Shown: positions 1 to 64,000 of the stretch, in pieces | Numbering within the stretch: position 1 is the first letter of the stretch | How the letters are laid out: the number at the start of each line of letters is the position of its first letter | DNA from: Streptomyces sp. AM 2-1-1 | GTDB taxonomy: Bacteria > Actinomycetota > Actinomycetes > Streptomycetales > Streptomycetaceae | NCBI RefSeq assembly: GCF_029167645.1 | Contig: NZ_CP119147.1 | Coordinates: forward strand, 4,048,501-4,112,500 | Length of the DNA: 64,000 bases | Direction of reading: 5' to 3' | Notes under the pieces: model-generated | What the model was told of the DNA's origin: nothing | Databases searched by the model: none | The model's input: only the letters and a program-made list of their open reading frames with translations | Translations under genes and position numbers: made by a program

Positions 1-67
1 AGGCGAAGGTCAGCGAGGTGACGACGAAGCAGGCGGCGGATGCGATCCGCAGCGCGGTCTTGAACAT
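1..67 (-). CDS. N-terminal fragment of a probable exported or membrane protein
   Basis: Only the first 22 codons are in the window; the gene runs leftward off the edge. The reading begins MFKTALRIASAACFVV and continues TSLTFA: a Lys/Arg pair followed by a hydrophobic stretch. This suits a Sec signal peptide or a first membrane helix. The ATG is preceded on its strand by a purine-rich GAGGGG about 11 nt upstream. Nothing more can be said about function. It could be a chance frame, but the signal-like composition and position favour a real gene start. Confidence 0.45.
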   Translation of the reverse strand, partial: MFKTALRIASAACFVVTSLTFA

Positions 68-113
68 GGTCGGGGCAGCCCCTCAGTCGGCGTACACGGC
101 CCACGTTTCATAG

Positions 114-132
114 CCCGGACCCAGGGTCCGGG
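114..132 (-). terminator. Short hairpin downstream of the TetR gene
   Basis: The arms CCCGGACC and GGTCCGGG are perfectly complementary with a 3-nt loop. The hairpin lies just past the stop of the leftward tetR gene. It is a plausible intrinsic terminator of the GC-rich, U-tract-less Streptomyces type; the 8-bp stem makes this a modest call. Confidence 0.4.
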
Positions 133-231
133 CGGGCGAAGACCGGGCCGACCACCCCACCGGTACCGCGTGGTTCACCCGTCCGGCGCAGACCGGCGCG
201 GGTTTCCCGCGGGGGCCCGCGCGCGTGCCGG

Positions 232-855
232 TCAGGCGGGCGCGCCGGGCGCCTCCGCGTCCCCGGGGACGCCCGCACCCGTCCGCCCCGGCGACGGGAC
301 GAGCCGGTGGGCGATGTCGCGGGCCACCTCGGCGATCTCGGCGTCGGAGGCCTCCAGCCCCTGGGAGGCGAGCAGTGCGACGTTGACGCTGAGCAGCGCG
401 GACCGCAGCCGGAGCTGCTCCTTCTTCGAGGCGCCGGGACCGCCCATGATGCGGCTCAGCTCGCCGAACCTCTCGAGGGCGCCCTCCTTGTCGGGGCGCA
501 GATCGCGGATCACGCGGTGGTTGGCGGTGGCGAACCGCATGGCGGGCATGCCCTCGGCGATGACGACGTCGACCATCCGGTCGACGATCCGGTTGGCCAG
601 GTCCGGACCGGGAGGCTGCTCCCTGGCCCACTCCACCAGGTCCGCGACGGCGTCCAGATAGGTGGTGAAGAGGGAGCGGACGATGTCGTCCTTGCTCTTG
701 AAGTGGTAGTAGAGGGCGGCCTTGGTGATTCCCAGCCGCTCGGCGATCTCCCGCAGCGAGGTCGCCTCGTACCCCTGCTCGGTGAAGAGCTCCAGGGCGA
801 CCGCTCGGATCTCGGTGCGCGTGTCGATGCCCCGTCGGCGTCCTGCGGCTGTCAT
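232..855 (-). CDS. TetR/AcrR family transcriptional repressor of the adjacent efflux gene
   Basis: This 207-residue protein has a TetR-type helix-turn-helix at about residues 13-60 (TRTEIRAVALELFTEQGYEA, then LREIAERLGITKAALYYHF). A helical ligand-binding half follows. The length is normal for the family. It is divergent from a 14-TM DHA2 efflux gene, the classic arrangement for ligand-relieved repression of a drug pump. Two near-identical 18-bp palindromes sit between the two genes and are the likely operators, so autoregulation is expected. The ligand cannot be inferred. Start is the ATG before TAAGRRRG, just upstream of the conserved HTH. Confidence 0.93.
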   Translation of the reverse strand: MTAAGRRRGIDTRTEIRAVALELFTEQGYEATSLREIAERLGITKAALYYHFKSKDDIVRSLFTTYLDAVADLVEWAREQPPGPDLANRIVDRMVDVVIAEGMPAMRFATANHRVIRDLRPDKEGALERFGELSRIMGGPGASKKEQLRLRSALLSVNVALLASQGLEASDAEIAEVARDIAHRLVPSPGRTGAGVPGDAEAPGAPA

Positions 856-936
856 GGTTGCGCGTTCCTCTCGCTCCGGGTGTCCCGGCCCGGGAGCGCC
901 CTGCGTCGATCGTGGTCCGCCCGGCCCCCTTTGCCA

Positions 937-977
937 ACTTACCGTACGGCAAGTAATCTACTGACCGGCCGGTAAGT
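937..977. promoter_or_regulatory. Twin 18-bp TetR operators in the tetR/efflux divergent promoter
   Basis: Two palindromes share the pattern ACTKACCGNNCGGYAAGT: ACTTACCGTACGGCAAGT at 937-954 and ACTGACCGGCCGGTAAGT at 960-977. Their centres are 23 bp apart, about two helical turns. They lie between divergent start codons at 855 and 1097, so binding here would control both genes. The repeat is read directly from the sequence; assignment to the neighbouring TetR protein is inference from position and symmetry. Confidence 0.8.
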
Positions 978-1096
978 GGGTGGAGATCGTCCGCCCTCCC
1001 GTCGTACCGATGACCCGCCGTCGCTCGACGTGGGTCCCCGCCCCGTACTGTCCGGGTCCGCGTGCGACCCGTCCCCTTGACCGAAAGGCATGCGCC

Positions 1097-2728
1097 GTGA
1101 CGCAGACCTCCCCCGAAGCGGCCGCCGCGGAGGCGACCCCGGAGCCCTCGCGCTTCACCCACCGCGAGATCATGGTGACGATGAGCGGTCTCGTCATCGC
1201 GATGCTCCTCGCGATGCTGGACAACATGATCGTGGCGCCCGCGCTGCCCACGATCGTCGGTGACCTCGGGGGGCTCAAGCACCTCGCCTGGGTGACCACC
1301 GGCTACATCCTCGCCTCCACCGTCGCCACCCCGATCTGGGGCAAGCTCGGCGACCTGCTCGGTCGGCGCGTCACCTTCATCGCCTCGATCGTGATCTTCC
1401 TCGTCGGCTCCGCGCTCTGCGGGCTCTCGCAGAACATGGGCGAACTGATCGGCTTCCGCGCGATCCAGGGCCTCGGCGCCGGTGGCCTGATGGTCGGCGT
1501 GATGGCCGTGCTCGCCGAGATCGTGCCGCCCCGCGACCGCAGCAGGTACCAGGGCGTGATGATGGCGGTCATGCCCGTCGCCATGATCGGCGGCCCGCTC
1601 GCCGGTGGCTTCATCACCGACAACCTCAACTGGCGCTGGGCCTTCTACGTCAACCTGCCGCTGGGCGTCGTCGCCCTGGTCGTCTGCTGGTTCGTCCTCG
1701 CCAAGCTCCCGCGCAAGACCGCCGCCAGGGTCCGCATCGACTGGACCGGGACCGCGCTGCTGAGCGTCTGGATCACCACCCTGGTCCTGATCACCAGCTG
1801 GGGCGGGAGCGAGTACGACTGGGACTCGGGCGTGATCCTCGGCCTGATCGCGGTCACCGTGACCGCCTTCGTCGCGTTCGTCCTCGTCGAGCGCCGCGTC
1901 GACGAGCCGATCATGCCGCTGTCGGTCTTCGCCGACCGCAACTTCAGCCTCGCCGGCGCGCTCAGCTTCATCGTCGGCTTCGCCATGTTCGGCGGGATCA
2001 CCCTGCTGCCGCAGTTCCAGCAGTACGTCCAGGGATCCTCCGCCACCAACAGCGGCCTGCTCCTCATGCCCATGATGCTGTCCGCGATGGTGCTCTCCCT
2101 CGCCGGCGGTGCCTACATCAGCAAGACCGGGAAGTACCGCGTCCTGCCCATCGTGGGCAGCGCCTTCATGGCCGTCGGCCTCGCCCTCTTCGCCACCATG
2201 GGACCCGACACCACCCGCTTCACCACCGGGCTCTACATGGCGGTGCTCGGCCTCGGCATGGGCGGCCTGATGCAGACCACCATGCTCATCGCCCAGAACA
2301 GCGCCCCCCTGCGTGACATGGGGGCGGCCACCGGCGCGGCCACCTTCCTGCGCAACATGGGCGGTTCGCTCGGCGTGTCCCTGCTCGGCACCCTCTACGC
2401 GAGCACCCTCACCGACTCCTTCACCACCTCGGGCGCCGCGGCGGGCGGAGCGTCCGGAGCCGGATCCTCCATCGCCGGCATGACCCCCGACGCGCTGCGG
2501 TCGCTGCCCGCCGCCGTCCGGCACGCCTTCGCCGAGGCCGTCAGCGACGGCATCGACACCGCCTTCGCCTGGGCCGCGGGCGCCGCCGCCCTCGGCATCG
2601 TCATCGCCCTCTTCGTCCGCCAGGTCCCGCTGCGCGGCTTCACCGCCGACGAGGCCGGGAAGACGGACGTCACCCCCGGGGGTGCCGGTACGGCCGCCGC
2701 CCCCGTGGCGCTCCGGACCGCCGAGTGA
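1097..2728 (+). CDS. DHA2-family MFS multidrug efflux transporter (EmrB/QacA type)
   Basis: The product is a 543-residue proton-coupled drug exporter of the 14-helix DHA2 family in the cytoplasmic membrane. The family signature follows helix 2 (GKLGDLLGRR, about residues 82-91), and an acidic residue sits in helix 1 (MLDNMIVAPALP). A cytoplasmic tail rich in Gly/Ala/Thr ends the protein. The reading frame is open further upstream to 980, but GTG at 1097 has a GAAAGG ribosome site 8 nt before it and leaves the operators in the untranslated leader. That start is therefore chosen. It is divergent from tetR; the substrate is unknown. Confidence 0.92.
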   Translation: MTQTSPEAAAAEATPEPSRFTHREIMVTMSGLVIAMLLAMLDNMIVAPALPTIVGDLGGLKHLAWVTTGYILASTVATPIWGKLGDLLGRRVTFIASIVIFLVGSALCGLSQNMGELIGFRAIQGLGAGGLMVGVMAVLAEIVPPRDRSRYQGVMMAVMPVAMIGGPLAGGFITDNLNWRWAFYVNLPLGVVALVVCWFVLAKLPRKTAARVRIDWTGTALLSVWITTLVLITSWGGSEYDWDSGVILGLIAVTVTAFVAFVLVERRVDEPIMPLSVFADRNFSLAGALSFIVGFAMFGGITLLPQFQQYVQGSSATNSGLLLMPMMLSAMVLSLAGGAYISKTGKYRVLPIVGSAFMAVGLALFATMGPDTTRFTTGLYMAVLGLGMGGLMQTTMLIAQNSAPLRDMGAATGAATFLRNMGGSLGVSLLGTLYASTLTDSFTTSGAAAGGASGAGSSIAGMTPDALRSLPAAVRHAFAEAVSDGIDTAFAWAAGAAALGIVIALFVRQVPLRGFTADEAGKTDVTPGGAGTAAAPVALRTAE

Positions 2729-2762
2729 CCGACCGAGGCCTCCCCGCCCCATGACCGCATGA

Positions 2763-2799
2763 CCGCACCCCGTACGGAGAACCTCCGTACGGGGTGCGG
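2763..2799. terminator. Bidirectional intrinsic terminator
   Basis: A perfect 16-bp stem (2763-2778 with 2784-2799) and a 5-nt loop GAACC lie between the convergent efflux gene and HD-domain gene. The symmetry means it can stop transcription from both sides. Confidence 0.85.
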
Positions 2800-2819
2800 C
2801 CGTCCCGGGTGCCGTCCCG

Positions 2820-3482
2820 TCAGGGCAGGGTGGCCTCCAGCAGCTCCAGCTCCGTCGTCAGGTTCCGCCGGGCCCTGCTCTCCCACTCGGCGGCCCCGTA
2901 CGGGGTGCGGAACAGCCGGGGCAGCCCGAGCAGTTGCCGCAGCACCCCGGCCCGGCCCTCCCGGAACGCCTCGTCCGGGACGAAGCCGTACTCCTCGCGC
3001 ACCAGGGCCGTGTAGTGCGCGTACTCCTTCGGCCCCCCGGCCAGGATCGCCAGATCGGCGTCGCACAGCACCTCGCCGTCGCGGTCGCCGTCGTCCGGGT
3101 CGTGCGTCTCGGTGAGCCGCACCAGCCGCGCCACCTCGGCGGTCGCCCCGGCCGGGACACCCGCCTCCGGCAGCGCCCGTTCGGCGAGAGCGGCGCTGCG
3201 CTCCTCGTTCTCGGAGCGGTCGGGCCGGTAGACCGCGTCGTGGAACCAGGCGGCGAGCCGGACGAGCTCCGGCGCCCCGGCGTGTCCGGCGAGGACGTCG
3301 ATGCCGTCCAGCACCGCCGTCAGATGGGCGGTGGTGTGGTACTTGCGCTGCGGCTCGGCCCACCGCTCCAGCAGGTTCTCGGCGTACGGGAGCGGGTCGG
3401 GGCCCGACGCGCCGCCCCGGGCGGCCACCAGGGCCTCGTGCCAGCGGATGCGGAGGTCGGGGGTGTGCGCGCTGTCGGACAT
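2820..3482 (-). CDS. HD-superfamily metal-dependent phosphohydrolase, predicted
   Basis: This 220-residue cytoplasmic protein carries HD-type metal-binding motifs: YHTTAHL near residue 54 and AAWFHDAVYRP near residue 84. An acidic stretch (ETHDPDDGDRD) and DADLAIL supply the later Asp residues. Size and motif order match the uncharacterised COG4339 group of predicted HD hydrolases; the substrate is unknown. The ATG before SDSAHTPD is preferred over open upstream frame. Six nucleotides before it is TACAGT, a good -10 box, so the mRNA may be leaderless. It is divergent from pxpA. Confidence 0.8.
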   Translation of the reverse strand: MSDSAHTPDLRIRWHEALVAARGGASGPDPLPYAENLLERWAEPQRKYHTTAHLTAVLDGIDVLAGHAGAPELVRLAAWFHDAVYRPDRSENEERSAALAERALPEAGVPAGATAEVARLVRLTETHDPDDGDRDGEVLCDADLAILAGGPKEYAHYTALVREEYGFVPDEAFREGRAGVLRQLLGLPRLFRTPYGAAEWESRARRNLTTELELLEATLP

Positions 3483-3563
3483 GGAGGCACTGTAGAAGCT
3501 CCACCGGGCCGCGGACACCCCCGGGCCCGGTGCGCGGGCGGGTCGCGGCGCTACGGTGACCCC

Positions 3564-4319
3564 GTGACCATGGACCTCAACGCCGATCTCGGCGAAGGCT
3601 TCGGCCGCTGGACCCTGACCGACGACGAGGCGCTGCTCTCCTGCGTGACCAGCGCCAACGTCGCCTGCGGCTTCCACGCCGGCGACCCGGCGGTGATGCG
3701 CCGCGTCTGCGAGGGCGCGGCGGCCCGGGGCGTACGGATCGGCGCGCAGGTCTCCTACCGGGACCTGGCGGGCTTCGGACGGCGCTCGATGGACGTGCCG
3801 GCGGCCGAGCTGACCGCCGAGATCGCGTACCAGATCGGCGCGTTGCGGGTGTTCGCGGAGGCGGCCGGCTCCCGCGTCTCGTACGTCAAACCGCACGGCG
3901 CGCTCTACAACCGCGCGGTCCACGACGACGCGCAGGCGCACGCGGTGATCGAGGGGGTGCTGCTCGCCGGCGGTGACCTCCCGGTCCTCGGACTGCCCGG
4001 CTCCCGGCTGCTCGCCCGCGCTCGCGAGGCCGGACTGCCCGCCGTGCACGAGGCGTTCGCGGACCGCGCGTACACCCCGCGGGGCACGCTGGTGCCGCGC
4101 GGCGACACGGGCGCGGTGGTGGAGGACCCGGACGAGGTCGTCCGCCGGGGGGTCGGCATGGCGGTGGAGCGGACGGTCGTCAGCGCCGACGGCACCCGCA
4201 TCCCGGTCGACGCCCGCTCCCTGTGCCTGCACGGCGACACCCCCGGCGCCGCTGCGCTCGCCCGCCGGGTGCGGACCGCACTGGAGGAAGCGGGCGTCGA
4301 CGTCCGGGCCTTCACGTGA
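3564..4319 (+). CDS. pxpA: 5-oxoprolinase subunit A (LamB/YcsF family)
   Basis: PxpA is one of three subunits of the prokaryotic ATP-dependent 5-oxoprolinase, which opens pyroglutamate to glutamate. The signature is unmistakable: MDLNADLGEGFGRW at the start, then TSANVACGFHAGDP near residue 30 and VKPHGALYN near residue 100. The 251 residues are normal length. GTG 3564 is chosen because TACGGT (3552-3557) sits 6 nt before it, suggesting a leaderless transcript, and because VT aligns with the usual MT start. ATG 3570 is the alternative. It is first gene of pxpABC; its stop overlaps the pxpB start as GTGA. Confidence 0.93.
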   Translation: MTMDLNADLGEGFGRWTLTDDEALLSCVTSANVACGFHAGDPAVMRRVCEGAAARGVRIGAQVSYRDLAGFGRRSMDVPAAELTAEIAYQIGALRVFAEAAGSRVSYVKPHGALYNRAVHDDAQAHAVIEGVLLAGGDLPVLGLPGSRLLARAREAGLPAVHEAFADRAYTPRGTLVPRGDTGAVVEDPDEVVRRGVGMAVERTVVSADGTRIPVDARSLCLHGDTPGAAALARRVRTALEEAGVDVRAFT

Positions 4320-5077
4320 GCGGTGTCGCCCCCGCGGCGGACGGCGCCGTGCGGGTGCTGCCGGCCGGGCGGGACGCGCTCCTGGTCGAACTGGACTCCG
4401 GGGAGGCGGCCGAGGCGTTCCACGCCGAGGTGCTGCGCCGCCGCGACCGGGGCGAACTGCCGCCGGTGCGCGAGATCGTCCCCGGTGCGCGCACGGTCCT
4501 GCTCGACGGGATCGGGGACACCGACGCGCCGGACACCCGGCCGGCCCGTCCCGGCCGCGCCGTCGGCCCGTCCCGCGCCGGCCGTCTCGACCGTCTCGAC
4601 CGCTTCGCGCGCGAGCTCGCCGGCTGGACCGTGCGGCCGCTGCGCGTGGCGGACGGCCCCGCCGTCCGGGTCCCGGTCGTCTACGACGGCCCGGACCTGG
4701 AGGAGGTCGCCGCGCTCTGGGGCGTCCCCCCCGGGGAAGTGGCCGCCGTGCACTCCGGCACGGCGTTCCGCGTCGCGTTCTGCGGGTTCGCCCCCGGCTT
4801 CGGCTACCTCACCGGGCTGCCCGAGCGCCTGCACGTACCCCGGCGGGCGACCCCGCGCACCCGGGTCCCCGCGGGGGCGCTCGCGCTGGCGGGCCCGTAC
4901 ACCGGGGTCTACCCCCGTGCCTCGCCCGGCGGCTGGCGGCTCATCGGCCGGATGCCGGACCCGGACCGGCTCTGGGACCCGGCGCGCGACCCGGCGGCGC
5001 TGCTGGTGCCGGGGGCCCGGGTGCGGTTCGTGCCGGTGCGGGCCGGAGACACGGAAGCTGCGGGGGAGCGGGCGTGA
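4316..5077 (+). CDS. pxpB: 5-oxoprolinase subunit B (KipI-like, allophanate hydrolase subunit 1 fold)
   Basis: The product is a 253-residue homologue of PxpB/KipI with the conserved block FCGFAPGFGYLTGLP (about residues 153-167). Further blocks are VPRRATPRTRVPAGALALAG and PGGWRLIGRM. It pairs with PxpC to make the ATP-using part of 5-oxoprolinase. GTG 4316 overlaps the pxpA stop by GTGA, so translation is probably coupled. A linker of about 25 residues rich in Arg/Pro/Asp (around residue 70) is longer than in short bacterial forms. In Bacillus the same family acts as a kinase inhibitor (KipI), but the pxpA neighbour makes the enzyme role more likely. Confidence 0.92.
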   Translation: MSGVAPAADGAVRVLPAGRDALLVELDSGEAAEAFHAEVLRRRDRGELPPVREIVPGARTVLLDGIGDTDAPDTRPARPGRAVGPSRAGRLDRLDRFARELAGWTVRPLRVADGPAVRVPVVYDGPDLEEVAALWGVPPGEVAAVHSGTAFRVAFCGFAPGFGYLTGLPERLHVPRRATPRTRVPAGALALAGPYTGVYPRASPGGWRLIGRMPDPDRLWDPARDPAALLVPGARVRFVPVRAGDTEAAGERA

Positions 5078-5943
5078 GCGGACTGCTGCGGGTGGTACGG
5101 GCCGGGGCGCTGACCACCGTCCAGGACGCCGGGCGCCCCGGCCGGGCGCACCTCGGCGTCCCCCGGGCCGGTGCGCTGGACGGACTGGCGCACCGCCTCG
5201 CCAACCGGCTGGTGGGCAACGGTCCGGCCGCCGCCGTCCTGGAGACCACCGCCACCGGCTGCGCGGTCCGCCCCGACCGGCCCGTGGTCGCGGTCGTCGG
5301 CGGCGCGGTCTGCCGGGTCACGGTCGACGGCCGCCCGGCGGCCTGGGGCACCCCCGTCCGGGTACCGGCGGGCGCGGTGCTGGAGGCGGGACCCGCGCTC
5401 AGCGGGCTCCGGAGCTACCTGGCGTTCGCGGGCGGCCTGGAGCCGGACGCGGTGCTGGGCAGCCGTTCGGCCGACCTGCTCTCCGGCCTCGGCCCGCCGC
5501 CGCTGCGCGACGGCGACACCCTCCCGCTCGGCGAACCGGCCGCCGCGGGCCCGGCGCTCCCGGCCGCCGTGCCCTGGCCCGCCGCACCGGCCGCGCCCGG
5601 CGGCCTGGTGCTGCCCTTCCGCCCGGGGCCCCGGCACGCCTGGTTCACCGAGAGCGCCCTGCGGACGCTGACCACTGCGGTGTACTCCGTCTCCCCGGCG
5701 AGCAACCGCATCGGGCTGCGCACCGAGGGCCCCGCGCTGGAACGGGCGGTGCACGGCGAACTCCCCAGCGAGGGGATGGTGCTCGGCGCGGTCCAGGTCC
5801 CGCCGGACGGGCGGCCGGTGGTCTTCCTGCACGACCACCCCACCACCGGCGGCTACCCGGTCGTCGGGGTGGTCCCGGCCCACGCCCTCGCGGCGGCCGC
5901 CCAGGCGGTCCCGGGGACGCCGCTCCGGTTCGTCCGCACGTGA
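5074..5943 (+). CDS. pxpC: 5-oxoprolinase subunit C (KipA-like, biotin-dependent carboxyltransferase fold)
   Basis: This 289-residue protein belongs to the PxpC/KipA family. The N terminus reads VVRAGALTTVQDAGRPGRAH, followed by LGVPRAGALDGLAHRLANRL. Conserved YSVSPASNRIGLRTEGP and SEGMVLGAVQVPPDGRP are at about residues 205 and 229. It is the last subunit of 5-oxoprolinase. GTG 5074 overlaps the pxpB stop (GTGA) and has a GGGGGAG ribosome site just upstream. The family is slightly shorter than the Escherichia coli protein. No terminator-like hairpin was found directly after it; an 8-bp tandem repeat follows within 20 nt. Confidence 0.92.
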   Translation: MSGLLRVVRAGALTTVQDAGRPGRAHLGVPRAGALDGLAHRLANRLVGNGPAAAVLETTATGCAVRPDRPVVAVVGGAVCRVTVDGRPAAWGTPVRVPAGAVLEAGPALSGLRSYLAFAGGLEPDAVLGSRSADLLSGLGPPPLRDGDTLPLGEPAAAGPALPAAVPWPAAPAAPGGLVLPFRPGPRHAWFTESALRTLTTAVYSVSPASNRIGLRTEGPALERAVHGELPSEGMVLGAVQVPPDGRPVVFLHDHPTTGGYPVVGVVPAHALAAAAQAVPGTPLRFVRT

Positions 5944-5960
5944 GGCGCACAGGTCCCCGG

Positions 5961-6048
5961 GCATGCGGGCATGCGGGCATGCGTGCATGCGGGCATGCGT
6001 GCATGCGGGCATGCGGGCGTGCGGGCATGCGGGCGTGCGGGCGTTCGG
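5961..6048. repeat. 8-bp tandem repeat array (GCATGCGG-type), 11 copies
   Basis: Eleven head-to-tail octamers start 18 nt after the pxpC stop. Seven core units are GCATGCGG or GCATGCGT; the distal units decay to GCGTGCGG and GCGTTCGG. The GCATGC in each intact unit is itself palindromic, so the block gives alternating purine-pyrimidine DNA with 8-bp period. It lies in the 283-nt gap between pxpC and cutC, which otherwise holds the cutC promoter region. No protein reading is convincing here. Confidence 0.9.
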
Positions 6049-6168
6049 GTGGATGTGGGGGGTTCATGGGGGTGGGCGGCCGTGCACCGGGCTGGGCTCC
6101 GGGGTACGCCGGTCACCCGCAAGGCCTCGGAGGGCTGCGCCGACGCATGATCGACCGTAGGCTTCCCT

Positions 6169-6184
6169 ATTGGCCTAGACCTCT
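6169..6184. promoter_or_regulatory. dre-like (DasR-responsive) site and candidate cutC promoter
   Basis: ATTGGCCTAGACCTCT matches 13 of 16 positions of the DasR operator consensus as I recall it (ACTGGTCTAGACCACT), including the central CTAGACC. It ends exactly where a TTGACG hexamer (6184-6189) begins. A 10-bp palindrome TTGGCGCCAA follows at 6198-6207. The cutC ATG is 43 nt downstream. DasR is the GlcNAc-responsive GntR regulator of Streptomyces. The sequence match is observed; binding is inferred. Confidence 0.5.
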
Positions 6185-6226
6185 TGACGTCATCCTGTTG
6201 GCGCCAATCCCGAGAAGTGGGGACAC

Positions 6227-6916
6227 ATGAGCAACCGCGCACTCCTGGAGGTGATCGCGCTCGACGCCCAGGACGCGGTCGCGGCCCAGGCCGGTGGAGC
6301 CGACCGGCTGGAACTGGTCGCCGACATGGCCGCCGACGGCCTCACGCCGTCCCGGGAGACCTTCACCGCCGTCCGCGCGGCCGTGGACCTCCCGCTGCGC
6401 GTGATGCTCCGGCAGGAGGACGGGTTCGCCACCGGGGACATCGACCGCCTCCTCGGGCGCCTGCACGAGCTGCGGGAGGCGGGGGCCGACCAGTTCGTCT
6501 TCGGCTTCCTCGACCCGGACGGCCACGCCGACCTGGTCGCCGTCGAACGCCTCGTCGCCGAGCTGGACGACTGCCCCTGGACCTTCCACCGTGCGATCGA
6601 CCGGGCCACCGACCGGGGCACGCTGCGCAAGCAACTCGCCGACCTGCCCGGACTCGACACGTACCTGACGGCGGGCGCGGCGACCGGCGTCGACGACGGC
6701 GTCCCGACCCTCGTCGACGAGGCCGCCCGCTCGCGCGAACCGGGGTACGAACCCCGCATCCTGGTCGGCGGCGGCCTGCGCCTCGACCACCTGCCGCGCC
6801 TGCGGGCCGCCGGACTCGACGCCTTCCACATCGGCGGTGCGGCCCGCCCGCACGGCTGGTCCGGCGCGGTCGACCCGGCGGCGGTCCGCACCTGGCGCGA
6901 GACGATCGACGCGTAG
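6227..6916 (+). CDS. cutC: CutC family protein (copper homeostasis annotation)
   Basis: The 229-residue protein has the CutC TIM-barrel motifs: LEVIALDAQDA near the start, GGADRLELVADMAADGLTPS at 26-45, then VMLRQ, FHRAID and ILVGGGL. It ends with a FHIGGAA block. Historically linked to copper tolerance in E. coli, the true activity of CutC is unsettled, so copper is a family label only. The ATG has a GGGGA ribosome site. It is monocistronic, with HelD converging on it from the right. The upstream dre-like site suggests coupling to aminosugar metabolism rather than metal response. Confidence 0.88.
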   Translation: MSNRALLEVIALDAQDAVAAQAGGADRLELVADMAADGLTPSRETFTAVRAAVDLPLRVMLRQEDGFATGDIDRLLGRLHELREAGADQFVFGFLDPDGHADLVAVERLVAELDDCPWTFHRAIDRATDRGTLRKQLADLPGLDTYLTAGAATGVDDGVPTLVDEAARSREPGYEPRILVGGGLRLDHLPRLRAAGLDAFHIGGAARPHGWSGAVDPAAVRTWRETIDA

Positions 6917-7002
6917 CAGCGGGGGTACGGGCGGCACCCGGGGTCCTGACGCGCACCGCCCGCCCCGCCCCGGGCCGTCCTGGCCGCGGGCCGCCCCCGG
7001 TC

Positions 7003-9090
7003 TCAGCCCGCCAGGGCCTCGGGCAGCGGGGCCGCGTGCACGACCGCCAGGCCCGAGACCGCACGGGTCAGCGCCACGTACAGCCGGCGCAGCCCGGTGC
7101 GCTCGTCGGGTTCGCCGTCGACCACGGCCGCCGGCTCGTCCAGCACCACGTAGTCGTACTCCAGGCCCTTCGCGAGCGAGGCGGGGACCAGCGTCAGCCG
7201 TGACGCGGCGCTCGTCTCCTCACCCGGCGACAGCACCGTGTGCCCGGCCGCCGCCAGCGCCCCGGCCAGCGCGGGGATGCGGGCGTCGGCGGCGATCAGC
7301 CCGATCGACCCCTCCTGCTCCAGCGCCTCCTCGCACGCCGCGACGGCCGCCGCCGTCAGCGCCCCGGCGTCCGCCACCCGGCGGACCGCGAGCGAACCGG
7401 GCGACTCGCGCACCGACTCGACCGGTGCCAGCCCCGGAGCGATGGAGGGCAGCAGCCGGGAGGCGTACGCGATCACCTCGCGCGGCACGCGGAACCCGGC
7501 GGTCAGCTCCTCCACCACCGCGTCCCCCTTGCCGAGGTGGCCGAGCGCGTCCGCCCAGCTCCGCGTCGACCAGGGCGTCGTGCCCTGCGCGAGGTCGCCG
7601 AGCACCGTCGCCGAACCCGTCGAACAGCGCCGCCCCACCGCCCGGTACTGCATCGGGGAGAGGTCCTGCGCCTCGTCGAGCACCACATGGCCCAGCGAAT
7701 GCGTACGCTCCACCAGGTCCCGGGCCTCGTCGATCAGCACCGCGTCGGCCGCCGACCACCTCGCCGACTTCACGCTGCGGACCGGCTTCGCCCACACCAC
7801 CGCCTTCTGCTCGTCCTCGGTGAGCAGTCCTTCCGCGTGGACGGCCAGGAACTCCGGGTCGGAGAGGAGCCGCAGCACCAGCTTCGCCGGATCGACGGCC
7901 GGCCACACCGCCTTCACCGCCGCCTTCACCGCGGGGGTGCGCGCCACCGCGTTCTGCACCCGGTCGTCCGGCGCCTCCCCCGCCTCCTCCATCCGGACGA
8001 GCACCCGGTGCGCGATCCGCTGCGGCAGCGCCTCGTGGGCGGCGCCGTACCGCATCCCGCGCGCCAGCAGTTCCTCGACCAGCTCCGCCACCTCGTACGC
8101 CGGGACCCGCCAGCGACGCGAACCGCGCACCACGACGATCTCCTCCGCGGGCGTGCCCACGTGCGAGCGGACCGCCCGGCGCAGCACCTCCGCCATCCGG
8201 GCGTCGCCCTTCACCAGCGCGGCGGACGCCTCGTCCACCCCGCGCACCTCGACGCCGGCGGTGACCAGGTCCTCCACGGTCGCCTGACGCACCTCCATCT
8301 CGCCGAGGGCGGGGAGCACCTGCTCGATGTAGTGGAGGAACGACCGGTTCGGCCCGATGACGAGCGTGCCCGTACGGGCGAGCCGCTCCCGGTGCGCGTA
8401 GAGCAGGTACGCGACACGGTGCAGGCCCACCGCCGTCTTGCCGGTGCCGGGGCCTCCCTGGACGCAGATCGTGCCGCCCAGCTCACCGCGGACGATCTCG
8501 TCCTGCTCCGGCTGGATGGTCGCGACGATGTCCCGCATCGGACCGACGCGCGGCCGCTCGATCTCCGCCTGGAGCAGCTTGCTGGTGGTCCCGGCCCCGG
8601 CGGCGTCGGCGGGGGCCGTCAGGTCCTCGTCCTCGTACGCGGTGAGCTCGCCCCCGGTGTACCCGAAGCGGCGGCGCAGCCCCACGTCCTGGGGGTCCAG
8701 CCGGGACGCCCGGTAGAACGCCTGTGAGACCGGCGCACGCCAGTCGATGACCATCGGGTCGCCGCCGGCGTCGTGGACGTGACGGCGGCCGATGTAGAAC
8801 CGCTCCCCCTCCGCCCCCTCGGCGCGTTCCGCGCCGACCGGGTGCCGGAAGTCGAGCCGGCCGAAGAAGAGCGGGGTGTGCGACAGGTCGGCGAGCGCCT
8901 TGATGCGGTCGTCGATCTGCGCCTGGAGCACGGCGGCGTTCACCCAGTTCGCGGTGACGTCGCGGATGTCGAGGGCCTGGACGTCCTCGCGCATGGCGCG
9001 CAGGGCCGCCCGGGACGCGGCGAGATGACCTCGCTCGCGGCCCAGTGGATCGGTGGGGGTGTCACTCTCTGCGGTGTGCGGCGCGGACAC
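7003..9090 (-). CDS. helD: HelD-family RNA polymerase-associated ATPase/helicase-like protein
   Basis: This 695-residue protein has HelD architecture: an N-terminal coiled arm (about 1-75), then FYIGRRHVHD and IDWRAPVSQAFY. Walker A is GGPGTGKT at 212-219, and a long insertion precedes DEAQD at 472-476. Two C-terminal helicase-1A/2A blocks end with LRRLYVALTRAV. HelD releases stalled or inactive RNA polymerase using ATP or GTP; it is UvrD-like but not a normal DNA helicase. GTG 9090 has a GGAGG ribosome site 8 nt upstream and matches the typical N terminus. A second, divergent HelD relative (HelR-like) lies at the right edge of this window. Confidence 0.9.
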   Translation of the reverse strand: MSAPHTAESDTPTDPLGRERGHLAASRAALRAMREDVQALDIRDVTANWVNAAVLQAQIDDRIKALADLSHTPLFFGRLDFRHPVGAERAEGAEGERFYIGRRHVHDAGGDPMVIDWRAPVSQAFYRASRLDPQDVGLRRRFGYTGGELTAYEDEDLTAPADAAGAGTTSKLLQAEIERPRVGPMRDIVATIQPEQDEIVRGELGGTICVQGGPGTGKTAVGLHRVAYLLYAHRERLARTGTLVIGPNRSFLHYIEQVLPALGEMEVRQATVEDLVTAGVEVRGVDEASAALVKGDARMAEVLRRAVRSHVGTPAEEIVVVRGSRRWRVPAYEVAELVEELLARGMRYGAAHEALPQRIAHRVLVRMEEAGEAPDDRVQNAVARTPAVKAAVKAVWPAVDPAKLVLRLLSDPEFLAVHAEGLLTEDEQKAVVWAKPVRSVKSARWSAADAVLIDEARDLVERTHSLGHVVLDEAQDLSPMQYRAVGRRCSTGSATVLGDLAQGTTPWSTRSWADALGHLGKGDAVVEELTAGFRVPREVIAYASRLLPSIAPGLAPVESVRESPGSLAVRRVADAGALTAAAVAACEEALEQEGSIGLIAADARIPALAGALAAAGHTVLSPGEETSAASRLTLVPASLAKGLEYDYVVLDEPAAVVDGEPDERTGLRRLYVALTRAVSGLAVVHAAPLPEALAG

Positions 9091-9483
9091 GGGTGTTGCC
9101 TCCGACAGTTCGACGCAGGGCGACGGCCGCACGGCGCGAAAGGGCGCACGGCCGGGTCCCGGTGGGCGATCACGAGGGGATACGCGCGAAGGGCGCGCGT
9201 ACCGGCCGCGCACGCGGTGGCGCGCACGGCAGTCGGCCGGTTTCCGTCCGGTCGGCGGCACTCCCCCGGCTGCCGGCGGACGAGGCCGGTACCACGGTGC
9301 GGGAGGGCGGGGCAGACCGGAGAGTGTATCCACGGGAGGGGGCACGGGCGAACCGCACGCCGCGGACCGCGGATCCCGGGGGTCGGTGGATCACGCGGTG
9401 AGGGTCCGCCGGGGCGCGGGTCCGCCGGGTCGCGCGCTCGCCCTCCTGGCCCGCACCCGCGTGCGAGGAGCACTCTGGAGAGC
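9091..9483. other. 393-nt divergent intergenic region between helD and a small ORF
   Basis: The region contains the helD leader. On the helD strand TACACT follows a weak TTCGCC at 18-bp spacing around 9320-9345, so a leader of roughly 220 nt is possible. No convincing gene is seen; the frames here are compositionally biased artefacts. I found no riboswitch-like fold by eye. Confidence 0.35.
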
Positions 9484-9672
9484 ATGAGCACCGCGATCCT
9501 GAACCCCCGCAGGACCGGCCCCGCGCACGGCGCGACCGCGGCCACCGGTCACCTCCGCCCCCACCCCCTCGGCGACGCGCTGCGCGCCGTCCGCGTCTGG
9601 ATCACTACCGCCTTCGACGTCGTCGTCCTCGGGGAGTACTCCGCCGACTCCGGCATTCGCCGCGCGCGCTGA
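9484..9672 (+). CDS. Small hypothetical protein (62 aa)
   Basis: A 62-codon reading from ATG with GGAGAG 4-9 nt upstream. Its sequence has a Pro/Arg/Ala-rich first half, then LGDALRAVRVWITTAFDVVVLGEY. That amphipathic segment looks evolved rather than random. No family is recognised and there is no signal peptide. It is divergent from helD. The tail overlaps the first unit of a 15-bp repeat. It is reported as probable coding on the basis of ribosome site and third-position GC. Confidence 0.55.
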   Translation: MSTAILNPRRTGPAHGATAATGHLRPHPLGDALRAVRVWITTAFDVVVLGEYSADSGIRRAR

Positions 9673-9730
9673 TCCACCGCGCGTTGATCCACTGCGCGCT
9701 GACCCAAGGCGGACATTGATCCACCGCGCG
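9669..9730. repeat. Degenerate 15-bp tandem repeat (TGATCCACYGCGCG)
   Basis: Copies at 9669-9683 and 9684-9698 differ at two positions. A diverged copy follows, then a clean TTGATCCACCGCGCG at 9716-9730. About 20 nt further on a second 16-bp unit (CCACTCCCGCCGTGTG-like) is repeated twice. The block follows the small ORF stop. It explains the Arg-rich artefact frames in this stretch. Confidence 0.7.
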
Positions 9731-9894
9731 CCGATCCCGTCCTGTGCCGGTCCCGTGCGCCACTCCCGCCGTGTGCCACTCCCGCCGTGCGCGCAGGACG
9801 CCCACGGGGGAGCCGTGCGGTCTGAGTACGGGGAGAGCGCCGGATGAGTACGCGCCCGGAGTGATCGGCTCCGTTTCCGCGATGGGCTGGGCAC

Positions 9895-10419
9895 ATGCCG
9901 TCGAGCCGTCGTCCTTCCCGCCCTGCGGGCGCCTCCCGCACCGCCCGTGTCGTCCGCACCGCCCGTGCGGTACGGGCCGCCCATGCCGTCCGTACTGCCA
10001 CCCGGCCGTCCCGCCGGGGTCCCGTACGCGCTCCGCGCCTCCTCCCCGGCGGCCGCTGGATCGGGCCGGTCCCGGTGGGTTCCGGACCGGCACCGCGCTG
10101 GGCCGTCCCGGCGGTCGCCACGGCGCTCGTCCCGCACGTGGCGCCCGTGGTGACCGGCCTGCTCCGGGTGGCCCTGTTCGTGGGTGCCGACTGCGGTGAG
10201 GGGTGCGAGCCCGCCCTGCGGGGCCCGCTGCACGTGGTGTCCCTCGGCCACTCGCTCAGCCTCACCCTCACCCCGGCGGCCCTCGTCCTCTGCTGGCTGC
10301 TGGTGGTCCGCCGCTCGTGGTCGACGGCGCGCTGGATCGCGGCGGGCCTCGCGTTCGTACCCCCGGCTATGATCGCGATGGGCGTCATGCTGCTCTTCGT
10401 CCCCCGGCCCGGGCCCTGA
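9895..10419 (+). CDS. Putative small integral membrane protein
   Basis: The 174-codon reading begins with a strongly Arg/Pro/Ser-rich segment of about 50 residues. Three or four hydrophobic helices follow: WAVPAVATALVPHVAPVV, a stretch after LLRVALFVGADC, SLTLTPAALVLCWLLVV, and IAAGLAFVPPAMIAMGVMLL. Helix spacing and the positive residues between helices look like a real membrane protein. The N-terminal third overlaps repeat-like DNA and may not be translated, so the true start could lie closer to residue 60. No family is recognised. It converges on the XPB gene through a strong terminator. Confidence 0.55.
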   Translation: MPSSRRPSRPAGASRTARVVRTARAVRAAHAVRTATRPSRRGPVRAPRLLPGGRWIGPVPVGSGPAPRWAVPAVATALVPHVAPVVTGLLRVALFVGADCGEGCEPALRGPLHVVSLGHSLSLTLTPAALVLCWLLVVRRSWSTARWIAAGLAFVPPAMIAMGVMLLFVPRPGP

Positions 10420-10479
10420 CCACCCGCCCCCGTCGTGCGGGGGCCACCGACGCCGCACGGAACGGCCCGGGCCGGACGC

Positions 10480-10521
10480 CGCACGGGCGGGACACCCGGT
10501 GAAGGGTGTCCCGCCCGTGCG
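10480..10521. terminator. Strong bidirectional terminator
   Basis: A perfect 18-bp stem (10480-10497 with 10504-10521) encloses a 6-nt loop GGTGAA, between the convergent membrane-protein gene and the XPB helicase gene. Confidence 0.88.
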
Positions 10522-10571
10522 GGGGGTGGGGACGCTGGTGCGCCCAGGGCATCGCGGCGCGCGCGGCCCGC

Positions 10572-12260
10572 TCAGTTCTCGGTGGTCTCCGTGCTCCCCG
10601 GACTCCCCGTGCCCTCGGGGTGCTCGGTGAGCAGCTCGTCCGCGTCGACGATCCGGTACGCGTACCCCTGCTCGGCCAGGAACCGCTGCCGGTGGGCGGC
10701 GAAGTCCTGGTCGATGGTGTCGCGGGCGACGACCGAGTAGAAGCGGGCCTCGTGCCCGTCCGCCTTCGGCCGCAGCACCCGGCCGAGGCGCTGTGCCTCC
10801 TCCTGGCGGGAGCCGAACGTGCCCGACACCTGGATGGCGACGGTGGCTTCCGGCAGGTCGATGGAGAAGTTCGCGACCTTCGAGACGACCAGCACGCTGA
10901 TCTCGCCCTGCCGGAACGACTCGAAGAGCTTCTCGCGCGTCGAGTTCGGCGTCTCGCCCTTGATGACGGGTGCGCCGAGGTGCTCACCCAGCTCGTCGAG
11001 CTGGTCGATGTACTGCCCGATGACGAGCGTCTGCTCGCCCGCGTGCTTGCGCACCAGCGCCTCGGTGACCTTCCGCTTGGTCACCGTGGTGGCGCAGAAG
11101 CGGTACTTCTCCTCGGGCTCGGCCGTGGCGTACGCGAGCCGCTCGTGGTCGGTGAGGTTGACCCGCACCTCCACGCAGTCGGCGGGCGCGATGTACCCCT
11201 GCGCCTCGATCTCCTTCCACGGGGCGTCGAACCGCTTCGGGCCGATGAGCGAGAACACGTCCGATTCCCGCCCGTCCTCGCGGACCAGCGTGGCGGTGAG
11301 ACCGAGCCGGCGGCGCGCCTGGAGGTCGGCGGTGAACTTGAAGACGGGCGCGGGCAGCAGGTGCACCTCGTCGTAGATCACCAGGCCCCAGTCGCGGGAG
11401 TCGAAGAGCTCCAGGTGCGGGTAGATGCCCTTACGGCGGGTGGTGAGCACCTGGTAGGTGGCGATGGTGACCGGGCGGATCTCCTTGCGGGTACCGCTGT
11501 ACTCGCCGATCTCCTCCTCGGTCAGCGAGGTGCGCTTGATCAGCTCGTGCTTCCACTGCCGGGCCGAGACCGTGTTGGTCACCAGGATCAGCGTGGTGGC
11601 CTTCGCCTCCGCCATCGCACCGGCGCCGACCAGTGTCTTCCCGGCGCCGCAGGGGAGGACGACGACACCGGAACCGCCGTGCCAGAACCCCTCGACGGCC
11701 TGCTTCTGGTACGGCCGCAGCGACCAGCCGTCCTGGGCCAGCTCGATCGGGTGCGCCTCGCCGTCCACGTAACCCGCGAGGTCCTCCGCGGGCCACCCGA
11801 GCTTGAGCAGCGTCTGCTTGATCTGGCCGCGCTCCGAGGGGTGCACGGCGACGGTGTCCGGGTCGATCCGTGCCCCGACCAGCGGCGCGATCTTCTTCGA
11901 CCGCAGGACCTCTTCGAGGACCGGCCGGTCGGTGCTGGTCAGCACGAGACCGTGCACCGGGTGCTTGGACAGGGTGAGACGGCCGTACCGCGCCATCGTC
12001 TCGGCGATGTCGACGAGGAGCGCGTGCGGCACGGGGTAGCGGGAGTACTCCACCAGCGCGTCGACGACCTGCTCGGCGTCGTGCCCGGCGGCCCGGGCGT
12101 TCCACAGCCCGAGCGGCGTCACGCGGTAGGTGTGGATGTGCTCGGGCGCACGCTCCAGCTCGGCGAAGGGCGCGATCACCCTCCGGCACGCGTCCGCCAG
12201 CTCGTGGTCGACTTCCAGCAGAAGTGTCTTGTCGCTCTGGACGATGAGGGGTCCGGTCAC
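10572..12260 (-). CDS. XPB/ERCC3-type SF2 DNA repair helicase
   Basis: This 562-residue bacterial XPB helicase has an N-terminal XPB-specific domain (about 1-170), then LRPYQKQAVEGFW. Walker A GAGKT is at about 205-209 and DEVH at 297-300. LTATLVRED (motif III) and a C-terminal helicase domain with QEEAQRLGRVLRPK (motif VI) follow. It is a 3'-5' DNA translocase expected to act in repair or transcription-coupled unwinding. GTG 12260 is chosen for its AAAGGG site and because the protein then starts with the conserved GPLIVQSDKTLLLEVDH. In mycobacteria the partner helicase-associated gene is adjacent; here it is about 10 kb away (22157-24670). Confidence 0.93.
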   Translation of the reverse strand: MTGPLIVQSDKTLLLEVDHELADACRRVIAPFAELERAPEHIHTYRVTPLGLWNARAAGHDAEQVVDALVEYSRYPVPHALLVDIAETMARYGRLTLSKHPVHGLVLTSTDRPVLEEVLRSKKIAPLVGARIDPDTVAVHPSERGQIKQTLLKLGWPAEDLAGYVDGEAHPIELAQDGWSLRPYQKQAVEGFWHGGSGVVVLPCGAGKTLVGAGAMAEAKATTLILVTNTVSARQWKHELIKRTSLTEEEIGEYSGTRKEIRPVTIATYQVLTTRRKGIYPHLELFDSRDWGLVIYDEVHLLPAPVFKFTADLQARRRLGLTATLVREDGRESDVFSLIGPKRFDAPWKEIEAQGYIAPADCVEVRVNLTDHERLAYATAEPEEKYRFCATTVTKRKVTEALVRKHAGEQTLVIGQYIDQLDELGEHLGAPVIKGETPNSTREKLFESFRQGEISVLVVSKVANFSIDLPEATVAIQVSGTFGSRQEEAQRLGRVLRPKADGHEARFYSVVARDTIDQDFAAHRQRFLAEQGYAYRIVDADELLTEHPEGTGSPGSTETTEN

Positions 12261-12576
12261 TCGCTGCGGCCCTTTCTCCGGGGTACGGCCGCGCACGCGG
12301 CCAAACGTCCAGTGTGCATCATCGCCGCGCCGCGCGGGGGTGGCGGCGGGTGTGAGGTGAGGTGCGGTGCTCGGGCGCGGGCCGGGGGCGCAGGCGTACG
12401 GGATGCCGGGACCCGGACCGTCCCCCCGTTCCCACGGCTCCGCGCCGTGCCCCGCGAACCGGTCGGGCATCCCGCCCTCGCTCTGCCGGCGCGCGGGCAG
12501 CAGCGGCGAGTCGTCCCCGTCGAGCGAACCGGCCGGGGCGTGACGCGGGCGTCACGGTCGAACCGGAACACGGACC
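12261..12576. other. 316-nt intergenic region; probable junction of an accessory insertion
   Basis: It should hold the XPB promoter. Just right of it, homology to large secreted DNRLRE proteins begins abruptly mid-domain. The gap is therefore the likely left junction where the 5' half of that gene was lost. An in-frame TGA at 12541 bars any upstream extension of the truncated gene. No IS end or integrase is visible. Confidence 0.4.
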
Positions 12577-15129
12577 ATGGCTTGTACGGGGCGGCTCCGC
12601 CCGGCCGAGCCGGTGGAGCTCAGGCTCCCGGTGACGCTCAGGGGCATGAGGTTGGAGAAGACCGCCGAGCGGCATCTACGGCTCGAAGACGACACCGGCG
12701 CGCTCGTCGCCAGCGCCCCGGCGCCCCGGATGTGGGGCACTGGCACGGATTCTCGCTCGGGTGATCCGGTCAAGAGCGCCGAGATAGCCACCACCGTGGA
12801 GGAGACGGCCGACGGCACGGTCATGGTGCTCAAGCCGAGCCAGGAGTTCCTCGCGGATCCGGCGGTGATTTACCCGGTCACCATCGACCCGACCACCACG
12901 CTCGCAGCCTCGACCGACACCTGGGTCGCCACCAACTACCCTGATTCTCAACGGGGTTCGACAGAGCTGAAGGCAGGAACCTACGATGGGGGCACCACCC
13001 GGGCCCGCTCCTACGTCAAGTTCGATGTCGCCAAGTATTCCGGCAGGCACATCCTCAGCGCAGAGCTGCGGCTTCACTCGTACTGGTCTTCCACTTGTGC
13101 CACGGACGGCTCAGGGGTTGAGGTGCGCCGGATCACGGGCAATTGGGACCCGAGCGGGGTGACATGGGGTGTACAGCCCGCCACCACGACGACGGGATCC
13201 GTGGTCTCCAAGGCCGCCTACGGCTTCAGCTCGGCCTGCCCGGCCAACTTCATGCGCTGGAACGTCAAGGACATCGCCCAGTCGTGGGCGAACGGCGAGG
13301 CCAACAACGGCCTGCAGATCCGGGCTGTCGACGAACAGGATTCGAAGAGCTGGCGGAGGTTCCGGTCGGCGAACTACGTCGACGGCTCTCAGGGACCGAC
13401 CGAGCCGGCCCTGTCGGTCACGTACAACACCATGCCGGGTGCCGCGAGTGCGGTGAGCCCGGCCGCGGGCGCCTTCACCGCGGACACCACGCCGACGCTC
13501 CAAGCCAAAGCGACGGACGCCGACGGCAACACCGTGCGCTTCGGCTTCGAGGTATGGAACTCCGCCGGCACCATCAAGGTTGCCTCCGGCACCTCCGGCT
13601 TCGTCGCCTCCGGCACCACCGGCAGCTGGACTGCCCCCGTCTTGGCCTCCGGGGCCTACAAGTGGCGGGTCAACGTCTACGACGGCGCTGACTGGAACAG
13701 CACCTGGTCCGCCTGGCGCAACCTGACCGTGGACACCTCCGTCCCGGCCGCGCCCACGCTCACGTCGACGACGTATCCCGCGGACGGCCTGTGGCACGGG
13801 GACGCGGGGACGGCAGGATCGTTCGTCCTCGTCGACCCCACAGGCAGGGCGGCTTCCGCCGAATATCGCCTCGACGAGGGCCCGGCGCAGACGACGACTC
13901 TGGCTTCGGGCAAATCGACGCTCACGCTGACGCCCGTGACGCGCGGCACGCACATCCTGAGCGCACGGGTCAGGAACGCTGCCGGCATCTGGTCGGACTG
14001 GGCCGAGTACACCTTCCGGGCCGGCACCATCACCGGAACCCTGCCCGTCCCCTTCGTCAACGAGATCGCGGAGACCCACTTCGCGGACCTACTGCACCCC
14101 GCCGACGGGATCGAGGAGACCGACGAACTGGACGAGGAGATCGCGGACGAGGACGACACCCCTGCCGGTTACGTCGAACAGGAGGATCCGGAGAAGCCGG
14201 AGACCGAGGACTCCGCGGTCGAGACGGCCACGACGGAGCTGCCGTCGTCCTCCGTCGGCAGTCTGACGGGCAACAGCGCCGACGGAGCAGCTCGGACGCT
14301 GATCGACCTCCCGGTGGCCTCCTCGACGACCGCCGAGCTGAGCGAAACAGGTCTGGTGATCTACGCCAACACCCAGACCGACGCCGACACCGTCGCTGTT
14401 CGTGGCAGTGCCAGCCAGGTCGAACTCTTCCACCTGCTGCGCAGCGCCGCCGCGCCGAAGACCTTCGTCTACAGCGTCGATCTTCAGCCGGGCCAGGAGA
14501 TGTCAGCCGTCGCCGACAACACCCTGATGGTCGCCGACGCCAACAGCGACCTGGCCACCTTCCTCAGTGCCCCGGTCGCCGTCGACGCCAAGGGCGCCAC
14601 GGTGCCCGTCACGATGGAGGCGGACGGATCGGACGTAGAGGTCTCCCTCGCCCCGGCGAACGGCCAGACACTCGCGTACCCGGTATTGCTCGACCCGAGC
14701 GGCTCCAGCTACACGGTGACACCGGCCGAGCGCAGTTACTGCTTCTGGAACCCGTACGACTGCTCCAAGGCCCGGGAGATGGCGGGTACCGCCCTCAAGT
14801 ACGCCCAAGACCTCTACCCGGACAAGACCCTCTTCCAGGGGACCGGCGACGCCTTCCGGCACTGCTACTGGAACGCGTTGATGGAGGTCTTCGTCGATCA
14901 TGAGACAGCCTTCGAGGTGGCCACCCGCCACGAATCACAGTCCAAGGGCGTGGACAAGGAGATGGACCTCAGGAACAACAAGAAGGGCCGAGAGATCGGC
15001 CGATACTACAAAGCGCACTACTCGAAGGCCGAGGCGTGGAAGAAGACCCGGAGCTCGTGCAAGAGTCATGTCACGAAGGGCAAGTTGTGGATCATCAGGA
15101 GCGGCCGTCTCGTGAAGAGCAACGCATGA
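12577..15129 (+). CDS. 5'-truncated DNRLRE-domain protein with toxin-like C-terminal domain (DUF6973-like)
   Basis: The 850-residue protein resembles the middle and end of large secreted RHS/WapA-type proteins. A partial beta-rich region ends TYPVTIDPTTT-like at about 105. A DNRLRE domain (about 108-285) contains YVKFDVAK and GVTWGVQP. Fibronectin-like repeats run to about 490, an acidic linker covers 510-560, and a compact tip (about 720-850) contains GDAFRHCYWNALM, ATRHES and MDLRNNKKGREIG. That tip resembles DUF6973 domains at the ends of polymorphic toxins. There is no signal peptide and no RHS repeats, so it looks like a fragment. GC and codon bias are visibly lower than in neighbours. 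Its stop overlaps the next ATG. Confidence 0.7.
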   Translation: MACTGRLRPAEPVELRLPVTLRGMRLEKTAERHLRLEDDTGALVASAPAPRMWGTGTDSRSGDPVKSAEIATTVEETADGTVMVLKPSQEFLADPAVIYPVTIDPTTTLAASTDTWVATNYPDSQRGSTELKAGTYDGGTTRARSYVKFDVAKYSGRHILSAELRLHSYWSSTCATDGSGVEVRRITGNWDPSGVTWGVQPATTTTGSVVSKAAYGFSSACPANFMRWNVKDIAQSWANGEANNGLQIRAVDEQDSKSWRRFRSANYVDGSQGPTEPALSVTYNTMPGAASAVSPAAGAFTADTTPTLQAKATDADGNTVRFGFEVWNSAGTIKVASGTSGFVASGTTGSWTAPVLASGAYKWRVNVYDGADWNSTWSAWRNLTVDTSVPAAPTLTSTTYPADGLWHGDAGTAGSFVLVDPTGRAASAEYRLDEGPAQTTTLASGKSTLTLTPVTRGTHILSARVRNAAGIWSDWAEYTFRAGTITGTLPVPFVNEIAETHFADLLHPADGIEETDELDEEIADEDDTPAGYVEQEDPEKPETEDSAVETATTELPSSSVGSLTGNSADGAARTLIDLPVASSTTAELSETGLVIYANTQTDADTVAVRGSASQVELFHLLRSAAAPKTFVYSVDLQPGQEMSAVADNTLMVADANSDLATFLSAPVAVDAKGATVPVTMEADGSDVEVSLAPANGQTLAYPVLLDPSGSSYTVTPAERSYCFWNPYDCSKAREMAGTALKYAQDLYPDKTLFQGTGDAFRHCYWNALMEVFVDHETAFEVATRHESQSKGVDKEMDLRNNKKGREIGRYYKAHYSKAEAWKKTRSSCKSHVTKGKLWIIRSGRLVKSNA

Positions 15130-15560
15130 CGACTCTGTTTCACCGTCGGGTCGTTCCGGTGCTCCTGCTCGCCCAGGTCGCGTATGTCGCCCTGCTCGAG
15201 TTCGCGTTCACCTTCCTTGTGCCCGACACCGCGGAAATCGACCACACCGATCCCGATACCTCCGGCACCGTGCTCTACGCGGTGCTGGTCGTCGCCGCCG
15301 TCCTGGTCATGGCGGGCGGCGCCGCCCTGCTGGGCTCGGCGCGAGTCAGCAACAGAACACCTCGCACGGTGCGCGCCGGCTGGCTCGCCCTGCTCGGGCT
15401 CGGTGAGATGGCCGCCGTCGTGATGTTCCTGAGAGTGGTCGTCACCGGGGCCTCCGGCCCGGACACCCTCATCGGCGTACTTGCGGGCGTGGCCGGCTGC
15501 GCAGTCGCACTGTCGTGTCTGACCGAGGCGGCCACCGGGCTGCGGGGCACTCCGGCCTGA
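15126..15560 (+). CDS. Four-helix membrane protein, candidate immunity protein
   Basis: A 144-residue polytopic protein with hydrophobic segments at about 9-30, 47-69, 81-105 and 114-135. Its ATG overlaps the stop of the toxin-like gene (ATGA), implying coupled translation. Membrane-embedded small proteins immediately 3' of a polymorphic toxin are frequently immunity factors; that role is inferred here from position alone. No named family is recognised. A hairpin terminator follows 8 nt after the stop, closing a two-gene unit. The alternative is an unrelated small membrane protein. Confidence 0.7.
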   Translation: MTTLFHRRVVPVLLLAQVAYVALLEFAFTFLVPDTAEIDHTDPDTSGTVLYAVLVVAAVLVMAGGAALLGSARVSNRTPRTVRAGWLALLGLGEMAAVVMFLRVVVTGASGPDTLIGVLAGVAGCAVALSCLTEAATGLRGTPA

Positions 15561-15567
15561 GGCGCGC

Positions 15568-15595
15568 CGGGCGGAACCGACACCGGCTCCGCCCG
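15568..15595 (+). terminator. Hairpin terminator after the toxin-like/membrane pair
   Basis: A 12-bp stem with one mismatch (CGGGCGGAACCG with CGGCTCCGCCCG) and a 4-nt loop ACAC begins 8 nt after the stop. Confidence 0.7.
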
Positions 15596-15728
15596 ACCTG
15601 CCGGCTCGTGGTGAACGACGGATGGCCTGGTCCCGCCGCGCGGGACTGGAACAAGCCGACATCGGTCGCGGCGCCTGCCTGCCGGAAACGGCCGGACACG
15701 GCCCGGCGCCGCCCCGACCTGCCTTTGA

Positions 15729-16586
15729 TCACGGCTGCAGCAACGCGCCCACAGGTCTTCCCGCCGCCTCCGCCGCCGGTCGGGAGACGTACAGCGCGGT
15801 GTGGAAGGAGCCCTCGCTCTCCTTGCCCTCCGGGTCCTCGCCGGCGGCGAGGGTCGCGGCGATCGCGTACCGCTGCTCCTGTTCGCCGGTGAAGCGGCGT
15901 TGCGGGTAGGTCTGCGCGGTGTGCTTCTCGGTGGTCAGGCCGTGGGTCGCCAGGGCGCCGGCGATGGGCCCGTAGCCGCCGGTGCGCAGGACGAACGCGG
16001 CCACCCACAACGGCTCTTCCGCAGCCGCCAGCAGCGGGGTGAAGGTGTGCCCGGAGAGGAAGCTGGCGCCGCCGGTGACGGTGATCAGGCGGACGTCCCG
16101 TGCGGCGCGCAGCAGGGCGGGGCTCGGCGCGCCCGTCTCCAGGTTCTCGGCGAAACCGTCGTCCAGCATGCCGACCGCACGGGCGTAGGCGATGGCGCGG
16201 GGGGCTGCGTCGAGGCCGAGGACGGGGACCGCGTCGGGACGCCGGTGCGAGGCGTAGAACTCCTTGTCCCAGGCCATGAGTTCGTCGGTGCTCGACGCGG
16301 TGGCCCGCTCGGACGTGTAGTGGGTGTAGAGGTCGCTCAGGGTGAGGTGGTGGTTGAGCAGCGCGGCGTTGATCCCGTACGAGCAGCAGATGTCCAGCAC
16401 GGTGGGCGCGGGCGCCTCCGGCGATCCGGTGCGCAGGGCGGTGAGCAGGCGGCGGAAGACGCTCTGCGCGTGGTGGGGCGTCTGGTAGCCCCAGGGGCCC
16501 AGATCGCGGAAGTACGCCCGGGGATCGGGCTGGTTGTACGCGTCGTCGAACGGGGTCATCGTGTCGGCCGGCTGGGCAGAACTCAT
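15729..16586 (-). CDS. Class I SAM-dependent methyltransferase, putative
   Basis: This 285-residue protein has a Rossmann-type motif I VLDICCSYGINAALL at about residues 63-77 and a later acidic VPVLGLDAAPRAIAYA that fits motif II. An N-terminal Tyr/Phe/Pro-rich entry (YNQPDPRAYFRDLGPWGYQ) precedes them. The Cys pair replacing Gly in motif I is unusual but occurs in this uncharacterised group. No substrate can be named. It is transcribed leftward away from the hemerythrin gene; the ATG carries GGAAGGGACGCC upstream. It probably belongs to the accessory block. Confidence 0.7.
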   Translation of the reverse strand: MSSAQPADTMTPFDDAYNQPDPRAYFRDLGPWGYQTPHHAQSVFRRLLTALRTGSPEAPAPTVLDICCSYGINAALLNHHLTLSDLYTHYTSERATASSTDELMAWDKEFYASHRRPDAVPVLGLDAAPRAIAYARAVGMLDDGFAENLETGAPSPALLRAARDVRLITVTGGASFLSGHTFTPLLAAAEEPLWVAAFVLRTGGYGPIAGALATHGLTTEKHTAQTYPQRRFTGEQEQRYAIAATLAAGEDPEGKESEGSFHTALYVSRPAAEAAGRPVGALLQP

Positions 16587-16897
16587 CAGGCGTCCCTTCC
16601 CGAGCGTGCTCCCTCGCGGCTCCGCGCCGCCGCCGTCCGGCGCGGTCGCCCGCGCCGGGAGCGGTGCGGACCCGGCTTCGTTGCGGGCGAGTCAACGCCG
16701 GGAGCGCCCCGCTGGGAACAGGGCGGGGACGAATCCGGCCACGGGCCGCCGGGCGGTCTCCGGGGTAAGGGGCGGGACGGAATCGGCCCGGCCACCCGCG
16801 GGGCGGGTGGCCGGGGGAGAGCGGGGCGGCCGTTCCCCGTGCCCGGCCGGGCGCGGGGAACGCGGTCGGCCGGGTGCGAGGAACGCGGTCGGTGCCG
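16587..16897. other. 311-nt intergenic region between methyltransferase and hemerythrin genes
   Basis: It holds the methyltransferase promoter region and, near 16832-16889, a hairpin and a 23-bp tandem duplication. No gene is supported. Confidence 0.4.
16832..16861 (-). terminator. Terminator of the hemerythrin gene, overlapping a 23-bp tandem duplication
   Basis: GTTCCCCGTGCCCGG pairs with CCGGGCGCGGGGAAC with only one G-T wobble, directly downstream of the leftward hemerythrin gene. The right arm is part of a 23-bp direct repeat (16844-16866 and 16867-16889) with 21 identities. Confidence 0.6.
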
Positions 16898-17584
16898 TCA
16901 GGCGCGGCGGCCTTGTGCGCGCACCGTACGGACCAGCCAGACACCGAGCGCGAGCACTGCGGCGGCGGCGGCCAGGCGGCGGACCCGGGCCGGGTCGGCG
17001 CCGAGCGGGACGAGGTCACGGGCGCGGTCGTACGCGCTGAGCGGTACGCCGAGTACGACGTTGCCGGGCGGGCGACGGGGCACCGCCGGGTGGGGGTGGG
17101 TGGGAGCGGTGCGGCGGACGGCCTCCCACGCGGCGCCCAGACGCCGCAACTCCGCCGTGTCCAGGGCTTCCTGGAGCCGGGGCAGCAGCAGGTCCTCCTC
17201 GTCGCGGATGTCCTGTCTGATCAGGTCGAAGGCCCGGGCGACGACGGCGTGGCGCGCGGGAGCACCCACGGCCGTGCGCTCGATCCCGGCGATGAGCTCG
17301 TTGATCTGCTGGTGTTCCTTCTCCACGCGCGCCGTGAGCTCCTCACCGTCCGGGGCGAGACGGCGCAGGGCCGGCCACAGCACGGTCTCCTCCGCGAAGG
17401 CGTGGCTGAACGTGAGCTGGACGATCTCCTTGAGCGTGCGGCGTCGCTCCTCGTCCGAGCCGCCGGCGGACTCGTAGGAGCGCATCATCCGGTCCAGCTC
17501 GGCGTGGTCGCGACGCTGACGGACGAGAATGCTGTCGTCGCCGCCGAGCGCCTCGTAGCTCTGAGCGGTGAGGGAGGTGGGCAT
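16898..17584 (-). CDS. Hemerythrin/HHE domain protein with C-terminal membrane anchor
   Basis: The 228 residues form a four-helix HHE domain with metal-ligand motifs spread through it: RRDHAELD at about 25, FSHAFAEETVLWP at about 59, KEHQQINELI at about 89 and DIRDEEDLLLPRL at about 125. A Pro-rich linker and a single hydrophobic helix (LAAAAAVLALGVWLVRTV) end the protein. It may bind a diiron centre and sense or buffer oxygen, NO or iron near the membrane. It lies in a stress-like neighbourhood with manganese catalase and Nramp. Start is the ATG before PTSLTAQ, with GGAAGGAACAGGTGCC upstream. Confidence 0.85.
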   Translation of the reverse strand: MPTSLTAQSYEALGGDDSILVRQRRDHAELDRMMRSYESAGGSDEERRRTLKEIVQLTFSHAFAEETVLWPALRRLAPDGEELTARVEKEHQQINELIAGIERTAVGAPARHAVVARAFDLIRQDIRDEEDLLLPRLQEALDTAELRRLGAAWEAVRRTAPTHPHPAVPRRPPGNVVLGVPLSAYDRARDLVPLGADPARVRRLAAAAAVLALGVWLVRTVRAQGRRA

Positions 17585-17778
17585 GGCACCTGTTCCTTCC
17601 GGGTCTTCGGCCCGGGTGGTACGGGCCGGTACGTCGGGTGTGTGAGCGGGTTCGGTGTGTCGGCGGGGGCGGGCCCCGGGCGAGGCGCGCGGCAGGCCGC
17701 CCGGGGGTGTCCGGGTGGTCGTGCGGCCGGGCTGCCAGTGGTCAGGGGGGCCCGCGTCTTCGGGGGGTCACCGGGGCG

Positions 17779-18519
17779 TCACCCGTCCAGCGGCCTGGCG
17801 AGGAAGGGGGCGAGGAGCGCCCGGTAGCTGCTGGAGGGGGCGAGCCCGAGCTCGGTACGCAGGCGGTGACGGTAGAGGTCGTAGTGACGCAGGGCCTCCG
17901 CGACATTGCCCTCCGCGAGGTGCGTCTCGGTGACGGCGCGGTGGGCGCTCTCCCGCAGCGGTTCGGCCCGGAGCGCGGTCATGGCGCACTCCATGGCGGC
18001 CGTGTTGGCGCCCGCCCGCACGAGATGGCGGCTGAGGGATTCGAGCGCGTGCAGGCGGGTCTGGTGGAAGTGCTCGCGCGCCAGGACCAGCCGCTCGTCG
18101 GACCAGCCGGGCAGCAGGTCCTCACGCAGTTCCGCGGGCACGGTGTCGGGAGGTTCGGCCGGTGGTCGCGTCGCGAGCCGGTGGGCCTGGGCCGCGGCGC
18201 CGTGCAGGTCCACCCGCACCGCTCCGTGCAGGTGGAGCAGGGAGTCGCCCGCGCCGGTCTCGACCAGGCGCTGACCGCTGCGGCGGGACAGGCGCCACAG
18301 GGTGGAGCGCAGGCTGGCCGCCGCGTGCCGGTCGGTGAGGTCGGGCCACAGGAGTCCGGCGGCCCGGGTGCGCGCCACCCCGTCCTGGTGCAGGGCCAGG
18401 AGGGCCATGAGGCGCTGGGCCGTGGGAGGCAGGAAGACGTGGTCCGTCCGGGCGAAGAGGTGGAAGTGCCCGAGAAGGCCGAGGTGGGGGCCGTGTGCTG
18501 TGAAGTGCTGCTGTTCCAT
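17779..18519 (-). CDS. Small SARP/BTAD-type transcriptional regulator
   Basis: This 246-residue regulator has an N-terminal OmpR-like winged helix (LGLLGHFHLFARTDHVFLPP, then LMALLALHQDGVARTRAAGLLWPDL). A BTAD tetratricopeptide-like region follows (about 105-240; ATNTAAMECAMTAL-type, EALRHYDLYRHRLRTELGLAPS). It is the length of minimal SARPs such as those controlling antibiotic clusters, but no biosynthetic genes are near. It is divergent from manganese catalase and may activate that gene. ATG 18519 begins MEQQHF; the N terminus matches the family without extension. Confidence 0.82.
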   Translation of the reverse strand: MEQQHFTAHGPHLGLLGHFHLFARTDHVFLPPTAQRLMALLALHQDGVARTRAAGLLWPDLTDRHAAASLRSTLWRLSRRSGQRLVETGAGDSLLHLHGAVRVDLHGAAAQAHRLATRPPAEPPDTVPAELREDLLPGWSDERLVLAREHFHQTRLHALESLSRHLVRAGANTAAMECAMTALRAEPLRESAHRAVTETHLAEGNVAEALRHYDLYRHRLRTELGLAPSSSYRALLAPFLARPLDG

Positions 18520-18738
18520 CGGGGCGTCCGCTCGTCGGAGGCGTTCCTACGCCAGGATCCCCGTGGTCCGCCCGGGAGGCATCTCCGGCGGGCCGCGATG
18601 GGCCGCGGAACGGTGACGGCGCGAAGACACCGGCGGCCTAGCGTCGTGGAGGTGGCGGAGCCGGCCGGAAACTCCGGACGGCTCCGGGCCCGGATCCTCC
18701 GGGTGCCCACCCCGCAGTTCCGAGCGAAGGAGACCCTC

Positions 18739-19647
18739 GTGTTCGAGCACACCCAGCGCTTGCAGTTCGAGGCCAAGCCGGAGAAGCCCGACCCCGTGTA
18801 CGCGCACAAGCTGCAGGAACTCGTCGGCGGTGCCTACGGCGAGATGTCGGTGATGATGCAGTACCTGTTCCAGGGCTGGAACGCGCGCATCCAGGGCAAG
18901 TACAAGGACCTGATCATGGACATCGCCACGGAGGAGATCGGCCACGTGGAGATGCTGGCCACGATGGTCGCGCGCCTCCTGGAGGGCGCGCCCGCCACGG
19001 CCACGACCAAGATGGCCACAGCCGACCCCGCCATCGGCGCCGTGCTCGGCGGCATGGACCCGCAGCAGGCCATCATCGCGGGCGGTGCGGCACTGCCCGC
19101 CGACAGCAACGGCTACCCGTGGAACGGCCGCTACGCCATCGCCAGCGGCAACCTCCTGGCCGACTTCTACGCCAACGTCGCGGCGGAGGCGCAGAGCAGG
19201 CTGCAGACCGCTCGTCTGTTCAACATGACGGACGACCCGGGGGTGAAGGACATGCTGCGCTTCAACCTCGCCCGCGACACCGTGCACCAGAACCAGTGGC
19301 TCGCGGCGATCGAGCAGCTGCGCGAGGACGGCCTGGAGAACGTCGTCGTCCCGGGCGGCCTGGAGGAGGAGGAGTACCGCCAGCACGCCGGAGAGCTCTG
19401 GCACCTCTCCGACGGGGACGCGGCGTCCCAGGGGCTGTGGGCCGCCGGGCCGACCCCCGACGGGGAGCACGAGTTCAGCGTGGTGGAGAACCCGCAACCG
19501 CTCGGCGGCCTCGCCACCGTGCCGGCGCCCGACCCGAAGCTGTTCGCCACCTACGACGGCAGCAAGGGGGCGCCCAAGGGGCCGGTGCTGGGAACGGAGA
19601 CCGGCCTCAAGGGCAAGATCAAGGACAAGCTCACCCCGGACGAGTGA
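18739..19647 (+). CDS. Manganese catalase
   Basis: The 302-residue dimanganese catalase disproportionates hydrogen peroxide in the cytoplasm. All five metal ligands of the family can be placed: Glu35, Glu66, His69, Glu150 and His183, in GEMSVMMQYL, ATEEIGHVEM, NVAAEAQS and DTVHQNQW. The C-terminal third (GELWHLSDGD, then SVVENPQPLGG) is typical of spore and vegetative Mn catalases. GTG 18739 has a GAAGGAGA ribosome site. An Nramp Mn/Fe importer follows two genes on, a sensible supply partner. It is divergent from a SARP gene, with 219 nt of shared promoter space. Confidence 0.93.
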   Translation: MFEHTQRLQFEAKPEKPDPVYAHKLQELVGGAYGEMSVMMQYLFQGWNARIQGKYKDLIMDIATEEIGHVEMLATMVARLLEGAPATATTKMATADPAIGAVLGGMDPQQAIIAGGAALPADSNGYPWNGRYAIASGNLLADFYANVAAEAQSRLQTARLFNMTDDPGVKDMLRFNLARDTVHQNQWLAAIEQLREDGLENVVVPGGLEEEEYRQHAGELWHLSDGDAASQGLWAAGPTPDGEHEFSVVENPQPLGGLATVPAPDPKLFATYDGSKGAPKGPVLGTETGLKGKIKDKLTPDE

Positions 19648-19861
19648 ACCTGCCGCCGGAGCCCGCCGACCCGTCCGGGGCCGGGCGGCGGGCCCCGGAG
19701 GGGTCGGGCCCCTGCCCCGGAAATCCCCGGCCCCAGACGCCCCCCGGCTGTCGAAGTCCCCGGGCCCCCGATGTCCGGCCCCGGCCCTCACCCTCACGGC
19801 CCGCCGGCCCGGTCGGCCCTTCAGCCTCCATCCGCCTCCTCCGTACGGAGAGGAACACGCG

Positions 19862-20089
19862 ATGACCAGCACGTCCCATTCGCCCGGCAGGCCCGCTGTC
19901 CGTCCGACCGTCCGCGTGGTGACCGGCCTCTACGTGTTCGCCGCGGCGGTCGGGCTGCTCCTGGGAGGCCCGGTGGAGCAGTGGTGCGCCGCCGCCCTGA
20001 TCGCCGTGGTGGGTCTCCGGCTCCTGCCGTCCCTCCGCAGAACGCCGTCGGGGCGCGGTGACGACGGGGAGGAGGACCGCGGTGTTTGA
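19862..20089 (+). CDS. Small two-helix membrane protein upstream of the Nramp gene
   Basis: A 75-residue protein with helices at about 18-36 and 40-55 (VVTGLYVFAAAVGLLLGG; WCAAALIAVVGLRLL) and a charged tail GRGDDGEEDRGV. ATG follows GGAGAGGAACACGC. Its last 8 nt overlap the start of the Nramp gene, so the two are probably one operon with coupled translation. No family is recognised. The 214-nt gap before it after the catalase gene is GC-rich without a clear terminator, so read-through from the catalase is possible. Confidence 0.72.
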   Translation: MTSTSHSPGRPAVRPTVRVVTGLYVFAAAVGLLLGGPVEQWCAAALIAVVGLRLLPSLRRTPSGRGDDGEEDRGV

Positions 20090-21530
20090 CGCTCGGGCCT
20101 ACCGGCGTGTCCCGCAGGGTGTCCTCTCGCCTCCCACGGGGGACGAGGCGCCCGGCCGTCCGCCCGCCGAGGGCGCACCCGCGGCCGCACCGGAGGCCCC
20201 GCCCGCACCCGAGGCGTCACCGCTGCCGGCGGGCGCGCGGTCCGCGGCGCCCGCTTCGGAGGCGACACCGGCTCCTGAGACGGCACCGCCGCCGTCGGCC
20301 GCACCGCCCCGCTCCCGGCCGGGGGCGCTGCGGGTGAAGCTGCTCCTGGCCATGCTCGGGCCCGCGCTCGTGGTCTCCGTGGCCTATGTGGACCCCGGCA
20401 ACTACGCGACCAACATGACGGCCGGGGCGCACTACGGGCCGCTGCTGCTCTGGGTGGTCGCCCTGGCGAACGTCCTCGCCGTCTTCGTGCAGTACCTCGC
20501 GTGCAAAGCGGGGGTCGCCACCGGGCAGGACCTTCCGCAGCTGTGCCGTGCGCACGCCCCCCGGGGCGTCACGCGGGCCCTGTGGGTCCAGGCCGAACTG
20601 GTCGCCATGGCGACGGAGTTGGCCGAGTTCGTGGGAGGTGCGGTGGCCCTGCACCTCCTCATCGGCGTGCCGATGTTCCCCGCCGCGTGCATCGTGGCCG
20701 GCTGTTCCCTCGTGCTCGTCGTCCTCGCCCCCGAGGGGAGGCGGCGGTTCAACCTCGTCATCGCCTCCCTGCTGCTGGTGATCCTGGCCGGGTTCGTCTA
20801 CCAGTCCCTGGTCTCCGGCTCCTGGGGCGGTGCGATCGAGGGCATGCGGCCCCGCTTCGCCGACAGCCAGAGCATCCTGCTCACCACGGGCATGGTCGGC
20901 GCGACGGTGATGCCGCACGTCATCTACCTGCACTCGTCCCTCGGACGCTCCGCGCCCGGCGCCGCCCCGGCGGAGAAGCGCCGTACGCTGCGCGCCCACC
21001 GGGCCGCGATCGTCCTCGCGCTCGGCGTCGCCGGGCTGGTCAACGCCAGCATGCTCACCATCGCGTCGGCGGCCCTCCACGGAGGGGGCGGGGAACGGAC
21101 GGAGACGCTGGAGGGGTTCCACCACGGGCTCGGCCAGGCCTTGGGCCCGGCCGCCGCGCTCGCCTTCGCGCTGGCCCTGCTCGCGTCGGGCCTCGCCTCC
21201 TCCGGCGTGGGCACGTTCGCCGGGCAGGTCATCATGAGCGGCTTCCTCCGCCGGCGTGTCCCGATCACCGTGCGCCGTCTCGTCACGATGACACCACCGC
21301 TGCTGATCCTGGCCCTCGGCGTCGATCCGACGCTCGCTCTCGTCCTGAGCCAGGTGGTGCTCTCCTTCGGCATCCCCCTGGCCCTGGCTCCGCTCCTGGT
21401 CTTCACGGCGCGGCGCAGCGTGATGGGTGGCCTCGTCAACCGTCCGGTGACCACCGTCGCCGCGGCCGTCGTGGTCCTCGTGATCAGCAGCCTCAACATC
21501 TTCCTCGTCGTCCGCGTGGTCGGTGGCTGA
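20082..21530 (+). CDS. Nramp-family divalent metal (Mn2+/Fe2+) transporter
   Basis: The 482-residue protein opens with about 80 residues of Pro/Ala-rich, probably disordered sequence. The Nramp core follows with the helix-1 motif DPGN at about 104-107 and the helix-6 motif MPH at about 277-279. Both supply metal ligands in characterised homologues. Eleven or so helices follow the family pattern. It imports Mn2+ or Fe2+ with protons across the cytoplasmic membrane. GTG 20082 has GGGGAGGAGG upstream. The gene lies downstream of manganese catalase, which argues for Mn2+ as physiological substrate. The long N-terminal extension is unusual. Confidence 0.9.
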   Translation: MFDARAYRRVPQGVLSPPTGDEAPGRPPAEGAPAAAPEAPPAPEASPLPAGARSAAPASEATPAPETAPPPSAAPPRSRPGALRVKLLLAMLGPALVVSVAYVDPGNYATNMTAGAHYGPLLLWVVALANVLAVFVQYLACKAGVATGQDLPQLCRAHAPRGVTRALWVQAELVAMATELAEFVGGAVALHLLIGVPMFPAACIVAGCSLVLVVLAPEGRRRFNLVIASLLLVILAGFVYQSLVSGSWGGAIEGMRPRFADSQSILLTTGMVGATVMPHVIYLHSSLGRSAPGAAPAEKRRTLRAHRAAIVLALGVAGLVNASMLTIASAALHGGGGERTETLEGFHHGLGQALGPAAALAFALALLASGLASSGVGTFAGQVIMSGFLRRRVPITVRRLVTMTPPLLILALGVDPTLALVLSQVVLSFGIPLALAPLLVFTARRSVMGGLVNRPVTTVAAAVVVLVISSLNIFLVVRVVGG

Positions 21531-21544
21531 CGGACGCGGTCCCC

Positions 21545-21577
21545 GAACGCCCGTCGCGGGAACCGCGACGGGCGTTC
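21545..21577 (+). terminator. Strong terminator after the Nramp gene
   Basis: A perfect 15-bp stem (21545-21559 with 21563-21577) with a 3-nt loop GAA starts 15 nt after the stop codon. Confidence 0.88.
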
Positions 21578-21643
21578 TCCGGTCAGGAGGGGAGAGAGCC
21601 GCGCCGTCCGTCGCGGCGGCGCGTTCCCCGAGGAGGTACCCGC

Positions 21644-22111
21644 GTGCGAGAAGGCCCCGCCCCGGCCGGAGCCGCCTCCGAGGACGAGCTCCCGGACGGC
21701 CCTTCGCCGGCGGACGCGCCGCCCTGCGCCCCAGGGTGCGGCGGGTACCCGGTGGCGCACCTCGTCGCCGCCGCCGGGGTGTACGCGGCCACCGTGCGGG
21801 TGGCGGAGGCGTGGGAGGAGTGCCCGCTCGGGAACGACGCGAGCGGCAACGCCGGACTGACCGTGACGATGACGGCCGTCTGGTTCTGCGTGGCCCTGCT
21901 GCTCGGTCTGCTCCAGCTCACCCTGCGCCGGTGGCCGCTGCCGGGCGGGCGGCCCGTCCGGTGGATCGCGCCGCTCGTGGCCGCCGTCGCGCTCCCGGTC
22001 CTCTACCGGGCCGGGATGGAGTGGCCGTACCACCCGCCCGGAGGCGACTGCGTGGACGGCTTCCCGGTCTTCCCGTTCACGGGGAAGACCGGTCCGTACT
22101 CCGCCGGCTGA
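21644..22111 (+). CDS. Hypothetical membrane protein (155 aa)
   Basis: After an acidic Pro-rich start containing CAPGCGG, there are three hydrophobic segments: LVAAAGVYAATVRV (about 45-60), LTVTMTAVWFCVALLLGLLQ (about 75-95) and WIAPLVAAVALPVLYRA (about 107-124). The rest is a Cys-containing tail (GGDCVDGFP). GTG 21644 has GAGGAGG 8 nt upstream. No family is recognised. The Cys pairs may suggest an oxidised extracytoplasmic loop; that is speculative. It ends the accessory-looking block, converging on the helicase-associated gene. Confidence 0.7.
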   Translation: MREGPAPAGAASEDELPDGPSPADAPPCAPGCGGYPVAHLVAAAGVYAATVRVAEAWEECPLGNDASGNAGLTVTMTAVWFCVALLLGLLQLTLRRWPLPGGRPVRWIAPLVAAVALPVLYRAGMEWPYHPPGGDCVDGFPVFPFTGKTGPYSAG

Positions 22112-22156
22112 GCACCGCCGGGGCCGCCCCCGCGACGCCGGCCGGCCCGGCGCGCC

Positions 22157-24670
22157 CTACTCGTCCGCCAGTTCGGCCACGCCCGTGATGCGGTGCAGCG
22201 GATAGGTGCGGACCTCGTCGGCCGTGTGGTCGTACGCGGTGACGAAACCGCCCTCCACCCGGACCGGGGCGATCACCCGCTGGCTCGCGGAGCCCTCCGC
22301 GTTGACGTAGCCGATCCAGAGCGTGGAGCCCGTCATCGCAGCCGCCTGGACGGTCGCGAGGGTGTCCGCCGGCGTGGTGCGGGGGAGCGTGCCGGGGGCG
22401 GAGGGGGCGCCCTGTGCGCCGGGTTCCTTGCGGACGACCGTGGCGGCCGTGTCACCGGCCCGGATCGCCCGTACCGCCGCGCCGAGCAGCGTGGCGTCCG
22501 GTACCGGCGGTCCTTCGGGTACGGGGACGGGGGCGGCGCGCGGCGGGGTGCGGCGGGCGCCGGCGCGGGTGATCAGCACGTCGCCCTCGGCGGACTCGGC
22601 GGCCGGGGCGTACCCGAGGTCGCGCAGCCCGTCGAGCAGCGAGGAGGGGTCGGTCTGCGCGGCGAGGACGGTCGGGGCGAGCCGGCGCAGCCGCAGGACC
22701 GCCGAGCGCTTGTCGGCGAGGATCTCGTTGAGCACGGACGCGTCGTCGCAGCGCACGTACGCGGACGCGGCGCCGATCCGGAGGTGGCCGTGGCGCCGGG
22801 CCACGTCGTCGATCAGGTAGGTCAGCGGCTGCGGGACCGGGGTGCGGCTATGCGCGGCGAGGAAGGCGTGCAGGTCGGAGGCGCTCTGCCCGGCGTCCAG
22901 CGCGCGGCGTACCGAGCCCGGGGTGAAGCGGTAGACCGTCGCGCCGCCCTTGGACTCGACGTCGGCGAGGACCGAGAGGACGTCGGCGAGTGGGCGTTCC
23001 AGCGGCCCGGGGGCGACGGCGGTCAGATCGGCCTGGAGCAGGACGTGGTCGAGCGGTTCCGGGAGCAGCGGGGCGAGCAGGGCGGCGGCCTCGGCCGCGC
23101 TCCCCGCGCCTTCCCCGGTCCTGGGGGAGGCCGGGAGGAGTGCGCGTGCCTGCGAGGAGAGCGCGCCGCGGCCGGTGATGCCGAGGAGTTCGGCCTCGTT
23201 GACCGTCCAGAGTGCGATGCGCGACCGCAGGTCGGCGCTGTCGGCGAGGGCGCCGGCGCTCTCCGGCCGCGGGTGGACGTCACCGCGCGAGCCGCCGCGC
23301 AGCGGGCGTTCCCAGCGCAGCCGGTCGAGCAGGGTCGCGGGGTCGGGCGCGGTGCCGGGCGGCAGTGCGGCGAAGAGGGCGAGCACCCGGCGGCGTACGT
23401 CGGGTGCGGTGGAGCGGTCCAGTTCGGGGCCGAGCGCGGAGAGCGCCCGCCCTTTGGCGTCCTGGCCGCCGACCAGCCCGGCGGTGCGGGTGGCCGCCAG
23501 CCAGGCGAGCGCGAGGCGCGTCCACCGCTGGGCGGCGGGGAGTTCGAGCCAGTCGTCGGACGCGGGAGTGGCGGCGTACCGTTCGTCGCTCTCGCCGTTC
23601 GCCGCCAGCAGCCCGGTGGCGTACGCGAGTTCGACCCAGAACGCGGCCACCGGCTCCGTCGTGTCGAGGGCGCTCGCGACGCGCTTCAGCTCCCGCACGC
23701 TCAGTCCGCCGGAGCGGAGCACGGTGGGACCGCCGCCGTTCCAGAGCTTCAGCAGGTCCTCGACGGTGGAGAGGGCGAGGAACGCCTGTCCGGCCGCCGC
23801 TCTGTCCACAGCCTGTGGATCGCGTTCGGCGACCGCCTGGACGACCGGGGGAAGCGGTTCCGGTACGCGGTGGGCCCGCCCGGCCCGCAGGTGCAGCGCG
23901 GCCTCCCGGGGCAGCACGACCGTGCGGGCCGACACCGGGAGCAGCAGCCCGCGGTCGCGCAGCCAGCGGACGGGCGGGGTCGGGTTCGGTGTGATCTCGC
24001 CGTACGGCGGCCCCCACACCAGCCGGTCCAGCACCGACAGCGCTTCCACGGGGGCGGAGTCCAGCAGTTCCGCCATCCGCGTCCGGTCGGTGAAGAGCGA
24101 GGTCAGCGCGGCCACGGCGGAGACCGGGTCGTACGTGGCGGGGAGCCCGGCGGCGGTCAGGATCTCCTGGAGGCGGCCCGGCGACATCCCGGCGGTGGCC
24201 TCGGCGACGGTCGGCCCGAGCCCGGTGGGGGAGGGGTGCTGCGGGGACGGCGCGAGCAGTTCCCGGGCGGTGCGCACCAGGTGCAGCCGCTCGTCCTCGC
24301 CCCACACCAGGGCCTGTTCGCGCAGGGTCGCCAGGGCGCCCGGCAGCGCCGCCGTGATCGCCGCCCCGGTGTCGTCGTGCTGCGCGCCGTCGTCCAGCCC
24401 GTCACCGGTCAGCAGGCGCAGCAGCGTGTCGTACGGGGCCGGGTCGGGTGCCACCGCGAGGGCCTCGGCGGTCTGCAGCGCGAACCGGTCGAGGTGCTCC
24501 AGCGCGCGCACCACGGAGGCCCGGGTGCCGGCCCGGGTGGCGAGCTGGGTGATGTCGCCCGGCACCGGCGTGAGCAGGTCGGGGCGGGCGCGCAGCAGCT
24601 CGGCCAGCGCTTCGTCGCCGCGTGCGCGCAGGGCTTCGGCGAGCGTGCGCGGTGGTGTGGTCGTCCCCAT
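22157..24670 (-). CDS. Helicase-associated protein (XPB/Ssl2-like N-terminal domain, C-terminal WYL-like segment)
   Basis: This 837-residue protein of actinobacteria has wHTH-like N-terminal repeats (about 20-130; LAEALRARGDEALAELLRAR). A helicase C3-type region lies at about 540-720 and contains HVLLQADLTAVAPGPLERPL and a YLIDDVARRHGHLRIG block. The C-terminal stretch (LWIGYVNAEGSASQRVI, then GGFVTAYDH) looks WYL-like. Mycobacteria encode the orthologue next to the XPB helicase, with which it likely works in DNA repair. ATG 24670 is chosen; the long open frame upstream is antisense artefact. Its neighbour to the right is divergent. Confidence 0.88.
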   Translation of the reverse strand: MGTTTPPRTLAEALRARGDEALAELLRARPDLLTPVPGDITQLATRAGTRASVVRALEHLDRFALQTAEALAVAPDPAPYDTLLRLLTGDGLDDGAQHDDTGAAITAALPGALATLREQALVWGEDERLHLVRTARELLAPSPQHPSPTGLGPTVAEATAGMSPGRLQEILTAAGLPATYDPVSAVAALTSLFTDRTRMAELLDSAPVEALSVLDRLVWGPPYGEITPNPTPPVRWLRDRGLLLPVSARTVVLPREAALHLRAGRAHRVPEPLPPVVQAVAERDPQAVDRAAAGQAFLALSTVEDLLKLWNGGGPTVLRSGGLSVRELKRVASALDTTEPVAAFWVELAYATGLLAANGESDERYAATPASDDWLELPAAQRWTRLALAWLAATRTAGLVGGQDAKGRALSALGPELDRSTAPDVRRRVLALFAALPPGTAPDPATLLDRLRWERPLRGGSRGDVHPRPESAGALADSADLRSRIALWTVNEAELLGITGRGALSSQARALLPASPRTGEGAGSAAEAAALLAPLLPEPLDHVLLQADLTAVAPGPLERPLADVLSVLADVESKGGATVYRFTPGSVRRALDAGQSASDLHAFLAAHSRTPVPQPLTYLIDDVARRHGHLRIGAASAYVRCDDASVLNEILADKRSAVLRLRRLAPTVLAAQTDPSSLLDGLRDLGYAPAAESAEGDVLITRAGARRTPPRAAPVPVPEGPPVPDATLLGAAVRAIRAGDTAATVVRKEPGAQGAPSAPGTLPRTTPADTLATVQAAAMTGSTLWIGYVNAEGSASQRVIAPVRVEGGFVTAYDHTADEVRTYPLHRITGVAELADE

Positions 24671-24742
24671 CCGTCCCACGGTAGCCCCTGGAACGCTACG
24701 GTCGGAGCAGGTCAGCCGGAGGGAACCGAGGGGACGGGTCAC

Positions 24743-26185
24743 GTGGGGATCGAGAGCGACCAGCTCGTCTACGAGTATCTGAGCCGTGTCGGGGACCTGG
24801 CGCAGCGACAACAGCTGTCCTCCGGGGCCCGGATGAAGCTCGTCGGCCGGGTGCGCGACGAGATCGAGAGGCAGCGCACGAAGGCCGGTGCCGACTCGCC
24901 CGCCGCGGTGCGGCGCATCATCGGACGGCTGGGCGAACCCGGCGAACTGGTCGCCGCCGCCGCCGAGTCGGCCGGCGGCGGGGAGTCCGCACCGCCCTCG
25001 GCGCCGCTGCCGCCGCCGCGTTCGGCAACGCCCGCGCGGGACACGGCGGACGGGCCCGGTGACGCTCCGGCAGATCCGGTACCGGGGCCCCGGCGCGGGG
25101 TGTTCCGCCCCCGGTCCGCCGCCCCCGTGGCCGAGGGGGCGGAGGAGTCGGCGGAAGAGCCCCGCGAAGAGGGTGCGCGGCGGGGCGCGTCGCCGTTCCG
25201 CAAGGAGCGGGAAGACCGGGAGACCCGGGAGGGCCGGCGAGCGGGACGACCGCACAAGCCCCGCGCGCCCCGTGAGCCCCGCGCGCCCCGTGAGCCCCGC
25301 GCGTCCCGTGAGCCGCGCGCGTCCCGTGAGCCGCGTGCGGTGGACGGGGCGGACAGGGCGGAAGGGAAGGTCGGGGCGAAATGGGCGGAAGGGGCGGAAG
25401 GGGCGAGCGGGGTGGACTGGGCGCAGGAAGCCACCGGTGACACCTACTGGCCCGATCCGTCCGCCCCGCACGTGATCGGCCTGGACCGGCTCGGCGGCCC
25501 GGGCGGCGGTGACACCGGCGCGGACCGGGAGTGGTGGCGGGTCGAACCGGGGCCGTTCGGCGAGTTCGGCGACGGCGTGCGGGTACCGGGGTTCGTCGGC
25601 GGGATCGAGATCCCCGAACTGCTGCGGCCCCCGCTCCGCCCGCGCGAGGAGGACGACCCCGCGGACCCGGACGCGGCGAAGCCCGGCGCACCCGCCGGTC
25701 CCGCGCCCGCCGGTCCCGCGGCCGCCGCGGAGAAGGCGGCCACCCCTCCCGCACCCGCCCGCAGACGCCTGCCGCTGCCCCGGATGCGCCGCCGCGCCCC
25801 GGCCCCGGTGGCCGCCGCCGTGGCCGACCCGGTGCCGGCCGGGCGCCGGCTGGGGCACCCCCTGCTGCTCCTCGCCGCCGCGCTCCTGGTCGCCGGCGCC
25901 GTGATCGGCTCGTGGCCGGCCCTCGCGGGCGGCTGGCTCCTCGCGTACAGCTCCCGCGCGCTCTCCCGGGCCGAGGCGAAGTGGGTCGCCCTGGGGCTGC
26001 CCGGCGCGGTCGCCGCCGGGGCGGTGGTGTGGGTCTGGGGCCGGATGCGCGGGCGCTGGGGCGAACCGATCGCGGAGGGGGCGATGGGTGACGCGCTGAC
26101 GGACCTGTGGCCGGTGGTGCTCCGCACGGCGGCGGTGGTCTCGGCGCTCTACCTGGTCCGGCGGGCGCGCCGCGTCCGGGGGTGA
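24743..26185 (+). CDS. Membrane protein with N-terminal HAAS-like helical domain and repeat-rich linker
   Basis: The 480-residue protein starts with a helical segment resembling HAAS/DUF1700 sensors (about 5-75: LVYEYLSRVGDLAQRQQLSS, then IIGRLGEPGELVAAAAES). A long charged, Pro/Arg-rich linker includes a PREPRA-type hexapeptide repeat (about 174-200) and a Trp/Asp-rich patch (DTYWPDPSAPHVIGLDRLGG). Three or four C-terminal helices begin at about residue 375. Such proteins are expected to place a cytoplasmic interaction domain at the membrane. GTG 24743 is divergent from the helicase-associated gene. Function is unknown. Confidence 0.75.
   Translation: MGIESDQLVYEYLSRVGDLAQRQQLSSGARMKLVGRVRDEIERQRTKAGADSPAAVRRIIGRLGEPGELVAAAAESAGGGESAPPSAPLPPPRSATPARDTADGPGDAPADPVPGPRRGVFRPRSAAPVAEGAEESAEEPREEGARRGASPFRKEREDRETREGRRAGRPHKPRAPREPRAPREPRASREPRASREPRAVDGADRAEGKVGAKWAEGAEGASGVDWAQEATGDTYWPDPSAPHVIGLDRLGGPGGGDTGADREWWRVEPGPFGEFGDGVRVPGFVGGIEIPELLRPPLRPREEDDPADPDAAKPGAPAGPAPAGPAAAAEKAATPPAPARRRLPLPRMRRRAPAPVAAAVADPVPAGRRLGHPLLLLAAALLVAGAVIGSWPALAGGWLLAYSSRALSRAEAKWVALGLPGAVAAGAVVWVWGRMRGRWGEPIAEGAMGDALTDLWPVVLRTAAVVSALYLVRRARRVRG
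25263..25338 (+). repeat. In-frame 18-bp tandem repeat encoding a PRxPRE-type hexapeptide
   Basis: About four 18-bp units of the type GCGCGCCCCGTGAGCCCC lie in phase with the reading frame. They give repeated APREPR/SREPRA in the linker of the HAAS-like protein. Copy number is likely to vary between strains. Confidence 0.75.
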
Positions 26186-26309
26186 GGCACCCGCGGACGG
26201 GGCCGGAGCAGGGTCACCCGGCCGGTGCGGGGGCGGCACACACCGCCCCCGGCCCCGTTCACGGGCCCGCGGCCCCCGCCCCGACACGGAGTGCGGCCGG
26301 GTCGGCACA

Positions 26310-26945
26310 ATGGCGGGCATGGCTTCGCACACTCTGACGGTCGGGTTCGACCTCGACATGACGCTCATCGACTCCCGGCCCGGCATCAAGGCCAACTATC
26401 TGGCGCTCTCGCGGGAGACGGGGGTCTCCATCGACGCCGACCTGGTCGTGAGCCGGCTGGGGCCGCCCGTCGAGGACGAGCTGGCCAACTGGTTCCCGGC
26501 GGACGTGGTGGCGGCGACCGCCGACCGGTACCGGGAGACCTACCCGCGCCACGCGATCACCCCGACCACCGCCCTCGCCGGGGCGCGGGCCGCCATCGAG
26601 GCCGTGCAGGCCCTGGGCGGCCGGGCGATCGTCGTCACCGCGAAGTACCAGCCCAACGCCGAACTCCACTGCACCCACCTCGGCCTCACCCCGGACCTGG
26701 TCATCGGGGACCTCTGGGCGGAGGGGAAGGGCGGGGCGCTGCTCGCCGAGGGCGCGCAGGTCTACGTGGGCGACCACGTCGGGGACGTACGCGGCGCGCA
26801 GGTCGCCGGGGCGCTGCCGGTCGGCGTCACCACGGGCCCGTGCGACGCCCGGGAGCTGCGGGCGGCGGGCGCCCAGGTGGTCCTCGCCGACCTCACGTAC
26901 TTCCCGGACTGGCTCCAGGGGTACGAGGCCGGGCGCACCGCCTGA
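26310..26945 (+). CDS. HAD-family hydrolase (phosphoglycolate phosphatase-like)
   Basis: The 211-residue HAD enzyme has motif I GFDLDMTLID (nucleophile and acid Asp at about 13 and 15), motif II IVVTAK (about 111) and a motif III Lys in that region. Motif IV is VYVGDHVGDVRGA (about 152). A small helical cap sits between motifs I and II, as in subfamily IA. It probably dephosphorylates a small phosphoester; substrate not predictable. ATG 26310 and ATG 26319 are both possible starts; neither has a strong ribosome site. It converges on a two-helix membrane protein gene. Confidence 0.87.
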   Translation: MAGMASHTLTVGFDLDMTLIDSRPGIKANYLALSRETGVSIDADLVVSRLGPPVEDELANWFPADVVAATADRYRETYPRHAITPTTALAGARAAIEAVQALGGRAIVVTAKYQPNAELHCTHLGLTPDLVIGDLWAEGKGGALLAEGAQVYVGDHVGDVRGAQVAGALPVGVTTGPCDARELRAAGAQVVLADLTYFPDWLQGYEAGRTA

Positions 26946-26987
26946 GACCACCGCCGCCGCCCCCGCACCGGGGTGCCCGGCGTCGGG

Positions 26988-27227
26988 TCAGGGGCGGCCC
27001 GCCGCCCTGCGCGGGGAGTTCGACCACACCGAGCGGACGACGCCCGCGGCGGCGATCAGGAAGCCGGCCCCCATGAGCATGCAGACCGCGTACGCGATCG
27101 ACGGAAAGGGTTCGGTCCCGAGGAAGAGGGGGGCCACCGTGACCAGGGTGGCCAGTGCGCCGACGAAGAAGACGATCGCGCCGATCCGGACCAGCTGGTC
27201 ACCCGCGCCTGAAGGAGTAGTGCTCAC
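26988..27227 (-). CDS. Small two-helix membrane protein (79 aa)
   Basis: Two clean helices (IGAIVFFVGALATLVTVAPLF at about 15-35 and AYAVCMLMGAGFLIAAAGVV at about 46-65) are followed by a basic tail. The N terminus is STTPSGAGDQLV. The GTG at 27227 is preceded by TACCCT about 7 nt upstream, compatible with leaderless expression. It looks like a conserved actinobacterial orphan. Divergent from the cold-shock gene. Confidence 0.72.
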   Translation of the reverse strand: MSTTPSGAGDQLVRIGAIVFFVGALATLVTVAPLFLGTEPFPSIAYAVCMLMGAGFLIAAAGVVRSVWSNSPRRAAGRP

Positions 27228-27413
27228 TCCGTAAGGGTAAGGCCGTTCCACGCCCGGTTTCCGCTGCGGGACATTGGCCCGGCGACGTCTTGTCCCGGGC
27301 TCGGGGGCCACTAGCCTGAGAAGCGGCGGGTCCTCGCGACCCGCTCTCCTGCTGTCCGGGGCCGTTTCCCGGCGGCTCCCCACGCATCGACGAGCGACGA
27401 GGACGAGGACGAA

Positions 27414-27797
27414 GTGCCCACCGGCAAAGTCAAGTGGTTCAACAACGAGAAGGGCTTCGGCTTCCTCTCCCGGGACGACGGCCCGGACGTCTTCGTCCAC
27501 TCGTCCGTCCTGCCCGCCGGGGTCGACGAGCTCAAGCCCGGCCAGCGGGTCGAGTTCGGTGTGGTCGCCGGGCAACGCGGTGACCAGGCGCTTTCCGTGA
27601 CGATCCTCGACCCGACGCCCTCCGTCGCGGCGGCCCAGCGCCGCAAGCCCGACGAACTGGCGTCGATCGTGCAGGACCTGACGACGGTCCTGGAGAACAT
27701 CACGCCGGTGCTGGAGCGGGGCCGCTACCCCGACAGGGCGGCCGGCGCGAAGATCGCCGGTCTGCTGCGCGCGGTGGCCGACCAGCTCGACGTGTAG
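27414..27797 (+). CDS. Cold-shock domain protein with C-terminal extension
   Basis: The 127-residue protein has a CspA-type OB fold in residues 1-65, with RNP-1 KGFGFL and RNP-2 VFVHSSV. A helical tail of about 60 residues follows (ELASIVQDLTTVLENITPVL). Ordinary CspA proteins stop near residue 67; this longer form is common in Streptomyces. It is an RNA/ssDNA chaperone of the cytoplasm. GTG 27414 follows GAGGACGA. No long cold-shock type 5' leader is evident by eye. A strong terminator follows. Confidence 0.92.
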   Translation: MPTGKVKWFNNEKGFGFLSRDDGPDVFVHSSVLPAGVDELKPGQRVEFGVVAGQRGDQALSVTILDPTPSVAAAQRRKPDELASIVQDLTTVLENITPVLERGRYPDRAAGAKIAGLLRAVADQLDV

Positions 27798-27858
27798 CCG
27801 CCGCCCGCCGGACGTCCTCACGCCCGGCGCCCGGTACACCCCTCACCCCGCGACACCA

Positions 27859-27891
27859 CCGACGGCGGCCCCGCTCCGGGGCCGCCGTCGG
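27859..27891. terminator. Terminator between cold-shock gene and mqnD
   Basis: A perfect 15-bp stem (27859-27873 with 27877-27891) with loop CTC lies between convergent genes. Confidence 0.87.
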
Positions 27892-27970
27892 CGTGCGTCT
27901 GGCCGGAAACCGCCCCGGCGCGGCGAGGAGCCGGGAGGACCGGGGTGCGGGGCCGGCCGGGAGCGGGCCC

Positions 27971-28036
27971 GGGGACACGGCTCAGGGGAAGGCGAGCGCG
28001 TCCGGGGACACGGCTCAGGGGAAGGCGAGCGCGTCC
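27971..28036. repeat. Perfect 33-bp tandem duplication covering the 3' end of mqnD
   Basis: Positions 27971-28003 and 28004-28036 are identical. The mqnD stop (28015-28017) and its last six sense codons lie in the right copy. The left copy carries a second, untranslated set. The unit is 11 codons long, so length is a multiple of three. Confidence 0.93.
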
Positions 28037-28896
28037 GGCGCGAGGGCCGGGACCAGCCCTTCCGCCGCCGCCCGCGTGAGCAGCCCGCGGATCGCCGCGT
28101 ACCCGTCCTCGCCGAGGTCGGCCGTGAACTCGTTGACGTACAGCCCGATGTGCTGGTCGGCGACGGCCGGGTCCATCTCCTGGGCGTGCTCCAGGACGTA
28201 GGGGCGGGAGGCCGTCGGGTCGTCCCAGGCCATCCGGACCGAGGTGCGGATGGCGTCGGCCAGCGCGTGCAGGGTCTCGGTGCCCAGCGAGCGCTTGGCG
28301 ATGATCGCCCCGAGCGGGATCGGCAGCCCGGTGGTCGACTCCCAGTGCCGGCCCATGTCGGCGAGGTTGTGCAGCCCGTAGTTCTGGTAGGTGAAGCGGG
28401 CCTCGTGGATGACGAGTCCGGCGTCCACCTTCCCGTCGCGCACGGCCGGCATGATCTCGTCGAACGGCATGACGACGACCTCGCCGACCCCGCCCGGCAC
28501 GGTCTCGGCCGCCCAGAGGCGGAAGAGCAGGTAGGCGGTGGAGCGCTCGCTCGGTACGGCCACCGTCCTGCCGGTCAGGTCGGCGCCCGGCTCGCGGGTG
28601 AGGACGAGCGGGCCGCAGCCGCGGCCCAGCGCGCCGCCGCACGGCAGCAGCGCGTACTCGTCCAGGACCCACGGCAGCACCGCGTAACTGACCTTCAGCA
28701 CGTCGCCCTCGCCGCGCTCGGCGAGGCCGTTGGTGATGTCGATGTCGGCGAAGGTGACGTCGATCGGGGCGGCGCCGGGGACCCGGCCGTGCGCCAGCGC
28801 CTCGAAGACGAAGGTGTCGTTGGGGCAGGGGGAGAAGGAGATCTTCAGCGCGGCGTCCGTGCCGGTGGCGGTGGCGCCGTCAGTCGTTGCGGTCAT
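28015..28896 (-). CDS. mqnD: 1,4-dihydroxy-6-naphthoate synthase (futalosine menaquinone pathway)
   Basis: MqnD (293 residues) converts cyclic dehypoxanthinyl futalosine to 1,4-dihydroxy-6-naphthoate, late in the alternative menaquinone route. The fold is a periplasmic-binding-protein-like monomer in the cytoplasm. Family blocks visible are SFSPCPNDTFVFEALAHG at 20-37, DITNGL, LKVSYAVLP, GAIIAKRSLG and VNEFTADLG. It overlaps mqnB by 17 nt and follows it in the same transcript. In Streptomyces coelicolor the two genes are likewise neighbours. The 3' end is duplicated in tandem without altering the product. Confidence 0.96.
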   Translation of the reverse strand: MTATTDGATATGTDAALKISFSPCPNDTFVFEALAHGRVPGAAPIDVTFADIDITNGLAERGEGDVLKVSYAVLPWVLDEYALLPCGGALGRGCGPLVLTREPGADLTGRTVAVPSERSTAYLLFRLWAAETVPGGVGEVVVMPFDEIMPAVRDGKVDAGLVIHEARFTYQNYGLHNLADMGRHWESTTGLPIPLGAIIAKRSLGTETLHALADAIRTSVRMAWDDPTASRPYVLEHAQEMDPAVADQHIGLYVNEFTADLGEDGYAAIRGLLTRAAAEGLVPALAPDALAFP

Positions 28897-29575
28897 GGTG
28901 GGTCCAACCTTCCAGTACGGGGATGAGCTTCCCGAAGGCCCCGGTGAGCGCGGTCAGCGCGTCGCCGATGCGCCAGGCGTCGCGGTCGCGCGGGCCGACG
29001 GGGTTCGACACGGCCCGGATCTCCAGTACCGGCACGCCGAGGGCGCCGGCGGCCTCGGCGACGCCGAACCCCTCCATCGCCTCGGCGAGGGCGTCGGGGT
29101 GCGCGGCCCGCAGGGCGGCGGCGCGCTCCGCGCTGCCGGTCACGGTGGACACGGTCAGCACCGCGCCGGTCGCCGCGCCGGTGGCGGCGGCGGCCTCGCG
29201 GACGAGCCGGGCCGGCGGGGTGTGGCGGTCCCGGCCGAAGCCGAGTCCGGTGACGGGGACGAAGCCCTCGGGGGTCTCGGCGCCCAGGTCGGCGGCGACG
29301 ATGCCGCCCGCCACGACGAGCGAGCCGACGGGAGCGGCGGGTGCGAACCCGCCCCCGATCCCCGCCGACACGACGAGGCCGTACGGCCCGGAGGCCAGGG
29401 CGTACGCGGTGGCGGCCGCCGCGGCGGCCGGCCCGACACCGCCGGCCAGTACGTCCAGCGGGCCGGTGCGGTGCAGTTCGGCGCCGGGCACGCGGCGCAC
29501 CTCGCAAGCGGCCCCGGACGCGCGTGTGACCGCGTCCCGTTCGGCGGGGACAGCGGTCACGACGAGCACGCGCAC
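28880..29575 (-). CDS. mqnB: Futalosine hydrolase
   Basis: This 231-residue nucleosidase of the purine-nucleoside phosphorylase fold removes hypoxanthine from futalosine. Motifs are VLVVTAVPAERDAV at the start, SAGIGGGF near 79 and EAMEGFGVAEAA near 168, whose Glu-Met-Glu binds the ribose. RAVSNPVGPRD near 194 carries the base-binding Asp. GTG 29575 has GGAGG about 10 nt upstream; the frame is open further but the fold starts here. It is first gene of an mqnB-mqnD pair with overlapping reading frames. Confidence 0.94.
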   Translation of the reverse strand: MRVLVVTAVPAERDAVTRASGAACEVRRVPGAELHRTGPLDVLAGGVGPAAAAAATAYALASGPYGLVVSAGIGGGFAPAAPVGSLVVAGGIVAADLGAETPEGFVPVTGLGFGRDRHTPPARLVREAAAATGAATGAVLTVSTVTGSAERAAALRAAHPDALAEAMEGFGVAEAAGALGVPVLEIRAVSNPVGPRDRDAWRIGDALTALTGAFGKLIPVLEGWTHHDRND

Positions 29576-29634
29576 GGGCGGGAAACCTCCGGCCCTCCGC
29601 CGGGCGGAGGGGGTGGGACGGGTGGAGAAGCGGA

Positions 29635-30114
29635 TCAGCTGCTCTTCTTGAGCTTGAAGTGCCAGACGCCGATGAGCTTGGAGCCGTCGGTCTCGACCAC
29701 GCTGACCTGGGTCTCGTTGCTGGTCTCGCCGGTCTGGCTGGAGAAGAACGCGCTGCCGGTGATCGACCGGTAGGTGTTCTTGTACGGCTCCTGCTCGGCC
29801 TGCTGGCCGTCGATGAAGAGGGTCCAGCCGTGGTCCGCGACCTCCGGGTCCACGCCGAAGCGCACCCGGTCGTCCATCTCGACGTCGACCGTCTTGTCGG
29901 CCTTCTTGTTGAGGCATCCCTGGATGAGGGATTCCTTCAGCGGATCGCCGTCGTTGTAGCAGGCGGCCTCGGTCGACACCGAGGTCGTACCGACCGTCAC
30001 GGTGGCGAGCGGCGTCGGCTTGTCGCAGGCGGACAGGACGAGGAGTCCCGCGGACACGGCACCAAGAGCGACGCCGATTCGACGGCTCTTACCTGAGAAG
30101 AACGCAACGGTCAT
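29635..30114 (-). CDS. DUF2771 family lipoprotein
   Basis: A 159-residue exported lipoprotein: basic start (SGKSRRIG), hydrophobic segment and lipobox LSAC with the lipidated Cys at residue 30. The mature part is beta-rich (VTVGTTSVSTEAACYNDGDP, then VWHFKLKKSS), matching DUF2771, a conserved actinobacterial family of unknown role. Two further Cys (about 52 and 67) may form a disulfide outside the cell. It lies just upstream of mqnB on the same strand with 59 nt between. Confidence 0.88.
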   Translation of the reverse strand: MTVAFFSGKSRRIGVALGAVSAGLLVLSACDKPTPLATVTVGTTSVSTEAACYNDGDPLKESLIQGCLNKKADKTVDVEMDDRVRFGVDPEVADHGWTLFIDGQQAEQEPYKNTYRSITGSAFFSSQTGETSNETQVSVVETDGSKLIGVWHFKLKKSS

Positions 30115-30141
30115 GGGCCGAAGGCTATCGGTCGCTCCGCT

Positions 30142-31566
30142 TCACGCCACGCGGGGGTGCGGTGAGCCGCGCCGCGCGGAGGTCAGGAGACCCCGTACGG
30201 ACGTCGCCGCACCGAGCGCGAGGATTCCGGCGGCGACCGACATGCCCAGCACTCCGTTGAGCGGGAGCGCGATGCCGATGCCGCCGCCGACCACCCACGC
30301 CATCTGCAGGATCGTCTCCGACCGGGCGAACGCGGAGGTCCGGACCTCCTCCGGCACGTCGCGCTGGATCATCGCGTCCAGCGACAGCTTCGACAGCGCC
30401 TGGGTGAAGCCGGCGACCGCCCCGAGCACGGCGACGAAGACCGTGGAGAAGAAGAGCGCGGCCAGCACCGCGGCGCCCAGCGCCATCGCCAGCACCGTCG
30501 CGATGATCACCTCGGGGCCGCGCGCCCGGAGCAGCGAGCCCACCGCCGTACCGCAGGCGTTGCCGGTGCCGGCCGCCACACCGACGATGCCGAGCGAGAC
30601 GGCCGCGCTCTGGCCCGACAGAGGCTCGTTCCGCAGCAGGAACGCGAGGAAGAAGATGAGGAAGCCGGAGAGCGCGCGGTGCGCGGCGTTGGCCTGGAGG
30701 CCGTGCAGCACGGAACCGCCGACCGACCGGAGCCCGGGCGGGCGCTCCCGCTTCTCCCTGGTCCGCTGCCCGTCCACCCCCCGGCGCCCGGTGCGCCGCG
30801 CACGGAGCAGGGTCGAGCCGGTCCGGCCTCCGCGGCAGCGGGCGGCGGGGGCGGGACCGGGCGCGGCGGGGGCGGGCGTGGCCTGCTCCTCGGCGAGGCG
30901 GGCCCGGCGCTCGCCCTTGGCCGAGTCCACCTTGGGCGGCAGGGTGAAGGCGAGGAAGGTGCCGCCGAGGAAGATCGCGCAGGCCCCGTAGAGCGGCCAC
31001 GCCGATCCGATCATCTGGAGCCCCGCGCCGATCGGGGCCGCCACCCCCGTCGCCAGCAGCCCGGCCAGGGTGACCCTCGAATTGGCCTTCACCAGGGAGA
31101 ACCGGGGTGGCAGCAGCCGCGGCACGACCGCGCTGCGCACCACCCCGTACGCCTTCGAGCAGACGAGCACCCCGAGCGCCGCCGGGTACAGCTCCAGGCC
31201 CCCGGTGGCGACCGCCGCGGACATGGCGACCGCGAGGACCGCGCGCGCCAGCATCGCGCCCGCCATCGCCGCCCGGCGGCCGTGCGGCAGCCGGTCCAGC
31301 AGCGGACCGATGACCGGGGCGAGGAGGATGAAGGGGGCCATCGTGATCGCCAGGTAGAGCGCGACCCGGCCCCGGGCCTCGTCGGTGGGGACGGAGAAGA
31401 AGACGGTGGAGGCGAGGGCCACGGTGATCATCACGTCGCCCGCGCCGTTGACGGCGTGCAGTTCGATCAGCTTGCCGAGCCCGGACTCACCGGCGCCGTG
31501 GGCGTGCGTCACCCTGCGCAGGGACCGGCCGGTCCCGAAGAACCCCGTGTGCAGCGCACGGCTCAT
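30142..31566 (-). CDS. MFS transporter of unknown substrate
   Basis: The 474-residue protein has about 12 helices with a large, Arg/Pro-rich central loop (about 225-285: PAPAAPGPAPAARCRGG, then GQRTREKRERPPG). The N-terminal half has MITVALASTVFFSVP and the C-terminal half LIFFLAFLLRNEP. It resembles a conserved Streptomyces MFS group near DUF2771 and DUF3027 genes; no substrate is known. ATG 31566 overlaps the stop of a 22-codon frame as ATGA, so initiation may be coupled. The stop is 28 nt from the DUF2771 start, suggesting a shared transcript. Confidence 0.82.
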   Translation of the reverse strand: MSRALHTGFFGTGRSLRRVTHAHGAGESGLGKLIELHAVNGAGDVMITVALASTVFFSVPTDEARGRVALYLAITMAPFILLAPVIGPLLDRLPHGRRAAMAGAMLARAVLAVAMSAAVATGGLELYPAALGVLVCSKAYGVVRSAVVPRLLPPRFSLVKANSRVTLAGLLATGVAAPIGAGLQMIGSAWPLYGACAIFLGGTFLAFTLPPKVDSAKGERRARLAEEQATPAPAAPGPAPAARCRGGRTGSTLLRARRTGRRGVDGQRTREKRERPPGLRSVGGSVLHGLQANAAHRALSGFLIFFLAFLLRNEPLSGQSAAVSLGIVGVAAGTGNACGTAVGSLLRARGPEVIIATVLAMALGAAVLAALFFSTVFVAVLGAVAGFTQALSKLSLDAMIQRDVPEEVRTSAFARSETILQMAWVVGGGIGIALPLNGVLGMSVAAGILALGAATSVRGLLTSARRGSPHPRVA

Positions 31567-31631
31567 CGACCGGCCCGCTCTGCGGAGGGGGCCGGAGACG
31601 TCGTGCGACCGGACAGAAGCCACTTCGTCAT
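31563..31631 (-). CDS. Possible 22-codon leader ORF coupled to the MFS gene
   Basis: A short frame (MTKWLLSGRTTSPAPS and six more codons) begins at ATG 31631, preceded by GAGAGG and GGGG on its strand. It ends in TGA overlapping the MFS ATG (ATGA). It could feed ribosomes to the MFS start or act as a regulatory leader. It is too short for composition tests; the alternative is chance overlap. Confidence 0.35.
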   Translation of the reverse strand: MTKWLLSGRTTSPAPSAERAGR

Positions 31632-32047
31632 ACTGCCCCAACCTCTCCGGGACGAACCGACGACCGCGCCCGGTCTCGTCCACGAGGGCGCGGACGGCGG
31701 TACGGGACGGGCGTACGGCCCCTCCGGAGCCGGGAACGGACGCGGTGGCCCGGGCCGGAATCCTCCCCGTCACGCATCGAACAGGTCCCGTTTGGGGCGG
31801 GCAGGTGGGCGCGGGGCGGTGGAGAGGGTAGCGTGCGTTACGCGCCACCGGCGGTCGGTCCCGGCCGCGCGCCTCTCCGCGATCCCGCAGAATGGGTGGC
31901 GAGAAGCACGCCCGAGGCAGGCAACAACGGGTGTGGACGTCGACGCGGTCCTCTGGTCCGCTCCGCCCACAGCCGTGATGGCTGTCATCGGACATCGATG
32001 GAGCCACTGGCGCGCTCGTGAGACTGCGTAGGAGAGAAGCGAGACCT
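31632..32047. other. 416-nt divergent intergenic region (MFS / DUF3027)
   Basis: It contains promoters for both directions and no supported gene other than the possible leader ORF at its left edge. GCGTGCGTTACGCGCC near 31830 is a partial inverted repeat. No riboswitch-like structure was recognised. Confidence 0.35.
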
Positions 32048-33004
32048 GTGAGTGCTGCGACGACGAGTGCTGCGACGACCCGGAGCCGTACGGCCCGTAC
32101 CCCTGTCCCCGACCGGCTCTGTGCCGAAGCGGTAGATTTCGCGCGCGCCGCGGCCGAGGAGGCGGCGGCGCCCGGCGAGGTCGGCGAGCACGTGGCCGTG
32201 GTGTCCGAAGGGGACCGGGTCGTCACGCACTACTTCGAGTGCGAGATGTTCGGCTACCGGGGCTGGCGCTGGGCGGTGACCGTCGCCCGGGCGTCCCGCG
32301 CCAAGAACGTCACGCTCGACGAAACGGTGCTGCTGCCCGGTTCGGACGCCCTCCTCGCCCCGGAGTGGGTGCCCTGGAGCGAGCGGCTGCGCCCCGGCGA
32401 CATGGGCCCCGGCGACCTGCTGCCCACCGAGGCGGAGGACCTCCGCCTGGAGCCGGGGTGGACCGGCGAGACCATCGAGGAGACGGACGAGGACGCCACC
32501 GCGGTACGCCTCTCCGGCGAACTGGCCGACCTGGTCGACACCGAGGACGCCGAGCTGACGAGCCGGCCCTCCGCGATCGGCCGGGGCTCCATCGCCTCGG
32601 TCGCCGAAGAACTCGGCATGCGGCGTGCGCGGGTGCTGTCCCGGTACGGGCTGCACGCGGCGGCCGACCGCTGGGACGAGGAGTTCGGCCCCAAGACGCC
32701 GATGGCCCAGGCCGCCCCCGCGACCTGTGTGAGCTGCGCCTTCCTGGTCCCGCTGACCGGCTCACTGCGGCAGGCGTTCGGCGTCTGCGCCAACGAGTTC
32801 GGTCCGGCGGACGGCCACGTCGTCTCGTTGGCGTACGGCTGCGGCGGGCACTCCGAGGCGGCGGTGATGCCGAAGCCGCCGACCCGCGCCCCGCACGCGC
32901 TCGACACCATGCGGGTGGACTCCTACCGGCTGCACCCCGAGCGGGACGGCGGCTCCGCACCCGACGGGGCCGACTCCCCCACGGACGACCTCGGCCACTC
33001 CTGA
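32048..33004 (+). CDS. DUF3027 family protein
   Basis: This 318-residue cytoplasmic protein has the DUF3027 core (about 25-150): LCAEAVDFARAAAEEAA, then HYFECEMFGYRGWRWAVTVA and LLPGSDALLAPEWVPW. A helical segment follows (RGSIASVAEELGMRRARVLS), then a Cys/His cluster CVSCAFL plus CANEF and YGCGGHS that could bind zinc. The family is conserved in actinobacteria and uncharacterised. GTG 32048 follows GGAGAGAAG. A giant GHKL ATPase gene follows 193 nt on; the two are neighbours in many Streptomyces, hinting at joint function. Confidence 0.86.
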   Translation: MSAATTSAATTRSRTARTPVPDRLCAEAVDFARAAAEEAAAPGEVGEHVAVVSEGDRVVTHYFECEMFGYRGWRWAVTVARASRAKNVTLDETVLLPGSDALLAPEWVPWSERLRPGDMGPGDLLPTEAEDLRLEPGWTGETIEETDEDATAVRLSGELADLVDTEDAELTSRPSAIGRGSIASVAEELGMRRARVLSRYGLHAAADRWDEEFGPKTPMAQAAPATCVSCAFLVPLTGSLRQAFGVCANEFGPADGHVVSLAYGCGGHSEAAVMPKPPTRAPHALDTMRVDSYRLHPERDGGSAPDGADSPTDDLGHS

Positions 33005-33197
33005 CCCTTCCGCCCGGCCGGTCGCCCTCCCCACCGGGGAGGCGCCCGGGGCGCCGGCGCGTCCGGCGTCCCGGCCACCCGCCCCCCGGCACCCGCTCCC
33101 GCGGCCCGCGCCCGCGTCCCGGCGCGGTACGTTCGGGCGCACACTGGCGGCAACGGCCAGCGGCCGACGGGCAACCGGAACAGAGCGGAGTCACAGG

Positions 33198-36100
33198 GTG
33201 AGCATGAAGGCGACCGAGGGGGCCGATCCGTTCGGGACGGCACGGCTGCGGCGCGGCGTGCTCGACGCCTGGGGAGCCGGGCCCGCCCGGTTCCGCGAGG
33301 ACGCCAACGCCGAGGAGGACCTCGCCCTCGGCGGCTACCGGGACCGCCTCGTCGTCGAGCTGGCGCAGAACGCCGCCGACGCCGCCGCCCGTGCCGGGGC
33401 CACCGGCCGGCTCCGCCTCACCCTGCACCCGGGCACCCCGCAGACTCCCGCCGTGCTGGCCGCCGCCAACACCGGCGCCCCGCTCGACGCGACCGGTGTC
33501 GAATCGCTCTCCACCCTCCGCGCCTCCGCCAAGCGCGAGGGCCACGAGTCGTCGGTGGGCCGCTTCGGCGTCGGCTTCGCCGCCGTCCTCGCGGTGAGCG
33601 ACGAACCCGCCGTCCTCGGCCGCCACGGCGGAGTCCGCTGGTCCCTCGCCGAGGCCCGCGTCCTCGCCGAGGGCGCGGCCGTCGGCAGCCCCGGGCTCGG
33701 TGACGAACTCCGCCGCCGCGACGGCCACGTACCGCTGCTGCGCCTCCCGCTGCCCGCCGAGGGCACCGCGCCCGAGGGGTACGACACCGTGGTGGTGCTG
33801 CCGCTGCGCGACGGGGTCGCCGAGGACCTGGTGGAGCGGCTGCTCGCCTCCATCGACGACGCGCTCCTCCTCACCCTGCCCGGACTCGACGAGGTCGTCG
33901 TCGAAACACCCTCGGGCGTGAGGACGCTGCGGCGCTCCGCCGCGGGCCCGTACACCCACGTCGAGGACTCCGCGCACGGCACCACCCGCTGGCGGACCGT
34001 CTTCCACCACGGGCCCGTCGACCCCGCGCTCCTCGCCGACCGGCCCGTCGAGGAACGGCTGCGGCCGCACTGGTCCGTCACCTGGGCCGTCCCCGTCGAC
34101 GAGGACGGCTCGCCCCGCCGCCCCGGCACCACCCCCGTCGTGCACGCCCCGACACCCACCGACGAACCCCTCGGGGTGCCCGCCCTCCTCATCGCCTCGC
34201 TGCCGCTGGACCCCACCCGCAGGCACCCCGCGCCCGGCCCGCTCACCGACTTCCTGGTGGAGCGCGCGGCCGACGCGTACGCCGAACTCCTCGCCGACTG
34301 GCACCCCGTCTCCACCGGCACCCTCGACCTGGTGCCCGGCCCGCTCGGGCAGGGCACCGTGGACGGGGCCCTGCGCGGGGCGATCCTGGAGCGGCTGCCC
34401 CGCATCGCGTTCCTCGCGCCCGCCGTACCCGCCGACCCGGCCGCCGCCCTCGCCCCGGCCGCCGCCGACTGGGCCGACGACTGGGCGGAGCCGGAGGCCC
34501 CGGACGCCGCCCGCCGGCGGGACTCCGCCGCGCTGCGGCCCGTGGAGGCCGAGATCGTCGAGGGCGCCGGCGCCGAGACCGTGAAGGTGCTCGCCGAGGT
34601 GCTGCCGTGCCTGCTGCCCGCCGGTCTGGAGCGCCGCGCCGAGCTGCGCACCCTGGGCGTGGGCCGGGTCCCGCTGACCGAGGCGATCGACCGGCTCGCC
34701 GGTCTGGAGCGCGCACCGCACTGGTGGCGGCGGTTCTACGACAGCCTCGCCGGGGTCGACCCGGACCGCCTCTCCGGGCTGCCCGTCCCGCTGGCCGGAT
34801 CGCCCGACGCGCCCGAGGGGCAGCCGCCCCGCACCACGATCGGCCCGCGCCAGGTGCTGCTGCCGCTGCCCGACGCGCTGACCGGCCCGGTCCTGGCGCG
34901 CCTCGCCCGGCTCGGCCTGAAGGTCGCCCACCCGGACGCGGCGCACCCGCTGCTGGAGAAGCTGGGCGCACTGCCCGCCACCCCGCGTGCCGTACTGACC
35001 ACTCCCCAGGTACGAGCGGCCGTCGCGGGATCGCTCGACGCGGGGGAGATCTGGGACGAGGACGCGCTGGACGGCGACGAACTCGTGGAGACCGTCCTCA
35101 CCCTGGTGCGCGACGCCGAACTGAACCCCGGCGACGAGCCCTGGCTCGGCGCCCTCGCGCTGCTGGACGAGGACGGCGAGCCCGCACCCGCCGGGGAACT
35201 CGTCCTGCCCGGGAGCGAGTTCGCCGAGATCATGCGCGAGGGCGAACTCGCCCTCTGCGACGAGGAGCTGGCCGCACGCTGGGGCGAACAGCCCCTCACC
35301 GCCTGCGGGGTGCTCGCCACCTTCGCCCTCGTGCGGACCACCGACGTGGTGCTCGACCCGGACGAACTCGACCCCCGTGACGGCGACTTCGCCGAACCCG
35401 ACGACGCGGGCCTGCTGGACGCCGTGGACGTCTGGTGCGAGGACCTGCTCGACCAGCTGCCGGACACCCCGGTCCCGCCGGTCGCCACCGAGATCGTCGC
35501 CGTGCGCGACCTCGACCTCGTCGACGACGACGCCTGGCCGCAGGCGCTCGCCATGCTTTCCCGCCCTCCGTTCCGCGACGCCCTGACCCAGCCGGTCCGG
35601 GTGCTGCTCCCGGACGGGACGACCCGCTCGGTGCGCCCGTACACGGCGTGGTGGCTGCGCGACCACCCGGTGCTGGACGGCCGCCGCCCGGCCGGGGTCC
35701 GCGCGGAGGGCGGCGACCCGCTGCTCGCCGGTCTCTACGACGCGGTGGACGCCACCGGCTTCGACGACGCCCAGGTGCTCCGCGCCCTCGGGGTCCGCAC
35801 CACGGTGGAGGCCCTCCTCGACGAGCCGGGCGGCGCCGCCGAACTGCTGGGACGCCTCGCCGACGAGGACCGCCCGGTGACCGCCGTACAGCTGCACGCG
35901 CTCTACACCGCGCTGGCCGGTCTCGACCCCGAACAGGTCACCCTCCCCGACGACCTGCGGGCCGTCGTGGACGGCGAGGTGGAGGTGGTCGACGCGGCGG
36001 ACGCCGTCGTCGCGGACGCCCCCGACGTGCTGCCGCTCGCCGGCGGCGTGCCGCTGCTGCCGGTCGCCCCGTCGCGCGCCGCCGAGCTGGCGGAGCTGTT

Positions 36101-36422
36101 CCAGGTGCGGAGGCTCGGCGAGAGCGTCGAGGCGGAGGTGGAGAGCGAGGGCGAGGAGCGCCGGGTGCCCGAGCCGGTCCGCCTCCTGCTCGGCGACCGC
36201 ACCCCCGGTACCTACGTCGAGCACGAGGAACTCCACGCGGGCGGCGTCGCGCTGGACTGGCGCCGCGCTCCCGACGGCACGGTGCACGCCTCGACCCTGG
36301 AAGGGGTGGCCGCCGCACTCGCCTGGGCGGCGGGCCAGTGGCCCCGCCGCTTCGAGGTCGCCGCCCTGCTGGAGGACCCCTCGCGCACCGAGGAGCTGGC
36401 GCGGGACCGCTGGTTCGACTGA
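33198..36422 (+). CDS. Large sacsin-like GHKL ATPase-domain protein
   Basis: The 1,074-residue protein has an N-terminal Hsp90/sacsin-type ATP-binding fold: an N box VVELAQNAADAAARA at about 53-67, AAANTGAPLD at about 91 and a glycine-rich lid SSVGRFGVGFAAVLA at about 117-131. The remaining 900 residues are acidic, alpha/beta-rich and without recognised enzymatic motifs. Ends in ELARDRWFD. The Asn and Gly motifs indicate ATP binding; it may be a chaperone-like or signalling ATPase. Some sacsin-like proteins in other contexts are linked to phage defence, but here the setting looks like core chromosome. Start GTG 33198 (or ATG 33204) follows GCGGAG. Confidence 0.85.
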   Translation: MSMKATEGADPFGTARLRRGVLDAWGAGPARFREDANAEEDLALGGYRDRLVVELAQNAADAAARAGATGRLRLTLHPGTPQTPAVLAAANTGAPLDATGVESLSTLRASAKREGHESSVGRFGVGFAAVLAVSDEPAVLGRHGGVRWSLAEARVLAEGAAVGSPGLGDELRRRDGHVPLLRLPLPAEGTAPEGYDTVVVLPLRDGVAEDLVERLLASIDDALLLTLPGLDEVVVETPSGVRTLRRSAAGPYTHVEDSAHGTTRWRTVFHHGPVDPALLADRPVEERLRPHWSVTWAVPVDEDGSPRRPGTTPVVHAPTPTDEPLGVPALLIASLPLDPTRRHPAPGPLTDFLVERAADAYAELLADWHPVSTGTLDLVPGPLGQGTVDGALRGAILERLPRIAFLAPAVPADPAAALAPAAADWADDWAEPEAPDAARRRDSAALRPVEAEIVEGAGAETVKVLAEVLPCLLPAGLERRAELRTLGVGRVPLTEAIDRLAGLERAPHWWRRFYDSLAGVDPDRLSGLPVPLAGSPDAPEGQPPRTTIGPRQVLLPLPDALTGPVLARLARLGLKVAHPDAAHPLLEKLGALPATPRAVLTTPQVRAAVAGSLDAGEIWDEDALDGDELVETVLTLVRDAELNPGDEPWLGALALLDEDGEPAPAGELVLPGSEFAEIMREGELALCDEELAARWGEQPLTACGVLATFALVRTTDVVLDPDELDPRDGDFAEPDDAGLLDAVDVWCEDLLDQLPDTPVPPVATEIVAVRDLDLVDDDAWPQALAMLSRPPFRDALTQPVRVLLPDGTTRSVRPYTAWWLRDHPVLDGRRPAGVRAEGGDPLLAGLYDAVDATGFDDAQVLRALGVRTTVEALLDEPGGAAELLGRLADEDRPVTAVQLHALYTALAGLDPEQVTLPDDLRAVVDGEVEVVDAADAVVADAPDVLPLAGGVPLLPVAPSRAAELAELFQVRRLGESVEAEVESEGEERRVPEPVRLLLGDRTPGTYVEHEELHAGGVALDWRRAPDGTVHASTLEGVAAALAWAAGQWPRRFEVAALLEDPSRTEELARDRWFD

Positions 36423-36474
36423 GCCGCGGCGACCGGGGCCGCCGCTCACCCGCCGCTCACCCGGCTTACCCGGC

Positions 36475-38919
36475 TCACGCGCCGAAGCGGCGGCCCACCA
36501 GGCGCCAGACGTACTCCAGCAGCACCGAAGCCGCAGCGGCGACGGCGACCGCCGCCCACGGCATGGTGGTGCCCACCAGCCTGAGCGCGAAGAAGTGCTG
36601 GAGCCACGGCACCGCGAGCACGATCAGGAACGCCACGCCCATCGAGGCGACCAGCAGGATCCGCCACCAGGTGTACGGCCGGGCGATGATCGCGAGCACC
36701 CACATCGACACCAGGAACAGGGTCAGCGTTGCCGCGCTGGTCTCCGCGTCGAGCGCCCCGGCACCGGAGTAGTGGTTCCCCGCGAGCCTGTACGTGAGGA
36801 AGGTCGCCGCGCCCGCGATGAGCCCGGACGGGATCGCGTACCGCATCACCCGGCGGACGAAGTGCGGCTGGGCCCGCTCCTTGTTCGGCGCGAGCGCCAG
36901 GAAGAACGCGGGGACGCCGATCGTCAGGGTGGAGAGCAGCGTCAGGTGCCGGGGGAGGAACGGGTACTCCACCTGGAAGCAGACCACCAGGATCGCCAGC
37001 AGGACCGAGTAGACGGTCTTCGTGAGGAAGAGGGTCGCGACCCGGGTGATGTTGCCGATCACCCGGCGGCCCTCGGCGACCACCGACGGCAGGGTGGCGA
37101 AGCTGTTGTCCAGCAGGACGATCTGCGCCACCGCCCGGGTCGCCTCCGACCCCGAGCCCATCGAGACGCCGATGTCCGCGTCCTTCAGGGCGAGCACGTC
37201 GTTGACGCCGTCGCCGGTCATCGCGACGGTGTGGCCGCGCGACTGGAGGGCGGCGACCATGTTCCGCTTCTGCTGCGGGGTGACCCGGCCGAAGACCGTG
37301 TTCTCCTCCACCGCGGTCGCCATCGCGTCCCGCTCGGCCGGCAGCCGGCGGGCGTCCAGGGTGTGCTCGGCGCCCGCCAGACCGAGCTTTCCGGCCACTG
37401 CCCCGACCGAGACGGCGTTGTCCCCGGAGATCACCTTCGCGGCGACCCGCTGGTCCGCGAAGTAGCGCAGCGTCTCCCCGGCGTCCGGCCGCAGCCGCTG
37501 GTCCAGGACGACCAGCGCGGTGGGTACGGACCCGGCGGCGGCGTCCGGTCCGTCCAGGGCGCCCTTCGCCCGGGAGAGCAGCAGGACACGCAGCCCCTGT
37601 TCGTTCAGGTCCTCGATCGAGGCCAGCTCGGGGTCGCCGTCCGGGAGCAGCACGTCGGGCGCGCCCAGCAGCCAGACGGAGTCGGTGCCGGTGCTGCCGG
37701 TGCCGTCCCGGGGGTCCTCCTCCCGGAAGGCGGCGCCGCTGTACTTGCGGGCCGAGGAGAACGGCAGGGTGTCCGTGGTCCGCCAGCCGCCGGGGTCGGG
37801 GAAGGCGTCCACGATGGCCCGGAGGCTCGCGTTCGGCCGGGGGTCCGAGCCGCCGAGGGCGCCGAGCACCCGGGAGACGTACGCCTCGTCGGCGGAGCCC
37901 AGCGGCCGCACCTCGGTGACGTCCATGCCGCCCTCGGTGAGGGTGCCGGTCTTGTCGAGGCAGACCACGTCGACCCGGGCCAGGCCCTCGATGGCGGGCA
38001 GTTCCTGCACGAGGCACTGCTTGCGGCCGAGGCGGATGACGCCGATCGCGAAGGCGACGGAGGTCAGCAGCACCAGCCCTTCGGGGATCATCGGCACGAT
38101 GCCGCCGGCCGCACGGGCGACGGAGTCCTTGAAGTCGTTCTCCTTGACCACCAGCTGGCTGATGACGAGGCCGACCGCGGTCGGGACCATCATCCAGGTC
38201 ACGTACTTCAGGATCGTGGAGATGCCGCTGCGCAGTTCGGACTCGACGAGGGTGAAGCGGGACGCCTCCTCCGCCAGCTGGACCGCGTACGCCTCGCGTC
38301 CGACCTTCGTCGCGGTGAACGCGCCGCCGCCCGCGACGACGAAGCTGCCCGACATCACGGGGTCCCCGGCGCGCTTGATCACGGGGTCGGCCTCGCCGGT
38401 GAGGAGGGATTCGTCGATCTCCAGGTTGTCGGCCTCGCCGAGGGTGCCGTCCACCACGACCTTGTCGCCGGGGCCCAGCTCGATGAGGTCGCCGAGGACG
38501 ATCGCGGAGACGGAGATCTCGGCGGCCGTCCCGTCGCGCCGCACGGTGGGTTTCGCCTCGCCGATGACGGCGAGCCCGTCCAGGGTCTTCTTGGCCCGCC
38601 ACTCCTGGACGATGCCGATGCCGGTGTTGGCGATGATCACGAAGCCGAAGAGGCTGTCCTGGATCGGCGCGACGGCCAGCATGATCACCCAGAGCACGCC
38701 GATGATCAGGTTGAAACGGGTGAGGACGTTGGCGCGGACGATCTCGGTGACCGAGCGCGAGGAGCGGACGGGTACGTCGTTGACCTCGCCCCGCGCGACC
38801 CGCTCCGCCACCTCGGCGGTGGACAGCCCGCGCGGATCGTACGCCGGGGGCCCGGCACCTTCGGAGAGGGAGCGGCCGGGGGTCTGCTCCCCGGAGGAGT
38901 CGATTGCCCGCTGCGTCAT
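36475..38919 (-). CDS. P-type cation-transporting ATPase (CtpE-like)
   Basis: An 814-residue P-type ATPase. The phosphorylated Asp322 lies in DKTGTLTEG; the actuator motif LLTGEADPV is at about 172, the metal-site helix PMIPEGL at about 276-282 and the hinge TGDGVNDVLALKDADIG in the C-terminal third. There are eight to ten helices and no N-terminal heavy-metal domain or CPC motif, so it is not a copper/zinc pump. It resembles mycobacterial CtpE, linked to Ca2+. Transcribed after the DUF2530 gene with 84 nt between. The ATG before TQRAIDSS has no nearby alternative of equal quality. Confidence 0.9.
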   Translation of the reverse strand: MTQRAIDSSGEQTPGRSLSEGAGPPAYDPRGLSTAEVAERVARGEVNDVPVRSSRSVTEIVRANVLTRFNLIIGVLWVIMLAVAPIQDSLFGFVIIANTGIGIVQEWRAKKTLDGLAVIGEAKPTVRRDGTAAEISVSAIVLGDLIELGPGDKVVVDGTLGEADNLEIDESLLTGEADPVIKRAGDPVMSGSFVVAGGGAFTATKVGREAYAVQLAEEASRFTLVESELRSGISTILKYVTWMMVPTAVGLVISQLVVKENDFKDSVARAAGGIVPMIPEGLVLLTSVAFAIGVIRLGRKQCLVQELPAIEGLARVDVVCLDKTGTLTEGGMDVTEVRPLGSADEAYVSRVLGALGGSDPRPNASLRAIVDAFPDPGGWRTTDTLPFSSARKYSGAAFREEDPRDGTGSTGTDSVWLLGAPDVLLPDGDPELASIEDLNEQGLRVLLLSRAKGALDGPDAAAGSVPTALVVLDQRLRPDAGETLRYFADQRVAAKVISGDNAVSVGAVAGKLGLAGAEHTLDARRLPAERDAMATAVEENTVFGRVTPQQKRNMVAALQSRGHTVAMTGDGVNDVLALKDADIGVSMGSGSEATRAVAQIVLLDNSFATLPSVVAEGRRVIGNITRVATLFLTKTVYSVLLAILVVCFQVEYPFLPRHLTLLSTLTIGVPAFFLALAPNKERAQPHFVRRVMRYAIPSGLIAGAATFLTYRLAGNHYSGAGALDAETSAATLTLFLVSMWVLAIIARPYTWWRILLVASMGVAFLIVLAVPWLQHFFALRLVGTTMPWAAVAVAAAASVLLEYVWRLVGRRFGA

Positions 38920-39003
38920 GGTTCAGACGGTACGGGCGGAACGCCGGGTCAGCCCGGCGAGGCGGGGCCGGCCGGGGCTGGGGGAGAGAGACGGACGGAG
39001 GGG

Positions 39004-39312
39004 TCAGCCCGCCGTGCCGGACGCCCCCGGGCCGCCGTCGCGCGCCGCGGAGGCGTCGGCCTCGCGGGCGGCGGCGTGCCGCTCGATGGCCGCGTCCCGG
39101 CCGCGTACGTACCAGAGGCCGATCAGGCCGAGTCCGGCACCGGCGAGGCAGGTCCACACCCACCAGAGGTGGCCGTGGTCGTCGAACCAGCCGTAGAACG
39201 GGAGCTGGACGAGGAAGAGGACGAACCAGAGGATCGTGCCACCGGCGACGGTGGCGACGACGGGGCCCTCCAGGGGCTCGGGCGCGTCGTGCTTCGGTGT
39301 CCACTTCTCCAT
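39004..39312 (-). CDS. DUF2530 family small membrane protein
   Basis: A 102-residue protein with two helices (VVATVAGGTILWFVLFLVQLPF at about 18-40 and LWWVWTCLAGAGLGLIGLWYVRG at about 48-70) and an Ala-rich polar tail. This matches DUF2530 of actinobacteria, function unknown. It starts METKW-like (MEKWTPKHDAPEPLEGP). It is upstream of the P-type ATPase on the same strand and may be co-transcribed with it. Confidence 0.85.
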   Translation of the reverse strand: MEKWTPKHDAPEPLEGPVVATVAGGTILWFVLFLVQLPFYGWFDDHGHLWWVWTCLAGAGLGLIGLWYVRGRDAAIERHAAAREADASAARDGGPGASGTAG

Positions 39313-39618
39313 GGCCCCAGTCTAGGTGCCGCCCGTCCGGACCAGGTGCCGCCCGTCCCGGGCCCCTTTTTGACGGGTCGAGCCGGGTCGACCCGGGCCG
39401 AGCCGCCGGTGAGGACCGCGTGCACAAGGACGTACCGGCCATGTGCCCCTTGGGTCTACGCGCGGAGATAGCGATCTTCGCCTTATGTATTCATACTTAA
39501 TCCGTTCGGGAATGGCGCGAATTATTCGTGTAAAAGTCCAAAGACGGTCACCTTTCCCCCTACTTCCCCCTTGGTCCAGGGCCCGCTCCAGGGCTCCTCC
39601 GTACGTCTGAGGTCATAC
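39313..39618. promoter_or_regulatory. AT-rich divergent promoter region (DUF2530 / purine permease)
   Basis: A stretch of 306 nt contains an unusually A+T-rich core at about 39475-39545, with TTATGTATTCATACTTAATC and GCGAATTATTCGTG. That core is the most A+T-rich block in the window and includes the imperfect palindrome CGAATTATTCG. It is probably the NCS2 promoter and operator zone. No specific regulator can be named. Confidence 0.5.
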
Positions 39619-41058
39619 ATGTCCCGCTCGGCCCCCGCAGAGGTCGCTCCCCACCCCCCGCACGGCGGGCTCGACCGGTTCTTCAAGATCTCCGAGCGCG
39701 GCTCCACGGTCGCCCGTGAGGTCCGCGGCGGATTCGCCACCTTCTTCGCGATGGCGTACATCATCGTCCTCAACCCGATCATCCTCGGCAGCGCCAAGGA
39801 CATGTACGGGCACCAGCTCGACGGCGGCCAGCTGGTCACCGCCACCGTGCTCAGCGCGGCCTTCACCACGCTGCTGATGGGCGTCATCGGCAACGTGCCG
39901 ATCGCGCTCGCCGCCGGTCTCGGCGTGAACACCGTCGTCGCCCTGCAGCTCGCCCCGCGCATGAGCTGGGCGGACGCGATGGGCATGGTCGTCCTCGCGG
40001 GCATCGTGGTGATGCTGCTGGTCGCGACCGGGCTCCGGGAACGCGTGATGAACGCGGTGCCGACCTCGCTCCGCAAGGGCATCTCGATGGGCATCGGACT
40101 CTTCGTCCTGCTCGTCGGCCTGGTCGACTCCGGCTTCGTCTCCCGCATCCCGGACCTCGCGCAGACCACCGTCCCGCTCCAGCTCGGCTCCGACGGTCAC
40201 CTCAACGGCTGGCCGGTCCTCATCTTCGTGCTGGGCGTGCTGCTCACCCTGGGGCTCATCGTCCGCAAGGTGCCGGGCGCCATCCTGATCTCCATCGTCG
40301 CCATGACGGTCCTCGCGCTGATCGTCGACGCGGTCGCCGACCTGCCGGCCGGTTCCTGGGGCCTCACCGTCCCCGAGTGGCCGGGCAACCCGGTCGCCTC
40401 GCCCGACTTCGGGCTGCTCGGCGACTTCAGCCTCTTCGGCGGATTCTCCAAGGTCGGCGTGCTCACCGGCATCCTCTTCGTCTTCACCGTGCTGCTGTCC
40501 TGCTTCTTCGACGCGATGGGCACCATCCTCGGCGTCGGCGACGAGGCGAAGCTGACCGACGAGGACGGCAACTTCCCCGGCATCAACAAGGTGCTCTTCG
40601 TCGACGGGATCGCGGTCGCCGCCGGCGGCGCGACCTCCTCCTCGGCATCCACCTGCTTCGTGGAGTCCACCGCGGGCGTCGGCGAGGGAGCCAGGACCGG
40701 CCTGGCGAGCGTGGTCAGCGGCCTGCTCTTCACGGTGGCGCTGTTCCTGACGCCGCTGGCGACCATGGTCCCCTCGCAGGCGGCCACCCCCGCGCTGGTG
40801 GCGGTCGGCTTCCTGATCGTGTCGAGCTCGGTCCGGGGAGTCGACTGGAGCGACTTCACCCTCGCCATCCCGGCGTTCCTCGCCATGGTGATGATGCCGT
40901 TCACCTACTCGATCACCAACGGCATCGGGATCGGCTTCGTCGCGTTCAGCGCGATGCGGCTGGCGGCCGGCCGCGGCCGTGAGGTGCCGGTGGCGATGTA
41001 CGTGGTGTCGGCCGTCTTCGTCTTCTATTACGCGATGCCGGCCCTCGGCCTCACGTGA
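39619..41058 (+). CDS. NCS2/AzgA-family purine permease
   Basis: A 479-residue nucleobase transporter of the AzgA branch (adenine/guanine/hypoxanthine). Family motifs are GGFATFFAMAYIIVLNP at about 36-52, GLGVNTVVALQL at about 97, CFFDAMGTILGVGDEAKL at about 295 and SSSASTCFVESTAGVGEGART at about 338-358. About 14 helices. It supplies purines for salvage. ATG 39619 is used because the conserved LDRFFKISERGSTV follows within 20 residues. Located downstream of an A+T-rich control region; a short RHH gene converges from the right. Confidence 0.92.
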   Translation: MSRSAPAEVAPHPPHGGLDRFFKISERGSTVAREVRGGFATFFAMAYIIVLNPIILGSAKDMYGHQLDGGQLVTATVLSAAFTTLLMGVIGNVPIALAAGLGVNTVVALQLAPRMSWADAMGMVVLAGIVVMLLVATGLRERVMNAVPTSLRKGISMGIGLFVLLVGLVDSGFVSRIPDLAQTTVPLQLGSDGHLNGWPVLIFVLGVLLTLGLIVRKVPGAILISIVAMTVLALIVDAVADLPAGSWGLTVPEWPGNPVASPDFGLLGDFSLFGGFSKVGVLTGILFVFTVLLSCFFDAMGTILGVGDEAKLTDEDGNFPGINKVLFVDGIAVAAGGATSSSASTCFVESTAGVGEGARTGLASVVSGLLFTVALFLTPLATMVPSQAATPALVAVGFLIVSSSVRGVDWSDFTLAIPAFLAMVMMPFTYSITNGIGIGFVAFSAMRLAAGRGREVPVAMYVVSAVFVFYYAMPALGLT

Positions 41059-41098
41059 TCCCGGCCGGCGACCGGATCGCGCGCCCCGGTGGCCCGGG

Positions 41099-41311
41099 TC
41101 AGGTGATCCGGTCCGCCGGGCCCGGCTGGGCCTGCGGCCCGTAGAACTTCTCCGTCTCGTCGACCGCCGACTGGAAGCGCTCGTCGAAGTCGTCGCGAAT
41201 GAGCGTCCGGACCACATAGTCCTGGACGCTCATTCCGCGTTTCGCGGCATGCTCCCGGAGCCGGTCGAGCAGCTCGCCGTCGATCCTGAGGCTGAGTACG
41301 GTCGATCCCAT
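41099..41311 (-). CDS. Ribbon-helix-helix (CopG/Arc-like) protein
   Basis: The 70-residue protein has an RHH fold: strand VLSLRIDGELLDRLREHA, then helix 2 KRGMSVQDYVVRTLIRDDF, and an acidic tail. It may be a DNA-binding regulator or an antitoxin-type protein. No toxin gene is adjacent. ATG 41311 gives MGST. It is divergent from marR with 132 nt of shared intergenic DNA containing the MarR operator. Confidence 0.82.
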   Translation of the reverse strand: MGSTVLSLRIDGELLDRLREHAAKRGMSVQDYVVRTLIRDDFDERFQSAVDETEKFYGPQAQPGPADRIT

Positions 41312-41407
41312 GCCAAGCAGGGTCGCCGCCCCGGCGCGCTTCCGGGGTGACTTTCCGCCTCCGACTCACTCGTTCGGGTGAGGAGTTTCTCGCGCGTACC
41401 ACCGATT

Positions 41408-41443
41408 GGTCCTTAGCAAAAGTAATGAGTTATGCTAAGGACC
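41408..41443. promoter_or_regulatory. MarR operator: 11-bp inverted repeat overlapping the marR promoter and start
   Basis: GGTCCTTAGCA (41408-41418) and TGCTAAGGACC (41433-41443) are perfect complements separated by 14 nt. The right arm abuts ATG 41444. TATGCT (41431-41436) is a good -10 seven nucleotides before the ATG, with TTGGTC as a -35 at 19-bp spacing. Binding would occlude the promoter. Confidence 0.82.
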
Positions 41444-41884
41444 ATGCCTGACCTGATCCACGACGGCGACAGTGCCGCCGCCGTGAGCTCCCTCCGCTCC
41501 GCCGTGATGCTGCTCGGCCGACGCCTCAAGCACCAGCGCGTCGACGAGTCGCTGAGCCCCACCGAGATGTCGGTGCTCGGCACCCTCGCCCGATGCGGTT
41601 CGGCCACCCCCGGTGAGCTGGCCCGCAAGGAGCACGTCCAGCCGCCGTCGATGACCCGCATCGTCGCGCTGCTGGAGGCCAAGGGACTGGTCAGTCTCGA
41701 ACCGCACCCCGATGACCGTCGTCAGAAGAAGGTCAGCCAGACCGAGCGGGCCGAGGCCATGCTCAGCGAGAGCCGCACCAAGCGGAATGCCTGGCTGGCC
41801 GGACTCGCCGAGGGTCTGGACGAGGACGAGTGGGAGAAGCTCAGGGTCGCCGCACCCGTGCTCGAGAAGCTCGCCCACCTGTGA
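41444..41884 (+). CDS. MarR family transcriptional regulator
   Basis: The 146-residue MarR dimer-type repressor has a winged helix (about 40-95): MSVLGTLARCGSATPGELAR, then QPPSMTRIVALLEAKGLVSL and the wing PHPDDRRQKKV. ATG 41444 is preferred to ATG 41432: it follows a -10 box by 7 nt, suggesting leaderless mRNA, and keeps the operator outside the coding sequence. It is followed by an MFS exporter gene, probably its regulatory target and likely co-transcribed (100 nt gap). Ligand unknown. Confidence 0.92.
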   Translation: MPDLIHDGDSAAAVSSLRSAVMLLGRRLKHQRVDESLSPTEMSVLGTLARCGSATPGELARKEHVQPPSMTRIVALLEAKGLVSLEPHPDDRRQKKVSQTERAEAMLSESRTKRNAWLAGLAEGLDEDEWEKLRVAAPVLEKLAHL

Positions 41885-41984
41885 CGCCCCGGGCCCGCCG
41901 GACCACGACCGCCGTGCCCGTACCCGCCGTCACCGCTCCCTCGTCACCTGCCAGCACATCCCCACGCCGAGGAGGCGAACCCTT

Positions 41985-43319
41985 TTGAGTACGGGATCCG
42001 GAGCAGACTCCGCCCCCGCACCGACCTCCACCCACGACAGCAAGACCGGCGGGACCTTCTCGTCGCTGAAGATCCGCAACTACCGCCTGTTCGCCACGGG
42101 CGCCGTGATCTCCAACACCGGTACCTGGATGTCCCGCATCACGCAGGACTGGCTGGTCCTCAGCCTCACCGGGTCCGCGGCGGCCGTCGGCATCACCACG
42201 GCCCTGCAGTTCCTGCCGATGCTGCTCTTCGGTCTGTACGGCGGCGTGATCGCCGACCGCTTCCCCAAGCGCAAGCTCCTTCTCGTCAGCCAGGCCCTGC
42301 TCGGCCTGTGCGGACTCCTGCTCGCCGCGCTCACCCTCGCGGGCGTCGTCCAGGTCTGGCACGTCTACCTGATCGCCTTCCTGCTCGGCATGGTCACGGT
42401 CGTCGACAATCCGGCCCGCCAGTCCTTCGTCTCCGAGATGGTCGGCCCGCACCAGCTGCGCAACGCCGTCAGCCTGAACTCCGCGAACTTCCAATCCGCC
42501 CGCCTCATCGGCCCCGCCGTCGCGGGCGTCCTGATCACCACGGTCGGCAGCGGCTGGGCCTTCATGTTCAACGGCCTCTCCTTCCTCGCCCCGCTCGTCG
42601 GCCTGCTGATGATGCGGACGAGCGAGCTCCACCAGTCGGTGATCGTGCCGCGCGCCAAGGGCCAGCTCCGCGAGGGGCTGCGGTACGTGAAGGGCCGCCC
42701 GGAGCTGATCTGGCCCATCGCCCTGGTGGGCTTCGTCGGCACCTTCGGATTCAACTTCCCGATCTGGCTCACCGCCTACGCCGACGAGGTCTTCCACGGC
42801 GGCGCCGGCATGTACTCCTTCTTCAACATCCTGATGGCCGTCGGCTCCCTCGCGGGAGCGCTGCTGGCCGCCCGGCGCCGCTCCTCGCGGCTGCGGATGG
42901 TCGTCGCGGCGGGCACCCTCTTCGGTCTGCTGGAGGTCGCCGCCTCGCTCTCGCCGGCCGTCTGGATCTTCGCGCTCCTGCTGGTGCCGATCGGCACCCT
43001 CGGCATGACGACCAACATCAGCGCCAACACCAGCGTCCAGATGGCCGCCGACCCGGCCATGCGCGGCCGGGTGATGAGCCTCTACATGATGGTCTTCGCC
43101 GGCGGTACGCCGGTGGGAGCGCCGATCGTCGGCTGGATCAGCGACACCTACGGCCCCCGGACCGGCTTCGCGGCCGGCGGCGGCATATCCCTCCTCGCGG
43201 CCCTGGTGATCGGCTTCATGCTGGCCCGCGTCGGGGGCCTGAAGCTGAAGGTGGACCTCCGCCCGGGGCGCCCTCACGTCCGCTTCGTCCCGCGCGAACA
43301 CCTGGCGACGGCGGCGTAG
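41985..43319 (+). CDS. MFS transporter (DHA3/EntS-like exporter)
   Basis: A 444-residue 12-helix MFS protein: SLKIRNYRLFATGAVISNTG opens helix 1, GGVIADRFPKRKLLLVSQ gives motif A near 85-102, and VVDNPARQSFVSEMVGP lies near 140. These features place it with EntS-type and macrolide-efflux-like exporters. TTG 41985 is chosen, with GGAGG 9-13 nt upstream and no better codon in frame. MarR-linked MFS exporters usually extrude an organic ligand sensed by MarR. A strong terminator follows. Confidence 0.9.
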   Translation: MSTGSGADSAPAPTSTHDSKTGGTFSSLKIRNYRLFATGAVISNTGTWMSRITQDWLVLSLTGSAAAVGITTALQFLPMLLFGLYGGVIADRFPKRKLLLVSQALLGLCGLLLAALTLAGVVQVWHVYLIAFLLGMVTVVDNPARQSFVSEMVGPHQLRNAVSLNSANFQSARLIGPAVAGVLITTVGSGWAFMFNGLSFLAPLVGLLMMRTSELHQSVIVPRAKGQLREGLRYVKGRPELIWPIALVGFVGTFGFNFPIWLTAYADEVFHGGAGMYSFFNILMAVGSLAGALLAARRRSSRLRMVVAAGTLFGLLEVAASLSPAVWIFALLLVPIGTLGMTTNISANTSVQMAADPAMRGRVMSLYMMVFAGGTPVGAPIVGWISDTYGPRTGFAAGGGISLLAALVIGFMLARVGGLKLKVDLRPGRPHVRFVPREHLATAA

Positions 43320-43336
43320 ATCACGCGAGCGCTGAC

Positions 43337-43384
43337 ACCGGTCCGCCCTCCTTCCCGCGCGCGGGGGAAGGAGGGCGGACCGGT
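43337..43384 (+). terminator. Strong terminator after the MFS gene
   Basis: A perfect 20-bp stem (43337-43356 with 43365-43384) with an 8-nt loop begins 18 nt after the stop. Confidence 0.9.
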
Positions 43385-43454
43385 TCCCGGACGTGTGCGG
43401 GTGCGGACGCGCGGTCGTTGCGCCGGGGCGACCCGGGCATGTTTCCTCGCCCCC

Positions 43455-44135
43455 ATGAGTAACCCGAGCGTCCCCAGCGGCCCGAGCAGTCCCAGCGGCC
43501 CTGGCGACCCGAGCGACCCCAGCGGCCCGAGAGCTCCCAGCGGCCAGGATCCGGCCCCGTCCGCCGGCCGACAGCGCCTCTTCGTCGCGGTCCTGCCGCC
43601 CGCCCCGGCCGTCGAGGAGCTGCGGGCGGCCGTCGCCCCACTGCACCGGCTGCCCGGGGCGCGGCAGCTGCGGTGGACCTGGCCCGAGGGGTGGCACTTC
43701 ACGCTCGCCTTCCTCGGGGAGGTGGACGGGGCGCTGCTGCCCGAGCTGTACGAGCGGCTGGAGCGCGCCGCCCACCGGAGCGAACCGTTCCCGCTCCGGG
43801 TGCACGGCGGCGGCCGGTTCGACGGCCGGGTGCTGTGGGCCGGGGCGGCCGGCGGGCTGGACGCGCTGCGGCTGCTGGCCGAGCGGGCGCACGCCGCCGC
43901 GTGCCGGTCGGGCGTCCCGATGGAGGAGCACCGCCGCTACACGCCCCACCTGACGCTCGCGCGCAGCCGTACCGAGGTGGAGCTGGGCCCGTTCACCGAG
44001 GCGCTGGCCGGGTTCGGGGGGACCGGGTGGCGGGCGGACACGCTGAGCCTGGTCCGCAGCGACCTGCCGGTCTCGGGGGTGCCGGGGGAGCAGCCGCGCT
44101 ACCGGGTGGTGGGCGCCTGGCCACTGGGGCGGTGA
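43455..44135 (+). CDS. thpR: RNA 2',3'-cyclic phosphodiesterase (2H family)
   Basis: This 226-residue 2H phosphoesterase has its two catalytic HxTx motifs at HFTL (81-84) and HLTL (165-168). The first 40 residues are a low-complexity Pro/Ser/Gly repeat (PSGP-like) not found in short bacterial ThpR proteins. It opens 2',3'-cyclic phosphates at RNA ends. ATG 43455 is the only good start. Low-complexity DNA upstream and the repeat suggest slippage-driven expansion of the N terminus. Confidence 0.9.
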   Translation: MSNPSVPSGPSSPSGPGDPSDPSGPRAPSGQDPAPSAGRQRLFVAVLPPAPAVEELRAAVAPLHRLPGARQLRWTWPEGWHFTLAFLGEVDGALLPELYERLERAAHRSEPFPLRVHGGGRFDGRVLWAGAAGGLDALRLLAERAHAAACRSGVPMEEHRRYTPHLTLARSRTEVELGPFTEALAGFGGTGWRADTLSLVRSDLPVSGVPGEQPRYRVVGAWPLGR

Positions 44136-44190
44136 GGGGGCCGCGGGGGCGGTGGGCGGGACGGTCGGCCGGGACGGTTAACCTCGTCGG

Positions 44191-44280
44191 GTGGATCCCA
44201 AGACCAGAAACCGCATCATGGCCGCCGTTCTCGTGCTGATGTTCGTCGTGGTGGTGGTGGCGGCGGCCGTGGGCAACTGA
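44191..44280 (+). CDS. 29-residue single-helix membrane protein
   Basis: Translation gives VDPKTRNRIMAAVLVLMF then a Val/Ala-rich helix ending AAAVGN. The basic N-terminal stretch followed by one hydrophobic helix is very regular, and I have the impression of near-identical short proteins throughout Streptomyces. GTG 44191 follows TAACCT by 5 nt, so the mRNA may be leaderless. Possibly a regulator of a membrane complex; function unknown. A terminator hairpin lies 50 nt downstream. Confidence 0.7.
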   Translation: MDPKTRNRIMAAVLVLMFVVVVVAAAVGN

Positions 44281-44332
44281 CGTGCTCTTCACGGGCCGCG
44301 CCCGCCCGGCCGCCGTGGCGGACCGGGCCCGC

Positions 44333-44364
44333 CGCCCGGCCGGCGGCTGACCGCCGGCCGGGCG
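44333..44364. terminator. Bidirectional terminator (small ORF / aldo-keto reductase)
   Basis: A perfect 14-bp stem (44333-44346 with 44351-44364) with a CTGA loop lies between convergent genes. Confidence 0.85.
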
Positions 44365-44384
44365 AGGCGTACCGGGACGCCGGA

Positions 44385-45380
44385 CTACCAGGCGAAGCTC
44401 TCCGGGGACGGGCCCGGGCCGGGGAAGATCTCCTCCAGCGAGGCCAGCACCTCCTCCGAGAGTTCCAGCTCCACCGCGCGCAGCGCGGAATCGAGCTGCT
44501 CGCGGGTGCGGGGACCCGAGATCGGGCCGGTGATGCCGGGGCGCGTCAGCAGCCAGGCCAGGCCGACCTCGCCGGGCTCCAGCCCGTGCTTGTCGAGCAG
44601 GTCCTCGTACGCCTGGATCCGGGCGCGCACCTTCGGGTCGGCGAGCCCTTCGGCGGAGCGGCCCGTGGTGGACCGGGCACCGCCGCCCTCGCGCTCCTTG
44701 CGCAGTGCGCCGCCGAGCAGACCGCCCTGCAGCGGGGACCAGGGGATGACACCGAGGCCGTACTCCCGGGCGGCCGGGATGACCTCCATCTCGGCGTCGC
44801 GGGCCATCAGGTTGTAGAGGCACTGCTCGCTGACCAGGCCGTACGAGCCGAGGCGCCTGGCCGTCTCGTTGGCCTGGGCGATCTTGTAGCCGGCGAAGTT
44901 GGACGAGCCCGCGTACAGGATCTTGCCCTGCTGGACCAGTACGTCGATGGCCTGCCAGATCTCCTCGATCGGGGTCGACCGGTCGACGTGGTGGAACTGG
45001 TACAGGTCGATGTGGTCGGTCTGCAGCCGCTTGAGGCTGGCGTCGACGGCCCGGCGGATGTTGAGCGCGGAGAGCTTGTCGTGGTTGGGCCACGCCTCGC
45101 CGTCCGGGCCCATGTTGCCGTAGACCTTGGTGGCGAGGACGACCTTGTCGCGGCGGTCGCCGCCCTGCGCGAACCAGGTGCCGAGGATCTCCTCGGTGCG
45201 GCCCTTGTTCTCGCCCCACCCGTAGACGTTCGCGGTGTCGAAGAAGTTGACGCCCGCGTCCAGAGCGGCGTCCATGAGCGTGTGGCTGTCGGCTTCGTTG
45301 GTCTGCGGGCCGAAGTTCATCGTCCCGAGGACGAGGCGGCTGACCTTGAGGCCCGTGCGTCCGAGCTGCGTGTACTTCAT
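44385..45380 (-). CDS. Aldo/keto reductase
   Basis: A 331-residue NADPH-dependent oxidoreductase with TIM-barrel fold. Catalytic residues of the AKR tetrad fit FFDTANVYG (Asp and Tyr, about 47-54), VLATKVYG (Lys, about 82) and QFHHVDRS (His, about 127). The C-terminal cofactor region reads GITGPISGPRTREQLDSAL. It resembles YajO/AKR13-type enzymes, which reduce diverse carbonyls. ATG 45380 begins MKYTQLGRTGLKVSRL, the standard family start. Monocistronic; pip lies upstream on the same strand with 61 nt between. Confidence 0.93.
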   Translation of the reverse strand: MKYTQLGRTGLKVSRLVLGTMNFGPQTNEADSHTLMDAALDAGVNFFDTANVYGWGENKGRTEEILGTWFAQGGDRRDKVVLATKVYGNMGPDGEAWPNHDKLSALNIRRAVDASLKRLQTDHIDLYQFHHVDRSTPIEEIWQAIDVLVQQGKILYAGSSNFAGYKIAQANETARRLGSYGLVSEQCLYNLMARDAEMEVIPAAREYGLGVIPWSPLQGGLLGGALRKEREGGGARSTTGRSAEGLADPKVRARIQAYEDLLDKHGLEPGEVGLAWLLTRPGITGPISGPRTREQLDSALRAVELELSEEVLASLEEIFPGPGPSPESFAW

Positions 45381-45441
45381 GATTCCCCACCCAACGCCTT
45401 CGAGCGCGCTCGAAGCAAGGGGGCACCCCGCGAGGGGCCCG

Positions 45442-46422
45442 TCACTCCTTCCCGGCGAACCGGTCGAGGGCGGCCAGCTCCGCGCGGGTGGTCGCCGCGC
45501 CGCCCAGGTGGCCGGCGTCCGCGATGACGGTGAGTTCCGCGCCGGGCCAGGCGCGGGCCAGCTCCCACGCGGTGGTCAGCGGGCCGCCCAGGTCGAACCG
45601 GCCGTGGATCAGCACCCCCGGGATGCCCGCGAGCCGGCCCGCGTCCCGGATCAGCTGCCCCTCCTCCAACCAGGCGCCGTGCGCGAAGTAGTGCGCGCAG
45701 ATCCGGACGAACGCCACCCGGTCCGGGCCGGGCCTGCTGGTGTACGGGGGCGGGTGCCCCTCCATCGACACCACCGCGTCCTCCCAGGCGCACCAGTCCG
45801 CCACCGCCTTCTCCCGTACGGCCGGGTCGGCGTCCTCCGTCCGGCGGGCGTACGCGCCGATGAGCTCGGCGGAGCCGGGCCGGGCGCCGGTGACCTCCGG
45901 GACACCGGCCCGGAAGCGGTCCCAGGCTTCGGGGAAGATCTGGCCGGCTCCCCGGTAGAGCCAGTCGATCTCGCTCGCCCGGGTCGTGGTGACGGCCGAC
46001 AGCACGATCCCGGTGACGCGGTCCGGGTGCGTCTCGGCGTAGGCGAGGGCGAGCGTCGATCCCCAGGACCAGCCGAAGAGCAGCCAGGCGTCGATGCCGA
46101 GGTGGGCGCGGAGCTTCTCCATGTCGGCGATCAGGTGGGGGGTGGTGTTGTGCCGCAGGCCGGTCGCGGGGTCGGCGGCGTGCGGGGTGGAGCGGCCGCA
46201 GCCGCGCTGGTCGAAGAGGACCACCCGGTACAGCTCCGGGTCGAAGCGCTGCCGGGGCCAGGGCTTGCAGCCGGAGCCGGGGCCTCCGTGCACCACGAGC
46301 GCCGGCTTCCCCGCGGGGTTGCCGCAGACCTCCCAGTGGACGAGGTTGCCGTCGCCGACGTCGAGGAGACCCTGGTCGTGGGGCTCGACGGGCGGGTACG
46401 TCTCGTCGGGTTCGCGGTGCAC
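45442..46422 (-). CDS. pip: Prolyl aminopeptidase (S33 family)
   Basis: The 326-residue alpha/beta hydrolase has the oxyanion motif HGGPG (45-49), LFDQRGCGRSTPH (69-81) and nucleophile GWSWGS with Ser119. The later Asp lies in LIHGRFD and the His in ADAGHLGG. These features mark prolyl iminopeptidases, which remove N-terminal proline from peptides. GTG 46422 is chosen; AGAAGAGG lies upstream. It is divergent from a cupin-zinc ribbon gene, with 82 nt between the starts. Confidence 0.92.
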   Translation of the reverse strand: MHREPDETYPPVEPHDQGLLDVGDGNLVHWEVCGNPAGKPALVVHGGPGSGCKPWPRQRFDPELYRVVLFDQRGCGRSTPHAADPATGLRHNTTPHLIADMEKLRAHLGIDAWLLFGWSWGSTLALAYAETHPDRVTGIVLSAVTTTRASEIDWLYRGAGQIFPEAWDRFRAGVPEVTGARPGSAELIGAYARRTEDADPAVREKAVADWCAWEDAVVSMEGHPPPYTSRPGPDRVAFVRICAHYFAHGAWLEEGQLIRDAGRLAGIPGVLIHGRFDLGGPLTTAWELARAWPGAELTVIADAGHLGGAATTRAELAALDRFAGKE

Positions 46423-46504
46423 GCTGCTCGGCCTCTTCTCTCGGAGCGCTTCGGGGGAAACGGGCAGTGTACGAGCGGCACGCAGCCGGGCGTACGCTCG
46501 CAGC

Positions 46505-47005
46505 GTGAACGCCGTGCCCAGGAACCTCGCCGTGCTCGCCGACGTCCTCGCCCAGACGGGCCCCGACGGCCGGGGCGCGCTCTGGCAACTCGCCGAGCAG
46601 GGCCGGGAGCTGGACGCCAACCTGGTACGGCTGCCGCCCGACGCCGAGGTGGGCGAGCACCGGGAGGACACCCTCGACGTCCTCCTCGTCGTCCTCGCGG
46701 GCAGCGGCGTGATCGTCACCGGGGAGACCGCGCTGCCGCTCGCCCCGACCACCGTCACCTGGCTGCCCCGCACCTCCCGCCGCTCCGTCGTGGCCGGGCC
46801 CGGGGGCCTCGCCTACCTCACCGTCCACCGCCGCCGGCCGGGGCTGACGATCACGTCCGCGCCGGCCGCCCTCCCGGCCCGTGAGTCCGGGGGCGGCGAG
46901 GCGCCGTGCGCGCTGGACCGGGTCTGCCCGGAGTGCGGGCGGCTCGCGGAGGGGCGGGCGCCGAAGTTCTGCGCGGAGTGCGGGGAGCGGCTCGGCGGGC
47001 ACTGA
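46505..47005 (+). CDS. Cupin-like protein with C-terminal zinc ribbon
   Basis: The 166-residue protein has a single-domain beta-barrel (about 25-115; LDVLLVVLAGSGVIVTGETA, then TWLPRTSRRSVVAGPGGLAY). A short zinc ribbon CPECG, then CAECG at about 143-162 ends it. The fusion resembles small metal-regulated or RNA-polymerase-associated proteins, but no partner is known. GTG 46505 follows TACGCT by 6 nt, so translation is probably leaderless. Its neighbour the receptor kinase converges from the right. Confidence 0.75.
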   Translation: MNAVPRNLAVLADVLAQTGPDGRGALWQLAEQGRELDANLVRLPPDAEVGEHREDTLDVLLVVLAGSGVIVTGETALPLAPTTVTWLPRTSRRSVVAGPGGLAYLTVHRRRPGLTITSAPAALPARESGGGEAPCALDRVCPECGRLAEGRAPKFCAECGERLGGH

Positions 47006-47037
47006 CCCGGGGGAGTACCGGGAGGGCCCCGGGGACC

Positions 47038-49242
47038 TCAGGAGTCTTCGCACTCGGTGAGTTTCGGCCGGTTCGGCGCGGACGCGTTGCCCATCAGCGA
47101 CGCCAGGTGCTCGGTGTACATGTCCTCCCACTCCTGGCCGTTCACGATCGCCTTCAGCGCGTCGCACACCTCCTCCTTCAGCTCCGGCTCGCCCGGCACC
47201 ATCGCCACCCCGTACCCCTCGGCGCCGCCCGCGTTGCTGATCTGCTGGAGCTTCTGCGGGTCCTGGCCGACGTACCCGGCGAGGATGATGTCGTCGGTGC
47301 TCACCGCGGCGATCCCGCTCCTGTCGTCCAACAGGTAGTCCACGCAGAGCTGGTAGGAGCTCTGCCGCTTCGTCAGGTTGTACCCGGCGTCCGTGAGCCA
47401 CCGCTCGTACGTCGAGCCCCGCACCGTGCAGACCTGGGCGTTGTCGCCGATCAGGTCGGCGGCGTCGGTGTACGCCCGGGGGACGTCCTTGCGTACGAGG
47501 AAGCTGCGTAGCGCCGTGTAGTACGGTCCCGCGAAGACGAGGCCCGCCTCTTTGCGCTCCGGGGTGATGGTGTAGCTCGCTATCACCAGGTCGACCCGCC
47601 CCGCCGAGAGCATCGACGCCCGGTTCTCGCTGTTCACCGGCACGAAGCGGATGTCCTTCGTCCGGTACCCCATGCGCCGCGCGATCCGGGTGGCGAGGTC
47701 TATGTCGTACCCGGCGTACGAGCCGTCCGTCTGCCGCTGGCTCAGCCCGGGCTGGTCCTCCTTGACGCCGATCTTCAGCTGGGGGTGCGCGTGCCGGTAG
47801 GTGGGCGCTTGCGCCCCCCAGTGCTGCCAGGTCAGCCAGCCACCGCCGGCCAGCAGCACCGCGCAGCCGACCGCGGCCGCACGGAGCACGGCCCGCCGCC
47901 GGGGGCGACGACCGCCCGGCACGCGCCCGCCGCCGGCGCCGCCCCGGCCGCCGGTGTCGGCGCCGTGACCACCGCTGCCGCGGCCGTCGTCGCTGTCGTC
48001 GTCGCCCCCTTCGGGCGGCGGGCCCAGGTGGTGCCGGTGGGTCGCGTCGTGGGGCGCCGGGGCATCGCTGGTGACCGCCAGCAGCATCGCCTCGGCGCGC
48101 CGGGCGTCCGGCCGCTCGTGGGGGTCCTTCCGCAGCAGCGCCTCGATGACGGGGGCGAGCGGCCCGGCGTACGTCATCGCCGGAAGCGGCTGCTCGTACA
48201 CGGCGAGGAAGATCTCGTAGGAACTGAGGCCCGTGAAGGGCGCCCTGCCCTCGACCATCTCGAAGAGCGTGACCCCCAGCGACCACAGGTCGGACGCGGA
48301 GGTCCCGGGCTTGGGGAGGGCCTCGCCGCCCCGGTGGACCAGCTCGGGCGCCAGGTACTTCGGAGTGCCGATGATCTCCTGGGACTTGGTCAGCTGGACG
48401 GCGCCCTCGAAGGTGGCGATGCCGAAGTCCATCAGCAGGGCACGGCCGTTGGGGCGGAAGAGGATGTTGTGCGGCTTGACGTCCCGGTGCAGCACCCCGG
48501 CCTCGTGCGCCGCGCGCAGCCCGCGCAGCACCTGGAGGGCGATCCGGGCGGCCTGCGCCACCGGCAGGCGGCGCTGCTCGCGCAACAGGTCGGCGAGGGA
48601 GCGTGCGTCGAGCAGCTCCATCACGATCCAGACCTGGTTGCCGGACTCGATGACGTCGTGCACCGCGACGACGTTCTGGTGTCCGATCCGGGCGATGGCC
48701 TGCGCCTCGCGCCGCGCCCGCTCGACCCACTGCGCCTGCGTCTCGGGCTCCAACGCGCCCCGGTAGAGCAGTCCCTTGACCGCCACCCGCCGCCCGAGCC
48801 GCCGGTCCAGCGCCTCCCAGACGACGCCCATCCCGCCGCGCCCCAACTGGCGTCGGAGCTCGTACCGGTCGGCGATCACCACGTGCGGGCGGAGTTCGGG
48901 TTCCGGGTCGGGCACCTCCCCGGAGGAGACGGGACCCGTCGAACCGCCGAGGGGCTCGACGCCCGACACGTCACCGAGCGCGTGGGGGCCGGATCCGGCC
49001 CCGGACCCGGCCCAGTCCGCGGATCCGGCCCGGTCCTCGGCCGCGGATCCGCCGCCGTCCCCGGTCCCGGACACGCGGCCGTGCTCGCCGCTGGGCACGG
49101 CCCCCCGGTCGGCGCCCCGTCCGACCCCGCTTCCGGCGCCCTGTCCGACGCCGAAGGGCCGTGGTCCGACGGCCCGCCGGCCGTCGCCGGGATCGCCGTC
49201 GAAGCCCGTTTCCGGCTCGTCGGCCGTTCCCTCGCTGTGCAT
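47038..49242 (-). CDS. Receptor Ser/Thr protein kinase fused to a solute-binding sensor domain
   Basis: A 734-residue membrane kinase. A Gly/Ser-rich disordered N terminus (1-120) precedes a Hanks-type kinase domain (about 127-390) with glycine loop LGRGGMGVVWEA, Lys156 in VAVK, HRDVKPHN at 252-259 and DFG at 272-274. After a Gly/Asp-rich linker, one helix (VLRAAAVGCAVLLAGGG, about 450) leads to an extracellular type-3 solute-binding domain (about 485-730: DLVIASYTITPERK, then FAGPYYTALRSFLVRKD). It should read an amino acid-like ligand outside and phosphorylate inside. Most Streptomyces receptor kinases instead carry PASTA or beta-propeller sensors. Confidence 0.92.
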   Translation of the reverse strand: MHSEGTADEPETGFDGDPGDGRRAVGPRPFGVGQGAGSGVGRGADRGAVPSGEHGRVSGTGDGGGSAAEDRAGSADWAGSGAGSGPHALGDVSGVEPLGGSTGPVSSGEVPDPEPELRPHVVIADRYELRRQLGRGGMGVVWEALDRRLGRRVAVKGLLYRGALEPETQAQWVERARREAQAIARIGHQNVVAVHDVIESGNQVWIVMELLDARSLADLLREQRRLPVAQAARIALQVLRGLRAAHEAGVLHRDVKPHNILFRPNGRALLMDFGIATFEGAVQLTKSQEIIGTPKYLAPELVHRGGEALPKPGTSASDLWSLGVTLFEMVEGRAPFTGLSSYEIFLAVYEQPLPAMTYAGPLAPVIEALLRKDPHERPDARRAEAMLLAVTSDAPAPHDATHRHHLGPPPEGGDDDSDDGRGSGGHGADTGGRGGAGGGRVPGGRRPRRRAVLRAAAVGCAVLLAGGGWLTWQHWGAQAPTYRHAHPQLKIGVKEDQPGLSQRQTDGSYAGYDIDLATRIARRMGYRTKDIRFVPVNSENRASMLSAGRVDLVIASYTITPERKEAGLVFAGPYYTALRSFLVRKDVPRAYTDAADLIGDNAQVCTVRGSTYERWLTDAGYNLTKRQSSYQLCVDYLLDDRSGIAAVSTDDIILAGYVGQDPQKLQQISNAGGAEGYGVAMVPGEPELKEEVCDALKAIVNGQEWEDMYTEHLASLMGNASAPNRPKLTECEDS

Positions 49243-49507
49243 GCGACCCCCAGTGCACTACATGGAAGCATCAGGGTAGACGGTCCGTCAGCGCCAACCC
49301 GTGCCCGCCGACTTGCGGTTCCGTCACGCTTCCGCAGGTCCGTCCCGGAGTCCGGCGGCCCGCCTCGCTCCTCCTGATTCCTCTCCTCCCGGTCCTGCCG
49401 GGCCGGCCCCGTCCCCCGGCGCCGCCCCGGAATCGCTGTTGCGGGCCCCATCGGGCCCCGGGTACGGTCCCCCGGCCCCCCGCCGACGCCGTCACCGGAG
49501 CCACCCC

Positions 49508-49573
49508 TTGTCCCTGCGCCTCACCCCCCTCACCGACCCGGAGCGCGGTGCGTCCTCGCACCGCCTCGTCTAG
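49508..49573 (+). pseudogene. 5' remnant of a GNAT acetyltransferase gene, cut by an in-frame TAG
   Basis: Translation of this in-frame segment gives SLRLTPLTDPERGASSHRLV and then TAG at 49571-49573. The same frame continues directly into LAEEVPGA and the first GNAT domain. A single C-to-T change (CAG to TAG, Gln) would explain it. TTG 49508 is the likely original start. The first domain is also shorter than the usual GNAT length around this point. Confidence 0.6.
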
Positions 49574-49585
49574 CTGGCCGAGGAG

Positions 49586-50440
49586 GTGCCCGGAGCCGGT
49601 ACCGGTCCGGCGGCCACGGCGCCCGCCGCGTACCCGGTGGGGGCGGCGTACCTGCGGCTCCTCACCGCCCCTGGCCAGGACCACCTCGCCGAAGTGGAGG
49701 TCGCCGTCCACCCGGCCGCCCGCCGCACCGGCGTCGGTACGCGGCTGCTGGAGGCGGCCCTCGCGGGCGCCGCGGCCGAGGGCCGCCGCACGTTGACCGC
49801 GCAGGTGGCGGGGGACGGCGAGGGGGCCGCGTTCCTGAGTGCCCGGGGTTTCCGGACGGTCCTCACCCTGACCTGCACCCGCCTGGCGACGGCCGACGCC
49901 GACCCGGTGGCGCTCGCCGCGCGGGCCGGCGAGGCGCGTCCGGGCTACCGGCTGGTCTCGTGGAGCGGCACCGTCCCCGACGAGCTGGCCGCGACCTTCG
50001 CCGACTCGCGGCGGGCGATGGACGACATGCCGATGGACGCGATGGACCACGGCACGGTGGCCTGGGACGTGGACCGGGTGCGGGCCGTCGCGCGCGCCGT
50101 CGAGCGGCGCGGCGACCTCCTGCACACCGTCGCCGCCGTCAGCGAGGAGGACGGCACGATCGCCGGCTTCACCGAGCTGGTGGTGCCCGGCGACGGCACG
50201 GGCGACGGCCTGCACTACGGCACCGGAGTCCTCCCCGCCCACCGGGGCCGCGGGCTGGCCCGGTGGATGAAGGCCGAGTCGGTCCGTACCGCCCTGGTGA
50301 CCCACCCCGCGCTCGCGGGGCTGGTGGCGGACACGGCGGAGAGCAACACCGCGATGCGCGCGGTGAACGACGCGCTGGGGTACGTACCGACGCACCGGGC
50401 ACTCTTCCTCCAGCGGGACGTACCTGACCCGAGAGGATGA
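49586..50440 (+). CDS. Tandem-GNAT N-acetyltransferase with interrupted 5' end
   Basis: This 284-residue reading has two GNAT folds. The first carries the acetyl-CoA motif VAVHPAARRTGVGTRLLEAA (about 43-62); the second has TGVLPAHRGRGLARWMKAES (about 212-231) and ends SNTAMRAVNDALGYVP. The protein would acetylate an amine; substrate unknown. An amber codon (49571-49573) separates the natural N terminus from this frame. Only if translation restarts at GTG 49586, which has no properly spaced ribosome site, would a protein be made. It may be a recent pseudogene. The macrodomain gene starts 5 nt later. Confidence 0.7.
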   Translation: MPGAGTGPAATAPAAYPVGAAYLRLLTAPGQDHLAEVEVAVHPAARRTGVGTRLLEAALAGAAAEGRRTLTAQVAGDGEGAAFLSARGFRTVLTLTCTRLATADADPVALAARAGEARPGYRLVSWSGTVPDELAATFADSRRAMDDMPMDAMDHGTVAWDVDRVRAVARAVERRGDLLHTVAAVSEEDGTIAGFTELVVPGDGTGDGLHYGTGVLPAHRGRGLARWMKAESVRTALVTHPALAGLVADTAESNTAMRAVNDALGYVPTHRALFLQRDVPDPRG

Positions 50441-50444
50441 CCCC

Positions 50445-50987
50445 ATGACGACGCAGCCGACGCTCACGCTCGTACGCGGCGACCTCACCGAACAGCACGC
50501 AGACGTGCTCGTGAACGCCGCCAACTCCTCGCTCCTCGGTGGCGGCGGGGTGGACGGGGCCATCCACCGCAAGGGCGGCCCCGCGATCCTCGACGCCTGC
50601 CGGGACCTGCGCGCCTCCCGGTACGGCAAGGGGCTGCCCACCGGGCAGGCGGTGGCGACGACCGCGGGGCGGCTCCACGCCGGCCACGTCGTCCACACCG
50701 TCGGCCCGGTCTGGTCCCGCGAGGAGGACCGGTCCGCCCTGCTGGTCTCCTGTTACCGCGAGTCCCTCGTGGTGGCCGCCGGACTGGGCGCCCGCTCCGT
50801 GGCGTTCCCGGCGATCTCGACCGGCATCTACGGCTGGCCGATGGACGACGGCGCCCGTCTCGCGCTGCGGACGGTCCGTGAGGAGACCCGCTCGCCCGTC
50901 ACCGACGTCCGCTTCGTCCTCTTCGACGCGGACGCGTACGCCGCCTTCGAACGGGCGCTGGCGGAGCTGGACCGCTCCGCCGGGTAG
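50445..50987 (+). CDS. Macrodomain protein (O-acetyl-ADP-ribose deacetylase type)
   Basis: The 180-residue macrodomain has VNAANSSLLGGGGVDGAIHR (25-44), GPVWSREEDRSALLVSCYR (about 85) and FPAISTGIYGWPMD (about 122-135). All match the ADP-ribose pocket of MacroD/YmdB enzymes, which hydrolyse O-acetyl-ADP-ribose or mono-ADP-ribosylated targets. ATG 50445 follows GAGAGGATGACCCC, 4 nt after the GNAT stop, so the two were one operon. Disruption upstream may therefore affect its expression. Confidence 0.92.
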   Translation: MTTQPTLTLVRGDLTEQHADVLVNAANSSLLGGGGVDGAIHRKGGPAILDACRDLRASRYGKGLPTGQAVATTAGRLHAGHVVHTVGPVWSREEDRSALLVSCYRESLVVAAGLGARSVAFPAISTGIYGWPMDDGARLALRTVREETRSPVTDVRFVLFDADAYAAFERALAELDRSAG

Positions 50988-51059
50988 CGGGACACGGTCC
51001 GAGCCCCGTCGCCGTCGCCTTCCCCGGCGCGTCACCGCCGCTCCCGCCACCGGGGCGGG

Positions 51060-52244
51060 CTACCGGGTCGCCGCGCGCCGTCGGAGCACCGCCGTGTCGG
51101 CGGCCACGGTCGCGGCGACCGCGAGCCCCATGCCGAGCACCGCGCCGCCCAGGTGCAGCGCCGGACCCGCGAACCCCAGCGCCAGGACGACCAGCGCGCC
51201 GGACGCCACCACGGCGGTGTGCTCGGCGCCGCCCGTGCCGGTCATGCGGTGCAGCGCGCCGAGCAGGAGGAGGACGATCGCCACCGGTACGGCGACGGCC
51301 AGCGCGGCGGTCCGTACGGACAGGTGCGCGTGGTGGCCGGTGGCGTCCACGGCCGCCTCCAGCCCCGCGCCGAGCGCGGCCAGCGAGGCGAACACGCCGT
51401 AGTGGGCGTACCCCCACGTCAGGGCGGAGCGCAGGGTGGGCAGGCCGATCTCGCCGCCGGTGAAGTACATCCACCAGAGGCCGAAGACCAGCAGCAGCCC
51501 GCCGGTCGCGATCAGCAGGACGGGCGCGGACAGGCCCTGGTCGGTGACGGCCGACTGGACCGCCGCGAGCGAGGCGAGGATGACCTCGCCGAGCACGATG
51601 ATTGTGAAGAGGCCGTACCGCTCCGCGATGTGCTCGGGGTGCCAACCGGTGGTGTTCCCACCGGACTCGGCCCAGGCGGGGACGGCCAGTTCGACCAGGA
51701 CGAGCAGCACGAAGGTGGCCGGCTGCCACCCGTCCGGAACCGCCAGCCGGGCCACCCAGCCGACCTGCGCCACCGCGATGCCCGTCGCGTACCGCACGGC
51801 GCACCGGCGGCCCTCCGGATGCTGCGACGCGGCCCGGAGCCACTGCGCGATCATCGCGATGCGCATGATGACGTACCCGACCACGACGACCGTGAAGTCC
51901 CCGTCCTCGAAGGCGGCGGGCACCCCGGCGGCGAGCACCAGGACGCCCGCCATCTGCACCAGTGTCACCAGCCGGTACGGCACGTCGTCGGTGTCGTAGG
52001 CGGACGCGAACCAGGTGAAGTTCATCCAGGCCCACCAGATGGCGAAGAAGACCGCCGCGTACCCGGTCAGTCCGGCGCCCACGTGGTCCTCGGCCAGCGC
52101 GTGGTGGAGCTGCGAGGCCGCCTGGGAGACCGCGACCACGAAGGTCAGGTCGAAGAGCAGTTCCAGCGGAGTCGATGCCCGGTGCTCCTCGTCGGGGTCC
52201 CGCCCCCGCATCGTGCGCAGGAGGGGGACCGTCCGCTCCGCCAT
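51060..52244 (-). CDS. LtrA family (low temperature requirement A) membrane protein
   Basis: A 394-residue polytopic protein with about ten helices. The LtrA core starts STPLELLFDLTFVVAVSQAA at about 22-41 and includes WWAWMNFTWFASAYDTDDVPYR and YGLFTIIVLGEVILAS. Family members are conserved in Listeria and actinobacteria; function remains unclear. ATG 52244 is selected over an open upstream frame because AGGAG precedes it by 9 nt and the core begins soon after. It converges with the macrodomain gene. Confidence 0.88.
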   Translation of the reverse strand: MAERTVPLLRTMRGRDPDEEHRASTPLELLFDLTFVVAVSQAASQLHHALAEDHVGAGLTGYAAVFFAIWWAWMNFTWFASAYDTDDVPYRLVTLVQMAGVLVLAAGVPAAFEDGDFTVVVVGYVIMRIAMIAQWLRAASQHPEGRRCAVRYATGIAVAQVGWVARLAVPDGWQPATFVLLVLVELAVPAWAESGGNTTGWHPEHIAERYGLFTIIVLGEVILASLAAVQSAVTDQGLSAPVLLIATGGLLLVFGLWWMYFTGGEIGLPTLRSALTWGYAHYGVFASLAALGAGLEAAVDATGHHAHLSVRTAALAVAVPVAIVLLLLGALHRMTGTGGAEHTAVVASGALVVLALGFAGPALHLGGAVLGMGLAVAATVAADTAVLRRRAATR

Positions 52245-52627
52245 CGTCGTTGCTCCTGTCGTTCGTGTCGTGCGTGCGTGTGGCGCCTGTGGTGCGCGCA
52301 ATGCTCCGTGCCGTGCGTGCCCCGTGCCGTGCGGCAGGTCTCCGACGTCGGTTCATCCTCGCCCGGCGGCGCCGGGATGTGCGGCACGGGCGCGGGCCCC
52401 GCCCGAATCGTGCGCGAAGCGGCACGAGGCGGGCACGGACGGACCGGACGGCATGGTTCTTCCGGTGTACGGGGGCGGAGTTCCGGTTCGGGCCGGGGGC
52501 GGAGGACACCGCTGATCGCCTCTTCTTCGGCAGCCGGTGTTCCGACGCAGGCGCCGTCCCTTCCAGCTGGGCAATCTCCCAAGAATTTCTTCGTACGCAT
52601 GCGCGTCGAACGTTGACACGAAACACT
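52245..52627. other. 383-nt divergent intergenic region
   Basis: Left part has short GC-rich direct repeats (GTGCGTGCGTGTG-like near 52270-52320). Right part is lower in G+C with CAAGAATTTCTTCG and a TTGACA hexamer at 52613-52618, close to the next start. A leftward frame from 52619 (MSTFDAHAYEEILGRLP) begins plausibly but degenerates into Arg/Pro-rich sequence. No gene is supported. Confidence 0.35.
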
Positions 52628-53326
52628 GTGCCGGTGATCTCTTCCGATGCCCTCGTGCCCGCTGCGGACATCCGTGCCCATTTCGTCGACCGGCTCAACT
52701 CGGTGCTGCGGCGACCGGGGATGTGGGGGGACGAACTGGCGCTGCGGATGATGTGCGAGGACCTCCTCTACGTGGAGGGCCGGCCGGGGGCCTGGCACGA
52801 GCAGCAGACGTCGTGGGAGGTCTCCGGGGCGTGGTCGGCGAACGGGGCGAAGGGGGCCTTCGCCCGCCATCTGCACGGTGACGGCCCGGCGGACGCGGTG
52901 GTCTCGCTCTACGCGGAGTTCGCGCACCGGTCCGGCTGGCTGCGGGCGGTACGGGTGCTGGACACGGGGGAGTACGCCCGGCTGCGGGCGACGGCGCCGG
53001 AGTGGGTGGGCGGGGCGGACCGGGGCTGGTCGGACGTGGCCGCGGAGTTCGGGCCGCCGTCCGTGCGGTTCGGCGGTTCCAACCCCCGCTTCGGGAAGAC
53101 GCTCGGCTACGTCACCGCCGACCCGGCCGACCCGATGGTCTGCTTCCACCTCTGGAACGGCACCCGGCCCGACTCGCTCTGCGGCTGGACCGCCGAGCAC
53201 ACGGAGCCGGTGCTGCTCGCCGTACGCGTCGGCGGGGCCCGTACGTTCCGCGACTCGTTCACCTACACACCGGAGGGCGAGCGCCGGCGCTCGTGCGCGC
53301 GGGAGTTCTCCCACCGGATGGACTGA
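52628..53326 (+). CDS. Hypothetical protein (232 aa)
   Basis: No family is recognised. The sequence is soluble, Trp-rich (SWEVSGAWSANGAKGAF; RFGKTLGYVTADPADPMVCF; WNGTRPDSLCGWTAEH) and has even domain composition, ending RSCAREFSHRMD. GTG 52628 is the most upstream start; GTG 52634 or 52655 are alternatives. TTGACA at 52613-52618 lies only 10 nt from the first GTG, so a downstream start is possible if it is the -35. It converges on the paired SMR genes. Confidence 0.68.
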   Translation: MPVISSDALVPAADIRAHFVDRLNSVLRRPGMWGDELALRMMCEDLLYVEGRPGAWHEQQTSWEVSGAWSANGAKGAFARHLHGDGPADAVVSLYAEFAHRSGWLRAVRVLDTGEYARLRATAPEWVGGADRGWSDVAAEFGPPSVRFGGSNPRFGKTLGYVTADPADPMVCFHLWNGTRPDSLCGWTAEHTEPVLLAVRVGGARTFRDSFTYTPEGERRRSCAREFSHRMD

Positions 53327-53394
53327 TCCGCTCCGCAGGACGCGTCGCGTCCTGCCTCCGGTTGAGGAAAGTCCGTCGTGATCCGGCCCCGGCC

Positions 53395-53718
53395 TCACGG
53401 GTGGGCGCCCACCTCGATCAGCAGGACGCCGCCGGCGATCAGGGCGATGCCGAGGCCCATCAGCCGGGTGAGCGGTTCGCCGAAGAGGCGACGGGCGAGG
53501 ACGGCGGTCAGTGCGACTCCGCAGGCGGACCAGATGCCGTACGCGACGCCGATCGCCATGTCGTGCGAGAGCGCCAGCGCGAGGAAGCCGAAGGAGACGA
53601 CGTACGCGAGGAGGACCGGCGCCAGCCACACCTTCTTGCGGAAGCCCTCGGAGGCGCGCAGGGCGAGGGTGCCGGTGACCTCGCAGAGGATCGCGCCCAT
53701 CAGGAAGAGCCAGCTCAC
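53395..53718 (-). CDS. SMR-family small multidrug resistance transporter, second subunit
   Basis: The 107-residue protein has the four SMR helices and the catalytic Glu in helix 1 (LFLMGAILCEVTGTLALRASEG). Helix 4 reads RLMGLGIALIAGGVLLIEVG. Its GTG start overlaps the stop of the upstream SMR gene (GTGA). Two adjacent SMR genes with unequal tails usually form a heterodimer (as in EbrAB or YkkCD), exporting cationic drugs or guanidinium. GGAG lies about 8 nt upstream. Confidence 0.9.
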   Translation of the reverse strand: MSWLFLMGAILCEVTGTLALRASEGFRKKVWLAPVLLAYVVSFGFLALALSHDMAIGVAYGIWSACGVALTAVLARRLFGEPLTRLMGLGIALIAGGVLLIEVGAHP

Positions 53719-54203
53719 GAGGGGGTCTCCTCGGGGCCGGACGCGGCGGCGGACGCCGGAGGGGTGGCGGCAGCCGCATCCCGGGCGGCCACGGCGCGCT
53801 GGGCGCCGATCTCCACCGTCATGACCCCGGCGGCCACCGCGACGACACCGAGGCCCATCGGCCAGGTCAGCGGATCGCCGAAGAGGAGGGCGGCCAGGAC
53901 GGCGGTGGCGGCGACCCCGCTCGCGCCCCAGATCCCGTACGCCACACCGATCGGCATGCCCTCGCGCAGCACCAGCGCGAGGAGCGTGAACGCGCCGGCG
54001 TAACCGGCGACCACCAGCGCGAACCACGGAGGGTCGTCGAGCGCGGCCCGCAGGGCGAGCGTCGCCGCGACCTCGGAGACGATCGCCCCGCCGAGGAACA
54101 GCCACTTCCCGGAGCCGTGGGCGGTGCGGCCGGCGTCCGCCTCCTCGCCCGCCGCACCGCCCGTCCCGCCGGTGGTCCTGTCGTCCGCTCCGTCACCCGT
54201 CAC
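53715..54203 (-). CDS. SMR-family small multidrug resistance transporter, first subunit
   Basis: The 162-residue protein has about 30 additional N-terminal and 25 additional C-terminal residues around a normal SMR core (WLFLGGAIVSEVAATLALRA with the conserved Glu, to LGVVAVAAGVMTVEIGAQ). Short tails rich in Gly/Asp and Ala/Pro are unusual. It is the first gene of the SMR pair; the next starts within its stop codon. No ykkC-type guanidine riboswitch was recognised upstream. Confidence 0.88.
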   Translation of the reverse strand: MTGDGADDRTTGGTGGAAGEEADAGRTAHGSGKWLFLGGAIVSEVAATLALRAALDDPPWFALVVAGYAGAFTLLALVLREGMPIGVAYGIWGASGVAATAVLAALLFGDPLTWPMGLGVVAVAAGVMTVEIGAQRAVAARDAAAATPPASAAASGPEETPS

Positions 54204-54241
54204 GCGTGGGTCCCTTTCCCGGGGGCCTGGACTTCTCGGGT

Positions 54242-54286
54242 GCGCCCCGGCCCGCCTCCCTGCGGAAGGGAGGCGGGCCGGGGCGC
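54242..54286 (-). terminator. Strong terminator of the aminotransferase gene
   Basis: A perfect 20-bp stem (54242-54261 with 54267-54286) and a 5-nt loop GCGGA lie between the aminotransferase stop and the SMR start, both leftward. It isolates the SMR pair from upstream transcription. Confidence 0.9.
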
Positions 54287-54317
54287 GTCGCGGGCCCCGG
54301 GTGGGGTCCCGCACGCG

Positions 54318-55619
54318 TCACCGCGCGGCGAGCCGCTTCTCGTAGCCGACGACCCGCACGCAGGCGGTCAGCCCGAGGATGGCCTCCTCCAGCTCCCCCT
54401 GCGTCGGGTAGCTGGGGGCGATCCGGATGACGGAGTCGAGCGGGTCGTCGCCGTACGGGTGGGTGGCCCCGGCCGGGGTGAGCACGATCCCGGCCGCACC
54501 GGCGCGCCGTACGACCTCCTTCGCACAGCCCTCCGTGACCTCCAGGCTGACGAAGTAGCCGCCCTTGGGCTTCGTCCAGGAGGCGAGACCGGTGTGGCCC
54601 AGCTCGGCTTCGAGGATGCGCTGCACCGCCTCGAACTTGGGCTGCAACGCCGCACGCTGACGTTCCATCAACTCGCTTACGCCGTCCGCGTCGCGCAGGA
54701 GCATCGCGTGTCGCAGCTGGTTGACCTTGTCCGGGCCGATGGACCGCTTCGCGCTGTTGGCGAGGAGCCACTTGACGTTGGCCGGGGACGCGCCGAAGAA
54801 GGCGACGCCCGCGCCGGCCAGGGTGATCTTGGAGGTGGAGCCGAACACGAACACCCGGTCCGCGTGGCCGGCCTCGTCGCACGCGGCGAGCAGGTCGGCG
54901 ATCTCCACCCGCTCTTCGGTGAGGTGGTGCACCGCGTACGCGTTGTCCCAGAAGATGCGGAAGTCGGGTGCGGCGGTCTCCATCGCGGCCAGCCGGGCCA
55001 CGGTCTCGTCGCTGTAGACCGTGCCGTCCGGGTTGCTGTACTTCGGGACGCACCAGATGCCCTTGACGGCCGGGTCCTCCGCGACCAGCCGCTCGACGGT
55101 GTCCATGTCCGGCCCCGACCCGGTCATCGGCACGGGGATCATGTCGATGCCGAACCGCTCGCAGAGCGCGAAGTGCCGGTCGTAACCCGGGACCGGACAG
55201 AGGAACGCGATCCGGCCCTGGTCCACCCAGCGCGACTCGGCGCCCGGCACGACGCTGAGGAGCGCGTGCACCAGAGCGTCGTGCATCAGCTCCAGGCTGG
55301 AGTTGCCGGCCGCGAGCAGTTGCGCCACCGGCACCTGGAGCTGCTCGGCGAAGATCTCCCGGAGCTCGGTCAGGCCCTGGAGGCCGCCGTAGTTGCGTAC
55401 GTCGGTGCCGTCGGCGGCGGTGTACCGGCCGGCCGGCAGGCTCAGCAGTTCCGCGGAGAGATCGAGCTGCGCGGGCGCCGGCTTCCCCCGGGTCAGGTCG
55501 AGGGAGAGGCCGCGGCCGGCCAGTTCCTCGTAGTCCTGCCTGGCACGCTCGACAAGGGCGCCCAGATCGCTCGGGGCGCCGGGGGCGCTCAGGGCGTCGG
55601 AGCTCAGCTCGGTGGTCAC
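54318..55619 (-). CDS. PLP-dependent aminotransferase (MocR-type aminotransferase family, aspartate aminotransferase-like)
   Basis: A 433-residue fold-type I enzyme. LDLTRGKPAPAQLDLSAELL opens the family block (38-57) and NYGGLQGLTELREIFAEQL (75-93) supplies a substrate loop. WCVPKYSNPDGTVYSDETV follows at about 189, and the PLP lysine lies in VFGSTSKITLAGAGVAFFG at about 268. An aspartate aminotransferase role is typical for the C. glutamicum and mycobacterial relatives; the exact donor is inferred. GTG 55619 is chosen for GAGAGG upstream. Monocistronic. Confidence 0.88.
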   Translation of the reverse strand: MTTELSSDALSAPGAPSDLGALVERARQDYEELAGRGLSLDLTRGKPAPAQLDLSAELLSLPAGRYTAADGTDVRNYGGLQGLTELREIFAEQLQVPVAQLLAAGNSSLELMHDALVHALLSVVPGAESRWVDQGRIAFLCPVPGYDRHFALCERFGIDMIPVPMTGSGPDMDTVERLVAEDPAVKGIWCVPKYSNPDGTVYSDETVARLAAMETAAPDFRIFWDNAYAVHHLTEERVEIADLLAACDEAGHADRVFVFGSTSKITLAGAGVAFFGASPANVKWLLANSAKRSIGPDKVNQLRHAMLLRDADGVSELMERQRAALQPKFEAVQRILEAELGHTGLASWTKPKGGYFVSLEVTEGCAKEVVRRAGAAGIVLTPAGATHPYGDDPLDSVIRIAPSYPTQGELEEAILGLTACVRVVGYEKRLAAR

Positions 55620-55767
55620 GGTGTGTCCTCTCGCGGGTCCCGCTGGTGCCGGACGGCACACTGCCGAGGATACAAACCGGCCACGGGCGGCCTTCGTTCG
55701 GCAGTCGTCCCACCGGGGACCGCGAGGGCGGGGCGAGGCGGCGGCGTGGCGGGGAACGGTCCGCGGA

Positions 55768-56403
55768 CTACAGCGCGTTGATCGCGCCCGGTGCGCGCTC
55801 CGCCCGGGCCAGGGCCCGCAGCAGCGCCGCCTGCCCGTGCTTCCCGGCCGCCAGCCGGGCCAGCAGGACGAGTACGGGGTCGAAGGCGACGGCGGGGAGG
55901 TCGCGCGTCGGCAACCCGACGCTGACCGCGAGATCGTCCAGGTGGACGACGAGTTCCAGCAGACGCGTGGCGAGGTAGTCGTCCAGGGTCAGGGCCCAGC
56001 CGCTGCGGGCGATGAAGACCGTACGGTCGCCCGCCGCCCGTGCCAGCTCTCCCCGCTGCTCCTCGAGCGCGGCGGCGGCCCGCTCCCGCAGTGCCCCGGG
56101 GCCGTCGGCACCGGTCTCCTCCGCGAGGGCGACGATCCCCGTGCTGACGTCCGCGTCGAGCGGGGCACCGATCCACGCGGCCCGCGCGAAGTGCTCCGTC
56201 AGCGCGATCGGCTGCTCCTCGGTGGGCGCAGAGGCGAGGACGCGGCTCACGGAGAACAGCTGGAAGCCGAGGTGCCCGGCCAGCCCGCCCACCGTCATGC
56301 CGGCCAACGCACTCGGCTCGTCCCAGGCCCGCGCCACCTCGGGCGCCCCGATCAGCTCCACGGCGACCGCGGCGGCCTCCTCGTACCCGTCCCGCATGCT
56401 CAT
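55768..56403 (-). CDS. Maleylpyruvate isomerase/DinB-fold protein
   Basis: The 211-residue four-helix protein has the N-terminal pattern of mycothiol-dependent maleylpyruvate isomerase-like proteins (SALAGMTVGGLAGHLGFQLFS with a His at about 45). A second His-Asp region reads LLELVVHLDDLAVSVG (about 147-162). These positions supply a metal site in DinB-superfamily enzymes. It is probably a mycothiol-dependent enzyme of unknown substrate. ATG 56403 is first of two possible Met starts. Confidence 0.78.
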   Translation of the reverse strand: MSMRDGYEEAAAVAVELIGAPEVARAWDEPSALAGMTVGGLAGHLGFQLFSVSRVLASAPTEEQPIALTEHFARAAWIGAPLDADVSTGIVALAEETGADGPGALRERAAAALEEQRGELARAAGDRTVFIARSGWALTLDDYLATRLLELVVHLDDLAVSVGLPTRDLPAVAFDPVLVLLARLAAGKHGQAALLRALARAERAPGAINAL

Positions 56404-56593
56404 CCCGACCCCCAGCGCGTAGGACTGTGCTGACGGACGGGAGTCTACGGGCCCGGCTCCCGGCGGCCCGGCGGCCCGGGGGGCGTCGGAGACGGCCCGT
56501 GCGGGCCCGCGGGCCCGCGGGTCCGTCGCGGGTCCGCTGCGGGTCCCGGGGCGTGGTCCCGGAAGATGATCCCGGAGGCGGATCCGGGGTCGG

Positions 56594-57388
56594 TCAGGCG
56601 ACGCCACCGTTGGCGTAGAGGACCTGGCCGTTGATCCAGCGGCCGGGGCCGGCGAGGAACGCGACGGTCTCGGCGATGTCCTCGGGGGTGCCGAGGCGCT
56701 CCATCGGGGAGAGGCCCGCGATCGCGTCGACGGCCTGTTGCGGCTTGCCGTCGAGGAAGAGCGGGGTGGCGGTCGGGCCGGGCGCGACCGCGTTCACCGT
56801 CACGTCGCGGCCGCGCAGCTCGCGGGCGAGGACCAGCGTCATCGCCTCCACCGCTCCCTTGGTGGCGGCGTAGGCGGCGTACGTGGGCTGCTGGAGGCGG
56901 GTGACGGAGGTGGAGAAGTTGATCAGCGCACCCCCGGGCCGCAGGGTGCGGGCGGCCAGCTGGGACACCACGAACGTGCCGCGCACATTGGTGCGGTGCA
57001 TCCGGTCGAAGGCGTCGAGATCGAACTCGGCGACCGGCGCCAGCAGCATGATCCCGGCCGTGTTCACCACCACGTCCACGCCGCCGTACGCCTGCCCGGC
57101 CGCCTCGAAGAGCGCGGCCATGGCGTGCTCGTCCGCGACGTCGCCGCTGACCGCGAGTGCCCGCCCGCCCGCCTTCCCGACCGCCGCCACGACCTCCCGG
57201 GCCCGGGCCTCGTCCCGGCCGTAGTGCACCACCACCGCGAACCCGTCGGCTGCCAGCCGCTCGGCGACGGCCCGGCCGATGCCGCCGGAGGCGCCGGTGA
57301 CGACAGCGACGCGGGCGGGTGCACCGGACGCGCCCTGCTCGCCGACGTGGTGCGCGGAGGCGCTCCGGGGCTGGGTGGGGTCGGTCAT
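56594..57388 (-). CDS. SDR family oxidoreductase
   Basis: A 264-residue short-chain dehydrogenase with nucleotide motif VTGASGGIGRAVAERL (about 30-45), NTAGIMLLAP (about 109), catalytic Ser in INFSTSVTR and YAAYAATKGAVEAM (Tyr/Lys about 170-174). C-terminal GRWINGQVLYANGGVA is standard. It is NAD(P)-dependent; substrate unknown. Divergent from a TetR gene, whose palindromic operators overlap the promoters; the SDR is the probable regulated target. Confidence 0.92.
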   Translation of the reverse strand: MTDPTQPRSASAHHVGEQGASGAPARVAVVTGASGGIGRAVAERLAADGFAVVVHYGRDEARAREVVAAVGKAGGRALAVSGDVADEHAMAALFEAAGQAYGGVDVVVNTAGIMLLAPVAEFDLDAFDRMHRTNVRGTFVVSQLAARTLRPGGALINFSTSVTRLQQPTYAAYAATKGAVEAMTLVLARELRGRDVTVNAVAPGPTATPLFLDGKPQQAVDAIAGLSPMERLGTPEDIAETVAFLAGPGRWINGQVLYANGGVA

Positions 57389-57413
57389 GGGAATCAGCCT
57401 CCCGCTCATGTTT

Positions 57414-57455
57414 ATGGACTGTCCGTCCATTAAAAATGTAGACCGATCGTCCATA
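57414..57455. promoter_or_regulatory. TetR operators between the SDR and tetR genes
   Basis: ATGGACTGTCCGTCCAT (57414-57430) is an inverted repeat with 6-bp arms. TAGACCGATCGTCCATA (57439-57455) is a related imperfect palindrome around CGATCG. TATACT at 57454-57459 is a likely -10 for tetR. The A+T-rich block between them suits a repressed divergent promoter. Confidence 0.7.
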
Positions 57456-57527
57456 TACTGCAAGCCCGACGCGCCGGCCGGCGCGTCCGGACAGGAGCGG
57501 GACGGCAACGGGGACGGGAGGGAAGCA

Positions 57528-58130
57528 GTGGTGGAGGAGGCGAAGAAGCCGGTCCGGCGCGGCCGAGGCCGCCGCCCGGCAGCGCAGGTGCGCGAGGAGG
57601 TCCTGGAGGCGGCCGGTGCGATGCTCTTCGACGCGGGGCTCGCCGGGATCACCTTCGAGAAGGTCGCCGCACGGGCGGGCGCGAGCAAGATGACGCTGTA
57701 CAAGTGGTGGTCCTCGCCGGGCGCCCTCGCCTTCGAGGCGTACTTCAGCGCGGTGGAGAGCACCCTCGCGTTCCCGGACACCGGTGATGTCGAGCGCGAT
57801 CTCACCGCCCAACTCCACGCCTTCGTGGGCCTGCTCACCGATCCGCGCACCGGGCCCGCGATCGCCCAGCTCATCGGCGCGGCCCAGGCCGACCCCGCTT
57901 TGGCGGAGGCCCTCGCGACGCACTACACCCACCCCCGCCGGCGTCTCGCCGTCGAACGGCTCACCCGCGCCCAGGCCCTCGGCCAGATCCACGCCGACGT
58001 CGACCCGCAGGTCGTCGTGGACCAGCTCTGGGGCGCCTGCTACCACCGTCTGCTGCTCCCCGACGAGACGCTCGACGCGGCCTTCGCCGACGCCCTGATC
58101 CGTAACCTCGTGCGCGGGATCCGGAGTTGA
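57528..58130 (+). CDS. TetR family transcriptional regulator
   Basis: The 200-residue TetR protein has a basic N terminus (KKPVRRGRGRRPA), an HTH at about 18-65 (VLEAAGAMLFDAGLAGITFE, then RAGASKMTLYKWW) and a C-terminal TetR-type ligand half. The Trp pair KWWSS in helix 3 is typical of AcrR-like members. GTG 57528 (or 57531) follows GGGAGGGAAGCA; the long frame upstream is antisense to the SDR promoter. It is expected to repress itself and the SDR gene. Confidence 0.9.
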   Translation: MVEEAKKPVRRGRGRRPAAQVREEVLEAAGAMLFDAGLAGITFEKVAARAGASKMTLYKWWSSPGALAFEAYFSAVESTLAFPDTGDVERDLTAQLHAFVGLLTDPRTGPAIAQLIGAAQADPALAEALATHYTHPRRRLAVERLTRAQALGQIHADVDPQVVVDQLWGACYHRLLLPDETLDAAFADALIRNLVRGIRS

Positions 58131-58134
58131 GGCG

Positions 58135-58172
58135 GAGGGGAGGCCCTGCGGACGAGGGGAGGCCCTGCGGAC
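58135..58172. repeat. Perfect 19-bp tandem duplication after tetR
   Basis: GAGGGGAGGCCCTGCGGAC occurs at 58135-58153 and immediately again at 58154-58172, starting 5 nt after the tetR stop. It is a simple recent duplication; no function is implied. Confidence 0.9.
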
Positions 58173-58299
58173 CGAGTGCGGGGTGAGTGGGCCGACGGGA
58201 ACGGCGTGGGGCGCCGTGCGGCGCGATCCGGTGGAGGCGGGATGCGCGGGTGGTGGCCGGACGGCCGGCGGAACCGCCGAGCAGCGCGGCGACACTCCG

Positions 58300-58887
58300 T
58301 CAGGTGAGGACCAACCAGCGCCTTCCGTCGATGAGTTCGCGGGCCGCGTCGAGGTGGCCCGCGTGGCAGGCGGTCTCGGTGACGACGTGCAGCAGGAGAT
58401 CGCGCAGCGTGTGGAGATGCGGCTCCCCGAAGAGGTGGTGCGGCCACCGGGCCAGGGGTGCATCCGCCGAAAGGGCGGCGGCGACGACGGCATCGGAGTG
58501 CTCGGCCTCGGTGAGGTACGTGCCGAGGATGTCGGAGGGCGAGGCGTCGGTCGGAACCCGCCAGGCGTCCCCTCCCTCACTCAGAGCCCGGAGGACCTCC
58601 TCGTCGCCGAGGAACACGGCTCGGAACCAGAACCGCTCCACGTCGAGCGCCAGATGCCGCACCAGCCCCAGGGAACTCCACCCCGAGGGCAGTACGGGCC
58701 GTCGCAGCGCCTCGGCGTCGAGCCCGTCGAGTATGCCGATCACGTGCTGACGCTGGCCGCGCAGGCAGGCGAGGAGTGCGGTGATCTCGGGATCGGGGCT
58801 CGAACGCGGTCGTTCCGCGGGCTGTGGGGCGAGGGCCGGTGAGGGTCCGCCGCGGGCCACGTCGTCCGTGCTGCCTGCTTCGTCCAT
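58300..58887 (-). CDS. DinB family protein (DUF664-like)
   Basis: A 195-residue four-helix DinB-like protein with metal-site histidines in GLVRHLALDVERFWFRAVF (about 101), HLHTLRDLLLHVVTETACHAG (about 157-177) and HLDAARELIDG. Conserved end RWLVLT. Members are thiol- or metal-dependent enzymes of mostly unknown function. ATG 58887 is selected; the open frame upstream is only tandem-repeat DNA. It converges on the tetR gene. Confidence 0.85.
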   Translation of the reverse strand: MDEAGSTDDVARGGPSPALAPQPAERPRSSPDPEITALLACLRGQRQHVIGILDGLDAEALRRPVLPSGWSSLGLVRHLALDVERFWFRAVFLGDEEVLRALSEGGDAWRVPTDASPSDILGTYLTEAEHSDAVVAAALSADAPLARWPHHLFGEPHLHTLRDLLLHVVTETACHAGHLDAARELIDGRRWLVLT

Positions 58888-58961
58888 GAGGCGCAGCCAA
58901 GCATGCCGCACTGACAGGCGCGTGCGCACCGGGCGGCCCGGGAGGGCCGGGTGACGGTGGG

Positions 58962-59109
58962 CGGACACCCGGACACCCGGACACCCGGACGCCCGGACAC
59001 CCCGGCACCTGGACGCGCGGGCACCCGTACGCGCGGGCACCCGGACACCCGGACATGCGGACACCCGGACACCCGGACGCGCGGACACCCGGACACCCGG
59101 ACACGCGAC
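58962..59109. repeat. 9-bp tandem repeat array (GGACACCCG-type), about 16 units
   Basis: Near-exact nonamers GGACACCCG alternate with variants GGACGCGCG, GGCACCCG and GGACATGCG over about 148 bp. The array ends 9 nt before the first palindromic operator of the tetR/tetX-like promoter and lies upstream of both the DinB gene and that promoter. The coding frames through it give only low-complexity repeats and are not genes. Confidence 0.9.
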
Positions 59110-59117
59110 ACTCATCA

Positions 59118-59173
59118 ACGAACGTGTTCGTGAAGTACTTGTTCGCTACGAACATGTTCGTTATAGTCGGCGC
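59118..59173 (+). promoter_or_regulatory. Autoregulated leaderless promoter with two 14-bp palindromic operators
   Basis: ACGAACGTGTTCGT (59118-59131) and ACGAACATGTTCGT (59148-59161) are palindromic; the second is perfect. TTGTTC (59139-59144) and TATAGT (59162-59167) are a good -35/-10 at 17-bp spacing. The ATG at 59174 starts 6 nt after the -10, so transcription and translation likely begin together. The operators overlap the promoter. Confidence 0.85.
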
Positions 59174-59878
59174 ATGACACCAGCCACCCCCGCTCCCACC
59201 CCCCGGAGCCGCCGCGAGCGGCCCGCCAAGCCCGCGCTCAGCCACGCGGGCATCGTCGAGGCGGCCGTGCGGATCATGCGGGCCGAAGGCCTTCAGCGCG
59301 TGACCATGCGGCGGCTCGCCACCGAGCTGGACACCGGGCCCGCCTCGCTCTACGTCTACTTCGGGAACACGGCCGAGCTGCACGCGGCGATCCTGGAGGA
59401 GTACCTCGGCGCGGTCGACCTCAGCCCGGTGACGGAGACGGCGTCGGGGGAGTGGCGGGAGCGACTCGTCCAGGTGCTGGGCTCGTACACGGGGGTGCTG
59501 TTCCAGCATCCGAGCCTGGCGCGTTCCGCGCTCGTGGCCCGGCCGACCGGGGCGAACTACCTGGCGCTGGTGGAGGCGGTCCTCGCTCTGCTGGACGAGG
59601 GCGGGGTGCCCGCGGGGCAGGCTGCCTGGGGCGTGGACGTACTGCTCCAGCTGGCGACCGCCGCCGCTGCAGAGCAGGCCACCCGGTCGGAGACCGACTC
59701 CGCCGACGAGGAGCACGACGCGCTGGTGGGGGCGCTCCGTGCGGCGTCGGCCGACACCTACCCCCGCATCGCCGCCGTCGGCGACGACCTGTTCTCCGGC
59801 AGTCCGGAGCAGCGCCTCGGGTGGATGTTCCGCGCCGTCGTCAACGGCGCGCTGACCACCCCGCGCGACCAGCCCTGA
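59174..59878 (+). CDS. TetR family regulator of the TetX-like monooxygenase
   Basis: The 234-residue TetR protein has an HTH at about 20-70 (IVEAAVRIMRAEGLQRVTMR, then ELDTGPASLYVYF) and a long C-terminal TetR/ActR-type ligand domain with an acidic loop (TRSETDSADEEHD). It is followed after 38 nt by a TetX-like gene. The twin operators directly upstream argue that it represses this operon and is released by the substrate of the flavoenzyme. Probable leaderless start. Confidence 0.9.
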   Translation: MTPATPAPTPRSRRERPAKPALSHAGIVEAAVRIMRAEGLQRVTMRRLATELDTGPASLYVYFGNTAELHAAILEEYLGAVDLSPVTETASGEWRERLVQVLGSYTGVLFQHPSLARSALVARPTGANYLALVEAVLALLDEGGVPAGQAAWGVDVLLQLATAAAAEQATRSETDSADEEHDALVGALRAASADTYPRIAAVGDDLFSGSPEQRLGWMFRAVVNGALTTPRDQP

Positions 59879-59916
59879 AGACCCTCGGACCACGCACACG
59901 CAGAAGGAGTTCTCTC

Positions 59917-61119
59917 ATGACTACGGACACCGACACCACCACGACCACGAACACCACCGTCCCGCACCACCCGATCGCCGTCGTCGGCGGCGGCCTCGGC
60001 GGACTGGTGCTCGCCCGGGTCCTCCACGTGCACGGCATCGAGGTGCCGGTCTTCGACCTGGACGCTTCCCCGGACGCCCGTAGGCAGGGCGGGATGCTCG
60101 ACATCCACGAGGAGACGGGGCAGGCGGCCCTGCGCGAGGCACGGCTGCACGAGGGGTTCCTGGCCAAGGTGCACGCGGGCGGACAGGCCCTGCGGGTACT
60201 CGACAAGGGCGGGGTCGTCCGCCTGGAGGAGGAGGACGACGGGTCCGGTGAGCGCCCCGAGATCGACCGGGGGGACCTGCGTGACCTGCTGCTCACCTCC
60301 CTCCCGGAGGGGACGATCCGCTGGAACTCCAAGGTGGTCGCGTGCTGCCCGGCCGGTGACGGGGGCCGGCACGAGGTGACGCTGGCCGACGGTTCGGTGT
60401 TCACCACCGATCTGCTCGTCGGTGCGGACGGCGCCTGGTCGCGGGTCCGGCCCCTGGTGTCGGACGCGGTGCCCGCCTACGCCGGGGTGTCCTTCGTGGA
60501 GGTGGACCTGTTCGACGCCGACAGTCGGCACCCCGAGGCGGCGGAGCTGCTCGGAAACGGGATGTTCTTCGCGCTCGGCGACGAGAAGGCGCTGCTGGCC
60601 CACCGTGAGACGGACGGCAGCCTGCACGTCTACGTGGCGCTGCGCGCCGACGAAAGCTGGCTGGGTACGGTCGACTTCACCGACTCCGGGGCGGCGAAGG
60701 CGGCCGTACTGGAGCACTTCGCGCAGTGGGCGCCCGGCCTGCGCGGACTGATCGCGGAGGCGGACGGGCCCCTCGTCCCCCGGCACATCCACGCCCTGCC
60801 GGTCGGTCACCGGTGGGACCGGATCCCGGGCGTCACACTGCTCGGGGACGCGGCGCACCTGATGTCGCCGTTCGCCGGTGAGGGCGCCAACCTCGCGCTG
60901 ATCGACGGCGCGGACCTCGGCCGTTGCCTGGCCGAGCACCCGGGGAACACGGAGGCCGCGCTCTCGGCGTACGAGGCGATCCTCTTCCCGCGCGCCGAGG
61001 AGATGGCGCGGGAGTCCGCCGAAGGGCTGGAGGCCATCTTCTCCCCGGCTGCCCCGCAGCCGCTGCTGGACATGTTCGCCGGGCTCGGCGCGGGTCCTGA
61101 CGCGAGGGCTCAGGGCTGA
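59917..61119 (+). CDS. TetX-like FAD-dependent monooxygenase
   Basis: This 400-residue class A flavin monooxygenase has GGGLGG at 24-29 for FAD binding, QGGMLDIHEETGQAAL at 57-72 and PEIDRGDLRDLLLTSLPEG at 114-132. LLGDAAHLMSPFAGEGANLA at 308-327 is the FAD ribityl motif. The layout and C-terminal helix (EAILFPRAEEMARESAEG) match TetX and other tetracycline-inactivating or anhydrotetracycline-type oxygenases. TetX activity itself is not shown. A His/Thr-rich N terminus is unusual. GAAGGAG lies upstream. Operon with tetR. Confidence 0.85.
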   Translation: MTTDTDTTTTTNTTVPHHPIAVVGGGLGGLVLARVLHVHGIEVPVFDLDASPDARRQGGMLDIHEETGQAALREARLHEGFLAKVHAGGQALRVLDKGGVVRLEEEDDGSGERPEIDRGDLRDLLLTSLPEGTIRWNSKVVACCPAGDGGRHEVTLADGSVFTTDLLVGADGAWSRVRPLVSDAVPAYAGVSFVEVDLFDADSRHPEAAELLGNGMFFALGDEKALLAHRETDGSLHVYVALRADESWLGTVDFTDSGAAKAAVLEHFAQWAPGLRGLIAEADGPLVPRHIHALPVGHRWDRIPGVTLLGDAAHLMSPFAGEGANLALIDGADLGRCLAEHPGNTEAALSAYEAILFPRAEEMARESAEGLEAIFSPAAPQPLLDMFAGLGAGPDARAQG

Positions 61120-61368
61120 ACCCGGCGGTCTCCTCCGGGGCGGCCCGTGCCCGGCGGGTTGAGGAACGGCGTTGCCCCGGACCCCGGCCGGCAGTAGGGT
61201 CCACCGGGTGACTGCCGGGTCGGCCATGGGCCATCTACCAGTAGGGCACCCGGCCTTGGCTTGAGCGCGAGGCGGGCCCGCGCCCCGCCCACCTCTTCGT
61301 GTCCTCAGTTCCGGCGCCCCCACGGGCGCTCCGACCCACGGAATCCACGACCCGGAGAGGCACCGAAA

Positions 61369-61791
61369 ATGCCGCACGACCAGCACCACCACCACGAGCC
61401 GGCGATCACCGTCGCCCAGCTCAACCACACCGCCGTCTACGCGCCGGACCGGCACCTGTCGGCCGTATTCATCGCGACGATCCTGGGCCTGGAAGTCGGC
61501 GTCCCGTTGGGGCCGTTCCTGCCCGTCGATCTCGGCAACGGCGTGACGCTCGACTTCTACGAGAAGCGCGACGAGCCGGTTCAGTCGCAGCACTACGCCT
61601 TCCTCGTCCCCGACGGGCAGTTCGATGCCATGGTCGACCGCCTGGACGCGCTCGCGGTCACCTATTACGCCGATCCGCACCACACCGAGCCGGGCAGGAT
61701 CAACCGTCTCTTCGGTGGCCGTGGCGCGTACTTCCTCGACCCGGCCGGGCACAACATGGAGATCATGACCCGTCCCTACGCCCGCCCCTGA
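61369..61791 (+). CDS. VOC (glyoxalase/bleomycin resistance) superfamily protein
   Basis: The 140-residue VOC protein has two beta-alpha-beta-beta-beta halves: VAQLNHTAVYAPDRHLSAVF at about 14-33 and HYAFLVPDGQFDAMVDRLDA at about 76-95. It ends GRGAYFLDPAGHNMEIMTRP. Metal ligands could be His20, His76 and Glu at the C-terminal strand. An N-terminal His run (HDQHHHHEP) is odd. Such proteins act as lyases or bind and sequester antibiotics; none can be chosen. It follows the TetX-like gene by 249 nt; ATG 61369 has GGAGAGG upstream. Confidence 0.87.
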   Translation: MPHDQHHHHEPAITVAQLNHTAVYAPDRHLSAVFIATILGLEVGVPLGPFLPVDLGNGVTLDFYEKRDEPVQSQHYAFLVPDGQFDAMVDRLDALAVTYYADPHHTEPGRINRLFGGRGAYFLDPAGHNMEIMTRPYARP

Positions 61792-62142
61792 GGGGCCCTC
61801 GGTCCGGGTCCCGGCTCCCGGGACCCGGACCGAGGTGTGTGCGGGGATCCGGATCAGGCCGGAGGGGGGATGCGGGGCGCGAGGGTGCGCACCGGAGGAG
61901 GATGCCGGCTTCCCCTCCCAGGTGCCCGCGCGGGCACGGCACCCCAGGCCGTTGCCGGACGAGCCGGACGACATCCGTGGGGGCGCGGGGCGGGGCCGGG
62001 AAGCGGCCGACTGGGTAAAGGGGGCGTACCCACCCCTTTCCACTCTCAACATATAGCGCACGGGGGGCCTTGCGGCAAGGCCCCCTCCGTACCGCACAAT
62101 CGGCGGCCCGACCTCGCAACCCCGTCCCCCGGAGCCGCCCGC
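61792..62142. other. 351-nt leader/promoter region upstream of the helR-like gene
   Basis: Left part holds hairpin-forming GC-rich sequence after the VOC stop (GGTCCGGGTCCCGGCTCCCG-like at about 61800-61830), a possible terminator. Right part contains CATATAG, a -10-like element (62050-62056), 6 nt before the palindrome at 62063-62085. The gap from the palindrome to the ATG is 57 nt. Confidence 0.5.
62063..62085. promoter_or_regulatory. 23-bp perfect palindrome matching the rifamycin-associated element (RAE)
   Basis: Left arm GGGGGCCTTGC (62063-62073) and right arm GCAAGGCCCCC (62075-62085) are exact complements around a central G. The core CTTGCGGCAAG and G/C-flanked architecture match the RAE as I recall it from rifamycin-inactivating genes in actinomycetes. 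It sits immediately downstream of a -10-like TATAGC and 57 nt before the helR-like start. Confidence 0.8.
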
Positions 62143-64000
62143 ATGATGTCCCCGCCCGCCACGACCCCTCTCGGCGCCTCCCCGGCCGGCAGCGCCTTCG
62201 CCCTTCCCGGCCGCCTCGCCGCGAAGGACGACCCCCGGCTGATCGCGCGCGACGAGACGCACTTCGCGGCGGTCGCGGAGAGCCTGGAGCAGTCGGTCGC
62301 CGAGCTGACCGAGCAGCTCACCGCGGCGCGCAGGGCACCCGGCGGCGCGGGCCGGCAGGCGATGGACCGGGACACCGAGATCCGCCGGCTCACCGGCCGG
62401 CTGCGCGCGCTGCGCCGCTTCGGCCTGGACCTGTGCCTCGGGCACATGGTCGCCGAGGACGGTGGTGACCCCGTGTACGTCGGACGGCTCGGCCTCACCG
62501 ACCGGGCGGGCCGGCGACTGCTGCTCGACTGGCGTTCTCCGGCGGCCGAACCGTTCTTCGGCGCCACCCACGCCAACCCGATGGGCCTGGCGAGCCGTCG
62601 CAGGTACCGGTGGACCGACGGCCGGATCAGCGACTACTGGGACGAGGTCTTCACCGCCGACGGCTCCTGGAACCACGCCGCGCTCGACGACCAGTCCGCG
62701 TTCGTCGCGAGCCTCGGCTCGAACCGGTCACCCCGGATGCGCGACGTGCTCGGCACCATCCAGGCCGACCAGGACGCCATCATCCGGGCCGGTTCGCGCG
62801 GCGCCCTCGTCGTGGACGGCGGCCCCGGGACGGGGAAGACCGTGGTCGCGCTGCACCGCTCCGCGTACCTCCTCCACTCCGACCCGAGGCTCGGCCACCG
62901 TCGGGGCGGCGTGCTGTTCGTCGGCCCGCACCGGCCGTACCTGGACTACGTCGCCGACGTGCTGCCCAGCCTCGGGGAGGAGGGCGTCCAGACCTGCACC
63001 CTGCGGGACCTCGTCGCGGAGGGTGCCGGGGCGCCCGCCGAGGCCGATCCGGAGGTGGCCCGACTGAAGGCCTCCCGGCGGCTGGTGGTGGAGGCGGTCG
63101 AGGCGGCCGTCCGGTTCTACGAGGAGCCGCCCACCCGGGGCACGACCGTCGTGACCCCGTGGTCCGAGGTGCGGCTGAGCGCCGCCGAGTGGGCGGTGGC
63201 CTTCGGGGCGGCGGAACCGGGCACCCCGCACAACGAGGCGCGGGAACAGGTCTGGGAGGAACTCGTCACCCTGCTGGTGGACAAACACGACGAGGAGACC
63301 CCCACCGACCGGCTCACCACATCCCTGCGCCGGAACCGGGAGTTGGTGGCGGCCTTCGACCGCGCCTGGCCGCTGCTCGAAGCGGCCGACCTGGTGGCAG
63401 ACCTCTGGTCCGTCCCCGCCTACCTGCGTCGGTGCGCCCCGTGGCTGGACGCCGACGAGCTGCGGCGGCTGCGGCGCGAGGACTCCCGCCCCTCGGCCTG
63501 GACCGCCTCCGACCTGCCGTTCCTGGACGTCGCCCGCCAGCGCCTGGGCGACCCGGAGGCCGCGCGCCGCAAGCGTCGGGGCGAGGCCCTGATCGCGGCC
63601 GAGAACGCGAGGATGGCCCAGACCGTCGACGCCCTGCTGGCTGCCGACGACGACGGCGAGAGCGTGATCACGATGCTCCACGTGAGCGACATGCGCGACG
63701 CCCTCACCGACGAGTCCGCCGTGCCGGGCACCGATCCCGACCTGCTCGCGGGCCCGTTCGCGCACATCGTCGTCGACGAGGCGCAGGAACTCACCGACGC
63801 GGAATGGCAGATGCTGCTGCTCCGGTGCCCCTCCCGCAGCTTCACCATCGTCGGCGACCGCGCCCAGGCCCGGCACGGCTTCCCCGAACCGTGGCGGGAG
63901 CGCCTGGAACGGATCGGACTCCACCGGATCGAGCTGGCGACCCTGAGCGTCAACTACCGCACCCCGGCGGAGATCATGGCCGAGGCCGAGCCGGTCGTCC
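62143..64000 (+). CDS. helR: HelR-like RNA polymerase-protecting ATPase, partial (3' end beyond window)
   Basis: The first 619 residues are visible. It is a HelD-family protein with N-terminal coiled-coil (about 36-95), VGRLGLTDRAGRRLLLDWRS, Walker A GGPGTGKT (226-233) and HIVVDEAQELTDAEWQMLL (about 541). It then reads IVGDRAQARHGF and SVNYRTP at the edge. Length and the HelR-like N-terminal arm separate it from the housekeeping HelD at 7003-9090. HelR displaces rifamycins from RNA polymerase in Streptomyces and mycobacteria; the upstream RAE palindrome supports the same role. ATG 62143 is adjacent to a second ATG (62146); a weak GGAG site lies upstream. Confidence 0.9.
   Translation, partial: MMSPPATTPLGASPAGSAFALPGRLAAKDDPRLIARDETHFAAVAESLEQSVAELTEQLTAARRAPGGAGRQAMDRDTEIRRLTGRLRALRRFGLDLCLGHMVAEDGGDPVYVGRLGLTDRAGRRLLLDWRSPAAEPFFGATHANPMGLASRRRYRWTDGRISDYWDEVFTADGSWNHAALDDQSAFVASLGSNRSPRMRDVLGTIQADQDAIIRAGSRGALVVDGGPGTGKTVVALHRSAYLLHSDPRLGHRRGGVLFVGPHRPYLDYVADVLPSLGEEGVQTCTLRDLVAEGAGAPAEADPEVARLKASRRLVVEAVEAAVRFYEEPPTRGTTVVTPWSEVRLSAAEWAVAFGAAEPGTPHNEAREQVWEELVTLLVDKHDEETPTDRLTTSLRRNRELVAAFDRAWPLLEAADLVADLWSVPAYLRRCAPWLDADELRRLRREDSRPSAWTASDLPFLDVARQRLGDPEAARRKRRGEALIAAENARMAQTVDALLAADDDGESVITMLHVSDMRDALTDESAVPGTDPDLLAGPFAHIVVDEAQELTDAEWQMLLLRCPSRSFTIVGDRAQARHGFPEPWRERLERIGLHRIELATLSVNYRTPAEIMAEAEPVV

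Follow-up and report, generated by a model that had tools for sequence, protein, structure and literature searches.

The window analysed here, a stretch of 64,000 nucleotides from Streptomyces sp. AM 2-1-1 (contig NZ_CP119147.1), ends within a gene for a HelD-family ATPase that is preceded by a perfect palindrome, and the locus raises two questions: whether this gene is a true helR under a rifamycin-associated element (RAE), and how an RAE may be organised so that expression answers to the drug. RAEs are described as 19-bp palindromes upstream of rifamycin-resistance genes, including helR, in the available parts of three published accounts (PMC8655204, PMC10719064 and PMC10194278). The HelD-family genes considered in this genome were the following:

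62143..64000, plus strand: helR, with the first 619 of its 728 codons in the window; ATG at 62143, stop ending at 64329 in window numbering, past the edge
7003-9345, minus strand: the other HelD-family gene of the window, below all four model cut-offs
G000:C1:4551106-4553502 and 5247273-5249648: two HelD-family genes elsewhere in the genome, below all four model cut-offs

The last gene of the window is a true helR, a new case of a known gene type. The full gene (L014:6644-8830; 728 amino acids) was obtained by translating the reading frame into the neighbouring stretch, and the protein scored 1242.9 bits against the NCBIfam model NF041254 (motor_HelR; cut-off 750), while falling below the cut-offs of motor_HelR_2 and of the equivalogs HelD_MYCSM (377 versus 1051 bits) and HelD_BACSU (80.9 versus 419 bits). 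The three other HelD-family proteins tested passed the cut-off of none of these four models. A midpoint-rooted tree of 101 sequences placed the window HelR, with a support of 1.0, in a clade of 12 made up of itself, seven RAE-preceded HelRs of set A (see below) and four orthologs, and the two included paralogs from the host genome lay outside the HelR clade. Among the 120 matches listed, of 7998 in all, the closest HelR relatives were mostly named Streptomyces. The preliminary description, which had called this a helR-like gene, the second of the HelD family in the window, with Walker A and DEAQ motifs, was thus borne out: the motifs are present (GGPGTGKT at residue 226 and DEAQ at residue 545), and in the phylogeny that it had proposed as a check the protein grouped with RAE-linked HelRs, and a grouping with generic HelD did not appear.

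The closest solved relative is HelD of M. smegmatis (PDB 6yxu and others), to which the window HelR can be aligned over residues 40-726 (E 6.4e-99), although it stays below the curated HelD_MYCSM cut-off as given above. The acidic loop tip of M. smegmatis HelD (E484, D485) reaches the rifampicin pocket, and the primary-channel loop of the window HelR also has an acidic tip, with D and D at the corresponding places of the alignment. By their published descriptions, S. venezuelae SVEN_6029 and M. abscessus MAB_3189c are of the same type, a HelR-type HelD with an upstream RAE; we know of no essential difference from them, and the window protein fits motor_HelR, not motor_HelR_2. Both genes are reported, in the accessible text of PMC8655204 and PMC10719064, to be induced by rifampicin and to give resistance, and the accessible text of PMC6529629 likewise reports induction by rifampicin of a rox homologue and of MSMEG_2174 in M. 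smegmatis.

The palindrome upstream of helR was located as follows:

62063..62085, centre 62074: RAE, the 23-bp perfect palindrome GGGGGCCTTGCGGCAAGGCCCCC
62066-62082: nearly invariant core of the RAE, GGnCTTGCnGCAAGnCC, from the site comparison

No longer perfect palindrome than GGGGGCCTTGCGGCAAGGCCCCC was found in the window, but its length was ruled out as evidence, since 33 of 200 first-order random sequences of the same length and composition contained a palindrome of at least 23 bp. The palindrome stands above chance because of its sequence identity, its place and its conservation. Its core CTTGCGGCAAG occurs a single time without mismatch in the window, and in the 7.2-Mb genome the 21-bp RAE pattern was found at one place with no mismatch, at one with two and otherwise with three mismatches; these were 10 places as against 21 for a control pattern, which gives the same kind of three-mismatch places. 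Across 293 genomes of the order the 21-bp pattern occurred in 207, versus few matches for the reversed control pattern.

Three sets of sites, 134 in all, were compared. Set A (91 sites) consisted of the sites of the host's own rox (L013) and helR (L017) and of 89 others among the listed matches of a DNA search in which 128 of 150 genomes of the genus matched. The query was 62036-62108, and as the sites were selected by similarity to it, part of their conservation within the query follows from the selection. The query did not cover most of the hairpin described below, the A-rich tract or the leader past 62108. Set B was drawn from 30 loci returned by the 21-bp palindrome pattern in the 293 genomes of the order. 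With selection by the palindrome only, 27 of the 29 loci evaluated, each scored in whichever of two orientations fitted better, carried all nine of the flank bases tested, and this is the fair flank number for set B because some promoter bases belonged to its filter; the exceptions were L131 with six flank bases and L108, a chance palindrome, with two, and L127 lay outside the 29. The 27 loci were retained, leaving 24 after removal of duplicates. Set C came from 80 loci in named genomes found with M. smegmatis HelD, of which 32 were considered (31 at 67% identity or more, and L192); 20 of these had an RAE by the core pattern, giving 19 sites after one duplicate was removed, and 12 had none.

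As judged by its core and flanks, which are as in the 133 other sites, and not by a published consensus, the 23-bp palindrome is a real RAE, in agreement with the preliminary description. A known rifamycin-resistance gene (helR, rox, rgt or rph) lies within about 2 kb downstream of 133 of the 134 sites, the best match being helR at 68, rox at 38, rgt (glycosyltransferase) at 23, rph (phosphotransferase) at 4 and none at 1, a count in which the 19 sites of set C are not independent because they were selected by their HelD/HelR gene. The family names rgt and rph are those that we presume to apply. That helR lies under an RAE we regard as practically certain, and its expression would be inducible by rifamycins, as published for other RAE genes. 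At L078 (G110:C1:8902300-8905055) the RAE unit is well conserved, but no helR, rox, rgt or rph was found in the roughly 2 kb downstream of it.

In a survey of 296 genomes of the phylum, 30 of which matched at E 1e-60 or better, the RAE unit was present at all 12 HelR orthologs among the best loci of these genomes (56-100% identical; the window's own, seven others of the genus and four of other genera in three other families) and at none of the 18 loci with more distant HelDs (33-41%); the profile used rewards promoter bases, and presence or absence is the stronger part of this result. The 48 loci found with M. smegmatis HelD but not considered for set C had no RAE by the core pattern, and at the 12 RAE-less loci considered the unit was absent by profile scan as well. 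A scan of 700 bp revealed no trace of the RAE unit at the HelR-type genes L138, L143, L151, L155-L160, L163, L165 and L185, which encode proteins at least 67% identical to HelD of M. smegmatis; presence of the unit looks all-or-none. At L192 the RAE may be that of an adjacent glycosyltransferase-like frame and not of the HelD gene.

The two-mismatch RAE-like site of the host genome precedes rox, whose product scored 876.6 bits against NF033145 (rif_monoox; cut-off 800) and 804.7 bits against Rox of PDB 5vqb, a drug-modifying enzyme. The helR and rox promoters of the genome are 86% identical over 63 bp. One rpoB was found in the genome. Its rifampicin-binding stretch (27 residues) is what we take to be the usual sensitive form, so that protection by HelR would make sense. 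Just upstream of helR, on the plus strand, lie a FAD_binding_3 monooxygenase gene (PF01494; 59452-61119) and a gene for a small protein (61369-61791), VOC-type by look and with no Pfam match.

Comparison of the 134 sites around the palindrome centre (c) suggested a pair of promoters facing away from each other, which at the window locus are predicted as follows:

62070..62075, plus strand: predicted sense (helR) -35, TTGCGG
62095..62100, plus strand: predicted sense (helR) -10, CACAAT, 19 bp from the -35, with the start expected near 62106
62073..62078, minus strand: predicted antisense -35, TTGCCG on that strand
62048..62053, minus strand: predicted antisense -10, TATGTT on that strand, 19 bp from the -35, with the start expected near 62040
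62052-62057, plus strand: TATAGC box of the preliminary description, overlapped by the predicted antisense -10

At the centre of the sites there is a TTGC-type -35 on each strand, with -10-like hexamers mirrored 21 bp to either side. A plus-strand NANNNT at c+21 to c+26 was found at every site (91/91, 24/24 and 19/19 in sets A, B and C; 134/134 in total), and a minus-strand TANNNT at c-21 to c-26 at 132 of 134 (90/91, 24/24 and 18/19, respectively), against a background of 0.00075 for TANNNT at other offsets. At L144, the miss in set C, a TANNNT is present but shifted by one base. Set C columns -26, -22, -21 and -20 were conserved at 0.95 and columns -25, -24 and -23 at 0.58, 0.47 and 0.37, a pattern that fits a -10 read on the minus strand, and there are sites (for example, L140, L149, L164 and L226-L228) where the plus-strand TATA has been lost and the minus-strand TANNNT kept.

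These results change the part of the preliminary description that concerned the -10-like box beside the palindrome. The box exists, but it is probably not the -10 of helR, because the plus-strand TATAGC ends in C and the overlapping minus-strand hexamer reads TANNNT at 132 of 134 sites; it reads better as an antisense -10, and the likely helR -10 is found on the right-hand side of the palindrome (CACAAT, 62095-62100). We infer that the RAE includes a divergent antisense promoter, and we consider it quite likely that both mirror promoters are active. The literature searched, as far as it was accessible, contained no mention of an antisense promoter as part of an RAE, and the portions available of the literature on start-site maps and bidirectional promoters held nothing on RAEs; the primary papers may differ.

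The left box could alternatively be part of a regulator site or belong to a second sense promoter, with the RAE acting as the operator of a rifamycin-responsive regulator on the sense promoter. Two sense promoters are indeed reported for the mycobacterial gene in the available text of PMC10719064, P1, whose start lies some 20 bp upstream of the RAE, and P2, whose -35 is in the RAE, and an antisense start is not mentioned in that account (section 9). P2 is compatible with the sense promoter predicted here, and P1 is left unexplained by the mirror reading. On the plus strand the left element can also be read as a CANNNT displaced by one base from the minus-strand TANNNT (for example, CAACAT, 62047-62052), and the same source, as available, reports that in M. 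abscessus induction was abolished when half of the RAE was lost. However, a plus-strand reading of the left box lacks a conserved -35 at suitable spacing, where the variable loop of the repeat lies; the minus-strand TANNNT stays where the plus-strand TATA is lost; and an operator alone accounts neither for the 21-bp mirror spacing nor for the leftward U-tract that follows the hairpin. We therefore regard this alternative as unlikely, and the pair of mirror promoters is retained below.

At the place where the antisense transcript would start, many sites contain an inverted repeat, which in the window is the following:

62015..62041, minus strand: inverted repeat with 8 of 9 pairs and a loop of 9, with 1 U in the next 10 nucleotides

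A hairpin of at least 7 of 9 pairs at this expected start was present at 81/91, 16/24 and 3/19 sites in sets A, B and C, compared with 1-7, 0-4 and 0-2, respectively, at seven other offsets. A leftward U-tract (at least 5 U in the 10 nucleotides after the hairpin) was found at 74/91, 17/24 and 2/19 sites (controls 0-4, 0 and 0-2), and 85 of the 134 sites had both. Sites outside Streptomycetaceae mostly lack the hairpin (3/19). Set A sites averaged 6.11 U leftward versus 2.56 T rightward, and the stems with at least 7 pairs represented 36 distinct arm combinations. Median folding z-scores were -3.65, -3.26 and -0.30 for the three sets. The hairpin of the host's own rox has 9 of 9 pairs and 4 U in 10; free folding of the 45-nucleotide minus-strand RNA of the window favours a structure other than the named one.

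Covariation gave a mixed picture. RNAalifold found no pairs among 22 set B hairpins; when the named 9-pair stem was imposed on the same alignment, 84.8% of cells were paired (a value reached by 3 of 500 shuffles), both sides had changed in 11 cells (4/500) and the covariation score was 0.236 (4/500). The counts of pairs with double changes (4; 102/500) and of pair types (11; 208/500), on the other hand, were ordinary, and in controls with slid partners the number of double-change cells ranged from 1 to 9. Mismatch type (42 versus 30) gives weak support for the strand of the hairpin. Together the hairpin and U-tract look like a terminator for leftward transcription that belongs to the Streptomyces lineage, with a few scattered occurrences elsewhere (for example, L140 and L161). 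Such a terminator, lying 5' of a gene that reads rightward, would presumably be purposeful only if transcription leaves the promoter region leftward.

The palindrome itself might instead act as an RNA hairpin or a DNA cruciform, and at the window locus it is perfect. Six base pairs from the centre, however, set A has G at 59% of sites on the left and at 93% on the right, so that in roughly half of the sites or more G faces G, a combination that cannot pair on either strand, and an Rfam search of 61800-62300 returned one match far below gathering (mir-5681, 17.1 bits; gathering 88). An action as RNA hairpin, cruciform or known RNA family was rejected on these grounds; the first two we find scarcely credible.

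How, then, might the drug be sensed at a pair of overlapping promoters? The explanation that we favour, and to which as a whole we give slightly better than even chances, begins with HelR, an ATPase that would bind RNA polymerase, displace rifamycin and recycle the enzyme, as published for other HelRs. It would be expressed from the RAE promoter, and the two RAE-like promoters of the genome, serving helR and rox, would pair target protection with drug inactivation. The RAE would form the centre of two mirror-image promoters with an overlapping -35 region. One, in the sense direction, would serve helR (TTGCGG, 19 bp, CACAAT); the other, divergent from it, would be an antisense promoter on the minus strand (TTGCCG, 19 bp, TATGTT). 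The antisense RNA would have a hairpin at its start, and in most Streptomyces sites transcription would stop at this point, at an intrinsic terminator. The invariant palindrome bases outside the -35s would be bound by a putative dimeric regulator, responsive to rifamycin and in control of both promoters.

Exclusive binding of the two promoters would not by itself produce a response: in a steady-state formula evaluated for 8000 parameter sets at five drug levels, the induction ratio never exceeded 1.000. In B. subtilis, moreover, a dual-promoter rifampicin alarm acts on comparable targets (helD and a rifampicin-modifying enzyme) through sense and antisense promoters, and according to the accessible part of PMC12802891 induction was abolished when the promoters were moved close enough to clash. 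Since exclusion cannot induce and a clash abolishes induction there, either a dimeric regulator or cycling of polymerase on the antisense unit would be needed. The alarm model copied to the RAE was discarded on the same two grounds; its promoters are convergent and must not clash, whereas the predicted RAE pair is divergent with overlapping -35s, and neither the convergence of the alarm nor its room for two polymerases is found in the predicted pair. The actinobacterial RAE is set apart from the alarm, and its mechanism called unresolved, in the available text of the same 2026 paper.

In the second of these options RNA polymerase would be the sensor and no regulator would exist: cycling on the antisense unit would keep the sense promoter shut, and rifamycin would break the cycle. 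Sensing of the drug by polymerase through two promoters has been reported for helD and pps of B. subtilis (PMC12802891, as available), sliding and re-initiation of polymerase after termination are described in the accessible parts of PMC6978322 and PMC6978380, and a toy calculation with free parameters gave 4-fold to 364-fold induction, depending on the lifetime of the cycle. Against this stand the loss of induction on promoter clash in B. subtilis and the failure of simple mutual exclusion to induce; the terminator is absent from most non-Streptomyces sites, and a polymerase sensor leaves the invariant palindrome bases beyond the -35s unexplained. A regulator-free mechanism is therefore, in our judgement, improbable. 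We would also call doubtful the broader proposal that the RAE is more than an operator, namely the shared -35 core of mirror promoters conserved from Streptomyces to Mycobacteriales, with the leftward promoter, which at most Streptomyces sites would yield a very short terminated RNA, as a working part of the sensor and polymerase cycling reporting the drug. The dimeric regulator is ranked ahead of polymerase cycling because three RAE columns that lie outside the TTGC boxes, at distances of 5, 7 and 8 from the centre, are nearly invariant (set A, 1.00; set C, 0.95-1.00), and binding of a regulator at the palindrome seems to us moderately probable.

The pairing of RAE and helR is already published, and the locus itself, which adds one more case with two RAE-like promoters (helR and rox) in one genome, is by good evidence an ordinary one. 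The interest would lie rather in the anatomy of the RAE, which is new here and comes from comparison of sites: a predicted mirror pair of promoters with an adjoining antisense unit, carrying a sharp and testable prediction on drug sensing. In sets A-C the RAE-linked genes also have a conserved 5' leader about 27-60 bp to the right of the centre, consisting of a small GGCC..GCC hairpin followed by about AACCTGCGGAAATGGGG (for example, L139 and L161). For the most part missing from the window helR and the host's own rox, this leader is common to helR, rox and rgt genes of several genera.
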